The notes under the pieces are model-generated. The model was not told the DNA's origin and did not search any database. It worked only from the letters and a program-made list of their open reading frames with translations. A stretch of DNA of 64,000 nucleotides from Heliocidaris erythrogramma (Eukaryota > Echinodermata > Echinoidea > Camarodonta > Echinometridae): positions 11,179,168-11,243,167 of the forward strand of contig CM046869.1 of NCBI GenBank assembly GCA_025617745.1, in the 5' to 3' direction. A program made the translations under genes and the position numbers. This document shows positions 1 to 64,000 of the stretch, in pieces. Every line of letters begins with the position of its first letter. The first letter of the stretch is position 1.

Positions 1-259
1 TACGTATATTTGCTTGTGCAAATTACTATCGCGTCATGTTTGTCTTGTTAATAACGTTTTGAATTGTTTGGAAATATGAGGGGGAAATGACACTGAGACC
101 AGTTGTTTTTGTTTGTTTAATTCTCTGATTCTCTGTTTGGCGTTTGCCAATTTGCTACTCATTTGCAACTGAATAACATAAAATCAAACAATGGATTTAT
201 CTGAATAAAAGAGAAATATGTAAATGATGCAGTAATTATTTCGTTTTCATTCAATTCAG

Positions 260-3073
260 GTGATCCATGACTGCAAGTCGGACACCGCTGCATTGTACCA
301 TGAGTTTGGCGTGGTACTCAAGAATGTGTTTGATACACAGGTAAGTCATGTCCCTTGTGATACCATTCGCCAGGTTTGTTAATTTTTCTTTTTTCCCTCT
401 AATCACGCTCAGCGGTCTAGGAATGTTATCTTTTTCTTTTCTGTATGTATTGGAGTTATTTTCTTTTTATATATTTATTATGTACTATTATGTACTAAGG
501 GCACCCTCACCCCAAGCTTTTGCTTTTAGAGGTGTGTCCTCCAACTGTGTATGTACCACATGAATGTATACTTTGTCATATTTTTGTTTAAAATACAATT
601 ACATTATTTTTCTCATTTACTACTTTGTACACTTATATTGAAAAGTTGGAAATAAATGTCTTTAAATTGAAAATTGATTGAATTATCTAATTCCCAGTTG
701 GGCGTGTGTCAATTTGCTGACACAAAATACTAAATACCATAACGATGTCAATAAAATAAATAACGTGCAAGAAAAGATAAAGAGGTCCTAATTTATAGCA
801 TTAATTGACATTTAAGAAATCGTCACAATATTTTTTTTAGAAAAAAATCAACGCAAAACTATACATGTAGTTTTAGGTCCTACCATTCCAATGGTAGTCA
901 TGATCAAACAATCGGGTTCTTAAATTTATAAAGAAATGATAGACTCCCTTTTCTAATGTTTTACATTGGTATCCAAATCGATAATGTTATATAATTTGTT
1001 ACAGGTTAAACTTGAGTAGTAATATTATGATTTGCTATATTTTCTCTTTCTTTCCATTTTATTTCCATTATGATTGTTACTTTTCTTTATACTAATGCTT
1101 TTTTTGTAAAACAAAATATTCATGTCAATGTCAATGAAGTTTCTCAATGAAATACCAAAATACCATGGCGAGAACTGAAGAGTGGCGGATAAAGACCCAC
1201 CACTTTGAACATTCATAACCTTTTGGTATAATCATTCAACTCTCTAACTTGAACTAGCATGGTTTGAAGTACATATTATTGTTACTTTAAGTTTAAGACA
1301 TATAATGCCCTTGTCGTTGAGATGAAAATGCTACCTGAAAAAGGACATAATTTAATAACCCTGACCTTTGGTTACATGTCGTTTATCCGAAGGTTCATAA
1401 TTCCGAATGTTCAGAAAACGACGACCCCCTTACTATTATTTGATTTGATTTGGATTTTTTTATTTACCATCAACGACATTTAAGTACAATACATATTTAC
1501 ACAATGATATTTACATATAAAGGAAGAAAGCATTGGTTGGTGAAAGGGGCCAGATGATAGCATATGTGCTAGTCGAGCCTGACCCACAACAGAAAAACAA
1601 GTATTTCGCTAAAGTTCAGCATACAATTATTAACAAAAAATAATAACAGTTAACAATGGAAGTAAAAAAAGTACAAAGTAATGTTAAATACATTTCCTGT
1701 ATATACAGAATATTTGCAAGGATGTTTTCATTTATGATTCATACTCAGCAAGTGTGTTGTAATAGAATTCCGAAAGCCACTTCTAGACCTGGGTAATCTC
1801 ATTTTAAGAGGTAATCTATTCAAAAATTCACTGCCCGAGAAAGACAATGAAAATTGACCTTGTGCCCCTCTTTGCTTTTGCCTTGTATAATGTCACAGTA
1901 ATGTACTGAAGTATGATGCAAGTTGTTATATAAATCATATATGAAGTAGAAATTGACAAATCATGCAAATCATATACATTAAGGGTTCGCAAACGTTGAA
2001 ATAGAGGGATCGTATGAGTTATCCATTCACTAAATGTATGTCCTCTTAGTGCTTTCGAAACATGCTAAACGAATAAGAAAATGGATTAGGGATTGATAGA
2101 AAGGCATCTCTATTTGCATCTTCAGATTGTTTTCCCTTGCATCTTCAGATTGCGATGAAAGCCTTGATGGAGCAACTGAACAGGTACGGTTCTTATCTCA
2201 TGGGCTTCAAAGGTCTCTATGAGCTCCTCGGAGAGGGAACCTCTCACAAAGATGATGAATTTGTGAAGAAAATGGTGCGTACGCCGAATTTCTGGAAGAT
2301 GAGACCTTTCTCGGAAGAGATGATCTACTACGCCGCATCTGACGCTTTGTGTTTGGTTCCCAGCGTCTACCTGAAACTCGACGGGTATGTCAATATGTTT
2401 GGACCATATTTTCAGTCACTAATTCTCTTTTGTTTTCTCTCTGAAAATTTGATTAATAGAATGTGTGTGCATGATATTTTGTGGAATACATAAGCTGAGT
2501 ACTTTTTTAAGGCTTCTGTTAGCATCTTCTAATACCATATGCAAGTTTTATTCAGGCTAAACCTAGCAAATGCAATTGCCAGTGGTCTTTGCTTGTGTTT
2601 ATTTATATTTGGCCCATTGTGAGTCTATTGTCTTGTTTTTCACTCCCTCTCACACTTTTGTGTATTTCGAAAAATATGCAGTATTTGTCATTCCTTCTCA
2701 CATGTCCGGCTGTTTTTGTTCTGTTTTAACAAGTTTATGCCACGATTGGAAAATCGCGTGAGGAAAATTTTTAGGCAATTGAAAATTGAGATTTTAAGTT
2801 CCAATAATTAAGCAAAAATCTGGCTAAATCGAACTAATACATGTTCTCAAGTTCTGAATAATGGCCGAGAAAAGTCGTTTAATAAAAAGGCCTCCAAGAT
2901 CGTGACGATCTACTATTATTGTGCAATCAACTAATATGTGAATCATAATTTTCTTGATAACTGAATTGATATCTTGGCATTCACTTCCTTACAGTATGCT
3001 GACACCAATTTGGCGGGATTTTTTCAAGTGGTCATGCAGGAACACCGTGGAAGGCATCCAAAAACTGCGTTAG
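260..3073 (+). CDS. Egalitarian/EXD1-like 3'-5' exonuclease, copy A (3' part, three exons)
   Basis: Three coding exons are visible: 260-340, 2149-2384 and 2995-3073 (stop TAG at 3071-3073). Each is flanked by AG and GT, and phases 0, 2 and stop join without a shift. The first exon reads VIHDCKSDT..., the ExoII block with its Asp. The second carries FWKMRPF...YYAASDALCL, the ExoIII Y-x3-D motif that defines DEDDy nucleases. The last begins MLTPIWRDFFKWSC. The ExoI (DxE) exon must lie left of the window, so the gene is 5' partial. Family members bind RNA: Egalitarian in mRNA transport, EXD1 in the piRNA pathway, where it is reported to be catalytically inactive. The FW-x-x-RP...EM-x-YAA-x-D pattern recalls Egalitarian more than vertebrate EXD1. 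Oddity: the stop replaces a CAG present in copy B, and the following codons still resemble copy B's tail. It may be a functional shortened protein or an early pseudogene. Confidence 0.75.
341..2148. other. Intron of copy A, no gene seen
   Basis: AT-rich intron between the ExoII and ExoIII exons. It is much longer than the equivalent copy B intron (645 bp). The stretch around 1440-1700 follows a T-run and looks like the reverse-oriented 3' end of a retroposed repeat, similar in style to 11520-11680. No coding signal was found. The 2385-2994 intron is likewise plain AT-rich sequence. Confidence 0.5.
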
Positions 3074-5460
3074 CAAATTGGTTTCTATGGCAACACTCTT
3101 CATCAACTCATTGGTCTTTACTAGGTTATTGGTGGTATTAATATGGTATCTGTACTTACCCAGAATAGTGTTCTTTCACTTTTTAAGCCTCATGATTTCT
3201 TTAGATATTCCTCTCACTCTCCCCATAATATCTCTACTTCTCTCCTTAGCTGCTTCATTAGCTTTCTCTATTTCTTTCCCTGTCTATGCTTGTTCACAAC
3301 ATTTCTATTTTATTTTTAATTTCTTGTTAAAGTTTTTCCTTCTTCTTCTTCTTTTTTGTTTATACCTATTTACTACTGGTGCTAAAGTAAACACGGTTCT
3401 CCCATATTATTTATTTATCTAGATTGTAAGTAAATTTCTTTCAGACACGGGTCTATAACATATACAAGCTATATGCTTTTTAATAGACTCACAAAACTTT
3501 GTTTGTTTTACTATGTCTAGATTATTCGAATTGCTTTGATATAGTATACAATTATACAATTATAAAGGGTAAAGTAAAATTCTTTTGTATGACGTGTTAT
3601 AATGTTATTATATTTTTGTTACGTTATTGTGAATTATTTGTTATATACTTGGGTGAAAACAGAAAACATATGCGGGAAATAATATGAACCTTGAATTTAC
3701 AATGACTGCAAAATGAAATTGAAAGAAAGTGCTAATTTATGACAATATGTCCATCAATACCTATACGGATATTTTCTTTTGCTTAATTACTTCAAGTATC
3801 TGTGGTATGTCACTGCCAGGCTGAAAATGTACTATTCATGTGTTAAGTGCACAGATACCAAGCAAGCTCCTCTGTTATGCATTGTCAGATGGTCAATAGG
3901 TGTATTTACATAATCCTTACCAAAAAAAATGGTTACTTTTGAGAAATCAATACATTTTTCTCAATTTAATAACTTAGTAATGAAATTCTAATTTGACATC
4001 GATTTGCACCTCAAGAAAATGGTTATACTCAAAATTACATTATGTAAATTTGAATTTAATTGAATAAAGCACTTAGGAGTTATCATAGTCAGAAGGTAAG
4101 AAAATGTTTTTTTCTTTACATACAGAGCATTTGGGGGCAAAGCGTTGTCAAAGGGCACTCTGGGGTTTTCATTTCAGGGGTCCTGACACCCCCTTCCTGA
4201 TGGACAATTTTCTCAGTTTTTTATATTTTTAAAATGTACATCCATAGCTCTGCCTTCTGACAAAATTTGGTCCCTGGGCTTGTGTTTTGTAATGTCCAGT
4301 CATACTACTTCCTACTTACAAAGTTTACTACATGGGGGAGTTGGGGTGAAATTGACCCGACTTTGGGGTCGGGGGGGGGGGGGGGCTCTGGGGGCTAAAC
4401 CCAACGGCTACGGTCAGGCTGACAACATTTTGGTCAATGACTTAGATGGTCTTAGTAACTTTAAGGGATCAAATCTTATGGATAAAATGGGGTGACTATT
4501 TCGGAACAGGCTCCTGGCCTAATACAATATACAATTATAGTTCGCATACAACAATAAACGAACGGGTTTTAACAAACAGGTAGTTGTTAATTACTGCAAA
4601 GAGTTATATGGGACACTGATTAATGTACGGATGTCATTGATATATTGAGTCGCATGTGATTCGGATTTTCCATCTGTGTGAATGTTTTCGATCTTTGCTG
4701 GCTCAGACAGATGGCCTTTAACATTTTTATTATGTATTCTGCTTGTGGATATCGGGGCATGGATGTCAAAACAAGATGTACGCTGCGTAATGGGTTTTGT
4801 AATATTAACTTGTTAACAATACCATAGTGCAGTCAGTTCAGTTTCCTGTTACACTATAATTAAGTTCTTCTGTTTATCAACTTATATAAACATGCTACCC
4901 CTTTCTCTTTCTTTGAATCTGTTACATCCTCCGACCTATACCAATTATCTTTATCTGACTAAGAAAAAAAATTCTTTTAAATGGTCGTGCTGATGCCCGT
5001 ATGGTAACATTTTTTAAAAATTTACTTTCTTGTTTACGGCGTTCCAAACACAAGTTCCGCTTTTCGGGTTTTGCCTCCTTATTTGTAACATTTACTGTAT
5101 TGACCTTTGTCAAATACTTTATTATTGTCAGAAGGAAATAAATGTGATTTTCAATCAATCAAAGCTATAGCATTGTGGGTGGAGAGAATTTTATTGAATT
5201 TGCACATTTTCCTTCTGTTACGATGATATGATATGGGATTCTTCATAACGCGGTACGATATAGAATTCATTGAAACTCAAACATTCCTTTTTTACTACTT
5301 GTTTCATTTCCAAACGCTAGTCATTGTCCATACCAAAAAAAATCAGGCATGTATATGCTTAAATCATTCGAAAAAAATGATTAACGATTCAAGCAATTTG
5401 CTTCCAAGTTTTCCTCACATTTCTGTGATTTATTTATCTCCCTCCGTATATTTTATTATT
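3074..5460. other. 3' flank of copy A, no gene seen
   Basis: AT-rich sequence with only short shadow ORFs. 3074-3121 still matches the copy B terminal coding tail (see findings). An AATAAA-type hexamer lies near 4064 but cannot be tied to a transcript end. A G run of about 17 lies near 4370-4386. Confidence 0.4.
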
Positions 5461-6303
5461 CAGTGGCTGATCTACGGGGGGGGGGGGGGTTAGGGGGTTT
5501 CCGGGGGGATTTAACCCCCCCCCCCCCCTTGGGCTGCCAAGTAAAAATGTAATGTGCAAAGAAAAACGCCATCATAATATGTCCAGACCCACACAGTACG
5601 TTCCTATAGGGCACACATAAGTAATTCATCCGCTCGCAATGCATGCCGGTGAGGCGGAGCAAAGGTTATTTGAAATTAATTGATTAGAAATATTCATATA
5701 AAATCGATTGATTGTCCTCAGTAAATTTAAAAAGCGTAAATGGTGTTTAATAGACATACTCTTTTCAATTTGACACCTTAGCTGAAGTTGGCTAGCTTTT
5801 TATTATTTTTAAAGGATTTATTTTATCACTGGTGCACTTCCACTGTTTCTATGTGCAAATGGGCTGAAATTTCGGCTAGCCTTGTTTCAGCCTAAATATA
5901 TTTTTTTAACGCCGGGAAAGTGCCCAAATTAGGTACTTTATTTGAGAGATATTTATATTTTGTCTCTATTCTGTGAATTTAAACGATTTCTACCGAGGGG
6001 TATTCAAAATATGATTTATAGACAACCTTCGTTATAACACGTGAGTGAATGGGGCCGTGAATTACTTATGTGAGCCCTATAGCACAGGACTGCTTTTTAT
6101 GGTCTCCATTGCGTTAGTAGATGCCAGGAAAACATCATTTACGGGGGTTCAAAATAGCGAAAAAAGCAGCTCGCGGACATCGCCACTTTGCGCCCCCACT
6201 GAGCGACTTTTCGAGAAGCTGGCGAGACCAACAAAATACGGGTCTACCTTTTCCAAAAGTTGGGTCAAACCACCCCCTTGGAGAAAGGCTAGATCCGCCC
6301 CTG
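5461..6303. mobile_element. hAT-like non-autonomous element with long inverted arms
   Basis: The left end starts CAGTGGCTGATCTACGGGGG. The right end closes ...CTAGATCCGCCCCTG, whose complement starts CAGGGGCGGATCTAG. CAG...CTG ends of this kind are typical of hAT elements. Flanks are TTATTATT on the left and TTATTAAA on the right, an imperfect 8 bp (perfect 5 bp) target duplication. Inside, about 5608-5636 and 6054-6082 form an inverted pair around AATTACTTATGTG. Long G and C runs sit in the left arm. There is no transposase, and the overlapping ORFs inside are shadows of the inverted arms. Confidence 0.6.
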
Positions 6304-6536
6304 TTATTAAAAGACAAAAGTTGCTATTGTACCTCAAACTTAACATCATGTATTTATTATTTATACTACTTTGTACATGTTGACTTGGAAATCGTAAGAC
6401 TTTGTAATGCAGATAAATGAAAGTGAAATGAAATACTTTCACGATGATCTTAATGTTACATAATTCCTTTAAACACATACGGCTCAATGGTAATGAGACG
6501 CTATACAGTGCGTCCCAGAAAAAAAACGAATTCGGG

Positions 6537-7450
6537 ATTGATCGATGTTTAATCATATCTTAATCACACTTATTATTAATAAATTACACATATTTGTAAA
6601 GCTTGGACCCTCTTCTTTCATTTTGATGGCACTCATATGATACATACTTCACGCATGAGTGAATAAAGACAATATCAAGCAGGAGTTCCAAAAAGTCGTT
6701 TGGCCAACGTTATCTGAATTTCAAAGAGTATATCATATTTCTAGAAAGTTCGTTTTCTGCCCTTTCATATGACACCTCCATCGGGGGAAAATGAGCCAGG
6801 AATGACATAGCTCTGCTAGTGTAAAGTGATGCTTGCATTTCCATGATTTATTAAACCAAGGAGGTCTGTGATAACTCCTTGATTAAACGAATCCGTTTGC
6901 ACTGGCTGCCTGTCCTAGCAATAAACAAACAAGACAAAGGACTTCATGCATGGCTAATCGTCAACAGAACAGAACAAAATGGAGTGGTGAGTATAAAATG
7001 ACGAAAGCTGATTGATAGCTAGATAGGGAGGTACGTTTTCATTAACCTACTTGACCATGCTGTTAACAAAAGAGCAACGAGTATTTCTGGTGACAGAATG
7101 AGGACGATATGGGATCCTATAATGAATCATGGAAATGCAAGCATCACTTTACACCAACAGAGCTTTGTCATCCCTGCCTCATTTTCCCGATTGAGGTTTC
7201 ACATGAAAGGGCAGAAAATGAACTTTCTAGAAATGTGATTATCTTTTTGAAATTCAGATATCGTTGGCCAAACGACTTTTTGGTAGCCCTGCTTCATATT
7301 GTCTTTATTCACTCATGCGTGAAGCATGTATCATTTGAGTGGCATCAAATGAAAGAAAAGGATCCAAGCTTTACAAATCTGTGTCATTCATGAATCATTC
7401 ATTAATCATAATTGTGATTAAGATTAAGATATGATTAAACATCGATAAAT
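6537..7450. repeat. Large foldback repeat, ~300 bp arms
   Basis: About 6537-6850 and 7120-7450 are long imperfect inverted copies. The left arm begins ATTGATCGATGTTTAATC and the right arm ends GATTAAACATCGATAAAT. Shared internal landmarks include the paired forms of AAGCATCACTTTACAC and GTCGTTTGGCCAACG. The ~260 bp spacer has no ORF. A CAGTGCGTCCCAG-type sequence precedes the left arm and may be the true terminus. The 94 aa ORF at 7109-7393 is an artefact of the right arm. Confidence 0.7.
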
Positions 7451-7584
7451 CGGCTATATTAGCTAATATGCCCAGTAATCCTCAAATTGGCAAAAATCCT
7501 ACCCAGGATATCGAAAAAACAGTGAGCAGAACAGAGGTAGTGAATTTCTATAGAGTGGAGGTATAAAGCCTTAAGAGCAACGAG

Positions 7585-7690
7585 CTGTGCCGCCAACTGC
7601 TCGTGGTCTAGTGGTAAAGAAATCTGCATGGTCGAAGTATCCTTATTCTACACCTGCCGTTGTACAACGTTTATTGTTCGAATCCCGCTC
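7585..7690 (+). repeat. tRNA-like SINE relic
   Basis: Contains an A-box-like CGTGGTCTAGTGGTAAAG and, about 60 bases later, a B-box-like TTGTTCGAATCCCGC. The spacing and poor stems do not allow a functional tRNA fold, so it is most likely a decayed tRNA-derived SINE head. Confidence 0.35.
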
Positions 7691-8188
7691 TTCTTGACTA
7701 TTTTTTCAGTTATGAATTAACAATAGCGTTTATTTCGTTGAAAATTATCAGAATTTCAATAATTAAAAACACAAGGAACTTGACTAAAATATTCACTTGG
7801 TCAGGCGGATTTAATGGTGGCTGGGCATAATAACGAATTTGGCCGATGTGTTGTAAAACGTCCCAATCCGTATTATACCTTTTAAGAATAAAATTTCTCA
7901 ATGTATCATTGGAGCCGCGGAATGAATCGCCTGATCACCCACGTACCTGGGGATTCCCAAGGGCGAAATCAACTATGACACATCACAACAATCATTCCAA
8001 ATTTTGAAACGATAATTCATACAAAGGAATATGGCGGATAAATGATGACATAATGCGGACTTTTCAATGCGAATCGACAAGAATTATGAAAATGTGTTGG
8101 TGTTGGGCTGGCGCGGAAATATAATATGTCGTAATCTCGGTGAATTATGGTGGGTGTGGGCTATGTCATCACCAATACTGGGACATGA

Positions 8189-8196
8189 TATAAAAG
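8189..8196 (+). promoter_or_regulatory. Possible TATA box of copy B
   Basis: TATAAAAG lies about 125 bp upstream of the ATG at 8314. A start site near 8220 would give a ~95 nt leader. A short upstream reading frame starting at the ATG at 8223 overlaps the main start in another frame. This is sequence pattern only. Confidence 0.3.
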
Positions 8197-8313
8197 CCTC
8201 AATGTCAGAGGAAACCAGTGACATGCGTAGTATACTAGCTGACTACAACTTGCGAAGGTTTTATTACCCTATATCAAAAGAAAAGGTCTTCGCACTGTCG
8301 GATCATTATCACG

Positions 8314-11300
8314 ATGTACTCGCACTTGTACAGGAGGGACACCGCTCATTCCGATGGTCCCGAGCGGCTCTTTGCTGATCTCGGAACTCCCAGTGGTGTG
8401 CCTCGGGAGATTGCAGGGCGCATCATTTCGGCTCTCCTGGAGATCGTCCCGACGCGAAACATGACGTATCTGCCTGGGCTCCTTCCTTGCGTTAAATCAC
8501 ACAAAAAGGTAAATGGGATCCCAAACGTCGGTCTGTATTTGGCAACACAGAATGATCTTGAAAGATTCATCCGAAGTGTGCCTCAGTACTTCAAAATTTC
8601 GGGAAGCAATGTGTGCAGGTGTACTGGTTTTACAGAAGAGGTTTTCGATGCCGCCATAACCAAGAGAGCGCTGGAGATTCACCCTCACAGCATTGGGAGA
8701 AAGAGTAGCAAATCTACCCGTAGGACTGCTGCAGCTGTTGGCAAACCAGATGACTTCATTCGTAAGTATATATGTATTTATTCATGGCACATTATTTTAT
8801 CGCACTGTATTTTACCCCCATGAGTATTACATGAATATTACAGGGAAACGCGATGGCTCAGTGGTAGAGCAGTGGTGTCGAAACTGGGGGACCTTGGTTC
8901 GAAACCAAGTGGATGCGCTAGTAAAAAAACAAAAAACGAAGGCATTAATTCCCATTCCCAAGTCCCTTTGTGGCAATATCAATATCAATATCAATAGGAT
9001 TGTATTTGAAGTAATTTCTTCCTGTTATTATCATTTTTATTATTATTATTATTAACAGTGTTGGTAAAAGTCGAATGGGTTAAATATTTCCTTGATATTT
9101 CCGATATAGGCCTATTATATAAATAATCCTCAATGTTAGTTTTGAAGTAATTGTATTTTTGAAAGATTTCATGTTGAGTATTATGTTTTTAGAATTTATC
9201 CGTTGCTGTAAATTTCTTATGTTACACCTTATTCATTGAATATGTCTTGAACTCACACACATATATTTTATTATTATTTCGTTTTTTATTTATTATTATT
9301 ATTTTTTGGGGGGTATTCATTTATGTTGATCAATCTTTTTAAAAAAAATGGAATGAGAATAGTGTATAATAAAGAGAAAACAGACCTGTCCAGCTGGACA
9401 TATAACACGGACCTATATGCTGTCAACTTTAATTGGCTTTCAAAGCTGACTGAAGAGAACGGTTATTTATTTGGTCTCTGAGACCATTTAGATGCTCGAA
9501 AAAAACATTTTCATCAAATCTATTACATTGACCAACATCGTTTTATTTATTGCTACCTTTGGAAAAATTATAGGGTACGTAATCTCTCTAAAAAAATGTG
9601 ATCACTGATGTTACTCTGCGGGGGAGTGAAAGAAATAGAGTGACAATTTTACTCTGTTCTTATTTTAAAAAGCACTTTAAAATAAATTTGGGTATTCACT
9701 TGTAAACAAGTGATCACTGACGTGACTCCCGGGGGAATGAAAATACAGTGAAAATTCACTTTTGTCAGAGAGAGAGAGTACACTAAAAAAATATTTGGGT
9801 AAAATTGACCTAATACTGGGTTAAAAGAGAATTAAAAGAGAACATGGATAGTTGTTGGTAAAATTTTACCGAACTTCTCTTTAGAGTGTATGGTATTGTA
9901 GAAGTTTGAAGTTTGAGGCTTATTTTGTTCCACTTTTACATCAAAAACAATTCAGTAAAGAACTCAAATCAGGTACAATGTACGGTAAATAGGTAAAAAA
10001 TTTCGACAGATATATGAACTATAGTGGCAAAAATGAAAAAGAAAAGTAAAATGTGGGGAGCCTAAATAAAGAGCATTGCTTGTAAATGATTAGGCTCTAT
10101 TAGCTATTGGAGAATCAATATAATGCATCAGTTTTCATTCACACATTTTTCATAGATTCTATTGACAATGACAATGACAATTACATGACATTTATTCTCA
10201 TGTCACCCATAATATGTATTGAAGAATACATGTACATCATTTATCATTATTGTATTCAAGCAAATAATGTTATTTAATTTATTATTAATAATAAAGTTAG
10301 CTTTCTATTCTATTCTATTCCATTTTCGTGGATTCTATTGACCTGATGAGACCATAATGTCTGTACCCTGTTAATAAGTTGGTTTGAAAAGAAAGAGAAA
10401 AGTTAAAGAAACAGATCAATGAAATTTTGAGCAAAATCCAATATGAAATAAGAAAGTTATGTATTTTTCAAGTTGAATTTGAATTTTCAATCACAATTCA
10501 CATAACAAAATACATATATAAACAATTTAACGTAAATAAGTGATCATATGCGAACATTCGTATAAATCATCAATGTGCTAGTTGAAATTAAGCAAGACAT
10601 TAAAATAATGTAGGTGAAATATGAAGGAACCTGCATAAGTTGTAATCAATCTGACACAAAATTGGCAACTCCGTGACGTATCTTGCGAGCTTCTTTCCCA
10701 TTTGCCCTGCACTAACATGACTAAAAAAAAACTAACATGACTAAAAAAAACACACATGAATTTCCACTTTTTCTAAAGAACATATTTTAATCATTGCACA
10801 TATTGTTTTTACACAAAACCTGTATGAAACAAAATTCCTTCATCAACAACTAAGAAAATTAAAAGTCATGAAATTTTCTGTACAGACCAAATGGGAGAGG
10901 AGCTAACAAGATACGTCACTGAGTTGCCAATTTGTGTTTGATCGATTACAACTTCAAAAAATTCATAACTTTCTCATTTCTTGTCGGATTTTGCTCAAAC
11001 TTTCACTAATCTGTTTCTGTAATTTATCTGCTTTGATTCAAATCAACTATACAGGGTGGACCTCCCCTTTAATTAGAAGAATGTTATCAGGAGGATTGTT
11101 AAGTATATACACGGTTATGTCGTAAAAGCTTGTTATCATTGATGGTACATGCTCGTGTATGTCCTTGCAGTAGGAATATTGATTTTCATTGCACAATACT
11201 GCAATTTGGGATTGGCACCACGAAGAGTTTTTTTTTTTTTTCCTTTTAACCCTATAAACAGTAGACTTGTAGCCAAGACAGTGATTCAAACACTGTTATA

Positions 11301-14300
11301 CCTTAGGGCCCCGCACACAAAACATGCACATGGAAATGTAACATATATCATGGTACAACGCAAATGTTGAAACATTATCATAAATGAACATTTAAAGAGT
11401 GACACGTGACATCAAGTAACATGAACCGTCTAGCTTTGTAAGCTTTTTATATTACATGTTAAACCATTTTCACAAGTATAAAAAGAGAAATAAATTCAGG
11501 TTCCATAGGCTATTTTTTTTCTTTATGAAAAAGGTTTCAAGGTTTCTTTATTTTCCACAATGTCTGTTGTTGTTTTACATAACAAACACAAACATGTATA
11601 TTCAAGTTGATATAACATAATATCAAACAAAATTACGATAAGAAATGTTTACACAAATGGAATGAAGTCTTTACATATAATAAATAATTATACTATCATA
11701 ATTTCAGTAAAATTTGGCATAGTAAACATAACTTTAAAAAAACGTTTATTGCTTTTTATACACACTAAAACCAACCCCTCAATAATCTTTTGGTATTATA
11801 TGTATTTAAAACGATAATTATAATAGTGTTTATTAAAAAAATAAACTTATACAACTCAACTTTTCCTCCACCCCCCCCCCCCCCATCCACCCCCTGTCAT
11901 AATGTCCTTTGTTATTGTTTGTTTTTGTTTGTTTCGTTTTTGTGTTGGTTTTTTCTGTTTTTGTTTTGTTCTGTTTTGTTTTGGGTTGGGTTTTTGGCCT
12001 TTATTTTACTTCTTTGTGGATCCCTCATGTATAATTGCTTACAATTGCCTACAGTTTCCTGCTAAAATTAATTAATAATTGATACGCTCGAAACAATAAT
12101 ACACTCGAAATACATTTTTTTTTAAATTAAAATTTTGTATGTGCTTAAAAAATAACGTCTTCCCGTATTTTTGTTTGTTCAAATATTTTACAATCTAATC
12201 ATTCCAGGGGCCAGCGTTTTGTACAAGCTCTGCTTCTTTTGCTGGTCTCTTTTTTTCATTTCTTTTCTTACTTTAAATCACGCACTGGAATAACTATGTA
12301 CATGTATTTAAATCGTTTTATTATCTAAAATGATTCTAATGAGTAATATTGTTGTCATGCTTTTCTCCGGTATTCATGTTACCCATACACTCTGTTTGCT
12401 CTGATTACTTGCTGATTTGTGTTTTTATTATTACTGATTTGTATTTACATTATTATTGATTTGTATGTTGACTGCTGAAAAGAATTGAAGTAAAATAAAT
12501 CTAAATCTAAAAAATCTAAAAAATCTAAAGTTAAGGAGTCTATTGAAAAGCTCAGCTTGTATTTTATAGACCCCTTTGTGAGAGAAAAAAGTACTTACAA
12601 ATGCTCTGAATATATGCAAATATTACTAATAGAAACAAATGTTGCTATTTAGATCTAATTACTAGCCAGTCTGAGCACAAACGTATTTTATTTTCCTTAT
12701 TTGAAGATGTGCTGGGCTGCACCCGAATCATCGAATCTGTGGAGGATTGTAAGCGAGTTCTTGATCCGATCCTTGATAAGTCCAGAAGAGAGACCGTTGT
12801 CATTGGATTGGATTGTGAAGGTGTAAGACTAGGTAAGTGAATGTATACATGATTCTATTCAAGATACTGTTTGTAACCTTCATGAGTAAAAAGGGAAAGA
12901 CAAAAATGATTCCGCATAGATCGCTATTAAACTGCTTAAAAAGTATATTGGAATTGTTCAGGCAAAATGGTCAATTTACTACAACAACGAGAAGAAATAT
13001 ATCTCACAAAATATATCAGAGGTGAGTATATAAGTGGATAATGTACCCCATCCGTAACACTTATACCGTTACGGTATTTTCAAATAAGATTATATTTCAT
13101 AATTTGCTAGTATATCTCATTTTCCCTCTGCAGGCACAGAAGGAGGATGCCTGACTCTCGTGCAAATCTCCACCTGGGAAGGCAAAGCTTTCCTCTTCGA
13201 TGCTTTCAAAAATCCTCAGCTCCTCAAAGGGAACTCTAGCCTCAAGAAGATTCTAGAACATAATAACATCCTAAAGGTATGACGTCATCCCATCCATGCC
13301 ACTAGGTATTGGAAACAGCGGCAAGCAGGCACTTTGTCACTCCTGACAGATTTCCGACCAAAAATATATATATATAAAACTGCAGCCACTTTTTATTATA
13401 TTAGTAGTTAGCAGGTTATAGGGAATCATTTAGTAAGTCAATAATTACAAAAACATGAAAAGTGCACAATGAAAGGCACAAATTAGCCAATGGGCAATTC
13501 CAAGCAAAACAGGACATGGACCCCAGATTTCAAATCTGTCTGATCATATCAAATATTGTGTCATATTAATCGTAAATATCCAAATTTTTCATAATCTGTT
13601 AAAATTTTGAAATTTTCACAATTGTGAATACTGAAAATTTGCATTAATTATTAACATAATCTTTAAATCAATAATTGATGGCAAATATGATAAATTATAA
13701 AAGAAGAGTAAAGGTCATACTGATATGACTTGTTTGCTGAAATACACTTGATTCACAAAGTTTAAGGGGGTCCGCTCGCTATTCATAGAAAACGCTATTC
13801 ATTTAACACGCGTTGTGAATAGCGGTCCTTATGAATAGTTATGAATAGTGGTCCTTATGAATGGAGGTCCTCATGAATAGGGAGGTAATTTGTCTATGGT
13901 TTGCTCGCTATTTAGGACACCGCTATTCATACAAAACCGCTATTCATTTTAGTCACGTGTTATGGATAGCGGTCCTTATGAATAACGGTCCTTATTAATA
14001 GCGAGGTTACCCCAGTTTAAGTAACACAGTAACCAAGAGTAGCATTACTTTCTGTTCTGCATACTTCAGTAACCTTGAAACTATAACTAAAAAATAACAC
14101 CCGAAACACATGTTTTCAACTTATTTCCCAAAAGGACTATCATTTTGTTATGAAAGTTGAAAGTAAATAAAGTTACCTAATACCTATGTATGTGCTTTTG
14201 GTTTGAAGAGATATTTTACATATGAATTATGATATGATTAATTATGTCATTCCGTAACAAAATAATGTTACGGAATGACATCAAATTCAGTTTTGAATAA

Positions 14301-17300
14301 ATTAATTCAATCCTAAACCTAAACATTAGTTCAGCTTAAGATATCGGACTATTATAAACTAAAGCAGAGATGATGAGATCATTTTCTAGTGTGAAAATGA
14401 TATAAAGTTGAATCATTTGGATATTTTGGGTTTTTAGTACAAACCAAATGGGAAATGGTGTTTTCTTATTCAATTTGTTAATCAGATATATTTCTTTCCT
14501 CTATATTGGTTTGATTGTCCCGTATTTAAGTCCTAATGAAAAAAACAATAGAATACATGAGAAATCCTTAAAAAAATGAAATACATGCAAAATAAAATAG
14601 AATGTAATGACAAATCTTCTGAATGTCTTTTAAACTTTTTAGAAGCATTTTACACAAATGAATACTCTTCAGAATTTTTGAAAAATCTAATTATTAACAA
14701 AAATATGAATTTATCAATACAATTTGCATAAATTATAGTAGATTAATATACACCAATTGAATTATTTGTAACACAGATATATTAGGTCATCAAAAATTAT
14801 CAAATTGTTAACTCAATCTGTGTTTCAAACGATATTTTTACTAATTATTTACATAATATGAATTTTATGAACTATTTCCCATTGACCTTCAGAAGTCATT
14901 CTGTAACGGTCATTCCGTAACTTTGCTTCATTTCATAATTTGCATCATGTATCAAATTTTTTCAAATCAATTTTCAGTAACATGGTGACACATCAAAGTT
15001 AACATACTACAGAATGGCACAGCAATCATGAAAATCGGATGCATATTCGAAATTCACAGAGTTTGAGCAATGTTTATTGTGGTTGAAAAGTCATGTCCTT
15101 TTTGTGTCATTCCGTAACGAAGCAATATAATCGTTAATATTTCATAAATCTGATGAATGGTTGACATGAAACTCACAGTTCTGAAAGTTCCTCGTATTGG
15201 TTTAAGTATTGCAACAATTTGAAAATATTAATTATGGTATTCATATTATTCTTCTTTCAAACTTGAAAATATTTAGTGAATGTCATTCCGTAACGCTTGG
15301 AAATGCCCCCATACAGACACATTAGTTTTCAAAAGACTTTTCCTTCCCAAACTAGTCAACCCCTCCCCTCCGTAAAGCAAACTAGGACCCTCAAAAAGTG
15401 GCGTCTATAGGCCTAGTGATAGATCAATTAAACCGAGATGCCCCCCCCCCCCCCACCTGAGGCCAAGGTCTGGATACGCAACTGTTATCTTTCGTGCTTA
15501 TTGTTATAAGTTAGTTATTGCTCGGTAGATGCAATTCAGGTCCATTAGAATTAAAAGCTAAAAATTTTGCGAGTGCATTTCCATTTGAAATCGCTCAGTA
15601 AATTTGAATTCGAAAAATGCAATGAAAAGAACAACAAAAAGACAACTGAGAATCATTCACAATGAAAAATATACGGATTGGATTCTGATCAAGGATAGTA
15701 AAATATTGAAAACAGACAGTACAACAGAATGATTAAAATAATGATTAAAAAGAAAATTGAATCGCTTGTGAAATAATGAAGAAAAAATAAATGGAAACCA
15801 AATCGGGCAACCAACAATTAGGCCCGCGGTGAATAAGTGAATGATTAAATGGATTTGTGAACCATGCATTGTTCCCGTCAGAATAAATTTTGTTTTCATT
15901 CAATTTCAGGTGATCCATGACTGCAAATGTGACACTTATGCATTGTACCATGAGTTTGGTGTGATACTCAAGAACGTGTTCGATACGTCGGTAAGTTCTG
16001 AGATGTTAACAGTATGGTACAGCACGATACAGCACGATACTACAAAATACAGCACGATAAAGCACGATACAACACGAACTTTGAAGCTGTTCCTCCAGGT
16101 GGAATGGCTTTTCCAAGCTCTCAATGAACTGTAAACAGTTTTGTATTGTTTCTGGTGTATAGGGTGTGAAACCAGAATCAGAGTTTTGACAAACTATTAT
16201 GAAAAACAGTTTTGAAACGCTGCTTCACGGTACCCTGTTTATTGCTCTTTTCTCGAGGCAAATTCGGGCTCTGTGCGTTTTGTGAGTTTTTGAACTGTGT
16301 TTTAAAACCATGTTTCTGCAAAAAAAAAACAATGCTGCGGACACAACCGTGCTTTGAACTAAATGTGTATCAAAACGCTGATTCTAGCCTGAAAAATGGA
16401 GCTGTAAAAGCATCCATATAATATCTCCGCTTTTTCTAGTTTTCCAGGGAACAGTTTACCTAACCCGTACTCGGTATATAGAGCTCAATTTTATTTGCAA
16501 GTGCAAAACACAACAAAGTTTGATCTGGAGCGCTAGCATTTTCCAGAAATCACATGTTTGCCATCTTGTAGAAATACATCGTACAAGGAAATATCTACTT
16601 CCAGATTAATCATCCCCTCATATTTTTTTTTTTAGATCGCGATGACCACTTTAATGGAGCAACTGAACAGGTACCGATCCTACCGAATCGGCTTCAAAGC
16701 TCTCTGTGAGCTCCTTGGAGAGGGCGCCTCTCACAAAGATGATGACTTTGTGTGGAGAATGTTGCATACAGCAAATTTTTGGAAGATCCGACCTTTCAAA
16801 GAAGAGATGATCTACTACGCCGCATCTGATGCATTATGTTTGGTTCCTAGCGTCTACCTGAAACTCAACGGGTATTATGTTTTGACCATAATCTTCACTC
16901 ATTAATTCGGTTTTGATTTCTCTCTCGAAATTTAGAATCATTAAATTATTTGATAATGATATTTGGCCGAATAGATAACACGAATGCTTGCCTCTTTACA
17001 TAAATTATAGGGAAATCCAACCTTGATGGCAAGTTGTGCTGAAAGAAAGAGGGAAAATCGGAGAAGCAGATTGGTGAAAGTTTGAACGAAATAGGACAAG
17101 CAATAAGAAAGTTATTAATTTTGGAAAGTTGTAATCACTATACATATGGGAATTTCAAATCGGCTGAATCGGAAATATCACTGTGATGTAGTTGTGGACA
17201 ACTCCCCATTTGTTCCAACACACAGAATGACTAAAATTTCAGGGTTTTTTTCTCAAAATGTATTACTCAGTTGGATCTTTTTCTTTCATGAGGACCTATA

Positions 17301-18136
17301 ACAATATGCTATCTCCAATATATTTTGAGTACTGCCCTAAGGGTAAAAGCGCCTCGAAGAAAACCGCAAATTAATGATATTTTTGTGTACGACGAATTGG
17401 AGAGTTGACCGCCAATAATGTCACAATTGACTCTCCAAATTGCCAATTTGAGATTCTCATAGATTTAGTGATCTCATTAATTTTGTCAAACATCCATACA
17501 TTCTTATTCCTTGTCCGATTTGTTTCAAACTTTCACCATCCTGTTTTTCTTATTTTTCTGCTTTTACACAGATCATCTTATTACTAAGGCTGGATTGCCC
17601 TTAAAGTATTATGTTTTCTTCAAGCAAACCTAGAAAAAGTTTTCTGTATTCGTCTGTTTTCCCCTCTTACACCTTTCACAACACGACTTATATGCATTTG
17701 TTATATGCCATTTCAAATGATTTTGATCAGTTCTAGCTCATGCAGTGACAAAAATTAAAAATGCAGTGATAAAAAATATAGAAAATTATTCCCCTGTTTC
17801 CTTGACGGTTGCTGAAAATGAAATTGTGTTCTTGTGTTTTTAAGTGCAATAATGTAAAAAAATCAGGGTAAAGCACAATCGTTTTGAAAACTCAAAAATC
17901 ACGATAAGCTATTTTCATACAACTATGAGATCAAGTAATAGATGAATCATAACTTTCTCGATAACTGTATTCATATTTTGGCACTCACTTTTTGCAGTAT
18001 GATGACTCCAATTTGGCGGGATTTCTTCAAGTGGTCATGCAGGGCCACTATAGAAGGCATCCAGAAACCGCGTCAGCAAAGTGGCTACTATGGCAACAAC
18101 GCTCTCCGACAACAACTCCTTGGTTTTCAGTACTAA
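8314..18136 (+). CDS. Egalitarian/EXD1-like DEDDy 3'-5' exonuclease, copy B (six exons)
   Basis: Exons: 8314 (or 8334)-8761, 12707-12832, 13134-13276, 15910-15990, 16636-16871 and 17998-18136, joined with consistent phases (1, 1, 0, 0, 2) and stop TAA. Exon 1 encodes a helical region (REIAGRIISALLEIVP ... LERFIRSVPQYFKISG) resembling the N-terminal helix-turn-helix-like part of Egalitarian proteins, then a basic linker. Exon 2 has VVIGLDCEGVRL (ExoI, DxE). Exon 3 has LTLVQISTWEGKAFLFD. Exon 4 has VIHDCKCDT (ExoII). Exon 5 has YYAASDALCL (ExoIII, Y-x3-D). All four catalytic acids are therefore present, unlike vertebrate EXD1 as recalled. The C-terminus ends LLGFQY. The start is uncertain: ATG 8314 follows a TATA-like box, but TACAG/GAG at 8334 could be an acceptor from an unseen upstream exon. 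Exons 4-6 are clearly homologous to copy A. The likely role is an RNA-binding or RNA-processing protein. Confidence 0.75.
8848..9056 (+). mobile_element. tRNA-derived SINE in copy B intron 1
   Basis: A tRNA-like head (ATGGCTCAGTGGTAGAGC as A box, GGTTCGAAACC as B box, 8850-8924) is followed by an A-rich link, a short (ATATCA)n stretch and a terminal (ATT)n tract. This is the architecture of a Pol III SINE. The head differs from the SINEs at 24 kb, so it is another family. Confidence 0.6.
9057..10351. other. Copy B intron 1, no gene seen
   Basis: AT-rich intronic DNA. Around 9590-9770 the phrase GTGATCACTGA followed by a GGGGGA-containing stretch occurs twice (9598 and 9710 regions), suggesting a small duplicated repeat. 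10280-10320 is (TTCTA)n-like. No exon was recognised. Confidence 0.4.
10352..11076. mobile_element. Foldback element, family FB1, copy 1
   Basis: The left side (AAGAAACAGATCAATGAAA ... AAGAAAGTTATG) and the right side (CATAACTTTCTCATTTCTTG ... ACTAATCTGTTTCTG) are inverted copies. The ends pair as GTACCCTGTTAAT and ACAGGGTGGACCTCCCC. The same arms recur at 17.0, 49.5 and 54.0 kb. There is no ORF. An internal 18 bp direct repeat (AACATGACTAAAAAAAA) lies near 10715-10750. Confidence 0.6.
11077..12706. other. Remaining intron 1 of copy B, no gene seen
   Basis: AT-rich with a T-run-led stretch (11510-11700), a C run near 11871-11884, T/G-rich low-complexity DNA (11920-12000) and (AAATCTA)n-like repeats near 12500. 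Nothing coding until exon 2 at 12707. Confidence 0.4.
13766..14012. repeat. Clustered GAATAGCGGTCCT inverted repeats
   Basis: GCTATTCAT/ATGAATAGC occurs in both orientations many times, spaced by GGTCCTTATGAATAG units. The ends are themselves inverted (GGGGGTCCGCTCGCTATTCAT versus the complement of ATTAATAGCGAGGTTACCCC). It looks like a short terminal-inverted-repeat element whose interior was rearranged. Confidence 0.6.
14245..14280. repeat. Perfect 14 bp hairpin TGTCATTCCGTAAC
   Basis: TGTCATTCCGTAAC at 14245-14258 and its exact complement at 14267-14280 are separated by 8 nt. The same core recurs at about 14895, 14909, 15104 and 15281. Confidence 0.85.
16019..16078 (+). repeat. Short tandem AGCACGATAC repeat
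   Basis: About six imperfect copies of a 10 bp unit directly after the copy B ExoII exon. There is no equivalent after the homologous copy A exon. Confidence 0.8.
17009..17602. mobile_element. Foldback element, family FB1, copy 2
   Basis: Terminal repeats AGGGAAATCCAACCTT and AAGGCTGGATTGCCCTT are inverted. Inside are AAGCAGATTGGTGAAAGTTT ... AAGAAAGTTATTAATTTT on the left and ATTAATTTTGTC ... CAAACTTTCACCATCCTG on the right. It lies wholly within copy B intron 5 and explains much of that intron's extra length. Confidence 0.65.
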
Positions 18137-20759
18137 GTTGTTGGTGTTCGATACGCATCTGTATACTAATTTATCCAGAACAGTAATTTATAATGTTTTT
18201 GTTCTTATGATCTCATGATATATTTTTTGGCATTACAATGACTACAAAATAACATATTTTTAACATATTTATCCAGAAACGGAAAACAAACAAACAAACA
18301 AAAACAAACAAACACACAAACAACATCTAGATGTGATTGATTAATGGTAGTGTTACTAGAAAGAATCTTCCGCCAATGTTCCTTTCAAGAGATTTATCAT
18401 TTTTGGACGAAAGAAATGATAGCCCCGTGATCGCTCAAAGGCTGATTTAAGGCAACATGTCTGGCAATATCACTGTACTTGGATTTTTCTTGTTTAATTT
18501 AATTTCCTCAATAATTGTATATAATCGATTAAGCAATGTACGATCCCTTCGTGACCTTGTAAAACCGAACTGATGACCCCATGGGGTCATGACACTCTGG
18601 TGAAGAACACTGATCTAGAATGACGGAATATTTTGAGTACATGTAAGTGAAACGATAGTAATTGGGATATTTATCACAGGTTTTGGTGTCTCTTTCACTC
18701 AATTACAGTTGTAGAAACTGAAGGACATGTGTTTTTTTGATAATCTATTTGATTGTTTCTTACAGGGTGCTGTTTCAATTGAAAGCTCAGTACTACCAAC
18801 AAAATTGTAACCAAAATTATGATCGCTGTAACCAGGGCTGTAACAAATATTAATACTCCATTATGATTACAGTATGATGCATATATTGTGGAAGTATTTC
18901 ATTGCGTTTATGCACGGAATCATGGTTTGTCAGGTAACTGTCTAGTGTCTACATCTGATCTGTATGAAAAGGACAATTTTACTACACATTTTGAAAATGA
19001 ACATGCAACCCCAAAAATATTGAAATATATACCTAATACCTGAAGAAATCACATCCATTATGCATTGGAGGCGGAGGAAGAGAAAAAGAAAAGTTGGAAA
19101 ACAAGGAGAGAATGAGAATTATAGGTCATATTTAAACATGAATGCTGTGAATTGCGCCATGACATTCCTGAATCCCTGACTGTAGCATGAAGGGAGCATT
19201 TTTAATTTAAAAATATCATAAGGTAAATAAAACATCTGCTATTGTCAACAAAGTTATTGTTGTCTCAAATACCACACAGGGCGGGTTTTCCCATGTGGTT
19301 TTCCCCGGGTGGTCGTAGCGAGATAAACATTCATTATGATAAGAGCGAGATTACTTTGTTTTCCTTTATTCAATGATTGCATCACCCACTTTTTTATTGT
19401 TTAAAAAATAAATTAATTACAAAATTACAAAATAAATAAATAAATAAATAAATTTAAAAATTTTAAATTAAAAATAAAATAAAATAAAATAATAATAATT
19501 AATAATAATTTTTTTAAATAATCAAATTGTTACCAGATAATATTTCAATAGAATGTTACACCTATAGGTGGTATTAGGCAAGCGCCTATAGTACCTCCTT
19601 GGTTACACTGAGTGGGTTTTCCCATGCATGTGGTTTTCCCCGGCTGGTCGTGAGGGAGATAAACATTTATTATGATAACAATGAGCTTACCTTGTTTTCT
19701 TTTATTCGATGAATCCATCACCCAATTGTTTGTATTGTTTGTATCGTAACCCACCCCCCCCCCCCCCCTCTCTTAAAAAATATATTTCATTATGATTGTT
19801 TGAAGTTCCAGGCAATATTTTAACAAAATTAGATTATCAAGCAAATGTACCACTTTCAGACACAACTTGTCTGTTTTTGTTCTTGTCAGATAATATGCAG
19901 AATTGTGCACCGCCCCCCCCCCCCCCCGGACAAAGAATCCTAGATCCGCCACTGATTAGAAAACATCTTCCTACGCACCCATGATTGATTCCATATGATT
20001 TCAGTCATTTGTATTTTTCAGATACAATAGAACCATGCTCACATATTAAAGAGGTTACTCAAGCTTTTCGTGCCGTGGCCACAAATACTTTTCTTTTTCA
20101 ATCAGTCAACATAATTATGGTAAATACGTTAAGAACAGCAATTTAATGCCTGTATCTAGTGGTGGATTTGAATAAGGGGCACGTAAGGTAAATATTTTTG
20201 TTTTCTTCATATAAATGTAGAAGAACAACATGTCATTACGCCAGTTCCCTTATAGGGAGGAAGATGCAAGTAAAGGTCACCGATATAATTTGAATTAAAA
20301 GATAATAGAGGAAGGGGTTCTACCCGGTTCTACCCACCCACAAACCAACCAGAGCAAAATGGCCCCTTGCCCCCCCCCCCCCCCCCCCCCATGCCACAAC
20401 TGCGGAAATAAGACAGAAGCGTAACAATGGTGTACCAGATGGCGCATGAATCATGTCTGGTTTCGTACATGTACTTTATATTTATTGTCAACTTATTTCA
20501 GTTGGTGTATACTACTTTATGTTATATTGTAATGTTTTGTGTTTTGGATAACATGAGAAAAAAAATAAAAGTTTGAATTGAATTATGTTTTTATTATGTA
20601 AATTCTTTTTGCACAATTTTTAAAAAGTTTAAATTACGAAGTTATCTTAGACTAATTAATTCCAACATCATAAGAGGGGCATAATTATTATATGCATAGG
20701 GGCGGACTGGCCAAGGGAGGTTTGTGGAGTTTAATCAAAATTGATATAAGAGAATTTTA

Positions 20760-20764
<5 letters not shown>
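18137..20764. other. Intergenic, no gene seen
   Basis: AT-rich flank after copy B. It contains (CAAA)n near 18285-18325, an AATAAAT/TAAAA low-complexity block (19410-19500), a direct repeat pair (19281/19609) and C runs near 19757, 19913 and 20371. The sequence near 19945-19966 (CTAGATCCGCCACTG) is a hAT-like right end, with no left end identified. Confidence 0.5.
19281..19725. repeat. Pair of ~110 bp direct repeats
   Basis: About 19281-19387 and 19609-19725 share GGGTTTTCCCATG, TGTGGTTTTCCCCGG, TGGTCGT and a following AGATAAACATT...ATTATGATAA segment, then a conserved ATCACCCA. They are two diverged copies of one repeat. Confidence 0.6.

Positions 20765-20800
<36 letters not shown>
20765..20800. 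repeat. (TA)n microsatellite
   Basis: About 18 perfect TA units. A shorter one lies at about 21032-21046. Confidence 0.95.
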
Positions 20801-20801
<1 letters not shown>

Positions 20802-21183
20802 TATATATTGGACTATGCACTACATAGAGGTTTACAGTTCTGTTTCGTAAGAGCCCAGTGTAGTAGGCCCTCACTCTTCGGAAACTAAATGTAGAATGAG
20901 TCAGTCTTGGTTATTCAACCAACATATTCATTTAGTGGGGAAGTTGGATAATAAGTATTTTGTTTTGTGTCTGCATGAGCTGGCCAGTTCGATTCTTTTG
21001 TTAAGGGATGACAAAAGCGGCTTGTGGATGATATATATATATATATTCTACATAGAATACTGAATATAGATTCCAGTTGTGGGAATGATTACAAAATACA
21101 TCCACAGAGAATCCAATAAAATTACATGTAAGTGCTAAAAAGTGCAGGCACAAGAAGATGAAAGTAATTGTTCAGTCGCCAGA

Positions 21184-21237
21184 TGAATCATCATGAATCA
21201 TGAATCATGAATCATGAATCATGAATCATGAATCATC
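21184..21237. repeat. Tandem 7 bp TGAATCA repeat
   Basis: TGAATCA is repeated seven times, the last six head to tail. The unit is one base off the AP-1 palindrome TGA(C/G)TCA. Confidence 0.9.
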
Positions 21238-21257
21238 CGTCATATAACTCATTCATC

Positions 21258-21328
21258 TTAACTTGCCACGGTCGCTTCATCCTCTTCATCATCATCACTG
21301 TCGCAATCCATTGCATCATTAAGAAAAT
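21258..21328 (-). other. Weak candidate terminal exon (acidic tail)
   Basis: On the minus strand, a TGTGTGCAG acceptor is followed by an open frame ending in an acidic tail, DCDSDDDEEDEATVAS, then stop. No upstream exon was found and the protein is not recognised. It may be chance. Confidence 0.15.
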
Positions 21329-22376
21329 CTGCACACACTGAGTTGTAGAAATGTTTGACAGTATCATTATAAGTGAAGGAAAGAAGGAATTTTGTGTAAT
21401 TAATTCCCAGAAAAAAATGCCAAAAAGCTGGAAAGATTCTCACATAGAGTCTCTGGATAGATGGTTGTGTGGAGGCGCGTGATTGGTCATTCATGCCAAA
21501 AATCTATTCTCTTAGCCAATCAGGATGCAGGATAGATGAATGGATATAGGGCTTTTTGCAAGAAAAGTGTTTTGGATTTAGGGCCTTTTGAAAGAAAACA
21601 TAATTTTCATCTCATTTTTAAAAAAACTTCCTGAAACTTTTAGAAGTTGAAATATAGCCAGTTTGATGCACATGGTGAATGTCTATTAAGGCATATAAAA
21701 AAGTGCCATATGCTAAAAAAATGGATTTAGGGCCTTTTGCAAGTAAGCTCTTCATGTATATTATATTTGATTATGATTTTGGTAACATTTTAACCAGTTA
21801 CTCCAAATCAAAAAGTCAATTCATTAAAATGGATCATACGACCATATGTGATATCCATATCAGCCTCTTGGGAGAAATAGAAAATGATCCAATGAAAAAC
21901 AAAAAATATATCGGGTTTAATAAAGTGTTAAAACCCTTATTTCAAGAAATCCCCCATACTGAAGTGTATTTTGAGTGGTATTTACACATACTATATCTAT
22001 ATGAAGTTTCAGGGAACCACATTTCAATTTGCAGTTTCTGCTATTTCGTGGTCGCCCAATACCTTATCATTATATTTGTTTATACCTTATTCTGTTACAT
22101 GAAATGGCAATAAATTAATTCAAAGTCAAATGAGACAAAGAATATATTCTGTTCCTATTCAAAAATACTTAGAATAATACACATTTGAGCAGGAAAAAAA
22201 ATCCTTGATTTTTTTTTTTTTTTTTTTTTGTCCTTTTTTTTTTTGTGTGGTTAAATAATCAGCACACCATAAGACATTTTGGGATCAAAACCAGAAAATT
22301 TGTCTTGTTGACAATTCACAGGTTTACCTCCCCCTTAATAGACAGTCAACCTTAACGTTCACACACGGCATGTATC

Positions 22377-22462
22377 GCTGCGATGGCCGAGTGGTTAAGG
22401 CGTTGGACTCGAAATCCAATGGGGTTTCCCCGCGCATGCAGGTTCGAATCCTGCTCGCAGCG
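22377..22462 (+). tRNA. tRNA-Ser(CGA), copy 1 (long variable arm)
   Basis: The acceptor GCTGCGA pairs with TCGCAGC, discriminator G. The D-arm carries GGCCGAGTGGTTAAGGC. The anticodon loop CTCGAAA gives anticodon CGA (Ser). A long variable arm and T-arm GCAGG-TTCGAAT-CCTGC follow. It is 86 nt long because of an extra ATGC in the variable arm relative to copies 2 and 3. A T run follows as terminator. Confidence 0.85.
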
Positions 22463-22936
22463 GATTTTTTTTCACCTTCAAGATTGAGATAAATCCCCTG
22501 TTTGGGTCTTGTCACTCTTATTAGCTGGAAAGAAAACTGGGATCGAAGTTTTGCCATTTTGAGTGGTATTTACACAAATATATCTATATGAAGTTTCAGA
22601 GAACCACATTTCAATTTGCAGTTTCTGCTATTTCGTGGTCCCCCAATACCTTATCATTATATTTGTTTATACCTTATTCTGTTACATGAAATGGCAATAA
22701 ATTATTAATTCAAAGTCAAATAAGACAAAGAATATATTCTGTTCCTATTCAAAAATACTTAGAATAATACACATTTGAGCAGAAAAAAAATCCTTGATGT
22801 TTTGTGTGGTTAAATAATCAGCACACCATAAAGACATTTTGGGATCAAAACCAGAAAATTTGTCTTGTTGACAATTCACAGGTTTACCTCCCCCTTAATA
22901 TACAGTCAACCATGACGTTTACACACGGCATGTTTC

Positions 22937-23018
22937 GCTGCGATGGCCGAGTGGTTAAGGCGTTGGACTCGAAATCCAATGGGGTTTCCCCGCGCAGGTT
23001 CGAATCCTGCTCGCAGCG
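22937..23018 (+). tRNA. tRNA-Ser(CGA), copy 2
   Basis: The same fold as copy 1 with the standard 82 nt length. A boxes, B boxes and all stems are intact, followed by GGA and nine Ts for Pol III termination. Confidence 0.93.
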
Positions 23019-23511
23019 GATTTTTTTTTCACCTTCAAGATTGAGATAAATCCCCTGTTTGGGTCTTGTCGACAGTCTTATTAGCTGGAAAGAAAACTGG
23101 GATCAAAGTCTTGCCATTTTGAGTGGTATTTACACATAATTATATAGGCCTATCTATATGAAGTTTCAGGGAACCACATTTCAATTTGCAGTTTCTGCTA
23201 TTTCGTGGTCGTCCAATACCTTATCATTATTTTGTTTATACCTTATTCTGTTACATGAAATGTCAATAAATTCATTCAAAGTCAAGTGAGACAAAGAATA
23301 TATTCTGTTCCTATTCAAAAATACTTAGAATAATACACATTTGAGCAGGAAAAAAATCGGATTCCTTGATTTTGTTTTTGTGTGGTTAAATAGTCAGGAC
23401 ACCATAAGACCTTTTGGGATTAAAACCAGAAAAATTGTCTTATTGACAATTCAAAGGTTTACCTCCCCTTTAATATACAGTCAACCTCAACGTTCACACA
23501 TGTCGTGTATC

Positions 23512-23593
23512 GCTGCGATGGCCGAGTGGTTAAGGCGTTGGACTCGAAATCCAATGGGGTTTCCCCGCGCAGGTTCAAATCCTGCTCGCAGCG
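23512..23593 (+). tRNA. tRNA-Ser(CGA), copy 3
   Basis: 82 nt, identical core, but the T-loop reads TTCAAAT instead of TTCGAAT. This is a purine-for-purine change at position 57 that should be tolerated. T-run terminator follows. Confidence 0.9.
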
Positions 23594-24073
23594 GATTTTT
23601 TTTTTTACCTTCAACAATTAGTTGGTAATTAACTTGTGTTTTCGTGATTCTAATAAACTAAATGAGATTTTTTTTCTATTAGAAAATGCAATTTAGTTTG
23701 CTTGCTTATTTATTTTAATGAAAGATTCCCCATTCATTTGAACACACTTTTCATTCAATTTCAGCGTTTTGTACTTCAGTTGCATCCAGGAACGTTCAAA
23801 TGTTCCTTTTCAAAGGCAACTCTTCTTATTTCTTACGTGCAATTGGTATAAAATTACGTTCTTTATGTGCAGATTTTTTTTTTTTTTAATTTGGTGGCTT
23901 GCCATCATGGATAAAATAGACTAAATTATTGTATTACCCACATAAGCATTGTTTGCTATATTTGCCCCTTCGTTCAGTATAATTACAATGTTTAGGTAAA
24001 TAATTATTCTGTTTTTTTTTTTTTTTTTTGGCTCATCAATACTATCATCTTTGTTTGATGCTTATTACATTGT

Positions 24074-24376
24074 AAGGTGTCGTAGTCGAGTGGTTTAAAC
24101 ATTTGACTGGAGATGCAAAGGTCGTGGGTTCGAATCCCTGCACGGCACTAGTGTTCTTTGGCAAGACAGTAATCTACATTTGCCACTCTCAACCCAGGTG
24201 TTAAATGGGTACCGGTAGGAAGGAATTCCTTGAATGCTGTGAGCACCGAATTCGGTAGCCTATAGCTAAAGCCGGGGTAATATTGGAGCGCTTTATGAGA
24301 ACCTTATACGTGGTGGATATGAGCGCTATAAAAATGCCTAATATTATTATGATTATTATTATTATTATTATTATTG
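24074..24376 (+). mobile_element. tRNA-derived SINE, family S1
   Basis: The tRNA head has GTCGTAGTCGAGTGGTT (A box) and GGGTTCGAATCCC (B box). It is followed by the core TTTGGCAAGACAGTAATCTA ... CACCCAGGTGTTAAATGGGT-like, the GAGCGCT segment, and an (ATT)n tail. The architecture matches the SURF-type SINEs known from sea urchins. Confidence 0.8.
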
Positions 24377-24520
24377 TCACTGAACTGATCATGTATGCTT
24401 ATACCAAAGCGGAAAATAAATACTCCCCCCCCCCCAAAAAAAAAAAAAAAAAAAATTAAAAATTAAAAAAATTAAAAAATCAATAAATCAATCAATCAAT
24501 CAATCAAATCAAATCAAAGA

Positions 24521-24876
24521 TGGAGGTGTTGTGGATCAGTGGATAAGTCCCTGGCCTGTGAACCACGAGGTCCGGGGTTCGAATCCCACCGCAGCACTAG
24601 CGTCCTTTGGCAAGACGTTAATCTACATTTGCCACTCTCCACCCAGGTGTTAAATGGGTACCCGGTAGGATGGCGAAAGTTAATGTCGTTTGCTTAGCAT
24701 GTGAGCGTCACTGTACTGCCCATTGCTGGAATGCTCCCCAGGGAGTGGAGAATGTGCATACAATGTGTGCGGGCGTGCCAGAATCCAATGACCGGGGTAA
24801 TAATATCGAGCGCTTTGGGCCACTTTTGGAAAGGCGCGTTATAAATTCCAGGTATTATAATTATTATTATTATTAA
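24521..24876 (+). mobile_element. tRNA-derived SINE, family S1, second copy
   Basis: A different tRNA head (GTGGATCAGTGGATAAGTCC, GGGGTTCGAATCCCACC) is joined to the same core (TTTGGCAAGACGTTAATCTA, CCACCCAGGTGTTAAATGGG) and an (ATT)n tail. It retains extra internal sequence (GCTCCCCAGGGAGTGGAGAA) also seen in the 30.5 kb copy. Confidence 0.8.
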
Positions 24877-25108
24877 GAACTAAAGGTGGAACCATCAGTG
24901 CTAAGCTAAAAGGAAAACAAACAAACCAACCAACAATCTAGAACTTGATTGACTGACTCTGATGTCAATGAACGACAATCTAGACTTACCCATATCTTGA
25001 ACAAGGAAAAGTGCCACTTTCTTTTTTTTTTACTACTACCAGTCTACTACTATCTACCCGTGTCACTAATGAAAGTGTCCCTTTCAAGATATAGAGGGAG
25101 CTCTTTTT

Positions 25109-25551
25109 ATTTAAATTAGAGTCCCTTTATAGAAGAGATACGATAACCCGTGATTTGAACGCCATACATATAGAGTACCGAAGTGCTGACGTCATATTCG
25201 CTCGTCGCGCAGGAAGGATACTGGTTCCAAACAACAGAGCCCGCGCATGAGGTTCACCGCGAAGTCATTCGAGCAACGGGCTGGAGCGGGCAATTTCAGT
25301 GTTTGGCGCTGGTGTGATCACCACGCCATTGTTTAGCACAAAATTGTTTAGAAAAAGCAACCTTGACAACTTGGCCGGTATGACGTCACACTTCGGTACT
25401 CTATTTTGGTGCCACTATTACGTAAACATTTCTGATCAATTCCGATGAGCACATGAGTGTTCTAAATAGAAGAATTCGAACGCCATTATGGTTCCAAGAA
25501 AATAGGACGTCCATGTCGTAACTCTGTCTATAAAGGGACTCTAATTTAAAT
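25109..25551. mobile_element. MITE with perfect 25 bp terminal inverted repeats
   Basis: The 25 bases at 25109-25133 (ATTTAAATTAGAGTCCC...) are exactly complementary to 25527-25551. A second inverted pair inside is GAGTACCGAAGTG and CACTTCGGTACTC, each beside a GACGTCA. No ORF and no clear target duplication. Confidence 0.75.
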
Positions 25552-25700
25552 GCGCCATTTCCAACGTGCCCCTCCCCCGTTCCTTTATATTTAAAATTAT
25601 CTCTTAGTGGGCTCTATTTTTCATGAATTCTGTAATCTGATTGGTCAATTTGTCTCAGAGATAATTCCGTATTCTTGACCAATAAATTATAAAACCGTTG

Positions 25701-25876
25701 CACCCTGCTTGTTCTCACGGAATACGGGAAATATCTACGTTCTGGTTCCATATTCCATTCGGCCTCCGGCCTCATGGAATATGGAACCAGAACGTAGATA
25801 TTTTCCCGTATTCCGGCCTCATGGAATATGGAACCAGAACGTAGATATTTCCCGTATTCCGTGAACAAGCAGGGTG
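25701..25876. repeat. Hairpin repeat with a duplicated right arm
   Basis: CACCCTGCTTGTTC (25701-25714) and its complement (25863-25876) bound the unit. The arm containing GAATACGGGAAATATCTACG occurs once on the left and twice, inverted, on the right, separated by GGCCTCATGGAATATGG. Confidence 0.85.
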
Positions 25877-27670
25877 TAACTAATAGTATGCCCTGCTCAA
25901 CAAAAAAAGGTTGAATTTGATATTATTAAAACATTGTGGATAACACTCTCAAAGGTTTAACTTTCACATTAATTCCTCTCATTTGATTGTCTTTTTAAAT
26001 AAATTAAACGTAATTTCCCCTAATTCCCTTTGGTGTGTGTGTTTGTCCTAAATCTACTGAGAAGTTAATAGAAAATGGTTTTTCAATGAAAGTTTGAGAG
26101 AAACTTTAACGCTAAAGGTTGCAGTGCTTCCTTGCATTTTTTTTTCGAAAGGGTAACACGCATTAGTTGAACGGTGAAAATGCACAAATTTGCCAATCGG
26201 TCGCTTTGTTCTCTTGCCTGTGTAGCTATTTATAATACTTTGGCTACAAGTCCCGGGTCATTTTAAGGGCATAAAAGTCATTTTGGCTGTCTAATGTCTA
26301 ATTCAATCTTTTATCATGAAATCGTTCTTAAAACCACATGAATATGATTATTTTTAGGAATAAACTCGACTCGGTCGAAGTGCAACCTCACTATAATTTC
26401 TTTTAGCAATGCAGTGGAATTTAGTAGGATTAAAAAGTTATAATTATGGGATACAATGGGGGAGACAGTCTGTACTAAAATAAACTTCCGTCATAAAAAG
26501 CCCCAAAATATAAATTGTGCGTTATTATTAAACGATGACATAGTGCAGGGCAGGGTGGAGTGCATGGATCACGAGTCCATTATACAACCACACGGTATGA
26601 TGATGAAGCCATATTTTAAAAGAATGTATCTCGATGTCTTTTATAATTAATAATTCAGTATGGAGGAGTATAATTATCATTGTGTGAAAATTATAATTTC
26701 CAAGACGTGTGTCTAACAGTTGTAGGGGGCCTCTTTGGGGGAAATGTCTTTTTTTGCCCCCCCCCCTCACTTTTGAAAAGGCTATGCCACCGCTGAGTTA
26801 CATGCATCTGTTTCCTAATTCGACTTGATTAAGGCAGTCTGCTAAGCGGAATTGAAATTTTGAATAAATTCATCCTTATGTAGTTGCACATAGACTGATA
26901 CAAAGACATGGGCCTAAAAAGTAAGAAAAACCCAACAGAATAACAGAAATTGACAGAAGGAAAACACACTTATAGAGGGAATTATGCGTAGATACTTTAA
27001 AAAGAGGGAAAAGAAAGACTGAATAGGCCTACATGAATGAAAGAATTTTTAAAATCCGAAGAGAAGAAAAAAAGAATGCTTGAGATAAAGTGAAAAGCAA
27101 ACAACGGAATATACAAACAAACGATAAACTTAGAGTAGAAATAAAAGATGAAGAGAAAATGGATAAAACTATAAAAGGAAAATGTAATGAAAGAGGGGTA
27201 GAAAGAAGGCACCCCTGTGAAAAAAATGCGTAAGAAAAGAAAGAAAGGAAGAGAAGAAGAAAGAAGGGGGTAAAACAGAAAATAGAAATAGAAAACAATG
27301 AATACATTAAGGAAAGATATTTTTATTAAAAGAAGCAGAGAAGAAAAAGCGAATGAATATAATTATGAGGAAATATTAGAAAAGAGAAGGTGGTGAAAGA
27401 AGAAGATAAAGTAATACAGATCTTGAAGATGAAAGCCAGGGGTATCGGGAAAGATATAAAGTAAATTTGGTGGGCTACTGCTCTGATTTTGCCTCTAGCA
27501 ATTTTACCTCTGACATTATTACCTCTCGGACAAATTTACTGACATTTTTTACTTGTAACTTAGGCGGCAATGCCTATATAGACCCTTGAAAAACAAGAAC
27601 ATTTTTTCCTGACACGGCCTTTTTATGCCCCGTGCCTATTCTCCCTTTCTCCTTTCTTTCTCTTCCCTCT
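25877..27670. other. Intergenic, no gene seen
   Basis: AT-rich up to about 26900, with a C run near 26757-26766 beside GCCACCGCTG, a possible hAT-like end. Then purine-rich AGAAAG sequence (26990-27420) whose minus-strand ORFs are low-complexity Phe/Ser/Leu strings. Confidence 0.5.
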
Positions 27671-27692
27671 CCCTCTCTCTCTCTCTCTCCCT

Positions 27693-27750
<58 letters not shown>
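27671..27750. repeat. (CT)n microsatellite
   Basis: About 80 bp of nearly pure CT with a CCCTCCCTCCCT interruption. ORFs across it on both strands are repeat artefacts. Confidence 0.95.
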
Positions 27751-27753
<3 letters not shown>

Positions 27754-28252
27754 GTTTCCTCCCTCCTTTTATTTTTCTTTTCGTCATCATGGGGGGGGGG
27801 GGGCGGACCTGCCTTAGAGTGCACCTGTACTACGCCACTGATAACAGTCGATAGGAAGTGTATATTAAATGCCATTAAATGCCCCATCTTTGTTTTGGTC
27901 AATGACATTATTACACTTCAATAATAGTTTTATTTGAAATTAAATTTAATGAAGTTCCTGGATGGGATAACATTATACATAATATATGAGTGTGAAATTA
28001 TTTTATACTTAGCAACGCAGCGACACCTGCAAGATTTCGTGGATTTTTTTTTCTCCTCATTTCTTATTCCCATGGAATGTAAACATCAACATTAGGCCTA
28101 TTTCAAGGCAGTTTTTAATCATTCTCAGTCTCAATAATCATGTTAAAGCATAGATGATAGTACGTTTTGGGAAATAAATGAATCCACTTGTTTTGCTATC
28201 AGGGGTAACTTCTGAAACTTCAAAGTAATAAAGTTTTGATCGAGTTGGCTTC
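27751..28252. other. Region upstream of EHMT exon 1
   Basis: A G run near 27791-27802 is followed by ACGCCACTG (hAT-like end, about 27833-27841), then AT-rich DNA up to the GC-richer promoter core. No gene. Confidence 0.4.
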
Positions 28253-28264
28253 TGCGCATGCGCA
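28253..28264. promoter_or_regulatory. NRF1-type palindrome TGCGCATGCGCA
   Basis: A perfect 12 bp palindrome matching the NRF1 consensus (YGCGCAYGCGCR), 23 bp upstream of the EHMT ATG. NRF1 sites of this kind mark TATA-less housekeeping promoters, so it supports a promoter here. Confidence 0.6.
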
Positions 28265-28283
28265 GCATCGGTCTCGCTTTGCT

Positions 28284-28295
28284 CAACATGGCGAC
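28284..28295 (+). promoter_or_regulatory. TISU-like start context at EHMT ATG
   Basis: CAACATGGCGAC matches the TISU consensus SAASATGGCGGC at 11 of 12 positions. TISU combines a YY1-type motif with an efficient start codon in very short 5' leaders. Together with the adjacent NRF1 palindrome it predicts transcription starting only a few to ~30 nt upstream. Confidence 0.5.
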
Positions 28296-31200
28296 TAACG
28301 AAAAGGTGAGGAGTAATGAGGGTGTAAAAATCCATATTTTGCGCTAATGCATGAGTTTCATGATAAATGCTAATATCTTTTCGTAGATTAATAATTAATG
28401 ATGCTATGTGGGTGTGTGGCGTGAGATGTTATGCTGTTATTTTGATTTAATCAGTGCCGTACGACTACTGGATCTGCGGTATCGGTGCCCGTGAACACGC
28501 TTGTTTTTTGACGTGGTGTACAGTCGCAGGAGCGATAGGAGATGATGAGTGGAGCAGTGAGGGCGTGTGGCGTGCTTGCGTCACGCCTCTCCGCCTCGCA
28601 CCTGTAAAGTTTCATCCACAGGAGCTAGCAAGCTGAAGCCGCACCTGGTAATGGAGGCATCAAGATTCGGACCAAGAATTCGAGCTGGAAACCAGTTCTG
28701 CTGTAAATTGATTAAAAGTCCATCCCAAATTATGTTTTTGTTTGCTTAAGTCAGAGATGATGAATATTTCTCTTGTTTTATCTAAATCTAACAGACCAAT
28801 CTAGTAATAGTATAAAATCAATGCTAATTTTCATGACTTTGTTATATTAAATGTTTCAAAATGACTTTAACCGTAATTGTTAACCCAATTCAACTATTAC
28901 TTTTGTTTTGTAATGGAGATTTGAGAGAGAAAATGAGGTTAAGAACTGAGAAAGCACAAGATGTGTTTAATATTTTCCCCGTCATCCAAACAATGGGGGT
29001 TTTTTTTCATGCCTTATGAATGATTGAGATCTAACGTTACAACAGTAAATCCAGATGAAATGCATGAATATCAATTATCCATGAACCTGCAATTGGTTGA
29101 ATTTGTCTTTTGTTATCCAATTCTATTAAAATTATTGTCTTTCATCTGGAATCATTTTACACTGTTAGGCCTAGTAAAAAAACAACATGTTTTGCGTCTG
29201 GGTTTTTGAAAAAAATGAAAAAGAGGGGCTTTTTATTTTTTAATTTTTATTTTTCAAGATGGCTGCCATTTGAGATTTTTGTCAATTCTATATGTTTTCC
29301 CAATCACACAAAACATCAAAATAATGGAGACCACACAAGACCTGAACATATTTACAATGTTTTTGATAGTGTTACTGTTAGCACCGTGTTTTAACACTTC
29401 TAAGCATATGAAATTCAATTTAGTCCAATATATTGTCCAGTTCCCTGTGCAGCCAGCTGGACAGAAAATTACTGACACAGCCAGCTGTATAGCTATAGCT
29501 ATAGCAACCTCGCGATCCGTGCATCGCAACATAAACGCGACTGTAGGCACTTTGCGCCTTGTTCGTGCATAGCCAGGGATATGTGTATACTGTACAATAG
29601 CTTGTACGTACGCGCGCTGAGCTAGTAGAATGAATGCTCATGCAACTTGTACATTGTAGCAGCTACAGTGCAGGCGAGATCTAGAGCTTGTTAGCTCGGG
29701 ATATCGAGGGTCTATGAAGAATGGCAAACTAAAAAAACTACATTTCAAGTACAAGTTTGTTTCCCATGAATTTTTGAGTTTTTTAATGTTTTTAAGATAT
29801 TTTTTCTCTTTTTTTTAAATAAAAAATCAAATATTAAATGAGGCGGCCTCAAAATTTGAAGCAGGCGGGGACTAGAAACATGTTTTTTTTACCTCGCCTT
29901 ATTGATGCACTCCCAAAATTTCATTTTTATTGGAATAGTCAAAGGCAAGATATTGATCCCCCCCCCCTTTCCTGCTACTCCCACCCCCCTTGAGAAAAAA
30001 AGTGCTTTTGTACTCTGCAAAATCTCAACCTTCTGACGTCCAAGAGAAAAAAAGAGGCCTTAGTGCACAATAAAGGCCTATGTCGTACCCCGTCCTTCAA
30101 AACTTTGAGTTAGATGACCTTTACACAGAATTGCTGTTCAGTTCCTCCCCTGTGGTTTGAAAAAGAAGGGGTCGTGACCATTTAATATTCCCAAATGGCC
30201 GTCTTATGTTGTAACCTGCATTACAAAAACTGCTGCAGCGAAATATAAACTATTTTCGTATATGTACATAGCCAATGAAGGTGAAAAAATGGAGTAGCGT
30301 GAAACAAAAGCTTAGAATCAAAGAGGGTAAGTTTCTTGTTTCTTGTTCCCGCCCGCATCCTTCTTTTTTTTATGTGATAATTTTGTAAAGAAAAAATTTA
30401 AACCCCCAAAGACTCCTAAAATTAAAATTTGATGCCTTTTGGGGGTTTAAAGTGACCCAAGAAGAATATAAATATAACAGGAAGCCATGCCTTATAGCAT
30501 TGGTATGTGTGGCGGCCATCTTGGAAAAATATCAAAATATCAAATAATATAATAATAGCTGTTTCTTTTATAGCACCTTACCAGTTACAATGTAACCGAC
30601 CAAAGCGCTTACAGCATTATTAGCCCGGTCACTGGATTCAGTTGCGATTCTGCACATTACAGTGCACATTCTCCACTCCTCTGGGGAGCATTCCAGCCAG
30701 TCCCCTGTTTCCAACCACAATGACATTCGCATCCTCCCGGGTACCCATTTAACACCTGGGTGGAGAGGAGCAATATAGATAAAATGCCTTGCTCAAGGGC
30801 ATAAGTGCCGTGCCGGGGTTCGAACCCACAACCTTTGCATTCCCAGTCAAGTGATTGAACCACTCGACTACGACACCTCTACATGGTACCCCCTCCTCAT
30901 TTTCGTAAAAAAACGGTCGAGAAACTAGGAATCAGATTTACTTGACCTAATACTTAGCTGTGTGTGTTAAGGTTCAGCAATGTGCAGTGCACTAGGCTCG
31001 TTTTCACTTCATTTTTAAGACGTTTTACTGTGTCACATAAAAAATACCTGTGTTATAATTATTTTGAAAACCATTCCACGTTGGTAGTTTTCAAACTTGT
31101 AATAAAACCAATTATCTTTAATACCTTCTGCTCTTTCTGAAGCATTTTTATAAAACATGCTACGTCCAACTTAAATAAAAAGCAAAACAAACAAAACACA

Positions 31201-34200
31201 AAATATAGAAAGCAGTAAGATATGTCCAACTTTAGCATTGTGTTTAAATATACATGTAGGATTTATTGCATGAGGCAAACAAGAGGTGATGCTAGTTTAT
31301 TTTATTCTCTAACAAAGAAGAGGAGGCTCTCTGTTATTTAATACTTGATATTTCCCAAAATGGCTGCCATACATACAATGCTATCAGGGTGTTCCAAGAC
31401 AAGTTTTCTTGATAAAGTGCCATTTATCCTTGCCCTTCAGTACCAAGGCATAGATTATGGTACGTGTCATATGCCACACGGAGTTCATCCTCTCATTCTA
31501 TTTCTGAAAGTTACAACAAATTGATGTAGGTTTCATAAATCATAAAATCAGTGATGAAAACTCGCTTTGAAAATAATTTCTCTGTTTTGACATTATATGC
31601 TCAGCCTGTGGGACATACCTTCTATCCCTCTCTTGATCATTCAACATTACATATCTGGCCCTGTTTCATAAAACTCGTTATCAATAACAACTGCCTCATT
31701 TCTATGAAAAAGTTGCTCTCAGCCAATCAGATTCAAGGATTTCAGTAGTTTATAACAACTAAATATTGTCACAAGTTTTATGAAACAGGACTGAGATGCT
31801 CAATTTTTATGATCTGTCTACTCTGATTGCTTCAAATGAATGTTGATAAACCGTATATGACGGCTTAAGATAAATTTGACAAACTACATTGTACTTGTAC
31901 TGTACCTTATGAACATTTGATTATCCTGGGGATTATTATCTGTTAAGGTGTTTCTGGTGGATTAAGTTGTCAATTTGCATTTAGTCACTATTTGTGTATC
32001 TTATTTTGAAGATGATATAGATTTGGAGTAATTGTATTATCACTATACATAGGGAGGGGGAAATAGTATTTTCATAATAGCAAATATTGCTATACAACCC
32101 ACTAGAAAGTAAGGAAGGATTCAGAATTATTTTTGTAATGAGGAAAAGTGTGAACTGGCTCTCAGTCTTACATTGCAGGAAATGCTTCGTTCTGAATGAT
32201 ATTGAAAAGGAAATGGACTGTTCGTATGTTTACCTTAGAGTTAATTATCATTTTCTTGTCTTTAAATGGGAAGGACAATCTTTTTATGTGAACAGTCCTG
32301 CAGTTCTGTTTTCCTTCAGTTTTGTTTGTTCATCAACTCACTAGAAAGCTTATTTATGAAAGGGAGTTACAATAAACATTGCAGAAATATAAACAATACT
32401 ATCCACTGGCTTGTAGGGCTAATGCATGTACTATGATGGAGAATGAATCACTGTAATGTGTCATTCTGAGCAACTGCCATTTTAACAAGGCATCTCTAAA
32501 GTGATTACCGGTACTTTCACAGCACTTTTTTGTTTGTTGTAGTCAGATTTCTTGTAGTTTAAGTTAATTAAACCACTTGTTATGCTAAGTTTACAGACAT
32601 GCATTGGGAATAAAATTTCATGAGGCAATTTTTTTTTTTATTATTCTTCGGTTATTTGCCATCAGGTATTTGAGATCTTTATATCAAGAAAAATAGTTTT
32701 AAAAAATGTATTAATAATATTTGATATTGAAACTGAGGATTTTAATATAAAAGTACAATTCTGAGGTGCCTTTAAAGTTTCATATCCTACTGTGGACTAA
32801 TGATAATTTTAATGATAATCAAATATACCATGCGCTGAAAGGCTCCGTTTGAAATCATGGATTCTCTGAGGTCACTGGCATAGGAATATTTCTGAGGGGC
32901 ACAGCCCCCCCCCAAAAAAAGGTAACTGCCAGTTACTGAAGACTCTATAATTCTACTAGTGCCTCAAAAATTGCATGGGATTTGATTTATATCCTTCATT
33001 TTAAAAACTTAAAACTGAAAGTGTAAAGTAAACAGGAATTATCTGAAAATCAACTCAACATTTTTGTCTATAGCCACATTTTACATAGAACTGCACACAA
33101 TACACACACTCAATTGAATTGGCGTTAAAGGCGATACTTAGTATCGCAATATTGAGATATCGATACCGAACTGTTACATCAACAGGATTTATCCAGAAAT
33201 ATCACACCATATCCATTTTTTTATTTTATGGTGGAAATATTTTATGTCGGGTGAGCCATTTCTGGCCAATCCTTGCACAAAATTTCTTTGATACATATAT
33301 CAAAAAATTATTTACATAGTCTTCGTCTTTAAGTAAATTTTGGGGAGTTTTTTTCTTCATATTTTTTCATATCCTGTCAGAATTTTACAGATTTCGAGTT
33401 AACTGCTTTTTGAAATAGTCTGAAACAAGAATGTGGCCATATTATTGGGCTGAGTCATTAAACCTATGAGGCCTATTTCTTTGATTGTCAAAACCTATAT
33501 GTGGTGACATGTCCCAGTTAATATCAAATTCTGTGTTATATTCACTTTGCAGGATATCCTGACTGAGAAACAGATTTGCAGACTATTATAGAGCTAGTAG
33601 CTTTCAGATATATTAGGGAGTTTGCATTATTCGCACATGAAGCAGTGTATGTGGCACTGAAATACATGCAGTTGCTTGTACATAAGCAATGTGACCATCT
33701 GATGTATACTTATGCAGTAAAATAGAATCAGTCATAAAGGTCACGACCTATGCAATGCTAGATTATTTCCGATGTCAAGAACTGATACAAATACATGTTC
33801 ATGCTCATTGTATATTTGATAACATTTTTTTTTCTCCCAAGCGTTTAATACCAAAATAAAAAGTAGAAAAAGGAGAAAACGGAATCCAAAATTGATTAGT
33901 TCAGGCAATCAGAATGTATTTGCTGTTGGGGAAATCTTGTGAAGTTGGTTGACTTATCTTTCATGCACTTCAACAAAATAGAATTAACCGAATTCATTAT
34001 TACAGTATGTAAAATAACAATTGAAGGAATTCTGAAAACGGAGTCCAGGACTTTGCTAAATATTTTGAACAAGCAGGAAATGATGACATAAATGGTACCC
34101 CGGTGTACCAAATAAAAATCGGCCATTTTGTTGAATTATTTAATTTTTTTTTAGGGCTGTACCCTGGGTTACCAAAAAGTGGGAAATTATTTTGGTGTGA

Positions 34201-37200
34201 TTTTTTCAACATTCAATTGTGTCCAATGTTCTTGTAAAAAATCATATAAGTCATGTATTTTTATCAAATTCATTGTTGTGGTGAATAATTATTCTATTAT
34301 TGGTTTCTATTTCTTCGATTTGAAAGAGGGTTTGGGCCAGCAGGGTCATAATATTAAACACCATCAGCCTGCTCTTTGTCTCCCCCGTCACTCGCCTCCC
34401 TAAAAACCGCTACCATGTACACAGATCAGCGGCTTGCTCGTCCCAAAACTTCTGTATTGCAAGATATCGTGCTCTTTCAACTTTCTCGGTCCTTGAAATC
34501 TTCCGTCTTTTACGTCCATTCCCTTACAGTAAATTCAAAGTTTGACAGCTAAAATACAGTAATGATGATGTGATTTTTTTTAGGAAGCTTAGAAGTGAAA
34601 TAAAATCAAGTTCTAAAGCCGCGGGAGCTAGCTATAGCCACTGCGCTTGTGAGGGCTAGCTTGCTAGCACGAGCAGCAGTACAGTGCATGCACACCATGC
34701 ATAATAACACTGCACTGTTAACATGCATTGAGAATGACTATGTACACGCACTGCATCTCTGGGGTTGTACTCTAGTGGACGTGAGATGGCGCTACACAAC
34801 GTGGTACCCCGGGGTACAACGCTACACCGGGGTACCGCGTGGTGCATCAAATATCTTCTGTTAATGATTTTTAAAGATTTTTAAAGATTTTTAGAATCTT
34901 GAACAAGAACAGTCTGATCATTCCTAGATTAGTTGCAGGAGATGGCTACATACAGCCATTGTATACTAGCCAGCTAAAATTGTTTTCAGAATTCTCGATA
35001 GGCCTACACCCTCAAGGTTGTTTCCGTTCAAGACCTGCACATTTTGTGGGTTGGGTTAAGCATTTCAGAGATATAAGGTTGAATATAATCTAGAAATTTG
35101 ATGACATTATGCATGATTAATTTGATTCAGCGACAGAAATGTGAAATGGGGCTACATCATCCCCTGTATATGAGTCTTATGCGTGATAGAATAGCTATAA
35201 CTATAGTTTTCAATTTTTTCATTAAGTTCAACTGCCTCAACAATTGTGTTGATCAGGCATGGTGATTCAAGAGACTTACATACAATGTATCTCTGAACAT
35301 AGTGCAACATACCCAGAACTACATTGATTTTTAGATGCCACAGTCAGAAAGTGTTAGTGATTGCTCTTCAAATTGGCACTCTGTCCTTTGCACTACTGAT
35401 CAATAGGATAAGTGTGGACTCTCCCTGCCTACACAGTGAATGGTGACCCCTAATATGTCCTCATACTCTGTGTGTGTGTCTTAGTGGTTGTGTGTGGTAA
35501 ATACTGCACAAGCTTGCTCTATTGATTTGTGTGTGTGTGAGATACATCTACATGTACAAAATCTACAGGCATGCACAATTCAGTATGGACTCTTGGATAC
35601 AGATTAGACTTAGTTGCCAGTATGTATGCACAATCTTATGTACTCTACTCCTTAGTTATACTCTAATGAAAATAATATTTCACCATGACTCATTTCCTAA
35701 CGAAATGTAATTAGCGTACACATTGTGCAAATAATCCATGAATCAACTTTCATATTAACAACATACATGTAGTTTGCAGTTTAAAGTATTACAATTCAAC
35801 AGTTGCTTCAACTACATGTAGGCCTAATTCTTGATGATGTGCACATCTAACTGACATGATCTCAAAATTTGATAGAAGTATGAATTTATGAACCTTTTTT
35901 TTTCTTTTTATTGAAAACATATCCAAATTTATTTGACTGCTAGCATTTCTGTTTATGCGTAGTGATATGGTTATCATTTGCAAATAAACAAAAAAATCAT
36001 TGATTTTTTTTTTTTTGCCTGTAGTCATGACAGTCTTGTAAGTTTTATAAAGATGCTTAATTTACCCAGTTTGTACCCATCAAGGAAAACAAATTCTGGA
36101 AAAGCAAAAGGTAAAGTCCACTTCAACTGGCAACATTGCTATTTTTATCTCACTGCTTTAGCAAATTGTAAACAAAAATTAACTTGTGCTGTGGACTACG
36201 TGTTGCCAACTTGAGAATATGTATGCTTATTTTTCTATTGATATTCCTCATTCACATTTCAAATATTTTATCTTTATCACCACAAAAAAAAAATGATCCA
36301 CATTGATGTCGTAGTGCACTATTGTAAAGTGCTAGGGAATCAGATACTGAAAAACCAGAAAATTCAGCCCGCATTTAATGTTCGCTAATGTCTTGAACGG
36401 TTCATATTTGCGAAAGTTTCATGCCACTTAATCATTGAATCATAATTGACATAACACAAAATTTCTGCAAATCGAGAACATTTCTGGTTTTGCACACAAG
36501 CGTCAAATAAAACTATTACATGATGATTAAAGGTGCATGCTGAAAATAATACAATTTTCAGCATTTCTTGGCTAATTTTCCAATGACCATGAATCAAAGG
36601 TCTGGGTCATCATCTTAGGCGCTATCAAATTTGAAGAAAAAAAAAATTCATTCACATACAGACTTTAGCACCAATATTGACCAAGCCACTTCTGCCATAT
36701 TGTCCCGTTCAACATATCGAGGTGGAAAAGTTTTTTGTTTGGGGGTCTACAATTTTGTATCCCTAGATTCTCTTAAATTTACATATAAGTAAAATGATAT
36801 GAGAGATTTGCAATTTACTTCACTCCTCTTTTGACATCATCAACTTTGTCTCGAACAACTTATTTTATATTGTACTGGACACAAGAATGCAGTTATTGCT
36901 TCAGCCCACTTTTAAACATAAATTTTCACTTTGGAATATAGATTTGAAGTATGTAACTAGGATTAGCTGTAACTAGGATTCAACACGCAAGACACATGTT
37001 TAACTGTAAGTGCGTAGAAGTTGTCCCGTACGACATTTTTCATATTTCAATACATATTGCCATTTTTATCATATGTGGAAGTTTCAAACTTCTTATTCTA
37101 ATGGTTTTTATTAGATCGTGTCCATTTAAGAAGAAACACTTTGAGTTTGATCATATTAATGGACCAGTTCTAGAGATATTAATCTCGCGATTGACATTTT

Positions 37201-40200
37201 CAACAATAGAGGTGTATTGAAGTCTTCTTTGATACCTAGACTGTCCATTAAGTGCAATTTCATTAATATTTTTCAATGCAACTCATTTAATTTTGTGCAT
37301 AAACTGAAATTTGAAGAAAATCATTTTTTCTTTGTTCCCTACAACATATGATAATTTCAGCTTTATCTTACGAAGAAAAGTACCAGTAAATTCATAGTTG
37401 GTTGTTATATCTTTATTTTAAAAAAATTATCCTCTTTTAGATGATGCCACATTTGTGATGATAAAGCCTGGGATGATTGAACTAAAACAATTATAAATCA
37501 GCAATGCAAAAATGATTTTTTTTTTTTTTCTTTTTTTTTTTGGTCTGGACTCGAGCACATACTTGAATTGGCATACGGTGTGATCATCTGGAAGGACATT
37601 GGGGCTATTTTTTGCAAAAGCAAGATATAGGCGCCGATTTCTGACGGCGGTGGCGGCGACGGCAGTAAACGTGTCATTTGAGGATCATACAATAAAGAAG
37701 GAATATGATTAGCCTGTTCATGGATGTGTTGTGGACGTTCCTATTCTACCACATCGTTGTACTTCATACAGCAACAGCTCAAGCTTCAACAAAAGTCTGA
37801 AGAAGCTTGCAACACAGCAAGCAAAAGCTTACCACAACAAGTACTTTTTTTACTGATTGTGAAGAAAAGAAGTAATCAGATGATCCTCATTAGTGAAAAA
37901 AATGCTATTTACACTACCCCCCAAATATATATATATATATATAGAAAGAAAACTGCTAAAAGCGTTTGTAATGCATTGTGGCCAATTTTATATTTACACT
38001 CAAATTTTCGGCGCTCCCTGGCGTCTTCTTCAGGAGAACAATAAATGATAAGGTATCATACAAATAATTGAAATAGTTATAGTTCTAGCGCGCGCATCCT
38101 CAGTCAGATATAGGTTGCTTAGAAACAGTCTCTCTGGCGATCTGACTGGGGATGCGCGCGCTTTACAAAAAAATGATGGATATAATTATGTAGATGAGAA
38201 AAGAGTAATGTGCGCGCTTCATTATTACATAATCTACGTAATTTACATAATAATACACAAAATCCCAAGTGGTATTAGCGGCAAAGATTCAAAATAATAG
38301 TATTGAAACAAAGAAGGAGAATTGATACCAAATCATTAATAAAGAACATGTGACTGAAAAGATACAAAAAAAACTTAGCGAAAATATGTAAATCCATTCA
38401 ATTTGTTTGAGCCGATACGTGAAACCTTAACATATATATATATATAGCGAGAGAGGTGTGGATGTGTGTATCGTTCGGTTGAACCATGTTAAATTTAGAT
38501 ATGTGAACAGATAATGATGGAACGGAATGAAGCAGGTCACTCGGTTAATTTACAAGCTTTCGGCTCCTGGCCTCCTTCAAGTTTATTTGCTAAATCAAAC
38601 AGAATGAAACAAATAATAATAATAATAATAAGCAACTTAACAAAACTAAAGACAACAGAACAGAATTGTCATAAAGTTGGCAACATAAATCAAAAGGAGT
38701 ATTAAAGTGATATTGAAAAGATGTTACTCGCCAAAGCAAAACTAAAAACAACAGAACAGAATTATAAAAATGGCAACATAAATCAACATAAATGAAATTG
38801 AAGAGATGTTACTCGGCAGGAGTAAGTGAAATAACGAAAATGGAACTTAATAGAAACAAAAGTGAGCAAAGTAAGCAATTACCTGACTTTTAAGGTCGAA
38901 GCAAATATATATATGTTGTCTCGTGTGTAAAGTGTAGATGTTCAGTGTAATAATAGTTACATGTAATACGGATGTCACGTAGAGGGCGTTTACTGCACAA
39001 GGTAGTAAATGGGTGCGTCCGACCGGAGCAAGGTAAAAGAAGGGGGGGGGGGGGGCTTAGTGAAGTTCCAGTGTTGGAGGGATGATTAGGCAAGACAATT
39101 CATTTTGTCTTTTTACTCTCTATATGCGTGCAATAGTCAAGTCAACTACGTGCCTGTCGTAACATACGTGTTTGTAAGGAGATATGGATAAAAGTATGAC
39201 AAAGAGGTGTAAAAAGAGTTAGGTTTATAATAAATGCATGTGTACACGTGCATTATTAGTGCACGAATACTGGTGCACAGATACTCACATACATTTGCAC
39301 CTACACCTGTGATATACGTATGGAACATGTACACGTATACATACTTGTATATTTGTATGTGAAATTATAAATATCCTACAATATACTACTACTACTACTC
39401 TACGCAGGGTCCTGCAAACCCAGCTAACAAAGAAACCCCAAGACAGACTTAACAAAGGTCTTAATGTCAAGAGCGTGTGGATCAGTGCCCCACTTCACAC
39501 CCCCGCCAACACTGGCCCTCTATCTTGATACTATCGAAGCCTCTTTAGAACCCCTCATTAATACTCGCCACAAAGACAACCTTACCAAAGCAGAAAGAGA
39601 AGCACTGACAAACCTGCGCAGCAATAATGATGTGATAATAAAACCGGCAGACAAAGGTTCAGCAGTAGTGATTCAAAATAGAGACAACTATTTAGCAGAA
39701 GGATTAAGACAACTAAATACACACACTTACGAAGTGAAACCAAGTGACCCCAACAGTGACCAAATTAAACTGATAAAATCAGCTATTCTTGAAACAGATT
39801 TTCAAGCATATATCAAAAAGAAACTAATCCTCCCCAAACCTTCTTGTCCTCAAATGTATTTTCTACCCAAGTTCCACAAAGTAGGAAGTCCAGGTCGCCC
39901 CATAGTGTCTGGCTGTAGCTGCCCTACCGTTCAAGTTTCCAAACTTCTTGATACTATGCTACGCCCTCTTGTGGCACAGAGTAGATCATACATCCAAGAT
40001 ACCACCGATTTCCTCCGTCACGTAACGAGAATCAATGACGAGGGTCCCCTACCAGACAACACCATTCTAGTTTCCGCTGATGTTTCATCGTTACACACCA
40101 ACATACCTCACAACGAAGGCCTAATCGCTTGCTCCAAGGCTCTCGATGCCCGCATCACACGAAATCCTCCCACACATCAGTTAGTTCGTCTACTGGAACT

Positions 40201-42455
40201 TGTCCTAAAACTAAACAGTTTTCAGTTTAATGACAACTTCTACCTCCAAATAGAAGGAACGGCTATGGGGACTCCTGTGGCTCCCTCTTATGCGAACATT
40301 TTCATGACCGACCTAGAAAACATGCATCCCCCCTAAAACCACTACGCCAGTCTTGGCGCAGATATATAGATGTGAACTTTCTATGGGCTGGAAATCAAGA
40401 ATTCCTACAAGATTTCATTAACTATGCAAATTCCTTTCACCCTACGATAAAATTTACTTTCGAGTCATCCCAACATTAGGTCCTGTTTTTAGACACTCTA
40501 CTTTATATTAAAGACCTCAGCCTGACCGAATTTTGAAATATACACTTTATTCATCCACGGGGAGCTATATACTTTCTGAACAAATTGAAACCAACTTCAT
40601 GAGATTCCGTTTCCTGTGGAATGAGTAACAGCGTCCTGAATGTTGAGCCCCGGTGGTTTTTCTGACGAGGGCCCCGTCTCTGAGGAACGCTACTTTGCGG
40701 GGGGTGAAAATTTGATGACGACATATCGTGTAGACGCACTCGGAGCTGTATACATGACATGTCGTCACACGTCTAGCGACCCCCTGCAGTTTCCTCTCTT
40801 GTTACGCAATAGGGAGGGGGCGGACCAAAAAAAATTATCTTTTTTATTTTTTATTTTTTATGGATAAACGGAGACGAAAATTTATGAATACCCAGGGTAA
40901 TTATATTCTTTGTTTACTAAGCTTTACGTCAATATATGGTTGTTTTGGGTCAGGCTGAGGTCTTTAAGGATCATGTACTCCACACCTCCCTCCACACTAA
41001 ACCCACAGATAGCCATGCATACCTTATCCCACAATCATGTCACCCACCCCACACCTTTTCTGGAATCCCATACAGCCAAACACTTGATCCTTGAGAGACT
41101 TACTCGTAACAGCTTGGATCCCTCACATACCAACCCCTGACCGCCCCATCACATAGGCCCACTAAATGCGACGCGCGTAAATGTTGCATTTGTCCATTCA
41201 TCAACGAATCAGATCACTTTGTAAGTACAGTCACCGGACAAAAATTTCCCATCAACCAATATATTCACTGCAAATCCAATTACGTAGTATACCTCATCCC
41301 ATGCAAAAGCTGCAAAAAACAATACGTGGGTAAAACTACCACCACACTCTACACACGAATGAACAACACCAGGTCGGACATCAAAAAATACAAGACCAGT
41401 AGACGCAAAGATATTCCCATCGCCGCTCACTTCAGCAGAGACAACCACACTATTGAAGACATGCAAGTCACAGGTATAGAACTAATCCGTAATAAAGATG
41501 CATCAGTCATACTCAAAAGGGAATCCTTCTGGATTATCAAACTTAAAACCCTCACCCCCAACGGAATCAATGTAGATGAATAAACCGAATACATATCTCT
41601 GCACAAAATCAGGACAACCTACTCTTGATTTTCATGTTTCTGTCCTGTTTTGGCTATTGTAGCCTCGCCCGCCTCTCTTTCCCTCGTTTGCTCAACTAGA
41701 TATCTCAACTCCACATCTCTCCTCTCTCTCTCTCTCTCTTTCTCACTTCCTCACTTCCTCACTTACAATCATCATAGTACTTTTCCAGAGGTAGGCACAT
41801 ATTAAAATGTATGATCAGAGACATGATTTTACGTACATTATGTATGTGGGTATAATCATACACAGTACACTCTAGTAATTGTTTATTATGTATAATCATG
41901 TGAAAATATTTGTGTGCGTCAATATATGAATATATGTATATATATATATATATTTATGTATGATATGTTACCATATAATTTCATATACAAATGTACAAAC
42001 GTGTGTACGTGTACAAATATCCGTACGTATATCGCAGATCGTCAATATATATTTATGTATGTATATTTGCTTCGACCTTAAAAGTCAGGTAATTGTTTAC
42101 TTTGCTCACTTTTGTTTCTATTGAGTTCCATTTTCGTTATTTCACTTACTCCTGCCGAGTAACATCTCTTCAATTTCACTTATGTTGATTTATGTTGCCA
42201 TTTTTATGATAATTCTGTTCTGTTGTTTTTAGTTTTGCTCTTGCGAGTAACATCTTTTCAATATCACTTACTCCTTTTGATTTATGTTGCCAACTTTATG
42301 ACAATTCTGTTCTGTTTTTAGTTTTGTTAAGTTGCTTATTATTATTATTTGTTTCATTCTGTTTGATTTAGCAAATAAACTTGAAGAAGGCCAGGAGCCG
42401 AGAGCTTGTAAATTAACCGAGTGACCTGCTTCATTCCATTCCATCATTATCTGTT

Positions 42456-42500
<45 letters not shown>

Positions 42501-43907
42501 AAAGTGTTCTGCGTCGGTTTAGGTAAACTATACGTAGAAAAGACAAATATAAATTAAAAAACCGTAGAGATGCCATCTCTACGGTTTTTTAATTTATATT
42601 TATATATATATATATATATATATACAGTTAACAACAAAATTATTTATACCCCTTGGAAAATTCTAGTTTTGTGCATTTTTCCTAAAAATGAATGGTTAAC
42701 TGAATTAATTGCACATCACTTGAATACATTTAGTTATCATCTGCAAATGAATGCTGTTTCTGGTTTCACCTCATTTGCATAACAATAGAAAAGGTGAATT
42801 ATCCAAACTGGGTGATGTTCAAAATTATTCATACCCTTGGTGATGTATTGACTTTGTCAATCAGTATGAATCCAGTCCTTGTGATTAATGCTCGTAACAC
42901 TTTCTTCACACTGTCACAATGCTTCTGCAGGTCTCTACTGAGATATCAGGCCAATACCTGGTCTCCAATGGCCCAATCTCCTTGAGGATGTTGTCCACAC
43001 ATGCCATCACCTGGTCTTCAGGGGATTCGATGGATTTAAAGCAGATTTTGTGTTTGCAGGTGGTGTAGTTTTAGACGTCATGAGGATAGGACTATGATAT
43101 TGATATTTTCGTTAATATTCCTTACATTTTAATGACAATACTGTATCTAAGTTGAAACAAAGCACTCTTCCTGGAGAGACTTCCCTAGAGGCATTCACTG
43201 TTGCACTGTCAAGGGAAGGTATTTCCTGATACTTTTGTTCCATTATTATTAAGAATGTTTAGGGAGGCCATGGTAGTTGTCTAAAGGTTGGATGGTGCCA
43301 ATTTTATCAGTTTATTCAGTTACACTGATTGACACATTTTTGATATGGACACCTGCAAGTGGGTACTCTAGTGAAGCTTAAAATACTGATCTTTATGTTC
43401 CAGTGCACTGTCAAAGTGGTAGCATTTTGTGCACTGCAGCTGGTAACATGGAGGGCATATGGTATAAATTTGGTTTGTACATTCATTTTGATATCAAGGA
43501 TTGTAGCTTTCATACCAAATATAAAAATAATATACCATATGAAGATTGATATACAGTAACAGTCAATGTGGGATGTGTATGGTACACAAAGGTTACATAC
43601 TGTTATTCATGGTGACCTGAAGGTCAGTTGAAGGCATGTGTGGACACATCCTCAAGGAGATTGAGCCATTGGAGAACAGGTACTGGCCTGATCCAAAGGC
43701 TGCTGAAAAAGCCCTATTATGAAAAACAAACCTTTTGGGGTTAAAAATAAGCCCGCCCCCCCCCCCCCCCCACCTCCTTCCGATCCTCAGGAGGACCAAG
43801 AGTATTCAACAGGGGCAGGGATTGGTTGTATGAGTAAGTAAACACTGAAAATCAAATCAAAATATGCTTTCAATGCCCCCCTCCCCTCCCCCCCCCCAAA
43901 AAAAAAA

Positions 43908-43938
<31 letters not shown>

Positions 43939-46900
43939 AAAATAAAAAATAAAAAATACAATTTTTTTTGTTCTTATCAGTATGACAGACTTCCATTATG
44001 TTTCTATTATGGACATGAGATGTATATGTATTCTTTGAAGAACTTGACAGAACAAAAAGTAGGCATTCATACATTTTCTTCATAATTGCATTTATACATG
44101 TATATCAGCAGAAAGCTTAAAACCCCAAAAATAAAGTGTTTCTATTAGCATTGACACAAAAGTGGTAAGGTGAAATGAGCACAGTGAAGGTCGTACTTAT
44201 GGAAAGAAGTAATGGGGAAGGACCGCTGATGAAAATGGTCTGTCGAGTATGATGTAGGTGTATGGACGCACTGATCTTTACTGCACATTCATTAACATTA
44301 TATATTAAATATTCATGCAGTACTCGTGAAAGTGCTTCTGCGACAAAATATACTGCTCATAAATTTCGCGTTTACATTGTTTTATGCGTATTTTCTCCAC
44401 TTGTGCAATTTATCTTGCATACAATAAAGCCTGAACAATGAGTTTCTGGGCTTCTTTTCTTCTCTATCCCCCATAATTATCTAAATTTTAACATTTTCAT
44501 GATGCGTTTCGATCGCAATGCAGCGATGTTGGACAAGCCCTACTGTTGTACACATAAGGGAGCATAACTGCGTAAGGGAGTGAGTGATCGAGTAGCAGGC
44601 TGGTAACATTTTCATGGTAGTTTCAAGCATGATATAGCTAATACCACAATCATTGCGAATAAAATTTTTGTTTTCATTCATGCAAGTATTAACGACAGGT
44701 TTCTGAGATATATTTCTTCTTTATCCCTGTAATTATCTAAATTTTAACATTTTTGTGGCGCATTTCGATCGCAATGCAGCGATGTTTGGACAAGCTGTAA
44801 ACGTAAGAGTTGCATAGCCAGACATGTGTGAATGAGTGAGTGATTGAGTAGCAAACTGGACCAATATTTTCACGGTAGTTTCGGATATATAGGTCTAATA
44901 TCACAATCATAGCAAATAATAGATATATTTACAAAAAAATAATAATCCGCACATATTGCTAGAATGAATACAAAATTTTTATTTGCTATGATCATGATAT
45001 CAGGCCTATAATATGTCCCACAATTAGTATACATGAAAATATTCCAGCCTGCAACTCGATTTATATCAATTTGTGTCAATACTTGATAAAAGAATCTTTT
45101 TATTCTTGGGGTTTAAAGCTTTCTGATGACATAAATGTAATTATAAAGAAAATGTATGAATTTCTACTTTAAGTACAATAGTCAAAATATGATTAGACAA
45201 GCATGATTTTTTTTCTTCTTTCTTTGCTGTCTAGAGTACATGTACATGTATATTTTTTTTTAATGAAATTTCTAAACATCCCATAATAAATGGGAAAAAA
45301 ATGTATATAGATAAAATATATAGTCATCTAGGTGTACACGTAGTATACCAGCTTGTAGCATTTTGATGCCCTATCCAGGCACCTATTTAGGTCGACCAAA
45401 ATGCAGCTATGGAAGGTTAATGACCAGTGATGAGTTCAGTTTTTCAGTTGTCTATTCAAAATCAAAGTTAGTCAAAATGCTGATAACCCACTTTTGTTTT
45501 GCTTGTGGTGCTTTTTTGTTTGTTTCTTTTTGCTTGTCAGGGATTGTGTCCCTCTCACATATACTTCTTACACCCCTGTGTCAAAATGGAACAGGTTACC
45601 TTCGGAATGTGAAGTTGGTACATCAATTTCTCCGTAGTTTTACTTACTACAGTCGGGTACATTGTGAAAGGAGACCAATTAAAAGAATATTTTGTATGTA
45701 AACAAACTTTTAGGCATTTTACTCCCAGTGTTAAAGATCGTATGCTCGATCTGTAATGAAAAACACAAGTCAGAAAAAATTGGAAATGCCTAAAAAATGT
45801 GTTTACAAATTAAAAATTCCTCCCATCAAGCTTCTTTGTTTACTAATATTTTGTATTGTTGTTCTTTATGATTCAGAATCATACCCTAACCCTGCCCCCC
45901 CCCCCCCCCAAAAAAAAAAAGAAGCTATAAGAGACAAATATTTATGATTATTAAAATCATGAACAGAAAAAGACCGCATGGATAACTTCTGTACTAATCA
46001 AATTTTATGCTAGTGCATCACCAAGTCTACTCTCTATTCGCTATTTCCCATATTTCTGGTGCGATTTTGGTATTGGAAAAAGGAGTATACATAAAACAAT
46101 TGAGATGAATAGGAAAAGTGATTGGAAAAGTTCTTGTTGACATAATAATTTCTCCCATGAATCATGAAGACCCTTTCCATTTCTTATAATTATAATCAGT
46201 ATGATGTGCATCATTTCTTGGAAAAAAAATTGTCAAAAACATATTTTCAAGTTTTGTTTGTGTCAATAGATAGAGTTGCTATATATATCTATACAGAAGT
46301 AATGATGAAAGCTGATATTTTTATACTAAACTGGAACATTTTTGGTGTGACAACCAATCATTTAAATTCAACTTATTTTACTTGCCCTACAGTAGAGGGG
46401 TATAGGTTGCACCAGAATCATGTGCAATTTGTAATTTCCTTCTATTTTGTAAGTTCTTGGTTTTCCTTTCTTGCGATATGCAAATAAACAATTGGAAATT
46501 CGTTCAGTGATTCCACAAGATTGTTTTAAAAAACCAACCTTTTTTTTGGGGGGGGGGGGAGAATAGGCTCTAAATTGAGCAGTTAACAAATATCTGTAAT
46601 ACTGAAAATGTCATAAAACTGTTCAGGGTATTGAAACTGGCCTGAAATAGAGTTTCACTTTCCAATCCAAATGCCCTTGTGTATGTTCCCTTAGAAATCC
46701 ATGCAAGTGAACATGTTTATATGTACTTGCATTATTTTTGTACATGCGGATGCATTATTTTTTAAATTTCAGCATGGTAATTAAATGGTTTGAATGATGT
46801 CACATGATATTGTCTAGATTTGGTGAGTAATACACTGTGAATATGAAATGGAAACCATCAAAACATGGCATCATCATCCCCTATGCTGCAATTACCCTCA

Positions 46901-49100
46901 TTTTTTAACTGAAAATTCAACATTCTTGTATTTATTTGCTATAAAACTACAAGGATCTGCATTACAGAGTCTATTGGCATTGTCACCTCCACAAATCATC
47001 CGTTGCTGGGCTTCAATTTTCACCCAGAAGCCAAAATAAGGAGCCAGTGCCCCTCTCAGAGTAGGGATCTGTTCCTCAAATTGGCAACTTCCTTGTCCTC
47101 TTTGTTTCCAGGGTTGTTGCAGCAGTGCAGGGGAAGCTGCCTTTTATCGCACACCCTGGCTATGTGTTGCCCTATTAGGTGCATTTCATGAATGACTGAA
47201 TATGTGTGTGCTCTGTATGAGAGGGCAGCTGAGCGAAGTCCCTTTGTATACACTGTAGTGTATGTGTGTGTGTGTGTGTACATCTGGTATACACACTGCA
47301 TTGGGTCAATACATGTGGTAGAATCTATTGTAAAACAAAAATAAAATAAAAGTCCCGCCAGTTGAGGAAAGATAGTATTGTGTTCCATAGGCCTGCCCTT
47401 GGATTTTAATTCATGTTCACAACAGTCAATTCACTGAGCTGGCAGGGTTGCTTGTTTTTATGATTTTTTTCATGGAAATGAAGTATCTTATTCAGTTTTA
47501 ACTGAGTCGAGACCAGTCGTTGCTCTGGTATTTGAGAATGAAGACCAGGGGGAAAATTTACAGATATGTGGTATGTATGCAAATTTATGCATATTATGTG
47601 TAAAGTTAATATTCAACTGACCATATCTTGGTTTATTTATGTATGAACACTTAATAATTTACTTGATTGTATGATAGTATGCCAGTTTGAAAAGGTCGGA
47701 TCTCTTTCACATGTTTGGTTTTAAGTTGGGTGCTATCTGTGTGAAATTACTGTATATTCACTACCGGTAAATACTTTTTGCATTACATATGTACATATGT
47801 TACTTGTACCAGATGTATTTTATTTTTTGTTAAATCTCCTCTGTGCTGTAGCATGAGGTCATGCTGAATGTGTATATTGTTAACTTGGTGTGAATGATTA
47901 TTTTGGGTAAACAGATATGCAGCCAAGTCTTTATTTACACTGAAGCCATACAATGTCAACATAGGCAAAGGCATCTAAAGGTGTTTAAAGAATTTGTGCT
48001 TTAAATGAGAAGAATTTTCTTTGAGCCTTTTTCCAGACAGTTTGGGCACAATAACTAGCTTTTGTATTTCTTTGGATATGAATATACTTTGATATAAACC
48101 ATATCATCAAAAAACAAACAAGCAGAAAAAGAGTTGTGTGTCTTATATGTCATACTATTAATTGGTTCCAGTTTAGGTAATTTATTAAAGGAAAGTGTTA
48201 TTCACATGGATATAAGTTTATGTTCATGTTTTATTATTGAAAAAAATATTGAAATATTTTAATATTTAAATGTAACAAAGCAGTATGCTGCTGGGTAGGT
48301 TTTTTTTAAGGAATCTTGCAGATTTTGCAACATGAGGATTTCTGATATTTTTTTTTCCCAGTTGATTTATTGGCTTAGCATTATTAATCTGGACATGAAA
48401 CTGGGGGGCGTTTCATCAAGTGTCTTGTCTGTGATTTTTACTGACAAATTTGCTCTCAGCCAATCAGATGCAAGGATTTCAGTAGCTTATAACAGTTATT
48501 GCAACTTGTCATTGATGACAAGTTTTATGAAACAGGGCCCTGAAGTAAATATAACTTTATATTACCGGTAGCTAGATTATATATGGTATATTAATGATTA
48601 AATTTGGTTTAAAAATTACTTCCTGGGGGGTGTTTCATCAAGTGTCTTGTCAGTGCTTTTTACTGACAAATTCGCTCTCAGCCAATCAGATGCAAGGATT
48701 TCAGTAGCTTATAACATTTGTCTGTAAAAATCACTGACAAAACGCTTGAAGAAACGCTCCCCAGGTGGCCTACATGTACAGTGAAATAAGGTATTGTGTT
48801 TCATGCAGTTTATGAAATGCCCTAGAACAAATTAGAATTATACTGAGTAGACATATGGTGACTTGCAGGAAAAAAAGAGGAAGGGAGATTTGAAGATTGG
48901 AGTGATGTAATCAAGACTGAAAGATGTAAACATACACAAACATGCCTCCTGGCTCATTTTTAATTTATTACAAATTCAGGCTAACTCCTATTGACATGTT
49001 ACAAGTTATTTAGAGAAAGGAAATAAAGTATTTAATTTCCATTTTATTGTCTAAAACATATGTTAATTATCTCATACCTGGCTCTTTCTCTCCTACCACC

Positions 49101-49148
<48 letters not shown>

Positions 49149-52100
49149 GCTCTTATAGGCTCATACAATGTAGCTCTCTATTTTTGTTTACTCAGTAACA
49201 GTTATGTTGATAATTGACTTTTAATCATACTTACATGTAATCATGCGTAAGAAATAAATGTTAAATGTGTATACAGTATGTAAAGTATAGTTGTATACTT
49301 AGATGTAGACTTTGTTCCTGAACCTAAAGTACATGTAATTTGTCTGTTGGTGTTTCTAGCAACATGTTTGTTTAATGTAATTTAAGAAATTAATTTTAAA
49401 TTTAATTTTTAAAGAAAATAACATTTAGGCAAAGGACCAATCAAGGATACAATCAACACAAAGTTTGCCTGTTTGTTTTGTTTTGTTTTTGTGTTTTTTT
49501 TCTCTCGGTTAGTTTTAGTTTTTTAGTTACAGGACAAGTCCAGTCCCAGAAAAACTTGCTTTTAATAGAAGCAGAAAAATCACACAAACAGATTAAAAAA
49601 ATTGAGAAAAATCTTACATCTAATAAGAAAGTTATTAATTTTTTAATGACATGAAAACTAGAGAAAACATTGAAAATTACTAGACATCGGTTGTGAGTTG
49701 GTGATGTCATTTCCTCACAACACGCCAAATGATTTGTTAATATTAATAACACAAATTTTCCATTTTTGCTCAAGAATATGATTTCCTCATAACTTGAACG
49801 AAGTTATAGTAATTTCTTTTGCACTTATACACCTTCACTAAATTTTCACAAATTCAAATTATTGAGATTTTAAAAAAAATACATATTCATGGTTTGTAAT
49901 GAATATTCTATTTTGGAAAAACATGTGTTTTCATGATTTTTACAGAAAAACCATTTTTGTGTATAAGTGCATATATATGCAAAAACATATTACTTGGTTC
50001 AAGTTATGAGGATATCATATTCTTGGACAAAATTAATTTGTGTTATTATAAACAAATTAATTGGTGTGTTGTGAGGCAATGACATGTCGATCTGTCTCAA
50101 GATTTTCATTTTTTTCTTTAGTTTTCATATCATTTAAAAAATTAATAACTTTCTTAATTATTTGTATGATATTTCTCAAACTTTTTTGTTCTGTTTCTTT
50201 TATTTTTCTGCTTCTATTAATAAGCAAGTTATTCTGGAGTCAGACTTACATGTACCCCTTTAATCGTCGTGCAGGAGCATGGACCTGGCCTAATACCAAG
50301 TAAAATATGTACTCCTGATGTCTGCTTATCTGCGTAAATCATTATAGTACCATCATTTGCATTTAAGTTTAAGACCACCTCAGGATTTGTGGGTATTTCA
50401 ATAATTTGGAATACTTTCTTTTGTCTCATTGAATGATAACATAACATGTTTACTACAGTGATCAGTAGCACAAGAGTAATGGTATAAGCCTATAGTTCAA
50501 GTATGATACATAGGTTATGCCATGAAAATAATTGTATGTCTGAAAAATAAGTTTTTTTTTTTTCTTTCTTTCTTTCATGTATTGCATTTTGGAATAGTGG
50601 TCTTAAACTTTTGCAAATGATGGTAGTTTACATGTATAAGACATAGACTAACGGGTACATTGGAGTTCTGTACATGTCATGATCAGTTGAATAATTAAGG
50701 TACACATTCTATTAAATACATCCATACAAAGTTTCGATGAATATTCTCACCAAATTGTTATTTTAAAGTGTACATATACATGATACAACTTCCACTTGGC
50801 ATGTAAAGATAAATTTGAGTTCTGGTCATGCAATTATGTTATGAAAGAAACTGTCTCAAAGCAATTGTGAAAGGTTGATCATGTCTACCTAAGAATTGGT
50901 GTGTACTGTGCTGTTGTGGAATCTTCAAAATAAGAAATTGACCCAATCTTGCTGAAGGCATATGCACTGCACACAGAAATGGGTCTGGGACTGCACACAC
51001 ATGTGGCATGAATGTTCGGCCCAAACACTTCAGCTATTTCTCATTATACTTCGAAAATGAAGGCATATGAGAGCAATCCTTCTTCTTCCAATCTTCTTCC
51101 AATCTAAAAAAAAAAGAATGAGAAAGCTCACAAATTATTTTCACCTTTCCCAGAACTCAACATACTCTCTCTTTTTTTCTCTCTTTTGATTGCATATTAA
51201 ATGCAATATTTTGGTAATGAATACATGTACATTAGAATTCCGAACAGTATAATGCATTTTAATTACTTGGATGTGAATTTATTATTCCATCATTATACAT
51301 GTATGTGTTAGTACATAGGAATTATATTTGGTGTGTGATGGTTCAGTATATCATGCAGTTTTAATGCAGTTTTTAAGTCTGTTTTATATAGAACAAAGAC
51401 TTATTGAATTGGTTAATATAGGGAAGTGCTGGGTGGTTTTGATGGAGGGTGTTTCCTGGAATTTGATCTTGTAGTCTACATGTACAAGTGTGTGTACTAG
51501 TCAAATACAAGCATCCGACTGTATTATAATCCTTACAAATGATATGAACTGAGCTGTACAGACCCTTATACATATCTCAAAATGATGACTACATATATCC
51601 CCTGCCTAATATTATTTAGTTCTATTTGCTATTGACAAGGTATTATTTCAATTGAATTCACCAGCCTGTTATCTTTTGATTTGTTGTTAATTCAGGGAGA
51701 AGTGGTTACCCAGCTGAGTGAGCAGCCTCCGAAGGTGACCAAGTCTGGTAAACCTGACAAGGCTGCTGCTTCTGAATTGGCTGAGCCTACTAAGACTGCT
51801 GCCCCTGTCGAAGCTGAGAAGAGTCAGGGAGATGGTGGTAAGGATAAGAAAGCCCCTGTCCCTCTCCTGAAGCCGTCTGATGACAAGGCAAGTGACAGCG
51901 ACAGTGAGCAGAGTCAGAGACGAAGGTCAGCCAGGAAGGGTCTTACGAAGGTGATTGCTGACGGTGCAAAGAGTGGAGATGAAGGTGGGGAGAAAGCAGT
52001 AGAAGCACAAGATGGCACAGGCAAGAGAGCAGAAGGAACTCTGGAGGCAGCTCCAGGGATGGTTGGAGACTCACAAGTGGTGGCGGATGCCTCCGAGAAG

Positions 52101-55100
52101 CAGATGGAGGTCACAGAGGGTGCAGCTGGTCCAGCAGTCGGACTGGAGATTGCAGGTGCAGTGGACAAGGTTGCAGAAGTGCCTAAATTACCCATTCATA
52201 GTCCAGGAAGAATCATGAAAGCTAGGAAGTCATTCCCGTCAAAAAAAGCTAGAGGAATGAGTGCTGACGATGATCCTGATGATGATGATGAAGACAGCAT
52301 AGAGGAGTATGTTGAACTCAATTCGGAAGATTTTGATCAAGCAGAGAGTGAAGATGCGTTTGAAATGGGTCCTCAGGGTTTAGACACCCCAGATAGGAAT
52401 GCCAATAGTGACACCACAGTGGATGAAAGAAGTACCCTGAGTGAACCAGAAGGCAGTGTGGGTTCCGAGAGTAGTTCTTCAGTGCCTTCAACAAACTCGA
52501 GTAAATCTGCCAGAAAAATAGTGCCTGGTGAGAAGTTGGATGGTAAAAAATCTGCCAATGCCAGAGCTAAAATTGTGAAGTCTCAATCAGAAAGAGTGGT
52601 CCAACTACATGTAGGTGGAGAGGAAGCCATGGACATTGGTGCCTCAAACCGAAGAATCCCAATGGACACATCAGCAGTAGATATTGACCCACTCTCTGCA
52701 GGAAGCTCCCAAAGCCAAGCAAAAGCCTCCATCAAAACCAGTGGCTCCACAGTCAAAATCCTTGGACACATTCCTGAGCAGTCTGATCAAGAACAGCTCC
52801 AAAACCAATCTGCTAGTGAGCCGGTTGTAGGGACTGTGGCAGAGTCACAGCTTCCATTATCTGGGACATCCACTCCTGTAGCAGACTTTCCAGTGGGGAA
52901 TGCTGGGTCGATGATCCCAGATAGGGCAGCATTTGCTAAAGCGATGTCAGCAAAGAGGAGTACAAGACTACGCAAGCCGACCCACTTTGGACAACACTCA
53001 AGGAGGAAGAGGCAAAAGAATGTTTCAGATTCTGGTTAGTCATTGTCTTTAATATATTAGTTTGCTAGTGATTTATTGTATTTATATTAAAGGATATTTG
53101 TGAGACAAGAATTAAAGTTTGACATTTATACAAAAGGCAGTATGATGATTAAGGGTAGTCCAAAATCTATAAAATGTTTTGGGCCAAAAATAAAACAACT
53201 AAAGAAACAACAGTTTATATTCAGTTATTTCTCATAATATAGTTCGGTAGACAACTTTGTCAAGTTTCACCCTGTATTTTCATGTCTTAACAAGTTATTG
53301 TATCATTAAAAAATGTTAATGGCCAACATAGCGATATAGAAGATTTTGAAGAGTGAGTCATAGTTGCTATGAAGGGCATGCTACAATGGATGTGGAAATG
53401 GTGCATCACAGATACAGTTCATTTTAACCCTTTCAGGACAGGAATTATTGAAGAGCTAAATTGATCACATTTTGCTCTTCAAATTGGCAAAAATAATTTT
53501 TCTTTCAATGCTACATGATTATAATAAAATGTAATGTCTTTGAAAGCAACATACATGTACATGGTTGGGAATTTTGATGAAAAGTTGAACAAGTTGCCAA
53601 TTTTGATAAAAAAATGATTTTGAACCTCTCAATATGTTACCAATTTAAGGATTTTAAAGCTTATTCTTGTTTCTAAAATTCCTGGCATTAAACGCAATAT
53701 GGTCATGCAACAAAAATGGACATCGTTTGTGCAGAAATTTTTTGCTCTTTCTACACATGCATTTGGTATATTTTTGAGAGCTTTGAATCAAAAGTTATTG
53801 AGCCAAACCACAAAATGTGGTCAATTGTCTCGAAAGGGTTCAACAAAGTTTTTGGTGAATGGGTCAAGTATTATGTGTGGAGTCTGTGGATCTATAGACA
53901 AAGTCCTGTAGAAATGTGTTGTGTGATGCATGGTTGCCATGTCTGGTTTGGCTAGCTTTTAAAAGGAAATTCCACCCTTATTACTCATGTTGGTTTTAAA
54001 AGAAGCAGAAAAATTAAAAGTAAAAGATCAGTGAAGGTTTGAGGAAAATATAAGAAATAAGAAAGTTATGATTTTTTTTTTAAAGTTATCAATCAAACAC
54101 AAATTGGGAACTCCGTGACGTGCAGTGTATCTTGCCAGCTCCTCTCCCATTTGCCCTGTACCCCTAAAATCATTAATTTCCGTTTTCTCTTAAAATATGT
54201 GACTAGGCACCACAAAACCACCAAAAAGTCGCGCTGTGTGATTTTCAGTAAGAGCTCAATCAATGTGTTTTTGGTTGGCATTGTCAAATTTTAGTTTTGG
54301 GTATTTCCTGAAAGAGTATACTTTTTTATAATTTGGAGGCACCAAACAATCTAAAAGTCTATTTTTGACAGTTTTTTTTTATTAGACTTTGGGTGTGTCT
54401 TCTCTGGATTTTGTGGTATTATGTTTCTTTTTTACGACCCTGAATACTTGTCTCATTTTGATCTCCCATAACTTTTAAACGGAGTAAGTTCTTGCATTGA
54501 TACTTTTGCACTGTGGTATGAGGATATGATTAATTAGTATGCCAAGTTTTAGAACAATCTGATAATCCCTTCATAGAAATTTTCATTGAGTTCTAATCCT
54601 CCTTTTGTCACCTTAGCACAACACCTTGCAAGTCAGAGTGCTTCAATAGAGTGCTTCAACAGACTGCAAACTTTAAACCCTTATTTCAAAGAAGTAACAT
54701 TCTGAGGGACTGTGCATTCTTCTCTTTGTACAGTGAGGAACATCCAGTGCTAATGAGTTATACATGTATATCATTTTAAAGCTAAGAATCTCCTCTTTCA
54801 GAATCAGACCTTAACTAAAAATTCATATCTGGCGACTTTTTGGTGGTTTTGTGGTGCCTGGTCACATATATGCAATCATATGCACCATACATGTAGATAT
54901 GATGATCGCTCATATGTTACTACACGTAACCTGTAATTAACAAATTTATTCCTTCATCAGAAAATAAAATGAAAATTTGTGAAATTTTCTGTTCAGAGCA
55001 AATGGGAGAGGAGCTTGCAAGAAACTTTACGGAGTTGCCAATTTGTGTTAAGTGATTACAACTTCAAAAATTCATAACTTTCTTATTTCTTATCGGATTT

Positions 55101-58100
55101 TGTTCAAACTTTCACTAATCTGTTTCTCTCATATTTGTTCATTAATTCAAATCAACTTAATACCAGGGTGCGGACTTCCCTTTAAAGGGAAATTAACCTC
55201 AGCGTATGAATTAGCTTATTTTGAATGGTGTAGTATATGCCTCTTATTTGATACATGCAATTTCATGTAAAAACACAGGATATAGATATAAATCACTATT
55301 TTCCAGCCAAGTTATCGTCTGCTAGCAATAATAAGGGGGCTGCCATTACTTTATGTGTACACGAACATATTTTTCATCCCAAGTAAAATTTCCTTCATCG
55401 TTAACTTGTAATTGATTTTTAGAGGACAAATATATATTAGATAAAGTCACATATTCTGAAATGTAAGTTTAGTTTTATATATTTTTTAAAAGGTCTTAAT
55501 TTGTTCATAAAAAATATACTTCATAAAAAATATACGTCAAGGACGGAGAATTGACGTCAAGGACGGAGACAATCGTAACAATACCAAAACAAAGCGAGGA
55601 ATCTGCTTTACAGGATGGCTATTAGAACTCATGGGTCGTCAATTATCTAGGCCCATGGCCAATAACAATCGTAATACAATCAGAACAAAGCGACGTATCT
55701 GTTGTAAAGGTAGGCTATTATCAATGCATATGGTACCTAATGATCCGTGTCATGCACAAAATGGCAGCCTCCATGGAAAGACGTAGCAGACAATAGGTGC
55801 ATCTAGAATATCACGTGGGGTTACTTGCCCTTTAATGCTTTAGAATATCCTCAAGATATACTCTTCTTCTTGTAGATTCAACGGACCATCAGTCAGAGAG
55901 TAGTATTGAGGCAGCTAGAAGTAAGAAGGTGCGTCGTTCCAATGGTATGGAAACCGGGGCAGAACACAGCTATGCCAGAAGAGGTGATTATATACAAGCC
56001 ATCTGTATTAGAAAATGTTCAGTTTTTGAAAGGTAAAATTCCAACTCTGTGTATTGATAGCATTCCAAATACAGGAATTTTCTCAATTTTCGTTTCATGT
56101 AGATATTGAAATGAAAAGAACCATTTCATACAGAAGAGTACCAGAATTTAAATAATAAGGTCACAGACCAGTTGCAGTTTCAGGAGCAAACTGTGTGATG
56201 ACCAATGTATGAGTGATGCTTCATACAGTTACATAATAGTACATTTGATATGCAGTGGCACACTCTACTGACAGGGTAAAATACTTAGCCTGTTTACAAG
56301 CCTGTTATGTAAACTAAATTTTCTTAAGCTGTACTGCTATGTGGAGAAGCCTTCATCCTGCAACCTACAGAGAGTTCGGAAGGGGGGAGGGGGATTTTTT
56401 TTTGCTCACAAAATTTACAAAATTGACAATTTAATACAAACAAGACGTTTTATTGACTGCATTGGAAAGCATACACCTGGAATTCTGGATATCGCATATA
56501 TCCGATATCCAGTGATATCAGCTATCGATAGCAAAGATTTCTTTCCAAGTACCCCGGTGTGTTGGGATGGGTACTTCCGGTACTGGTACTGTACTGTTAT
56601 GGTACTGTACTGTTATGGTACTGTTTGGCATGGCGTTCATAACTTGTTTATATCGGCTTTATGCGTGCAATACGGATACAAATTGCAGTGTGTGAGGTCA
56701 TATTTCACATTTTGGGATATTGTTAACGATTTAATAATAACTTTACGTCGATTTGACTTTATTTCGGTGGATTTTAAAGAGTTTGAAATCACCGCAAAAG
56801 CAGCAATCCCCCATTTCTATCGAGATATGGATTGGCCGTACGCCGCCTGCATTGGGGTAGCAAAAGTCCGACTTCCCGTAGCGATAGCGAGCGTTGCGTT
56901 TCATGCAGGATTCTGGGTCATGGACAATAAAGATGCATCAACATTGGATATAAATTTATATTAAAATTCCATTTAAATGAGTTACATCACGATTCCATAT
57001 TCAGTTTCTACAAAATGTAATGATTGGATTTTTGAAATGTTTTCGATCTGAAACTCCTAAAATTATGAGAAATAAGGAAATTTGGAGCACCCTCTAGTGA
57101 TTTGACTGTGTTTTTGTCAGAGCAGTGCATTATGTATGTGGCAGTGGTACAGAGCATTTCTTTGGATACAAATAGCTTGAAATTTCCTTTTTTCTCAAAT
57201 TTAAGGCAATATATCACATGAAACATATACAAAATCGAATGATGGCACTTTAAAGAAACTGAACTGAATATGGAGGAATCATGATGTAATTCATTTAAAT
57301 AGAATTTTAGTATAAATTTATATCCAATGTTGATGCATCTTTATTGTCCATGACTCAGAATCCCGCATGAAACGCAACACTCGCTACGGGAAGTCAGACT
57401 TCTGCTACCCCAATGCAGGTGGCGTACAGCTAATCCATATCTCGATAGAAATGGGGGATTGCTGCTTTTGCTGTAATTTCAAACTCTTCAAAATCCACCG
57501 AAATAAAGTCAAATCGACGTAACATTGTTATTAAATCGTTAACAATATCCTAAAACATGAAATATCACCTCACACACTGCGATTTGTATTGTGAAATTTC
57601 CGACGAATTTCCGGATGACGGTCAAAATAAAGAGGAAAGTTGGTGAAACTACCTCGACTTTGGGGGCTAATAAAAAAAAAACTATCGAATAAGACTTGTA
57701 AAACCAAATGAACAATTTGAAGAGTGGATGATAAACAATAAAAATAAATGTATGTTGATACCTGGAAAACCATTGAAAAATCACCATGGCAACAAATAAT
57801 AAACCATGATTTTATGAATCGATTATATGACAAACAAGGTTATTTTGAGGCAAATTTTGCTGCATTTTACTGACATAAAATATGTACACATGTGTAGCGT
57901 CTGCGTTTCTAACACAGAACTCCTAAGCTGTTACCGGAAGTGAGCGACCCAGCAAAAATACCACGGATGTTGATATCGATAGCTGATATCGCTGCATATC
58001 GGCTATATGCGATAAGGAGAATTGGGGGGAGGGGATAGTTGATAATTAACTTATTTGTTACATGAATGATGTTCCAAAGGTCACAACTTATTTGGTTTAT

Positions 58101-61100
58101 CAGAACATGTTATCGGGGTCATTTGGAAGATTATTTCATAATTATACCCCCGCCAAATGAAGTTTGAAGGGGGTATATAGGAATCAGTCGACGGTTGGGC
58201 GGTCGCTCCGTTGCAAATCTTGCGGATCGAACTACTTCCTCAGTTTTTGACCGAAAGTCATGAAATTTGGTACACACATTGGTCTTGGTGGGAGGATGTG
58301 CAAGACATATTTTTCGGATGAGTCGGAATCTGCGTTGCCATGGTAACGGCATATTTATGGCAGAAAATCAAGCAAACACCTTGCGGATCAAACTACTTCC
58401 TCATTTTTTGACCGAAAGTCATGAAATTTGGTACACACATTGGTCTTGGTGGGAAGATGTGCAAGACATATTTTTTGGATGAGTCGGAATCTGCGTTGCC
58501 ATGGTAACGGCATATTTATGGCAGAAAATCAAGGAAACACCTTGCGGATCGAACTACTTCCTCATTTTTTGACCGAAAGTCATGAAATTTGGTACACACA
58601 TTGGTCTTGATGGGGAGATGTGCAAGACATATTTTTCGGATGAGTCGGAATCTGTGTTGCCATGGTAACGGCATATTTATGGCAGAAAATCAAGGAAACA
58701 CCTTGCGGATCGAACTACTTCCTCAGTTTTTGACCGAAAGTCATGAAATTTGCTACACACATTGGTCTTGGTGGGAAGATGTGCAAGACATATTTTTCGG
58801 ATGAGTCGGAATCTGCGTTGCCATGGTAACGGCATATTTATGACAGAAAATCAAGGAAACACCTTGCGGATCGAACTACTTGCTCAGATTTCGACCAAAA
58901 GTCATGAAATTTGGTACACACATTGGTCTTGGTGGGAAGATGTGCAAGACATATTTTTTGGATGAGTCGGAATCTGCGTTGCCATGGTAACGGCATATTT
59001 ATGGCAGAAAATCAAGGAAACACCTTGCGGATCGAACTACTTCCTCATTTTTTGACCGAAAGTCATGAAATTTGGTACACACATTGGTCTTGATGGGAAG
59101 ATGTGCAAGACATATTTTTCGGATGAGTCGGAATCTGCGTTGCCATGGTAACGGCATATTTATGGCAGAAAATCAAGGAAACACCTTGCGGATCGAACTA
59201 CTTCCTCATTTTTTGACCGAAAGTCATGAAATTTGGTACACACATTGGTCTCGATGGGAAGATGTGCAAGACATATTTTTCGGATGAGTCGGAATCTGCG
59301 TTGCCATGGTAACGGCATATTTATGGCAGAAAATCAAGGAAACACCTTGCAGATCGAACTACTTCCTCAGTTTTTGACCGAAAGTCATGAAATTTGCTAC
59401 ACACATTGGTCTTGGTGGGAAGATGTGCAAGACATATTTTTCGGATGAGTCGGAATCTGCGTTGCCATGGTAACGGCATATTTATGACAGAAAATCAAGG
59501 AAACACCTTGCGGATCGAACTACTTGCTCAGTTTTCGACCAAAAGTCATGAAATTTGGTACACACATTGGTCTTGGTGGGAAGATGTGCAAGACATATTT
59601 TTTGGATGAGTCGGAATCTGCGTTGCCATGGTAACGGCATATTTATGACAGAAAATCAAGGAAACACCTTGCGGATCGAACTACTTCCTCATTTTTTGAC
59701 CGAAAGTCATGAAATTTGGTACACACATTGGTCTTGATGGGAAGATGTGCAAGACATATTTTTCGGATGAGTCGGAATCTGCGTTGCCATGGTAACGGCA
59801 TATTTATGGCAGAAAATCAAGGAAACACCTTGCGGATCGAACTACTTGCTCAGTTTTCGACCAAAAGTCAAGAAAGGCTGTTGTCACGGGGCGGGGGTAT
59901 TAATCATCATCTTTAGTGATATTTCTAGTTTAAATTGCACATACGATGTTGTGCAATTGACTTCAAAATGCACAATGAAATATGTACAGCTTGTGTCAGG
60001 TGAAGTATATGATGCAAATTTGAGGATTAAAAAAGCTAATGTGGTTGTTCAAAACCTCATCTATTTCTCTTTTAGATAAGCGAGGTCCTGTTGCTCTCAC
60101 TCTCCCTGATGCCGCAGGAGACAACCCAAAACGTGGGGTGAGTAACTCCTTCTGGATGTGTCCAAGTATATAAGCGATGTCGTAAGGTAACTTGGCAAAG
60201 AACGCGGGAAAGACGCATATCTAAAATCATATTTTTATTCTATAGAGGCAAAACCAAATTATTAGGATGAAGTATTAGTGTTTAACTCTCTGAACATTTT
60301 TAAGCAAAATTATATTATATTCTGTTATTCAGAAAAGTCTGATTCTGAGTTTAGATACACAGACAAAACTAGCAATTTCGCTCTTTGCTTTGGCTAAGCT
60401 CCCTAAGGGTTTAGTAGTATTAGGAAATCTTTCTTATTGAAATTATTACAAAAATAATCACCCGACTTTAGCTGTAGCAGCCATTATCATTGCACGCTTT
60501 TTTCTTTTTTCTTTTTTATTAAATAGTTCCCTTAACGGAAAATCCAGGTACAGAGACAATGATAGATGAAATGAAATGTCAAATCACATGATATGAAAAT
60601 ACTCTTATTGCAATCAAATTTTTTTACTTGTTCCGAAGATGGATTTCTCATTGTGCTATGAAACTTTGTGATATTCACATATTTTTTAAATTGTTGTTGC
60701 TTTTTAGTTGGAACCTCCTCTATGTTGCTGCAAGATGGAACAGGAGAGACCTGCCACTGTTGTAGCCACAACCTGTGAGGCCCTAGAAGTTGTCAAAGGC
60801 AATGTAAGTCCAAAGTATACACAGTGATTGGATAGATCGTCACCCCAAATGCTCTTTCTAAATGGAAAATTCTTTGTATGGGGAAAAAATATCAAAAGAA
60901 GCTGAGAAGTCATCAAAGGCAATGTTAATTTTATCAGTTCTATGCAAAGTATCCTCGGTAGATCTTAATCTATATGTTCTGCCATGTTGGAAAATCTGTT
61001 GAAGAAGAAGAAGAAAAAATTGAATTGTTAATCAGATACGATATAGAGAGATCAATTTAGAGAAAGTCCACCCTTGTCCGCTTCAAAATTCCATTACATA

Positions 61101-61463
61101 TAAAAATCATACCATTAAAAAGATATATATAAATTTCTTTGTTGAGAGGGCTTGGCTGAGTAAGAGGGTATTACGCATGACACTAAAAGTCTGACATGTA
61201 GATCAGGAATCAGTCATTCATTTTACATGTATCTTTCCTTAATGTAGGCAAGTAAGATGCCGAGTTTGTTTAGAATAGTTGCTTAGGTAAACAATTTTTG
61301 CTTTCCATTTGTAGTTCCAGTGGATCACCCTTGTTCACACAGCTCACTTTTTAACACTGTATTTCCTTGTATAGATTGCTGTTTGTGGGAACAAGGTCGA
61401 GTCCATGACAGTGTTAAGACCATCTACTAGAATCCCATACAGAGCGCTCTGCCCTGACCATCG
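28288..61463 (+). CDS. EHMT: EHMT (G9a/GLP) histone H3K9 methyltransferase, N-terminal half
   Basis: Six exons join in phase: 28288-28305 (MATNEK), 51696-53034, 55876-55983, 60076-60137, 60708-60803 and 61375-61463. This gives about 570 codons, ending two bases into an Arg codon at a GTAAGT donor. Exons 5 and 6 read [16 protein letters not shown] and [18 protein letters not shown]...LCPDHR. They align with the cysteine-rich block before the ankyrin repeats of vertebrate EHMT1/2 (PLCSCRME...MRPSNKAP...LCEDHRGRM). The protein mono- and dimethylates H3K9 in the nucleus. The remaining Cys-rich, ankyrin and SET exons lie beyond the window. The first intron is ~23.4 kb and holds a Penelope-like element. 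The exon 1 assignment rests on phase, start context and the NRF1 site, so another first exon is possible. Confidence is high for exons 5-6, good for exon 2, moderate for exon 1. Confidence 0.8.
28306..30542. other. EHMT intron 1, proximal part
   Basis: 28450-28700 is GC-richer with an open 60-codon frame ([13 protein letters not shown]...), preceded by a TTTAATCAG acceptor-like site. It could be an alternative exon or a non-coding transcript, but is not recognised. 29470-29700 is another GC-richer patch with GCTATAGCTATAGC and ACGTACGCGCGC. The rest is AT-rich with C runs near 29960. Confidence 0.4.
30543..30877 (-). mobile_element. tRNA-derived SINE, family S1, minus strand
   Basis: Read on the minus strand, it has a head with GTCGTAGTCGAGTGGTT and GGGTTCGAACCC, the core with CACCCAGGTGTTAAATGGGT, the GCTCCCCAGAGGAGTGGAGAA segment and an ATT tail. 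It has the same tRNA head as the 24.07 kb copy. Confidence 0.8.
31657..31791. mobile_element. Palindromic MITE with CCAAT box, copy 1
   Basis: The ends CCTGTTTCATAAAACT and AGTTTTATGAAACAGG are inverted. The middle has GCTCTCAGCCAATCAGATTC followed by AAGGATTTCAGTAG. The same core occurs at 48.4 and 48.6 kb. Confidence 0.75.
31792..34093. other. EHMT intron 1, no gene seen
   Basis: Plain AT-rich intron. 32900-32925 has a C run then an A run. Short ORFs (for example 32087-32344) have no recognisable domain and no splice support. Confidence 0.45.
34094..34836. repeat. Unit bounded by inverted GGTACCCCGGTGTA
   Basis: GGTACCCCGGTGTA at 34094-34107 is exactly complementary to 34823-34836. Just inside the right end is a further GGTACCCCGGGGTAC palindrome. 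The interior includes a GC-richer stretch with GCTAGC and GTGCATGCAC palindromes. It may be a MITE, but no target duplication is visible. Confidence 0.45.
34837..37723. other. EHMT intron 1, no gene seen
   Basis: AT-rich intronic DNA with several TACATGTA octamers and T runs (36006-36017, 37517-37541). No exon-like sequence. Confidence 0.45.
37724..38045. repeat. Penelope-type terminal remnants
   Basis: CTGAAGAAGCTTGC...GCAAGC (37797-37825 region, a short hairpin) on the plus strand and CTGAAGAAGACGCC on the minus strand (about 38023-38036) resemble the conserved terminal phrase of Penelope-like elements. An (AT)n tract lies between them. There is no ORF, so they are probably fragments of separate insertions. 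Confidence 0.4.
39464..41583 (+). pseudogene. Broken Penelope-like RT and GIY-YIG ORF
   Basis: 39464-40336 encodes RT blocks in order: [30 protein letters not shown], the motif A region [15 protein letters not shown] and the motif B region [18 protein letters not shown] frameshift in a C run near 40327-40333 ends the frame. The next frame reads [12 protein letters not shown], where YIDD is expected, so the second catalytic Asp is lost, and a stop follows near 40478. After a ~450 bp interruption, the GIY-YIG part reads VVYLIPC...[16 protein letters not shown], preceded by a CICPF zinc-knuckle-like segment and followed by [10 protein letters not shown]. The usual His after RMNN appears to be Thr. 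The 5' end also seems frameshifted near 39490 (KGLN in another frame). It is an inactive copy. Confidence 0.8.
40510..40965. other. Interruption of the Penelope ORF bounded by an 18 bp inverted repeat
   Basis: AAAGACCTCAGCCTGACC at 40510-40527 is exactly complementary to 40948-40965. The left copy is in the RT reading context (YIKDLSLT). Coding similarity resumes right of the second copy ([13 protein letters not shown]-like, shifted). The intervening ~420 bp matches no Penelope domain. Confidence 0.65.
42545..42601. repeat. Perfect 57 bp palindrome
   Basis: The 28 bases 42545-42572 are exactly complementary to 42574-42601 around a single C. The core is CCGTAGAGATG. TA repeats flank both sides (42458-42497, 42599-42625). 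Confidence 0.95.
42942..43693. repeat. Unit with ~83 bp inverted arms
   Basis: 42942-43023 and 43611-43693 are inverted copies sharing CTCCTTGAGGATG, CCACACATGCC and TCTCCAATGG. Near 42630 and 42820 the phrase AAAATTATT(T/C)ATACCC occurs twice, a common Tc1/mariner-type terminal phrase. No transposase seen. Confidence 0.6.
43747..43955. repeat. C runs and (AAAT)n low complexity
   Basis: A C run near 43756-43771, another C-rich run near 43876-43898, then A-rich (AAAT)n to about 43945. Minus-strand ORFs here are artefacts. Confidence 0.9.
44455..45075. repeat. Tandem plus inverted duplication
   Basis: 44455-44700 and about 44700-44925 are direct copies sharing TTATCTAAATTTTAACATTT, TTTCGATCGCAATGCAGCGA and GGTAGTTTC. 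44950-45060 repeats part of the unit in inverted orientation (GCTATGATCATGATATCAGG). Confidence 0.7.
45076..48401. other. EHMT intron 1, no gene seen
   Basis: AT-rich intron. 45239-45251 is a run of ACATGT palindromes. There is a C run near 45895-45909 and a G run near 46549-46559. 47260-47280 is (TG)n. The ORFs at 45363-45701 and 47056-47388 show no domain. Confidence 0.45.
48402..48541. mobile_element. Palindromic MITE with CCAAT box, copy 2
   Basis: It starts GGGGGGCGTTTCATCAAGTG and ends AAGTTTTATGAAACAGGGCC. The internal GCTCTCAGCCAATCAGATGC and AAGGATTTCAGTAGCTTATA are nearly identical to copy 3. Confidence 0.75.
48621..48765. mobile_element. Palindromic MITE with CCAAT box, copy 3
   Basis: It starts TCCTGGGGGGTGTTTCATCA and ends TGAAGAAACGCTCCCCAGG, with the same CCAAT-containing core as copy 2, 80 bp downstream of it. 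Confidence 0.75.
49099..49145. repeat. C run followed by (CT)n
   Basis: About 13 Cs followed directly by about 17 CT units. Confidence 0.95.
49530..50265. mobile_element. Foldback element, family FB1, copy 3
   Basis: Left GAAGCAGAAAAATCAC ... AAGAAAGTTATTAATTTTTT and right AAAATTAATAACTTTCTTAA ... TTATTTTTCTGCTTCTATTA are inverted. A second inner pair is CATAACTTGAACGAAGTTAT and TTGGTTCAAGTTATGAGG. Confidence 0.65.
50814..51161. mobile_element. MITE with TTGAGTTCTGG termini, copy 1
   Basis: TTGAGTTCTGG at the left and CCAGAACTCAA at the right are inverted. The interior (GAAAGAAACTG, GCACACAGAAATG, GGGACTGCACACACATG, AATGAGAAAGCTCACAAAT) matches the unit at 61.5 kb in direct orientation. Confidence 0.7.
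51696..53034 (+). CDS. EHMT: EHMT exon 2: disordered N-terminal region with histone-mimic motifs
   Basis: The acceptor is TTAATTCAG/GGAGAAG and the donor TCTG/GTTAGT. About 446 codons, Lys/Glu/Ser/Ala-rich and mostly disordered. Visible segments by predicted residue: 82-88 RRSARKG; about 176-192 a basic stretch with [13 protein letters not shown], an H3K9/K27-like ARKS motif; directly after it a strongly acidic run ([11 protein letters not shown], about 196-206); then Ser-rich linkers. The C-terminal end is basic with [10 protein letters not shown] and RRKRQKN, probably a nuclear localisation signal. In vertebrate G9a/GLP an ARKT motif in the same N-terminal region is automethylated and bound by HP1-type chromodomains, followed by an acidic tract; the order here matches. 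Minus-strand ORFs over this exon are shadows. Confidence 0.8.
53957..55185. mobile_element. Foldback element, family FB1, copy 4 (interrupted)
   Basis: Ends TTTTAAAAGGAAATTCCACC and AGGGTGCGGACTTCCCTTTA are inverted. Arms contain AAGAAATAAGAAAGTTATGA on the left and TCATAACTTTCTTATTTCTT on the right, and TTGGGAACTCCGTGACG paired with GGAGTTGCCAATTTG. A second element (54195-54869) is inserted in its centre. Confidence 0.65.
54195..54869. mobile_element. Nested MITE with ~38 bp terminal inverted repeats
   Basis: Left end ATATGTGACTAGGCACCAC... and right end ...GTGGTGCCTGGTCACATAT are inverted over about 38 bp with one mismatch, including CCACCAAAAAGTCGC. It lies inside FB1 copy 4, so it inserted later. 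Confidence 0.75.
55876..55983 (+). CDS. EHMT: EHMT exon 3
   Basis: The acceptor is CTTCTTGTAG and the donor GAG/GTGATT. Phase 1 on both sides. It encodes [20 protein letters not shown] then [16 protein letters not shown]. The mixed Ser/Glu then basic composition fits the spacer between the acidic tract and the Cys-rich block. The upstream and downstream phases agree. Confidence 0.65.
56485..58018. repeat. 1.5 kb foldback element with ~340 bp inner arms
   Basis: Outer ends TATCGCATATATCCGATAT (56490) and ATATCGGCTATATGCGATA (58014) are inverted and continue as GATATCAGCTATCGATA. Inner arms about 56665-57005 and 57245-57595 are inverted over ~340 bp (shared ATGCATCAACATTGGATATA, CGATTTGACTTTATTTCGGT). 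There is no transposase. The 207-codon ORF across the left arm is not conserved on the right and is judged spurious. Confidence 0.8.
58145..59899. mobile_element. Harbinger-like non-autonomous element containing a 161 bp array
   Basis: TACCCCCGCC (58145-58154) and GGCGGGGGTA (59890-59899) are perfect 10 bp terminal inverted repeats. TTA immediately precedes the first (58142-58144) and follows the second (59900-59902), a 3 bp target duplication typical of PIF/Harbinger. Short unique ends flank the tandem array. There is no transposase. Confidence 0.6.
58217..59872 (+). repeat. Ten-copy 161 bp tandem array, one RFX X-box per unit
   Basis: Units repeat with exact 161 bp spacing and very few substitutions. 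Each contains GTTGCCATGGTAAC, which fits the X-box consensus GTNRCC(0-3N)RGYAAC. Sites start at 58334, 58495, 58656, 58817, 58978, 59139, 59300, 59461, 59622 and 59783. 161 is not a multiple of 3, so the short ORFs in each unit are not a protein repeat. Confidence 0.9.
60076..60137 (+). CDS. EHMT: EHMT exon 4
   Basis: The acceptor is TCTCTTTTAG and the donor GG/GTGAGT. It enters in phase 1 and leaves in phase 0, encoding [21 protein letters not shown]. No named domain; its place is fixed by phase between exons 3 and 5. Confidence 0.7.
60708..60803 (+). CDS. EHMT: EHMT exon 5: start of cysteine-rich region
   Basis: The acceptor is GCTTTTTAG and the donor AAT/GTAAGT. 32 codons, [15 protein letters not shown]... 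with a further Cys before EALEVVKGN. It matches the PLCSCRME segment that opens the EHMT Cys-rich, zinc-binding-like block. Confidence 0.88.
61375..61463 (+). CDS. EHMT: EHMT exon 6: cysteine-rich region continued
   Basis: The acceptor is CCTTGTATAG and the donor CG/GTAAGT. It encodes [19 protein letters not shown] then [11 protein letters not shown], matching ...RCTNSVVKYELMRPSNKAP...LCEDHR of EHMT1. The next exon, expected to encode the HQCCPGCGYFC-type part, is not found before 64000. Confidence 0.88.
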
Positions 61464-61508
61464 GTAAGTCATTTTGTGTCTCAATGAAACTGGCTCATTA
61501 AAGATAAA

Positions 61509-61867
61509 GTTGAGTTCTGGTCATGCGATTACATTGTGAAAGAAACTGTTTCAGAGCAATTGGGAAAGGTTGATAATATATTACATCAAAATTGGTGTAT
61601 GCTGGAAGATCCTGGAATCACCAACATGAGAAGAAGTTGGCTCAATCCTGCTGAGAGTCACATGCACCGCACACAGAAATGTGTTTATGGGACTGCACAC
61701 ACATGATTGGCCCGAACATTTCAGCTGTTTCTTGTAATATTTTGAATGCGAGTGCATTTGTAGTGCAATCCTTATCAGGGGACATTTCTGCTATGATAAT
61801 CTTCCAAATTGACATAAGGAGAATGAGAAAGCTCACAAATAATTTTTTCCCTTTCCCAGAACTCAAC
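61509..61867. mobile_element. MITE with GTTGAGTTCTGG termini, copy 2
   Basis: 12 bp perfect terminal inverted repeats (61509-61520, 61856-61867). The interior is a diverged direct copy of 50814-51161. It inserted only 45 bp after EHMT exon 6. Confidence 0.75.
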
Positions 61868-62212
61868 CTTCTCTGCAAATGCAATTCAAAGTGCTATGTT
61901 TTTCTGTCATGAGGATGCTGAAAGTTCCTTGTTGCTTTAAGCCGATAGTGACATGGCACTGGTTTTACAGGAAGTGAAATGTTTTTTCTCTATGCCATGT
62001 TGATATTTGATATGGTCACAGGCCAAGAAGTATTGACTGTCTAACGGGTCATTTTGAGTCAATTTAAATTTGACACCCATTGTCTTGTACATCTTCTAGT
62101 TCACAATGTGATAGGATAAATGTAGCCAAGCTGATGATTATTTCATGTGGGCCATAGCTCAGAAGGTCTTCTGTCCAGATTTTACATTTTGAATGTAATA
62201 TTTTTCTTCACT
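61868..62212. other. EHMT intron 6, no gene seen
   Basis: Plain intronic sequence. No Cys-rich continuation exon was found here. Confidence 0.5.
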
Positions 62213-62231
62213 AGAGATATATATATGTATA

Positions 62232-62271
<40 letters not shown>
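62213..62271. repeat. (TA)n microsatellite
   Basis: About 59 bp of TA with two interruptions. Confidence 0.95.
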
Positions 62272-62273
<2 letters not shown>

Positions 62274-62389
62274 GCACACTAACACATGGTTCTATTTGCT
62301 ACTCCGAGTTTCATGCTTTTAATAGCAATCTTCAGGCAAAATGTACTTTAATTCCAATGAACAATCCTTTTTTACCCTCATCTCGCGTA

Positions 62390-62580
62390 TAGCGCGCAGT
62401 GCAAGTTTCCATGGTAAGCGCGTAATACAAGTCTCCATGGTAAGCGCGCAATTCCGCGTATAGCGCGCAGTGCAAGTTTCCATGGTAAGCGCGCAATACA
62501 AGTCTCCATTGGTAAGCGCGCAATTCAAGTCTCCATGACAAGCGCGCAATGCCTTGTCAAATTCCATAGCAAGCACGTAA
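62390..62580. repeat. GCGCGC minisatellite, ~28 bp units
   Basis: About seven imperfect units of the form AAGTCTCCATGGTAAGCGCG with AATACA or AATTC. Two units carry the variant GTATAGCGCGCAGTGC. It is strikingly CpG-rich for this window. Confidence 0.85.
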
Positions 62581-62780
62581 TAGGTCAGTCAAGAAAATGT
62601 TGATTTAGCAAACGCTGGGGGCGTTAATCCCAAATCCGCTAGGCAGATCAGAGAAAATAGAAAGTAATGAAAGTAATGCAAAATACGTGGGATATAGAGT
62701 AAATATGTTGAATAAAAAGAAAAAAAAAAAGAAAAAGAAAAAGAAAAAGAAAAAATGAAAAAAAGAAAATTCAAGAGTCT

Positions 62781-64000
62781 CTACGTGTATTCTCTCGCAA
62801 ATTTGGCTAAGTAGAACTTGTTCTCGTGCCTGCATTTCGATACGATTTCCGGCCTCTTGTTCAGCAGCTTCCTCTTGTCCGCGGTCAGGATAAGGAGTTT
62901 CTCCGTAAGGCACAGGTCGCATCGCTTTAAAACGTTGGTGTAAGACCTCGCGTGTTTGGCGATCTTCCATGAGATGGTATACGGGGTGCCTGCCTCTTTG
63001 AGGTCCCATATGTATTTAGAGAGTTCGGTGGTACTCCTGCGATTCTCGTTGCGGAATGAATGCAGATGGTTCGCGTACCTCAGCTTGAATTGGGGCTCCG
63101 AAAGGCCAATGTAGGTCATTGTGTTGTCCTGCGTTGAAACATCCGCCTGGTACACAATGTTGGTGGCCAGGCAGTTCTCTTGGAGTGGACAATCATTCTT
63201 AGCCCTGCAGTTGCACGCTCTATACTCTGGTTCATCCGTCTTCTGCTTCACCAAAATACGCGTGTTATGGGCCTTGATGACGCTGGAGAAGTTGGGCATA
63301 CAGCTGTAACTGACCTTTACTGTGTTCCTATTGAATATTTTGTGTAACTTAGATCCCCTCGGAAAATGTCTGTCTATCATCTGAAGAAATGTGCCTCCAA
63401 TGTTCGACGAAACGCTTTTGCTCCACGGCGGGTTAAACCAAGTAATGTTCCGCCTTCTGTTCCCTCGTCTTCCTGCAGGTCTCTGGTTCATGTAAGTCAG
63501 GCCTTCGGTATACCCACTGCTCTTCAATGCATTGTCGTACGTTGGTGCCGCCCTGTCAAATGCCTCTTCACTGGCGGATATGTCTGATATCCGTCTACTT
63601 ATCGATGCCGGGAGATTCTTGATGATCGTAGGCGGGTGGTTTGACTGCCGGTCAATGTATACTGGGTTGTCGTTCGGCTTCCGGTATGGGGAGTATTCTC
63701 CGTTGTTCAGGTTCATCGTGATATCAAGAAAATTCACGATTTTCAAGTTACAGTTTATTGTGATCTTCAGACCAAACTTCTGGAATGTGCCGATCATTTT
63801 CTTTCTGATGCAGTCTGCTTCTCTGCTGGGGATGTTTTTGAATACGGCGAGACCGTCATCCCTGTACAGTCCAATGCTTCCGTTTCTGTGTTCCTTTGAC
63901 AGTGTATCGAGGATGAACAGACCAACGAGCTCGCAGATTTCAGCGCCGTCAAAGCTCCCCATTGTGACGTCGAATAGGCTGTTGCTTTCCTTCTTTCTCC
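62781..64000 (-). CDS. Retroelement RT plus GIY-YIG polyprotein, partial (Penelope-related)
   Basis: The frame is open from the window edge to the stop at 62781, so the 5' end is missing. In order: FDVTMGSFDGAEICELVG, then RT motif C as LYRDDGLAVF (YRDD in place of YIDD), FGLKITINCNLKIVNFLD, and KPNDNPVYIDRQSNHPP. A basic stretch (GRRGNRRRNITWFNPPWSKS) follows, then CNCRAKNDCPLQENC. The C-terminal GIY-YIG-type nuclease reads NIVYQADV...TYIGLSEPQFKLRYANHLHSF...ELSKYIW, then CDLCLTEK. The frame is uninterrupted over ~400 codons, suggesting a young copy. RT followed by GIY-YIG is the Penelope-like arrangement, but the sequence is very different from the 39-41 kb copy and belongs to another lineage. 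It lies antisense in an EHMT intron. Confidence 0.75.
   Translation of the reverse strand, partial: RKKESNSLFDVTMGSFDGAEICELVGLFILDTLSKEHRNGSIGLYRDDGLAVFKNIPSREADCIRKKMIGTFQKFGLKITINCNLKIVNFLDITMNLNNGEYSPYRKPNDNPVYIDRQSNHPPTIIKNLPASISRRISDISASEEAFDRAAPTYDNALKSSGYTEGLTYMNQRPAGRRGNRRRNITWFNPPWSKSVSSNIGGTFLQMIDRHFPRGSKLHKIFNRNTVKVSYSCMPNFSSVIKAHNTRILVKQKTDEPEYRACNCRAKNDCPLQENCLATNIVYQADVSTQDNTMTYIGLSEPQFKLRYANHLHSFRNENRRSTTELSKYIWDLKEAGTPYTISWKIAKHARSYTNVLKRCDLCLTEKLLILTADKRKLLNKRPEIVSKCRHENKFYLAKFAREYT

What the first reader, a model, noticed from the sequence alone, without database searches (positions are those of the whole stretch)
58145..59899. A transposon that carries a ten-site RFX X-box array inside the EHMT gene
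A Harbinger-like element (10 bp inverted ends, TTA duplication) has its interior expanded into ten near-identical 161 bp units. Each holds the palindrome GTTGCCATGGTAAC, a full match to the RFX X-box consensus, invariant in all ten copies. X-boxes drive ciliary genes in animals. A homotypic array with fixed nucleosome-scale spacing could act as an enhancer or RFX sink, or seed satellite DNA from a transposon. Units and ends are seen directly; any binding is inference.
Basis: partly seen in the sequence, partly recalled or inferred. Interest (0 to 1): 0.7.

Follow-up and report, generated by a model that had tools for sequence, protein, structure and literature searches.

The report
Rolling-circle transposon carrying RFX-like motif array
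The repeat in this intron is one of many copies of a known type of jumping element that spreads by rolling-circle copying and carries tandem 161-base repeats; each repeat holds a perfect look-alike of an animal gene-control site (the RFX X-box), but the site is no better preserved than its surroundings, so a control function is unproven.

Summary
The array is real: ten 161-bp units (58219-59828) plus 42 bp of an eleventh, each full unit with GTTGCCATGGTAAC. The classification is wrong. Other genome copies share sequence 29 bp past the supposed right inverted end and its TTA, ending in a weak hairpin and CTAG|TT. Left ends share TTATACCCCCGCC, a complementary inner repeat and a (GGTC/GGGC)n microsatellite. 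This is the anatomy of a HINE (non-autonomous Helentron, rolling-circle), not a Harbinger MITE; both TTAs belong to the element. The 14-mer occurs 7065 times in the 1.06-Gb genome (reversed control 0). In a C1 sample 80 of 83 sites lie in repeats of two related families, A and B, both with HINE ends. In 95 family-A units chosen without regard to the X-box, it is not unusually conserved (14-bp window rank 45 of 148, P=0.40; 50 of 95 exact). The 10-of-10 invariance here has P about 0.22. RFX binding is untested; the EHMT label was not confirmed. Verdict: ordinary kind of element with an interesting load of perfect X-boxes.

The parts
58142..59928 (+). Whole element: non-autonomous Helentron (HINE), about 1.79 kb, family A, ten-unit copy; first few bases of the left end uncertain; T-rich borders
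   Evidence: Boundaries from 30 distinct left ends and 39 distinct right ends in other copies; right-flank search of the own genome
58144..58154 (+). 5' subterminal inverted repeat ATACCCCCGCC (11 bp)
   Evidence: Sequence; conserved in other copies
58143..58177 (+). Left stem: TATACCCCC...GGGGGTATA (subTIR plus nested complementary IR)
   Evidence: Fold of 58140-58180: -10.2 kcal/mol, z -5.6, 0 of 200 shuffles as good; conserved in other copies
58190..58213 (+). Degenerate tetranucleotide microsatellite (GTCG)6; (GGTC/GGGC)n in other copies
   Evidence: 18 of 24 positions fit, 4 of 5000 shuffles as good; runs of varying length, 21 distinct sequences among 26 matches
58219..59828 (+). Ten tandem 161-bp units; 16 of 161 columns vary
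58541..59828 (+). Four-unit (644 bp) higher-order duplication: units 3-6 and 7-10 (3, 1, 2 and 0 differences at lag 4)
   Evidence: P=0.004 under random unit order
58334..59796 (+). Ten X-box 14-mers GTTGCCATGGTAAC at 58334, 58495, 58656, 58817, 58978, 59139, 59300, 59461, 59622, 59783
59829..59870 (+). Truncated eleventh unit, 42 bp, like unit 9
59871..59928 (+). Right flank module (RF) of the HINE
59890..59900 (-). 3' subterminal inverted repeat (GGCGGGGGTAT on the + strand), 11 bp
59906..59920 (+). 3' terminal hairpin ATCAT-CTTTA-GTGAT
   Evidence: Predicted fold but not better than shuffles (z about -0.2); one copy (L013) carries ATGAT, which completes the pairing
59925..59930 (+). 3' terminus CTAG followed by TT
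   Evidence: TT follows CTAG in the 35 of 39 distinct right ends in which a CTAG was found
53035..60075 (+). Host intron (phase 1); the element ends about 147 bp before the next exon at 60076
   Evidence: Donor, acceptor and reading frame by inspection; inference

Best explanation
The feature is a HINE, a non-autonomous Helentron (rolling-circle transposon): left module with subterminal repeat, nested complementary repeat and GGTC/GGGC microsatellite; a satellite-like array of 161-bp units; right module with the inverted subterminal repeat, a small hairpin and the end CTAG|TT. SHOWN: the anatomy, many copies elsewhere, differing unit numbers among copies, a four-unit duplication inside this array, and Helitron-type replicase domains in the genome. 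INFERRED: a replicase supplied in trans recognises the two end modules, copies one strand by rolling circle from the left end, stops at the hairpin/CTAG and inserts it in T-rich DNA without duplicating the target; units multiply by unequal exchange or slipped replication. The X-box belongs to the ancestral unit and has hitch-hiked; it may bind RFX, but nothing within family A indicates selection to keep it.
For: Own-genome search with the right flank: 40 matches scored of 329 candidates, 39 of them other copies, each aligned from query base 1 to at least base 66, i.e. to 59931 or beyond. Sequences diverge after CTAGTT(T). Left ends share TTATACCCCCGCC, the nested IR and the microsatellite. 30 elements with both ends in fetched loci hold about 1-8 units. 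Published HINE features: subTIR, nearby complementary IR, microsatellite, central tandem repeats, 3' palindrome, T-rich insertion, no TSD (PMC4067079, PMC7492417, passages). Oyster Helitron-linked satellites include 164-166-bp units (PMC8268682, passages). 103 matches to Helitron_like_N, many in long open frames (two partial frames scanned). X-box not specially conserved in family A.
Against: The 3' hairpin folds no better than shuffles in this copy. The subTIR-to-IR gap is 14 bp: inside the 3-22 bp given for DINE-1 but outside the 1-12 bp of oyster HINEs. A CTAG end recalls canonical Helitrons (CTRR) and proto-Helentron. No autonomous partner with these ends was identified. No empty site was examined. 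The first bases of the left end are not resolved. The window copy's microsatellite is degenerate.
Confidence: 0.95

Rival explanations
1. Harbinger-like MITE: 10-bp terminal inverted repeats, TTA target-site duplication, internal tandem expansion. Harbinger elements with internal tandem repeats do exist (Medicago MtPH-A6-4, PMC2213677, passages).
For: 10-bp inverted repeat with TTA on both sides.
Against: 39 other copies match for at least 32 bp beyond the supposed right end, 29 bp of it element sequence to CTAG; TTA precedes TACCCC in 26 of 30 left ends; a nested IR and GGTC/GGGC microsatellite lie at the left end; Harbinger TIRs are given as 14-25 bp.
Confidence: 0.02
2. HINE whose X-box is functional and kept by selection: RFX proteins bind the arrays, making them enhancers or sinks, or helping the element in ciliated or germ-line cells.
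For: 7065 exact 14-mers in 1.06 Gb, reversed control 0. Families A and B, about 68% identical elsewhere on ungapped columns, share the 15-mer CGTTGCCATGGTAAC as their longest word; longest identical run 22 ungapped columns (across a 2-base gap), 195 of 20000 column shuffles as long. Family B: X-box 98.3% identity against 94.5% mean after dropping one X-box unit per array.
Against: Family A: X-box window rank 45 of 148, P=0.40; exact-word retention rank 85 of 148; 28 of 95 units have GTTGCCATGGAAAC; distinct substitutions hit tolerated positions about as often as expected. Family B corrected: mean rank 11 of 143; one draw rank 21, P=0.12. At the A/B identity seen, 0.6 identical 14-column windows are expected anyway, and B was found through the X-box, so the comparison is ascertained. 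A third HINE-like element in L048 shows no X-box in the stretch read (by eye).
Confidence: 0.1
3. Stand-alone satellite DNA rather than a transposon copy.
For: Exact 161-bp periodicity, homogenised units, higher-order repeat. Some sampled arrays showed no recognisable end by the patterns used.
Against: Both HINE end modules bracket this array; 30 elements with both ends were found in the fetched loci.
Confidence: 0.03

Closest known systems
HINE / Helentron-associated interspersed elements, incl. DINE-1 (PMC4067079, passages seen)
   Same: Subterminal inverted repeats, nested IR, microsatellite, central tandem repeats, short 3' palindrome, T-rich insertion without TSD
   Different: subTIR sequence, 161-bp unit and the CTAG end; the paper gives 3' CTAG for proto-Helentron-Pi of Phytophthora, which inserts between A and T
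Cg_HINE elements and CgiSat/Cg170 satellites of Pacific oyster (PMC7492417, PMC8268682, passages seen)
   Same: Satellite-like arrays carried between left and right HINE modules; several satellites have 164-166-bp monomers
   Different: No sequence comparison was possible (their sequences are not in the text seen); no X-box is mentioned in the passages seen
pearl family / tandem-repeat-containing MITEs of bivalves (seen only through passages of PMC5139131)
   Same: Modular non-coding elements with a few satellite-like units; a palindrome in the unit of one of them
   Different: There the palindrome lies near the repeat junction; here the 14-mer is about 32 bp or more from both array breakpoints of the unit
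PIF/Harbinger MITEs with internal repeats (PMC2213677, passages seen)
   Same: Inverted repeats near the ends, TTA beside them, tandem core
   Different: Here the element continues past the supposed terminus; no TSD
RFX X-box (GTNRCCN0-3RGYAAC; PMC3414849, PMC2375033, passages seen)
   Same: Sequence-perfect match in every full unit of this copy
   Different: In an intronic transposon array, not a ciliary-gene promoter; no binding data

Membership tests
HINE (non-autonomous Helentron) | Subterminal inverted repeats of at least 11 bp | tested here: met
   11 bp perfect, 58144-58154 / 59890-59900
HINE (non-autonomous Helentron) | IR complementary to the 5' subTIR a few bases inside | tested here: met
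   TATACCCCC/GGGGGTATA, 14 bp after the subTIR; z -5.6; conserved in copies
HINE (non-autonomous Helentron) | Microsatellite in the left module | tested here: met
   Degenerate in the window; (GGTC/GGGC)n of varying length, 21 distinct sequences among 26 matches in other copies
HINE (non-autonomous Helentron) | Short palindrome near the 3' end | tested here: inconclusive
   5-bp stem at 59906-59920 with one G-T pair, not better than shuffles; completed in L013; family B shows a 7-bp stem (by eye)
HINE (non-autonomous Helentron) | T-rich insertion, T on both borders, no TSD | tested here: met
   CTAG followed by TT in the 35 of 39 right ends where a CTAG was found; T at 58142 in 29 of 30 and at 58143 in 28 of 30 left ends. 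Empty sites not examined
HINE (non-autonomous Helentron) | Autonomous Rep/helicase(-endonuclease) partner with the same ends | tested here: inconclusive
   103 Helitron_like_N matches in the genome; none linked to these ends; no endonuclease domain in the two partial frames scanned
PIF/Harbinger MITE | Terminal inverted repeats at the actual ends | tested here: not met
   Element extends to 59928, 29 bp past the repeat
PIF/Harbinger MITE | 3-bp TTA/TAA target-site duplication | tested here: not met
   Both TTAs are element sequence; no empty site examined
RFX X-box | Match to GTNRCCN(0-3)RGYAAC | tested here: met
   10 of 10 full units in the window; 50 of 95 family-A units elsewhere
RFX X-box | Constraint above that of the surrounding unit | tested here: not met
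   Family A rank 45 of 148, P=0.40; family B after correction rank about 11 of 143, one draw P=0.12
RFX X-box | Occupancy by RFX | not testable with these tools
   No ChIP or accessibility data

The most novel reading that the evidence does not exclude
Two related HINE families with different end modules have seeded most of this genome's thousands of copies of one perfect 14-bp RFX X-box, in short arrays at nucleosome-like spacing; the X-box block is the longest stretch that the two diverged units share because RFX binding benefits the elements (for example in ciliated or germ-line cells), and the arrays act as a dispersed RFX platform or sink.
Probability: 0.1. Interest if true: 0.75.

Novelty: new member of a known kind. 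Interest (0 to 1): 0.33.

Why it matters
It corrects the class of a repeat family that is present in many copies (rolling-circle, not cut-and-paste), which matters for annotation and for how its satellite-like arrays arise. It also shows that perfect X-boxes, usually read as ciliary-gene signals, can be supplied in thousands by transposons, so motif scans in such genomes need repeat masking, and RFX occupancy of these arrays is a clear test.

Tried and rejected
Rejected: (1) Harbinger MITE with TTA duplication. (2) A stronger hairpin at 59933-59958 as the 3' palindrome: it lies beyond the shared sequence, in this copy's own flank. (3) 10-of-10 invariance as evidence of constraint: hypergeometric P 0.22; block inside an invariant run of at least 26, P 0.12. 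(4) The palindrome as array breakpoint: breakpoints are at unit columns 1 and 42, the 14-mer at 116-129.

Led nowhere: three pattern scans of viral contigs and two of genome contigs found nothing; a literature word search for the end sequences listed 17 papers, unrelated by title; a search for Helitron with RFX listed 4 papers, none about this by title and start of abstract; Pfam on the large upstream reading frame gave nothing, so EHMT could not be confirmed. Not tested: empty sites (never searched). Asked but unanswered, machine busy: genome count of GTTGCCATGGCAAC, copy number by the left end, position of Pre-SET domains.

Rows dropped before counts: of 29 right-flank-selected loci one duplicate (L018) was dropped, leaving 28 loci and 128 hits, of which 33 partial units were dropped, leaving 95; L029 and L030, whose flanks look like copies of one duplicated region, were both kept. 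In one search, of 70 family-B hits 25 partial ones were dropped (45 left, from 16 of 18 loci). Of 49 regions asked for in the C1 sample, 40 were delivered (83 of the 100 listed sites); the nine others, from 7.87 Mb on, were not. The ends were collected with patterns that force GGGGGTATTAAT(C/T)AT on the right and TACCCC(C/T)GCCAAAC on the left.

Full report
What is there. The window copy has ten 161-bp units at 58219-59828 and 42 bp of an eleventh. GTTGCCATGGTAAC sits at the same place in all ten full units. It is a 12-of-14 palindrome and fits the RFX1 consensus GTNRCCN(0-3)RGYAAC quoted in PMC3414849 (passages seen). Outside the array this consensus has no match in the window (0 seen, 0.5 expected); the loosest published consensus tested has 40 matches there against 42 expected.

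Is the invariance meaningful? Sixteen of 161 columns vary. A 14-bp block free of variable columns has P about 0.22, and such a block inside an invariant run of 26 or more has P about 0.12. Units 3-6 and 7-10 differ by 3, 1, 2 and 0 bases (lag 4; P=0.004 under random unit order). So the array grew partly by duplication of four-unit blocks, which by itself makes columns look invariant.

What carries it. The whole genome (1,064,227,859 bp, 26 contigs, host not named) answered four searches out of many attempts. A search with the right flank 59866-60000 gave 40 scored matches of 329 candidates; one is the window itself, and the 39 others each run from the first query base to at least base 66, i.e. 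to 59931 or further. The supposed terminal repeat ends at 59899. Aligned copies share GGCGGGGGTATTAATCATCATCTT(T/C)AGTGATATTTCTAGTT and then diverge. The collecting patterns force the bases up to TTA and TTAAT(C/T)AT; the rest is not forced, and needed no pattern. The right 'TTA' is therefore inside the element.

The left end tells the same story. In 30 distinct left ends TTA stands before TACCCC in 26, and similarity stops a few bases further left. Inside come a complementary inner repeat (stem z -5.6 in the window copy) and a (GGTC/GGGC)n microsatellite of varying length (21 distinct sequences among 26 matches), of which the window keeps a degenerate (GTCG)6 (18 of 24 positions, 4 of 5000 shuffles as good; five- and seven-unit versions 5 and 31 of 5000). 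These are listed features of HINEs and DINE-1, the non-autonomous Helentrons (PMC4067079 and PMC7492417, passages seen). The weakest feature is the 3' hairpin at 59906-59920: no better than shuffles, though copy L013 has the base that completes it. Thirty elements with both ends in the fetched stretches hold about one to eight units, median length 647 bp; copies longer than the loci are missed, so this is biased to short ones. The genome has 103 matches to the Helitron_like_N domain, many in long open frames, two partial ones of which I scanned; none was linked to these ends.

How widespread is the X-box? The exact 14-mer occurs 3414 + 3651 = 7065 times; read backwards, 0 times. A 14-mer from another part of the unit, CATGAAATTTGGTA, occurs 2480 + 2663 = 5143 times, backwards 11. 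On contig C1, 40 delivered regions hold 83 exact sites; by short diagnostic words 35 lie in family-A-like repeats (19 loci, including a few more divergent ones), 45 in family-B-like repeats (18 loci) and 3 are isolated (3 loci). Family B has a 153-160-bp unit and its own HINE ends (TATCCCCCGAAC...GTTCGGGGATAC at the left in 6 readable copies; CTAG followed by TT in 9 of 9 readable right ends). Some A/B loci lack one or both recognisable ends. The A and B units are homologous outside the 14-mer (global score 30 against -30.6 +/- 9.4, 0 of 1000 shuffles as high), about 68% identical on ungapped columns (69-76% with other gap costs); the longest common word is CGTTGCCATGGTAAC.

Is the X-box under constraint? 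To avoid selecting on it, I used units from copies found by their right flank: 95 full units from 28 loci. Mean identity to consensus is 0.949, X-box 0.962; its 14-bp window ranks 45 of 148 and random sets of 14 non-CpG columns do as well in 40% of draws. Only 50 of 95 units keep the exact word (rank 85 of 148 for exact retention); 28 carry GTTGCCATGGAAAC. With a looser Drosophila consensus 84 of 95 fit, but the ten distinct substitutions fall on tolerated positions about as often as expected (5 of 10 against 0.36 for that consensus; 1 of 10 against 0.29 for the RFX1 one). In family B, whose arrays were found through the X-box, it ranks 2 of 143; after dropping one X-box unit per array it averages rank 11 of 143, and one draw gave rank 21 and P 0.12. 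The A/B shared run is unusual in column shuffles (195 of 20000), but at the observed identity 0.6 identical 14-column windows are expected anyway, and the comparison is ascertained on the X-box. So: no evidence of constraint within A, at most a hint between families.

Mechanism. Best reading: a rolling-circle element moved in trans, inserting in T-rich DNA, whose inner array changes length by exchange or slippage; the X-box is an inherited part of the unit. RFX binding is plausible from sequence but unshown. The element sits on the gene's strand in a 7,041-bp phase-1 intron (53035-60075), about 147 bp before the next exon, by my reading of splice sites; an effect on the gene is possible and untested. 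The name EHMT was not confirmed.

Compared with what is known. Oyster satellites carried by Helitron/Helentron ends, some with 164-166-bp monomers (PMC8268682, PMC7492417, passages seen), bivalve pearl elements (seen through passages of PMC5139131), and models of satellites born from transposons (PMC12628747, passages seen) cover this kind of thing. In the held library I found no paper joining such elements with RFX: Helitron with RFX lists 4 papers, none relevant by title and start of abstract; wider word sets listed 9 of 10 and 12 of 66 papers, none relevant by title. Hence: new member of a known kind, moderate interest for the X-box load.

Noticed in passing
window 56481-58023: A separate inverted-repeat element (arms 56676-56884/57381-57589, 56885-56996/57275-57386, 56481-56534/57970-58023; 87-94% complementary) lies about 120 bp left of the HINE.
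   Followed up: no
window 22376-23594: Three tRNA-Ser(CGA) genes about 570 bp apart on the same strand.
   Followed up: no
window 39428-41583: Reverse-transcriptase-like (39428-40336, below the Pfam cut-off) and GIY-YIG (41110-41583, above the cut-off) frames, consistent with a Penelope-like element (the name is my inference).
   Followed up: no
window 62384-62550: 26/71-bp tandem repeat that twice contains GTTTCCATGGTAAG, two mismatches from the X-box word.
   Followed up: no
L048 (G000:C1:2356500-2360500): A third HINE-like end (GTCTCGCC...GGCGAGAC, GTCC microsatellite) with other units that show no X-box in the stretch read (by eye).
   Followed up: partly
L045, L051, L078: Isolated exact X-box words outside A/B arrays, 3 of 40 sampled loci; possible host sites or other repeats.
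   Followed up: no
window 2077-2493 and 16636-16905: Two similar reading frames (..MEQLNRY..LGEG.SHKDD..YYAASDALCLVPSVYLKL..) suggest a gene or exon duplication.
   Followed up: no
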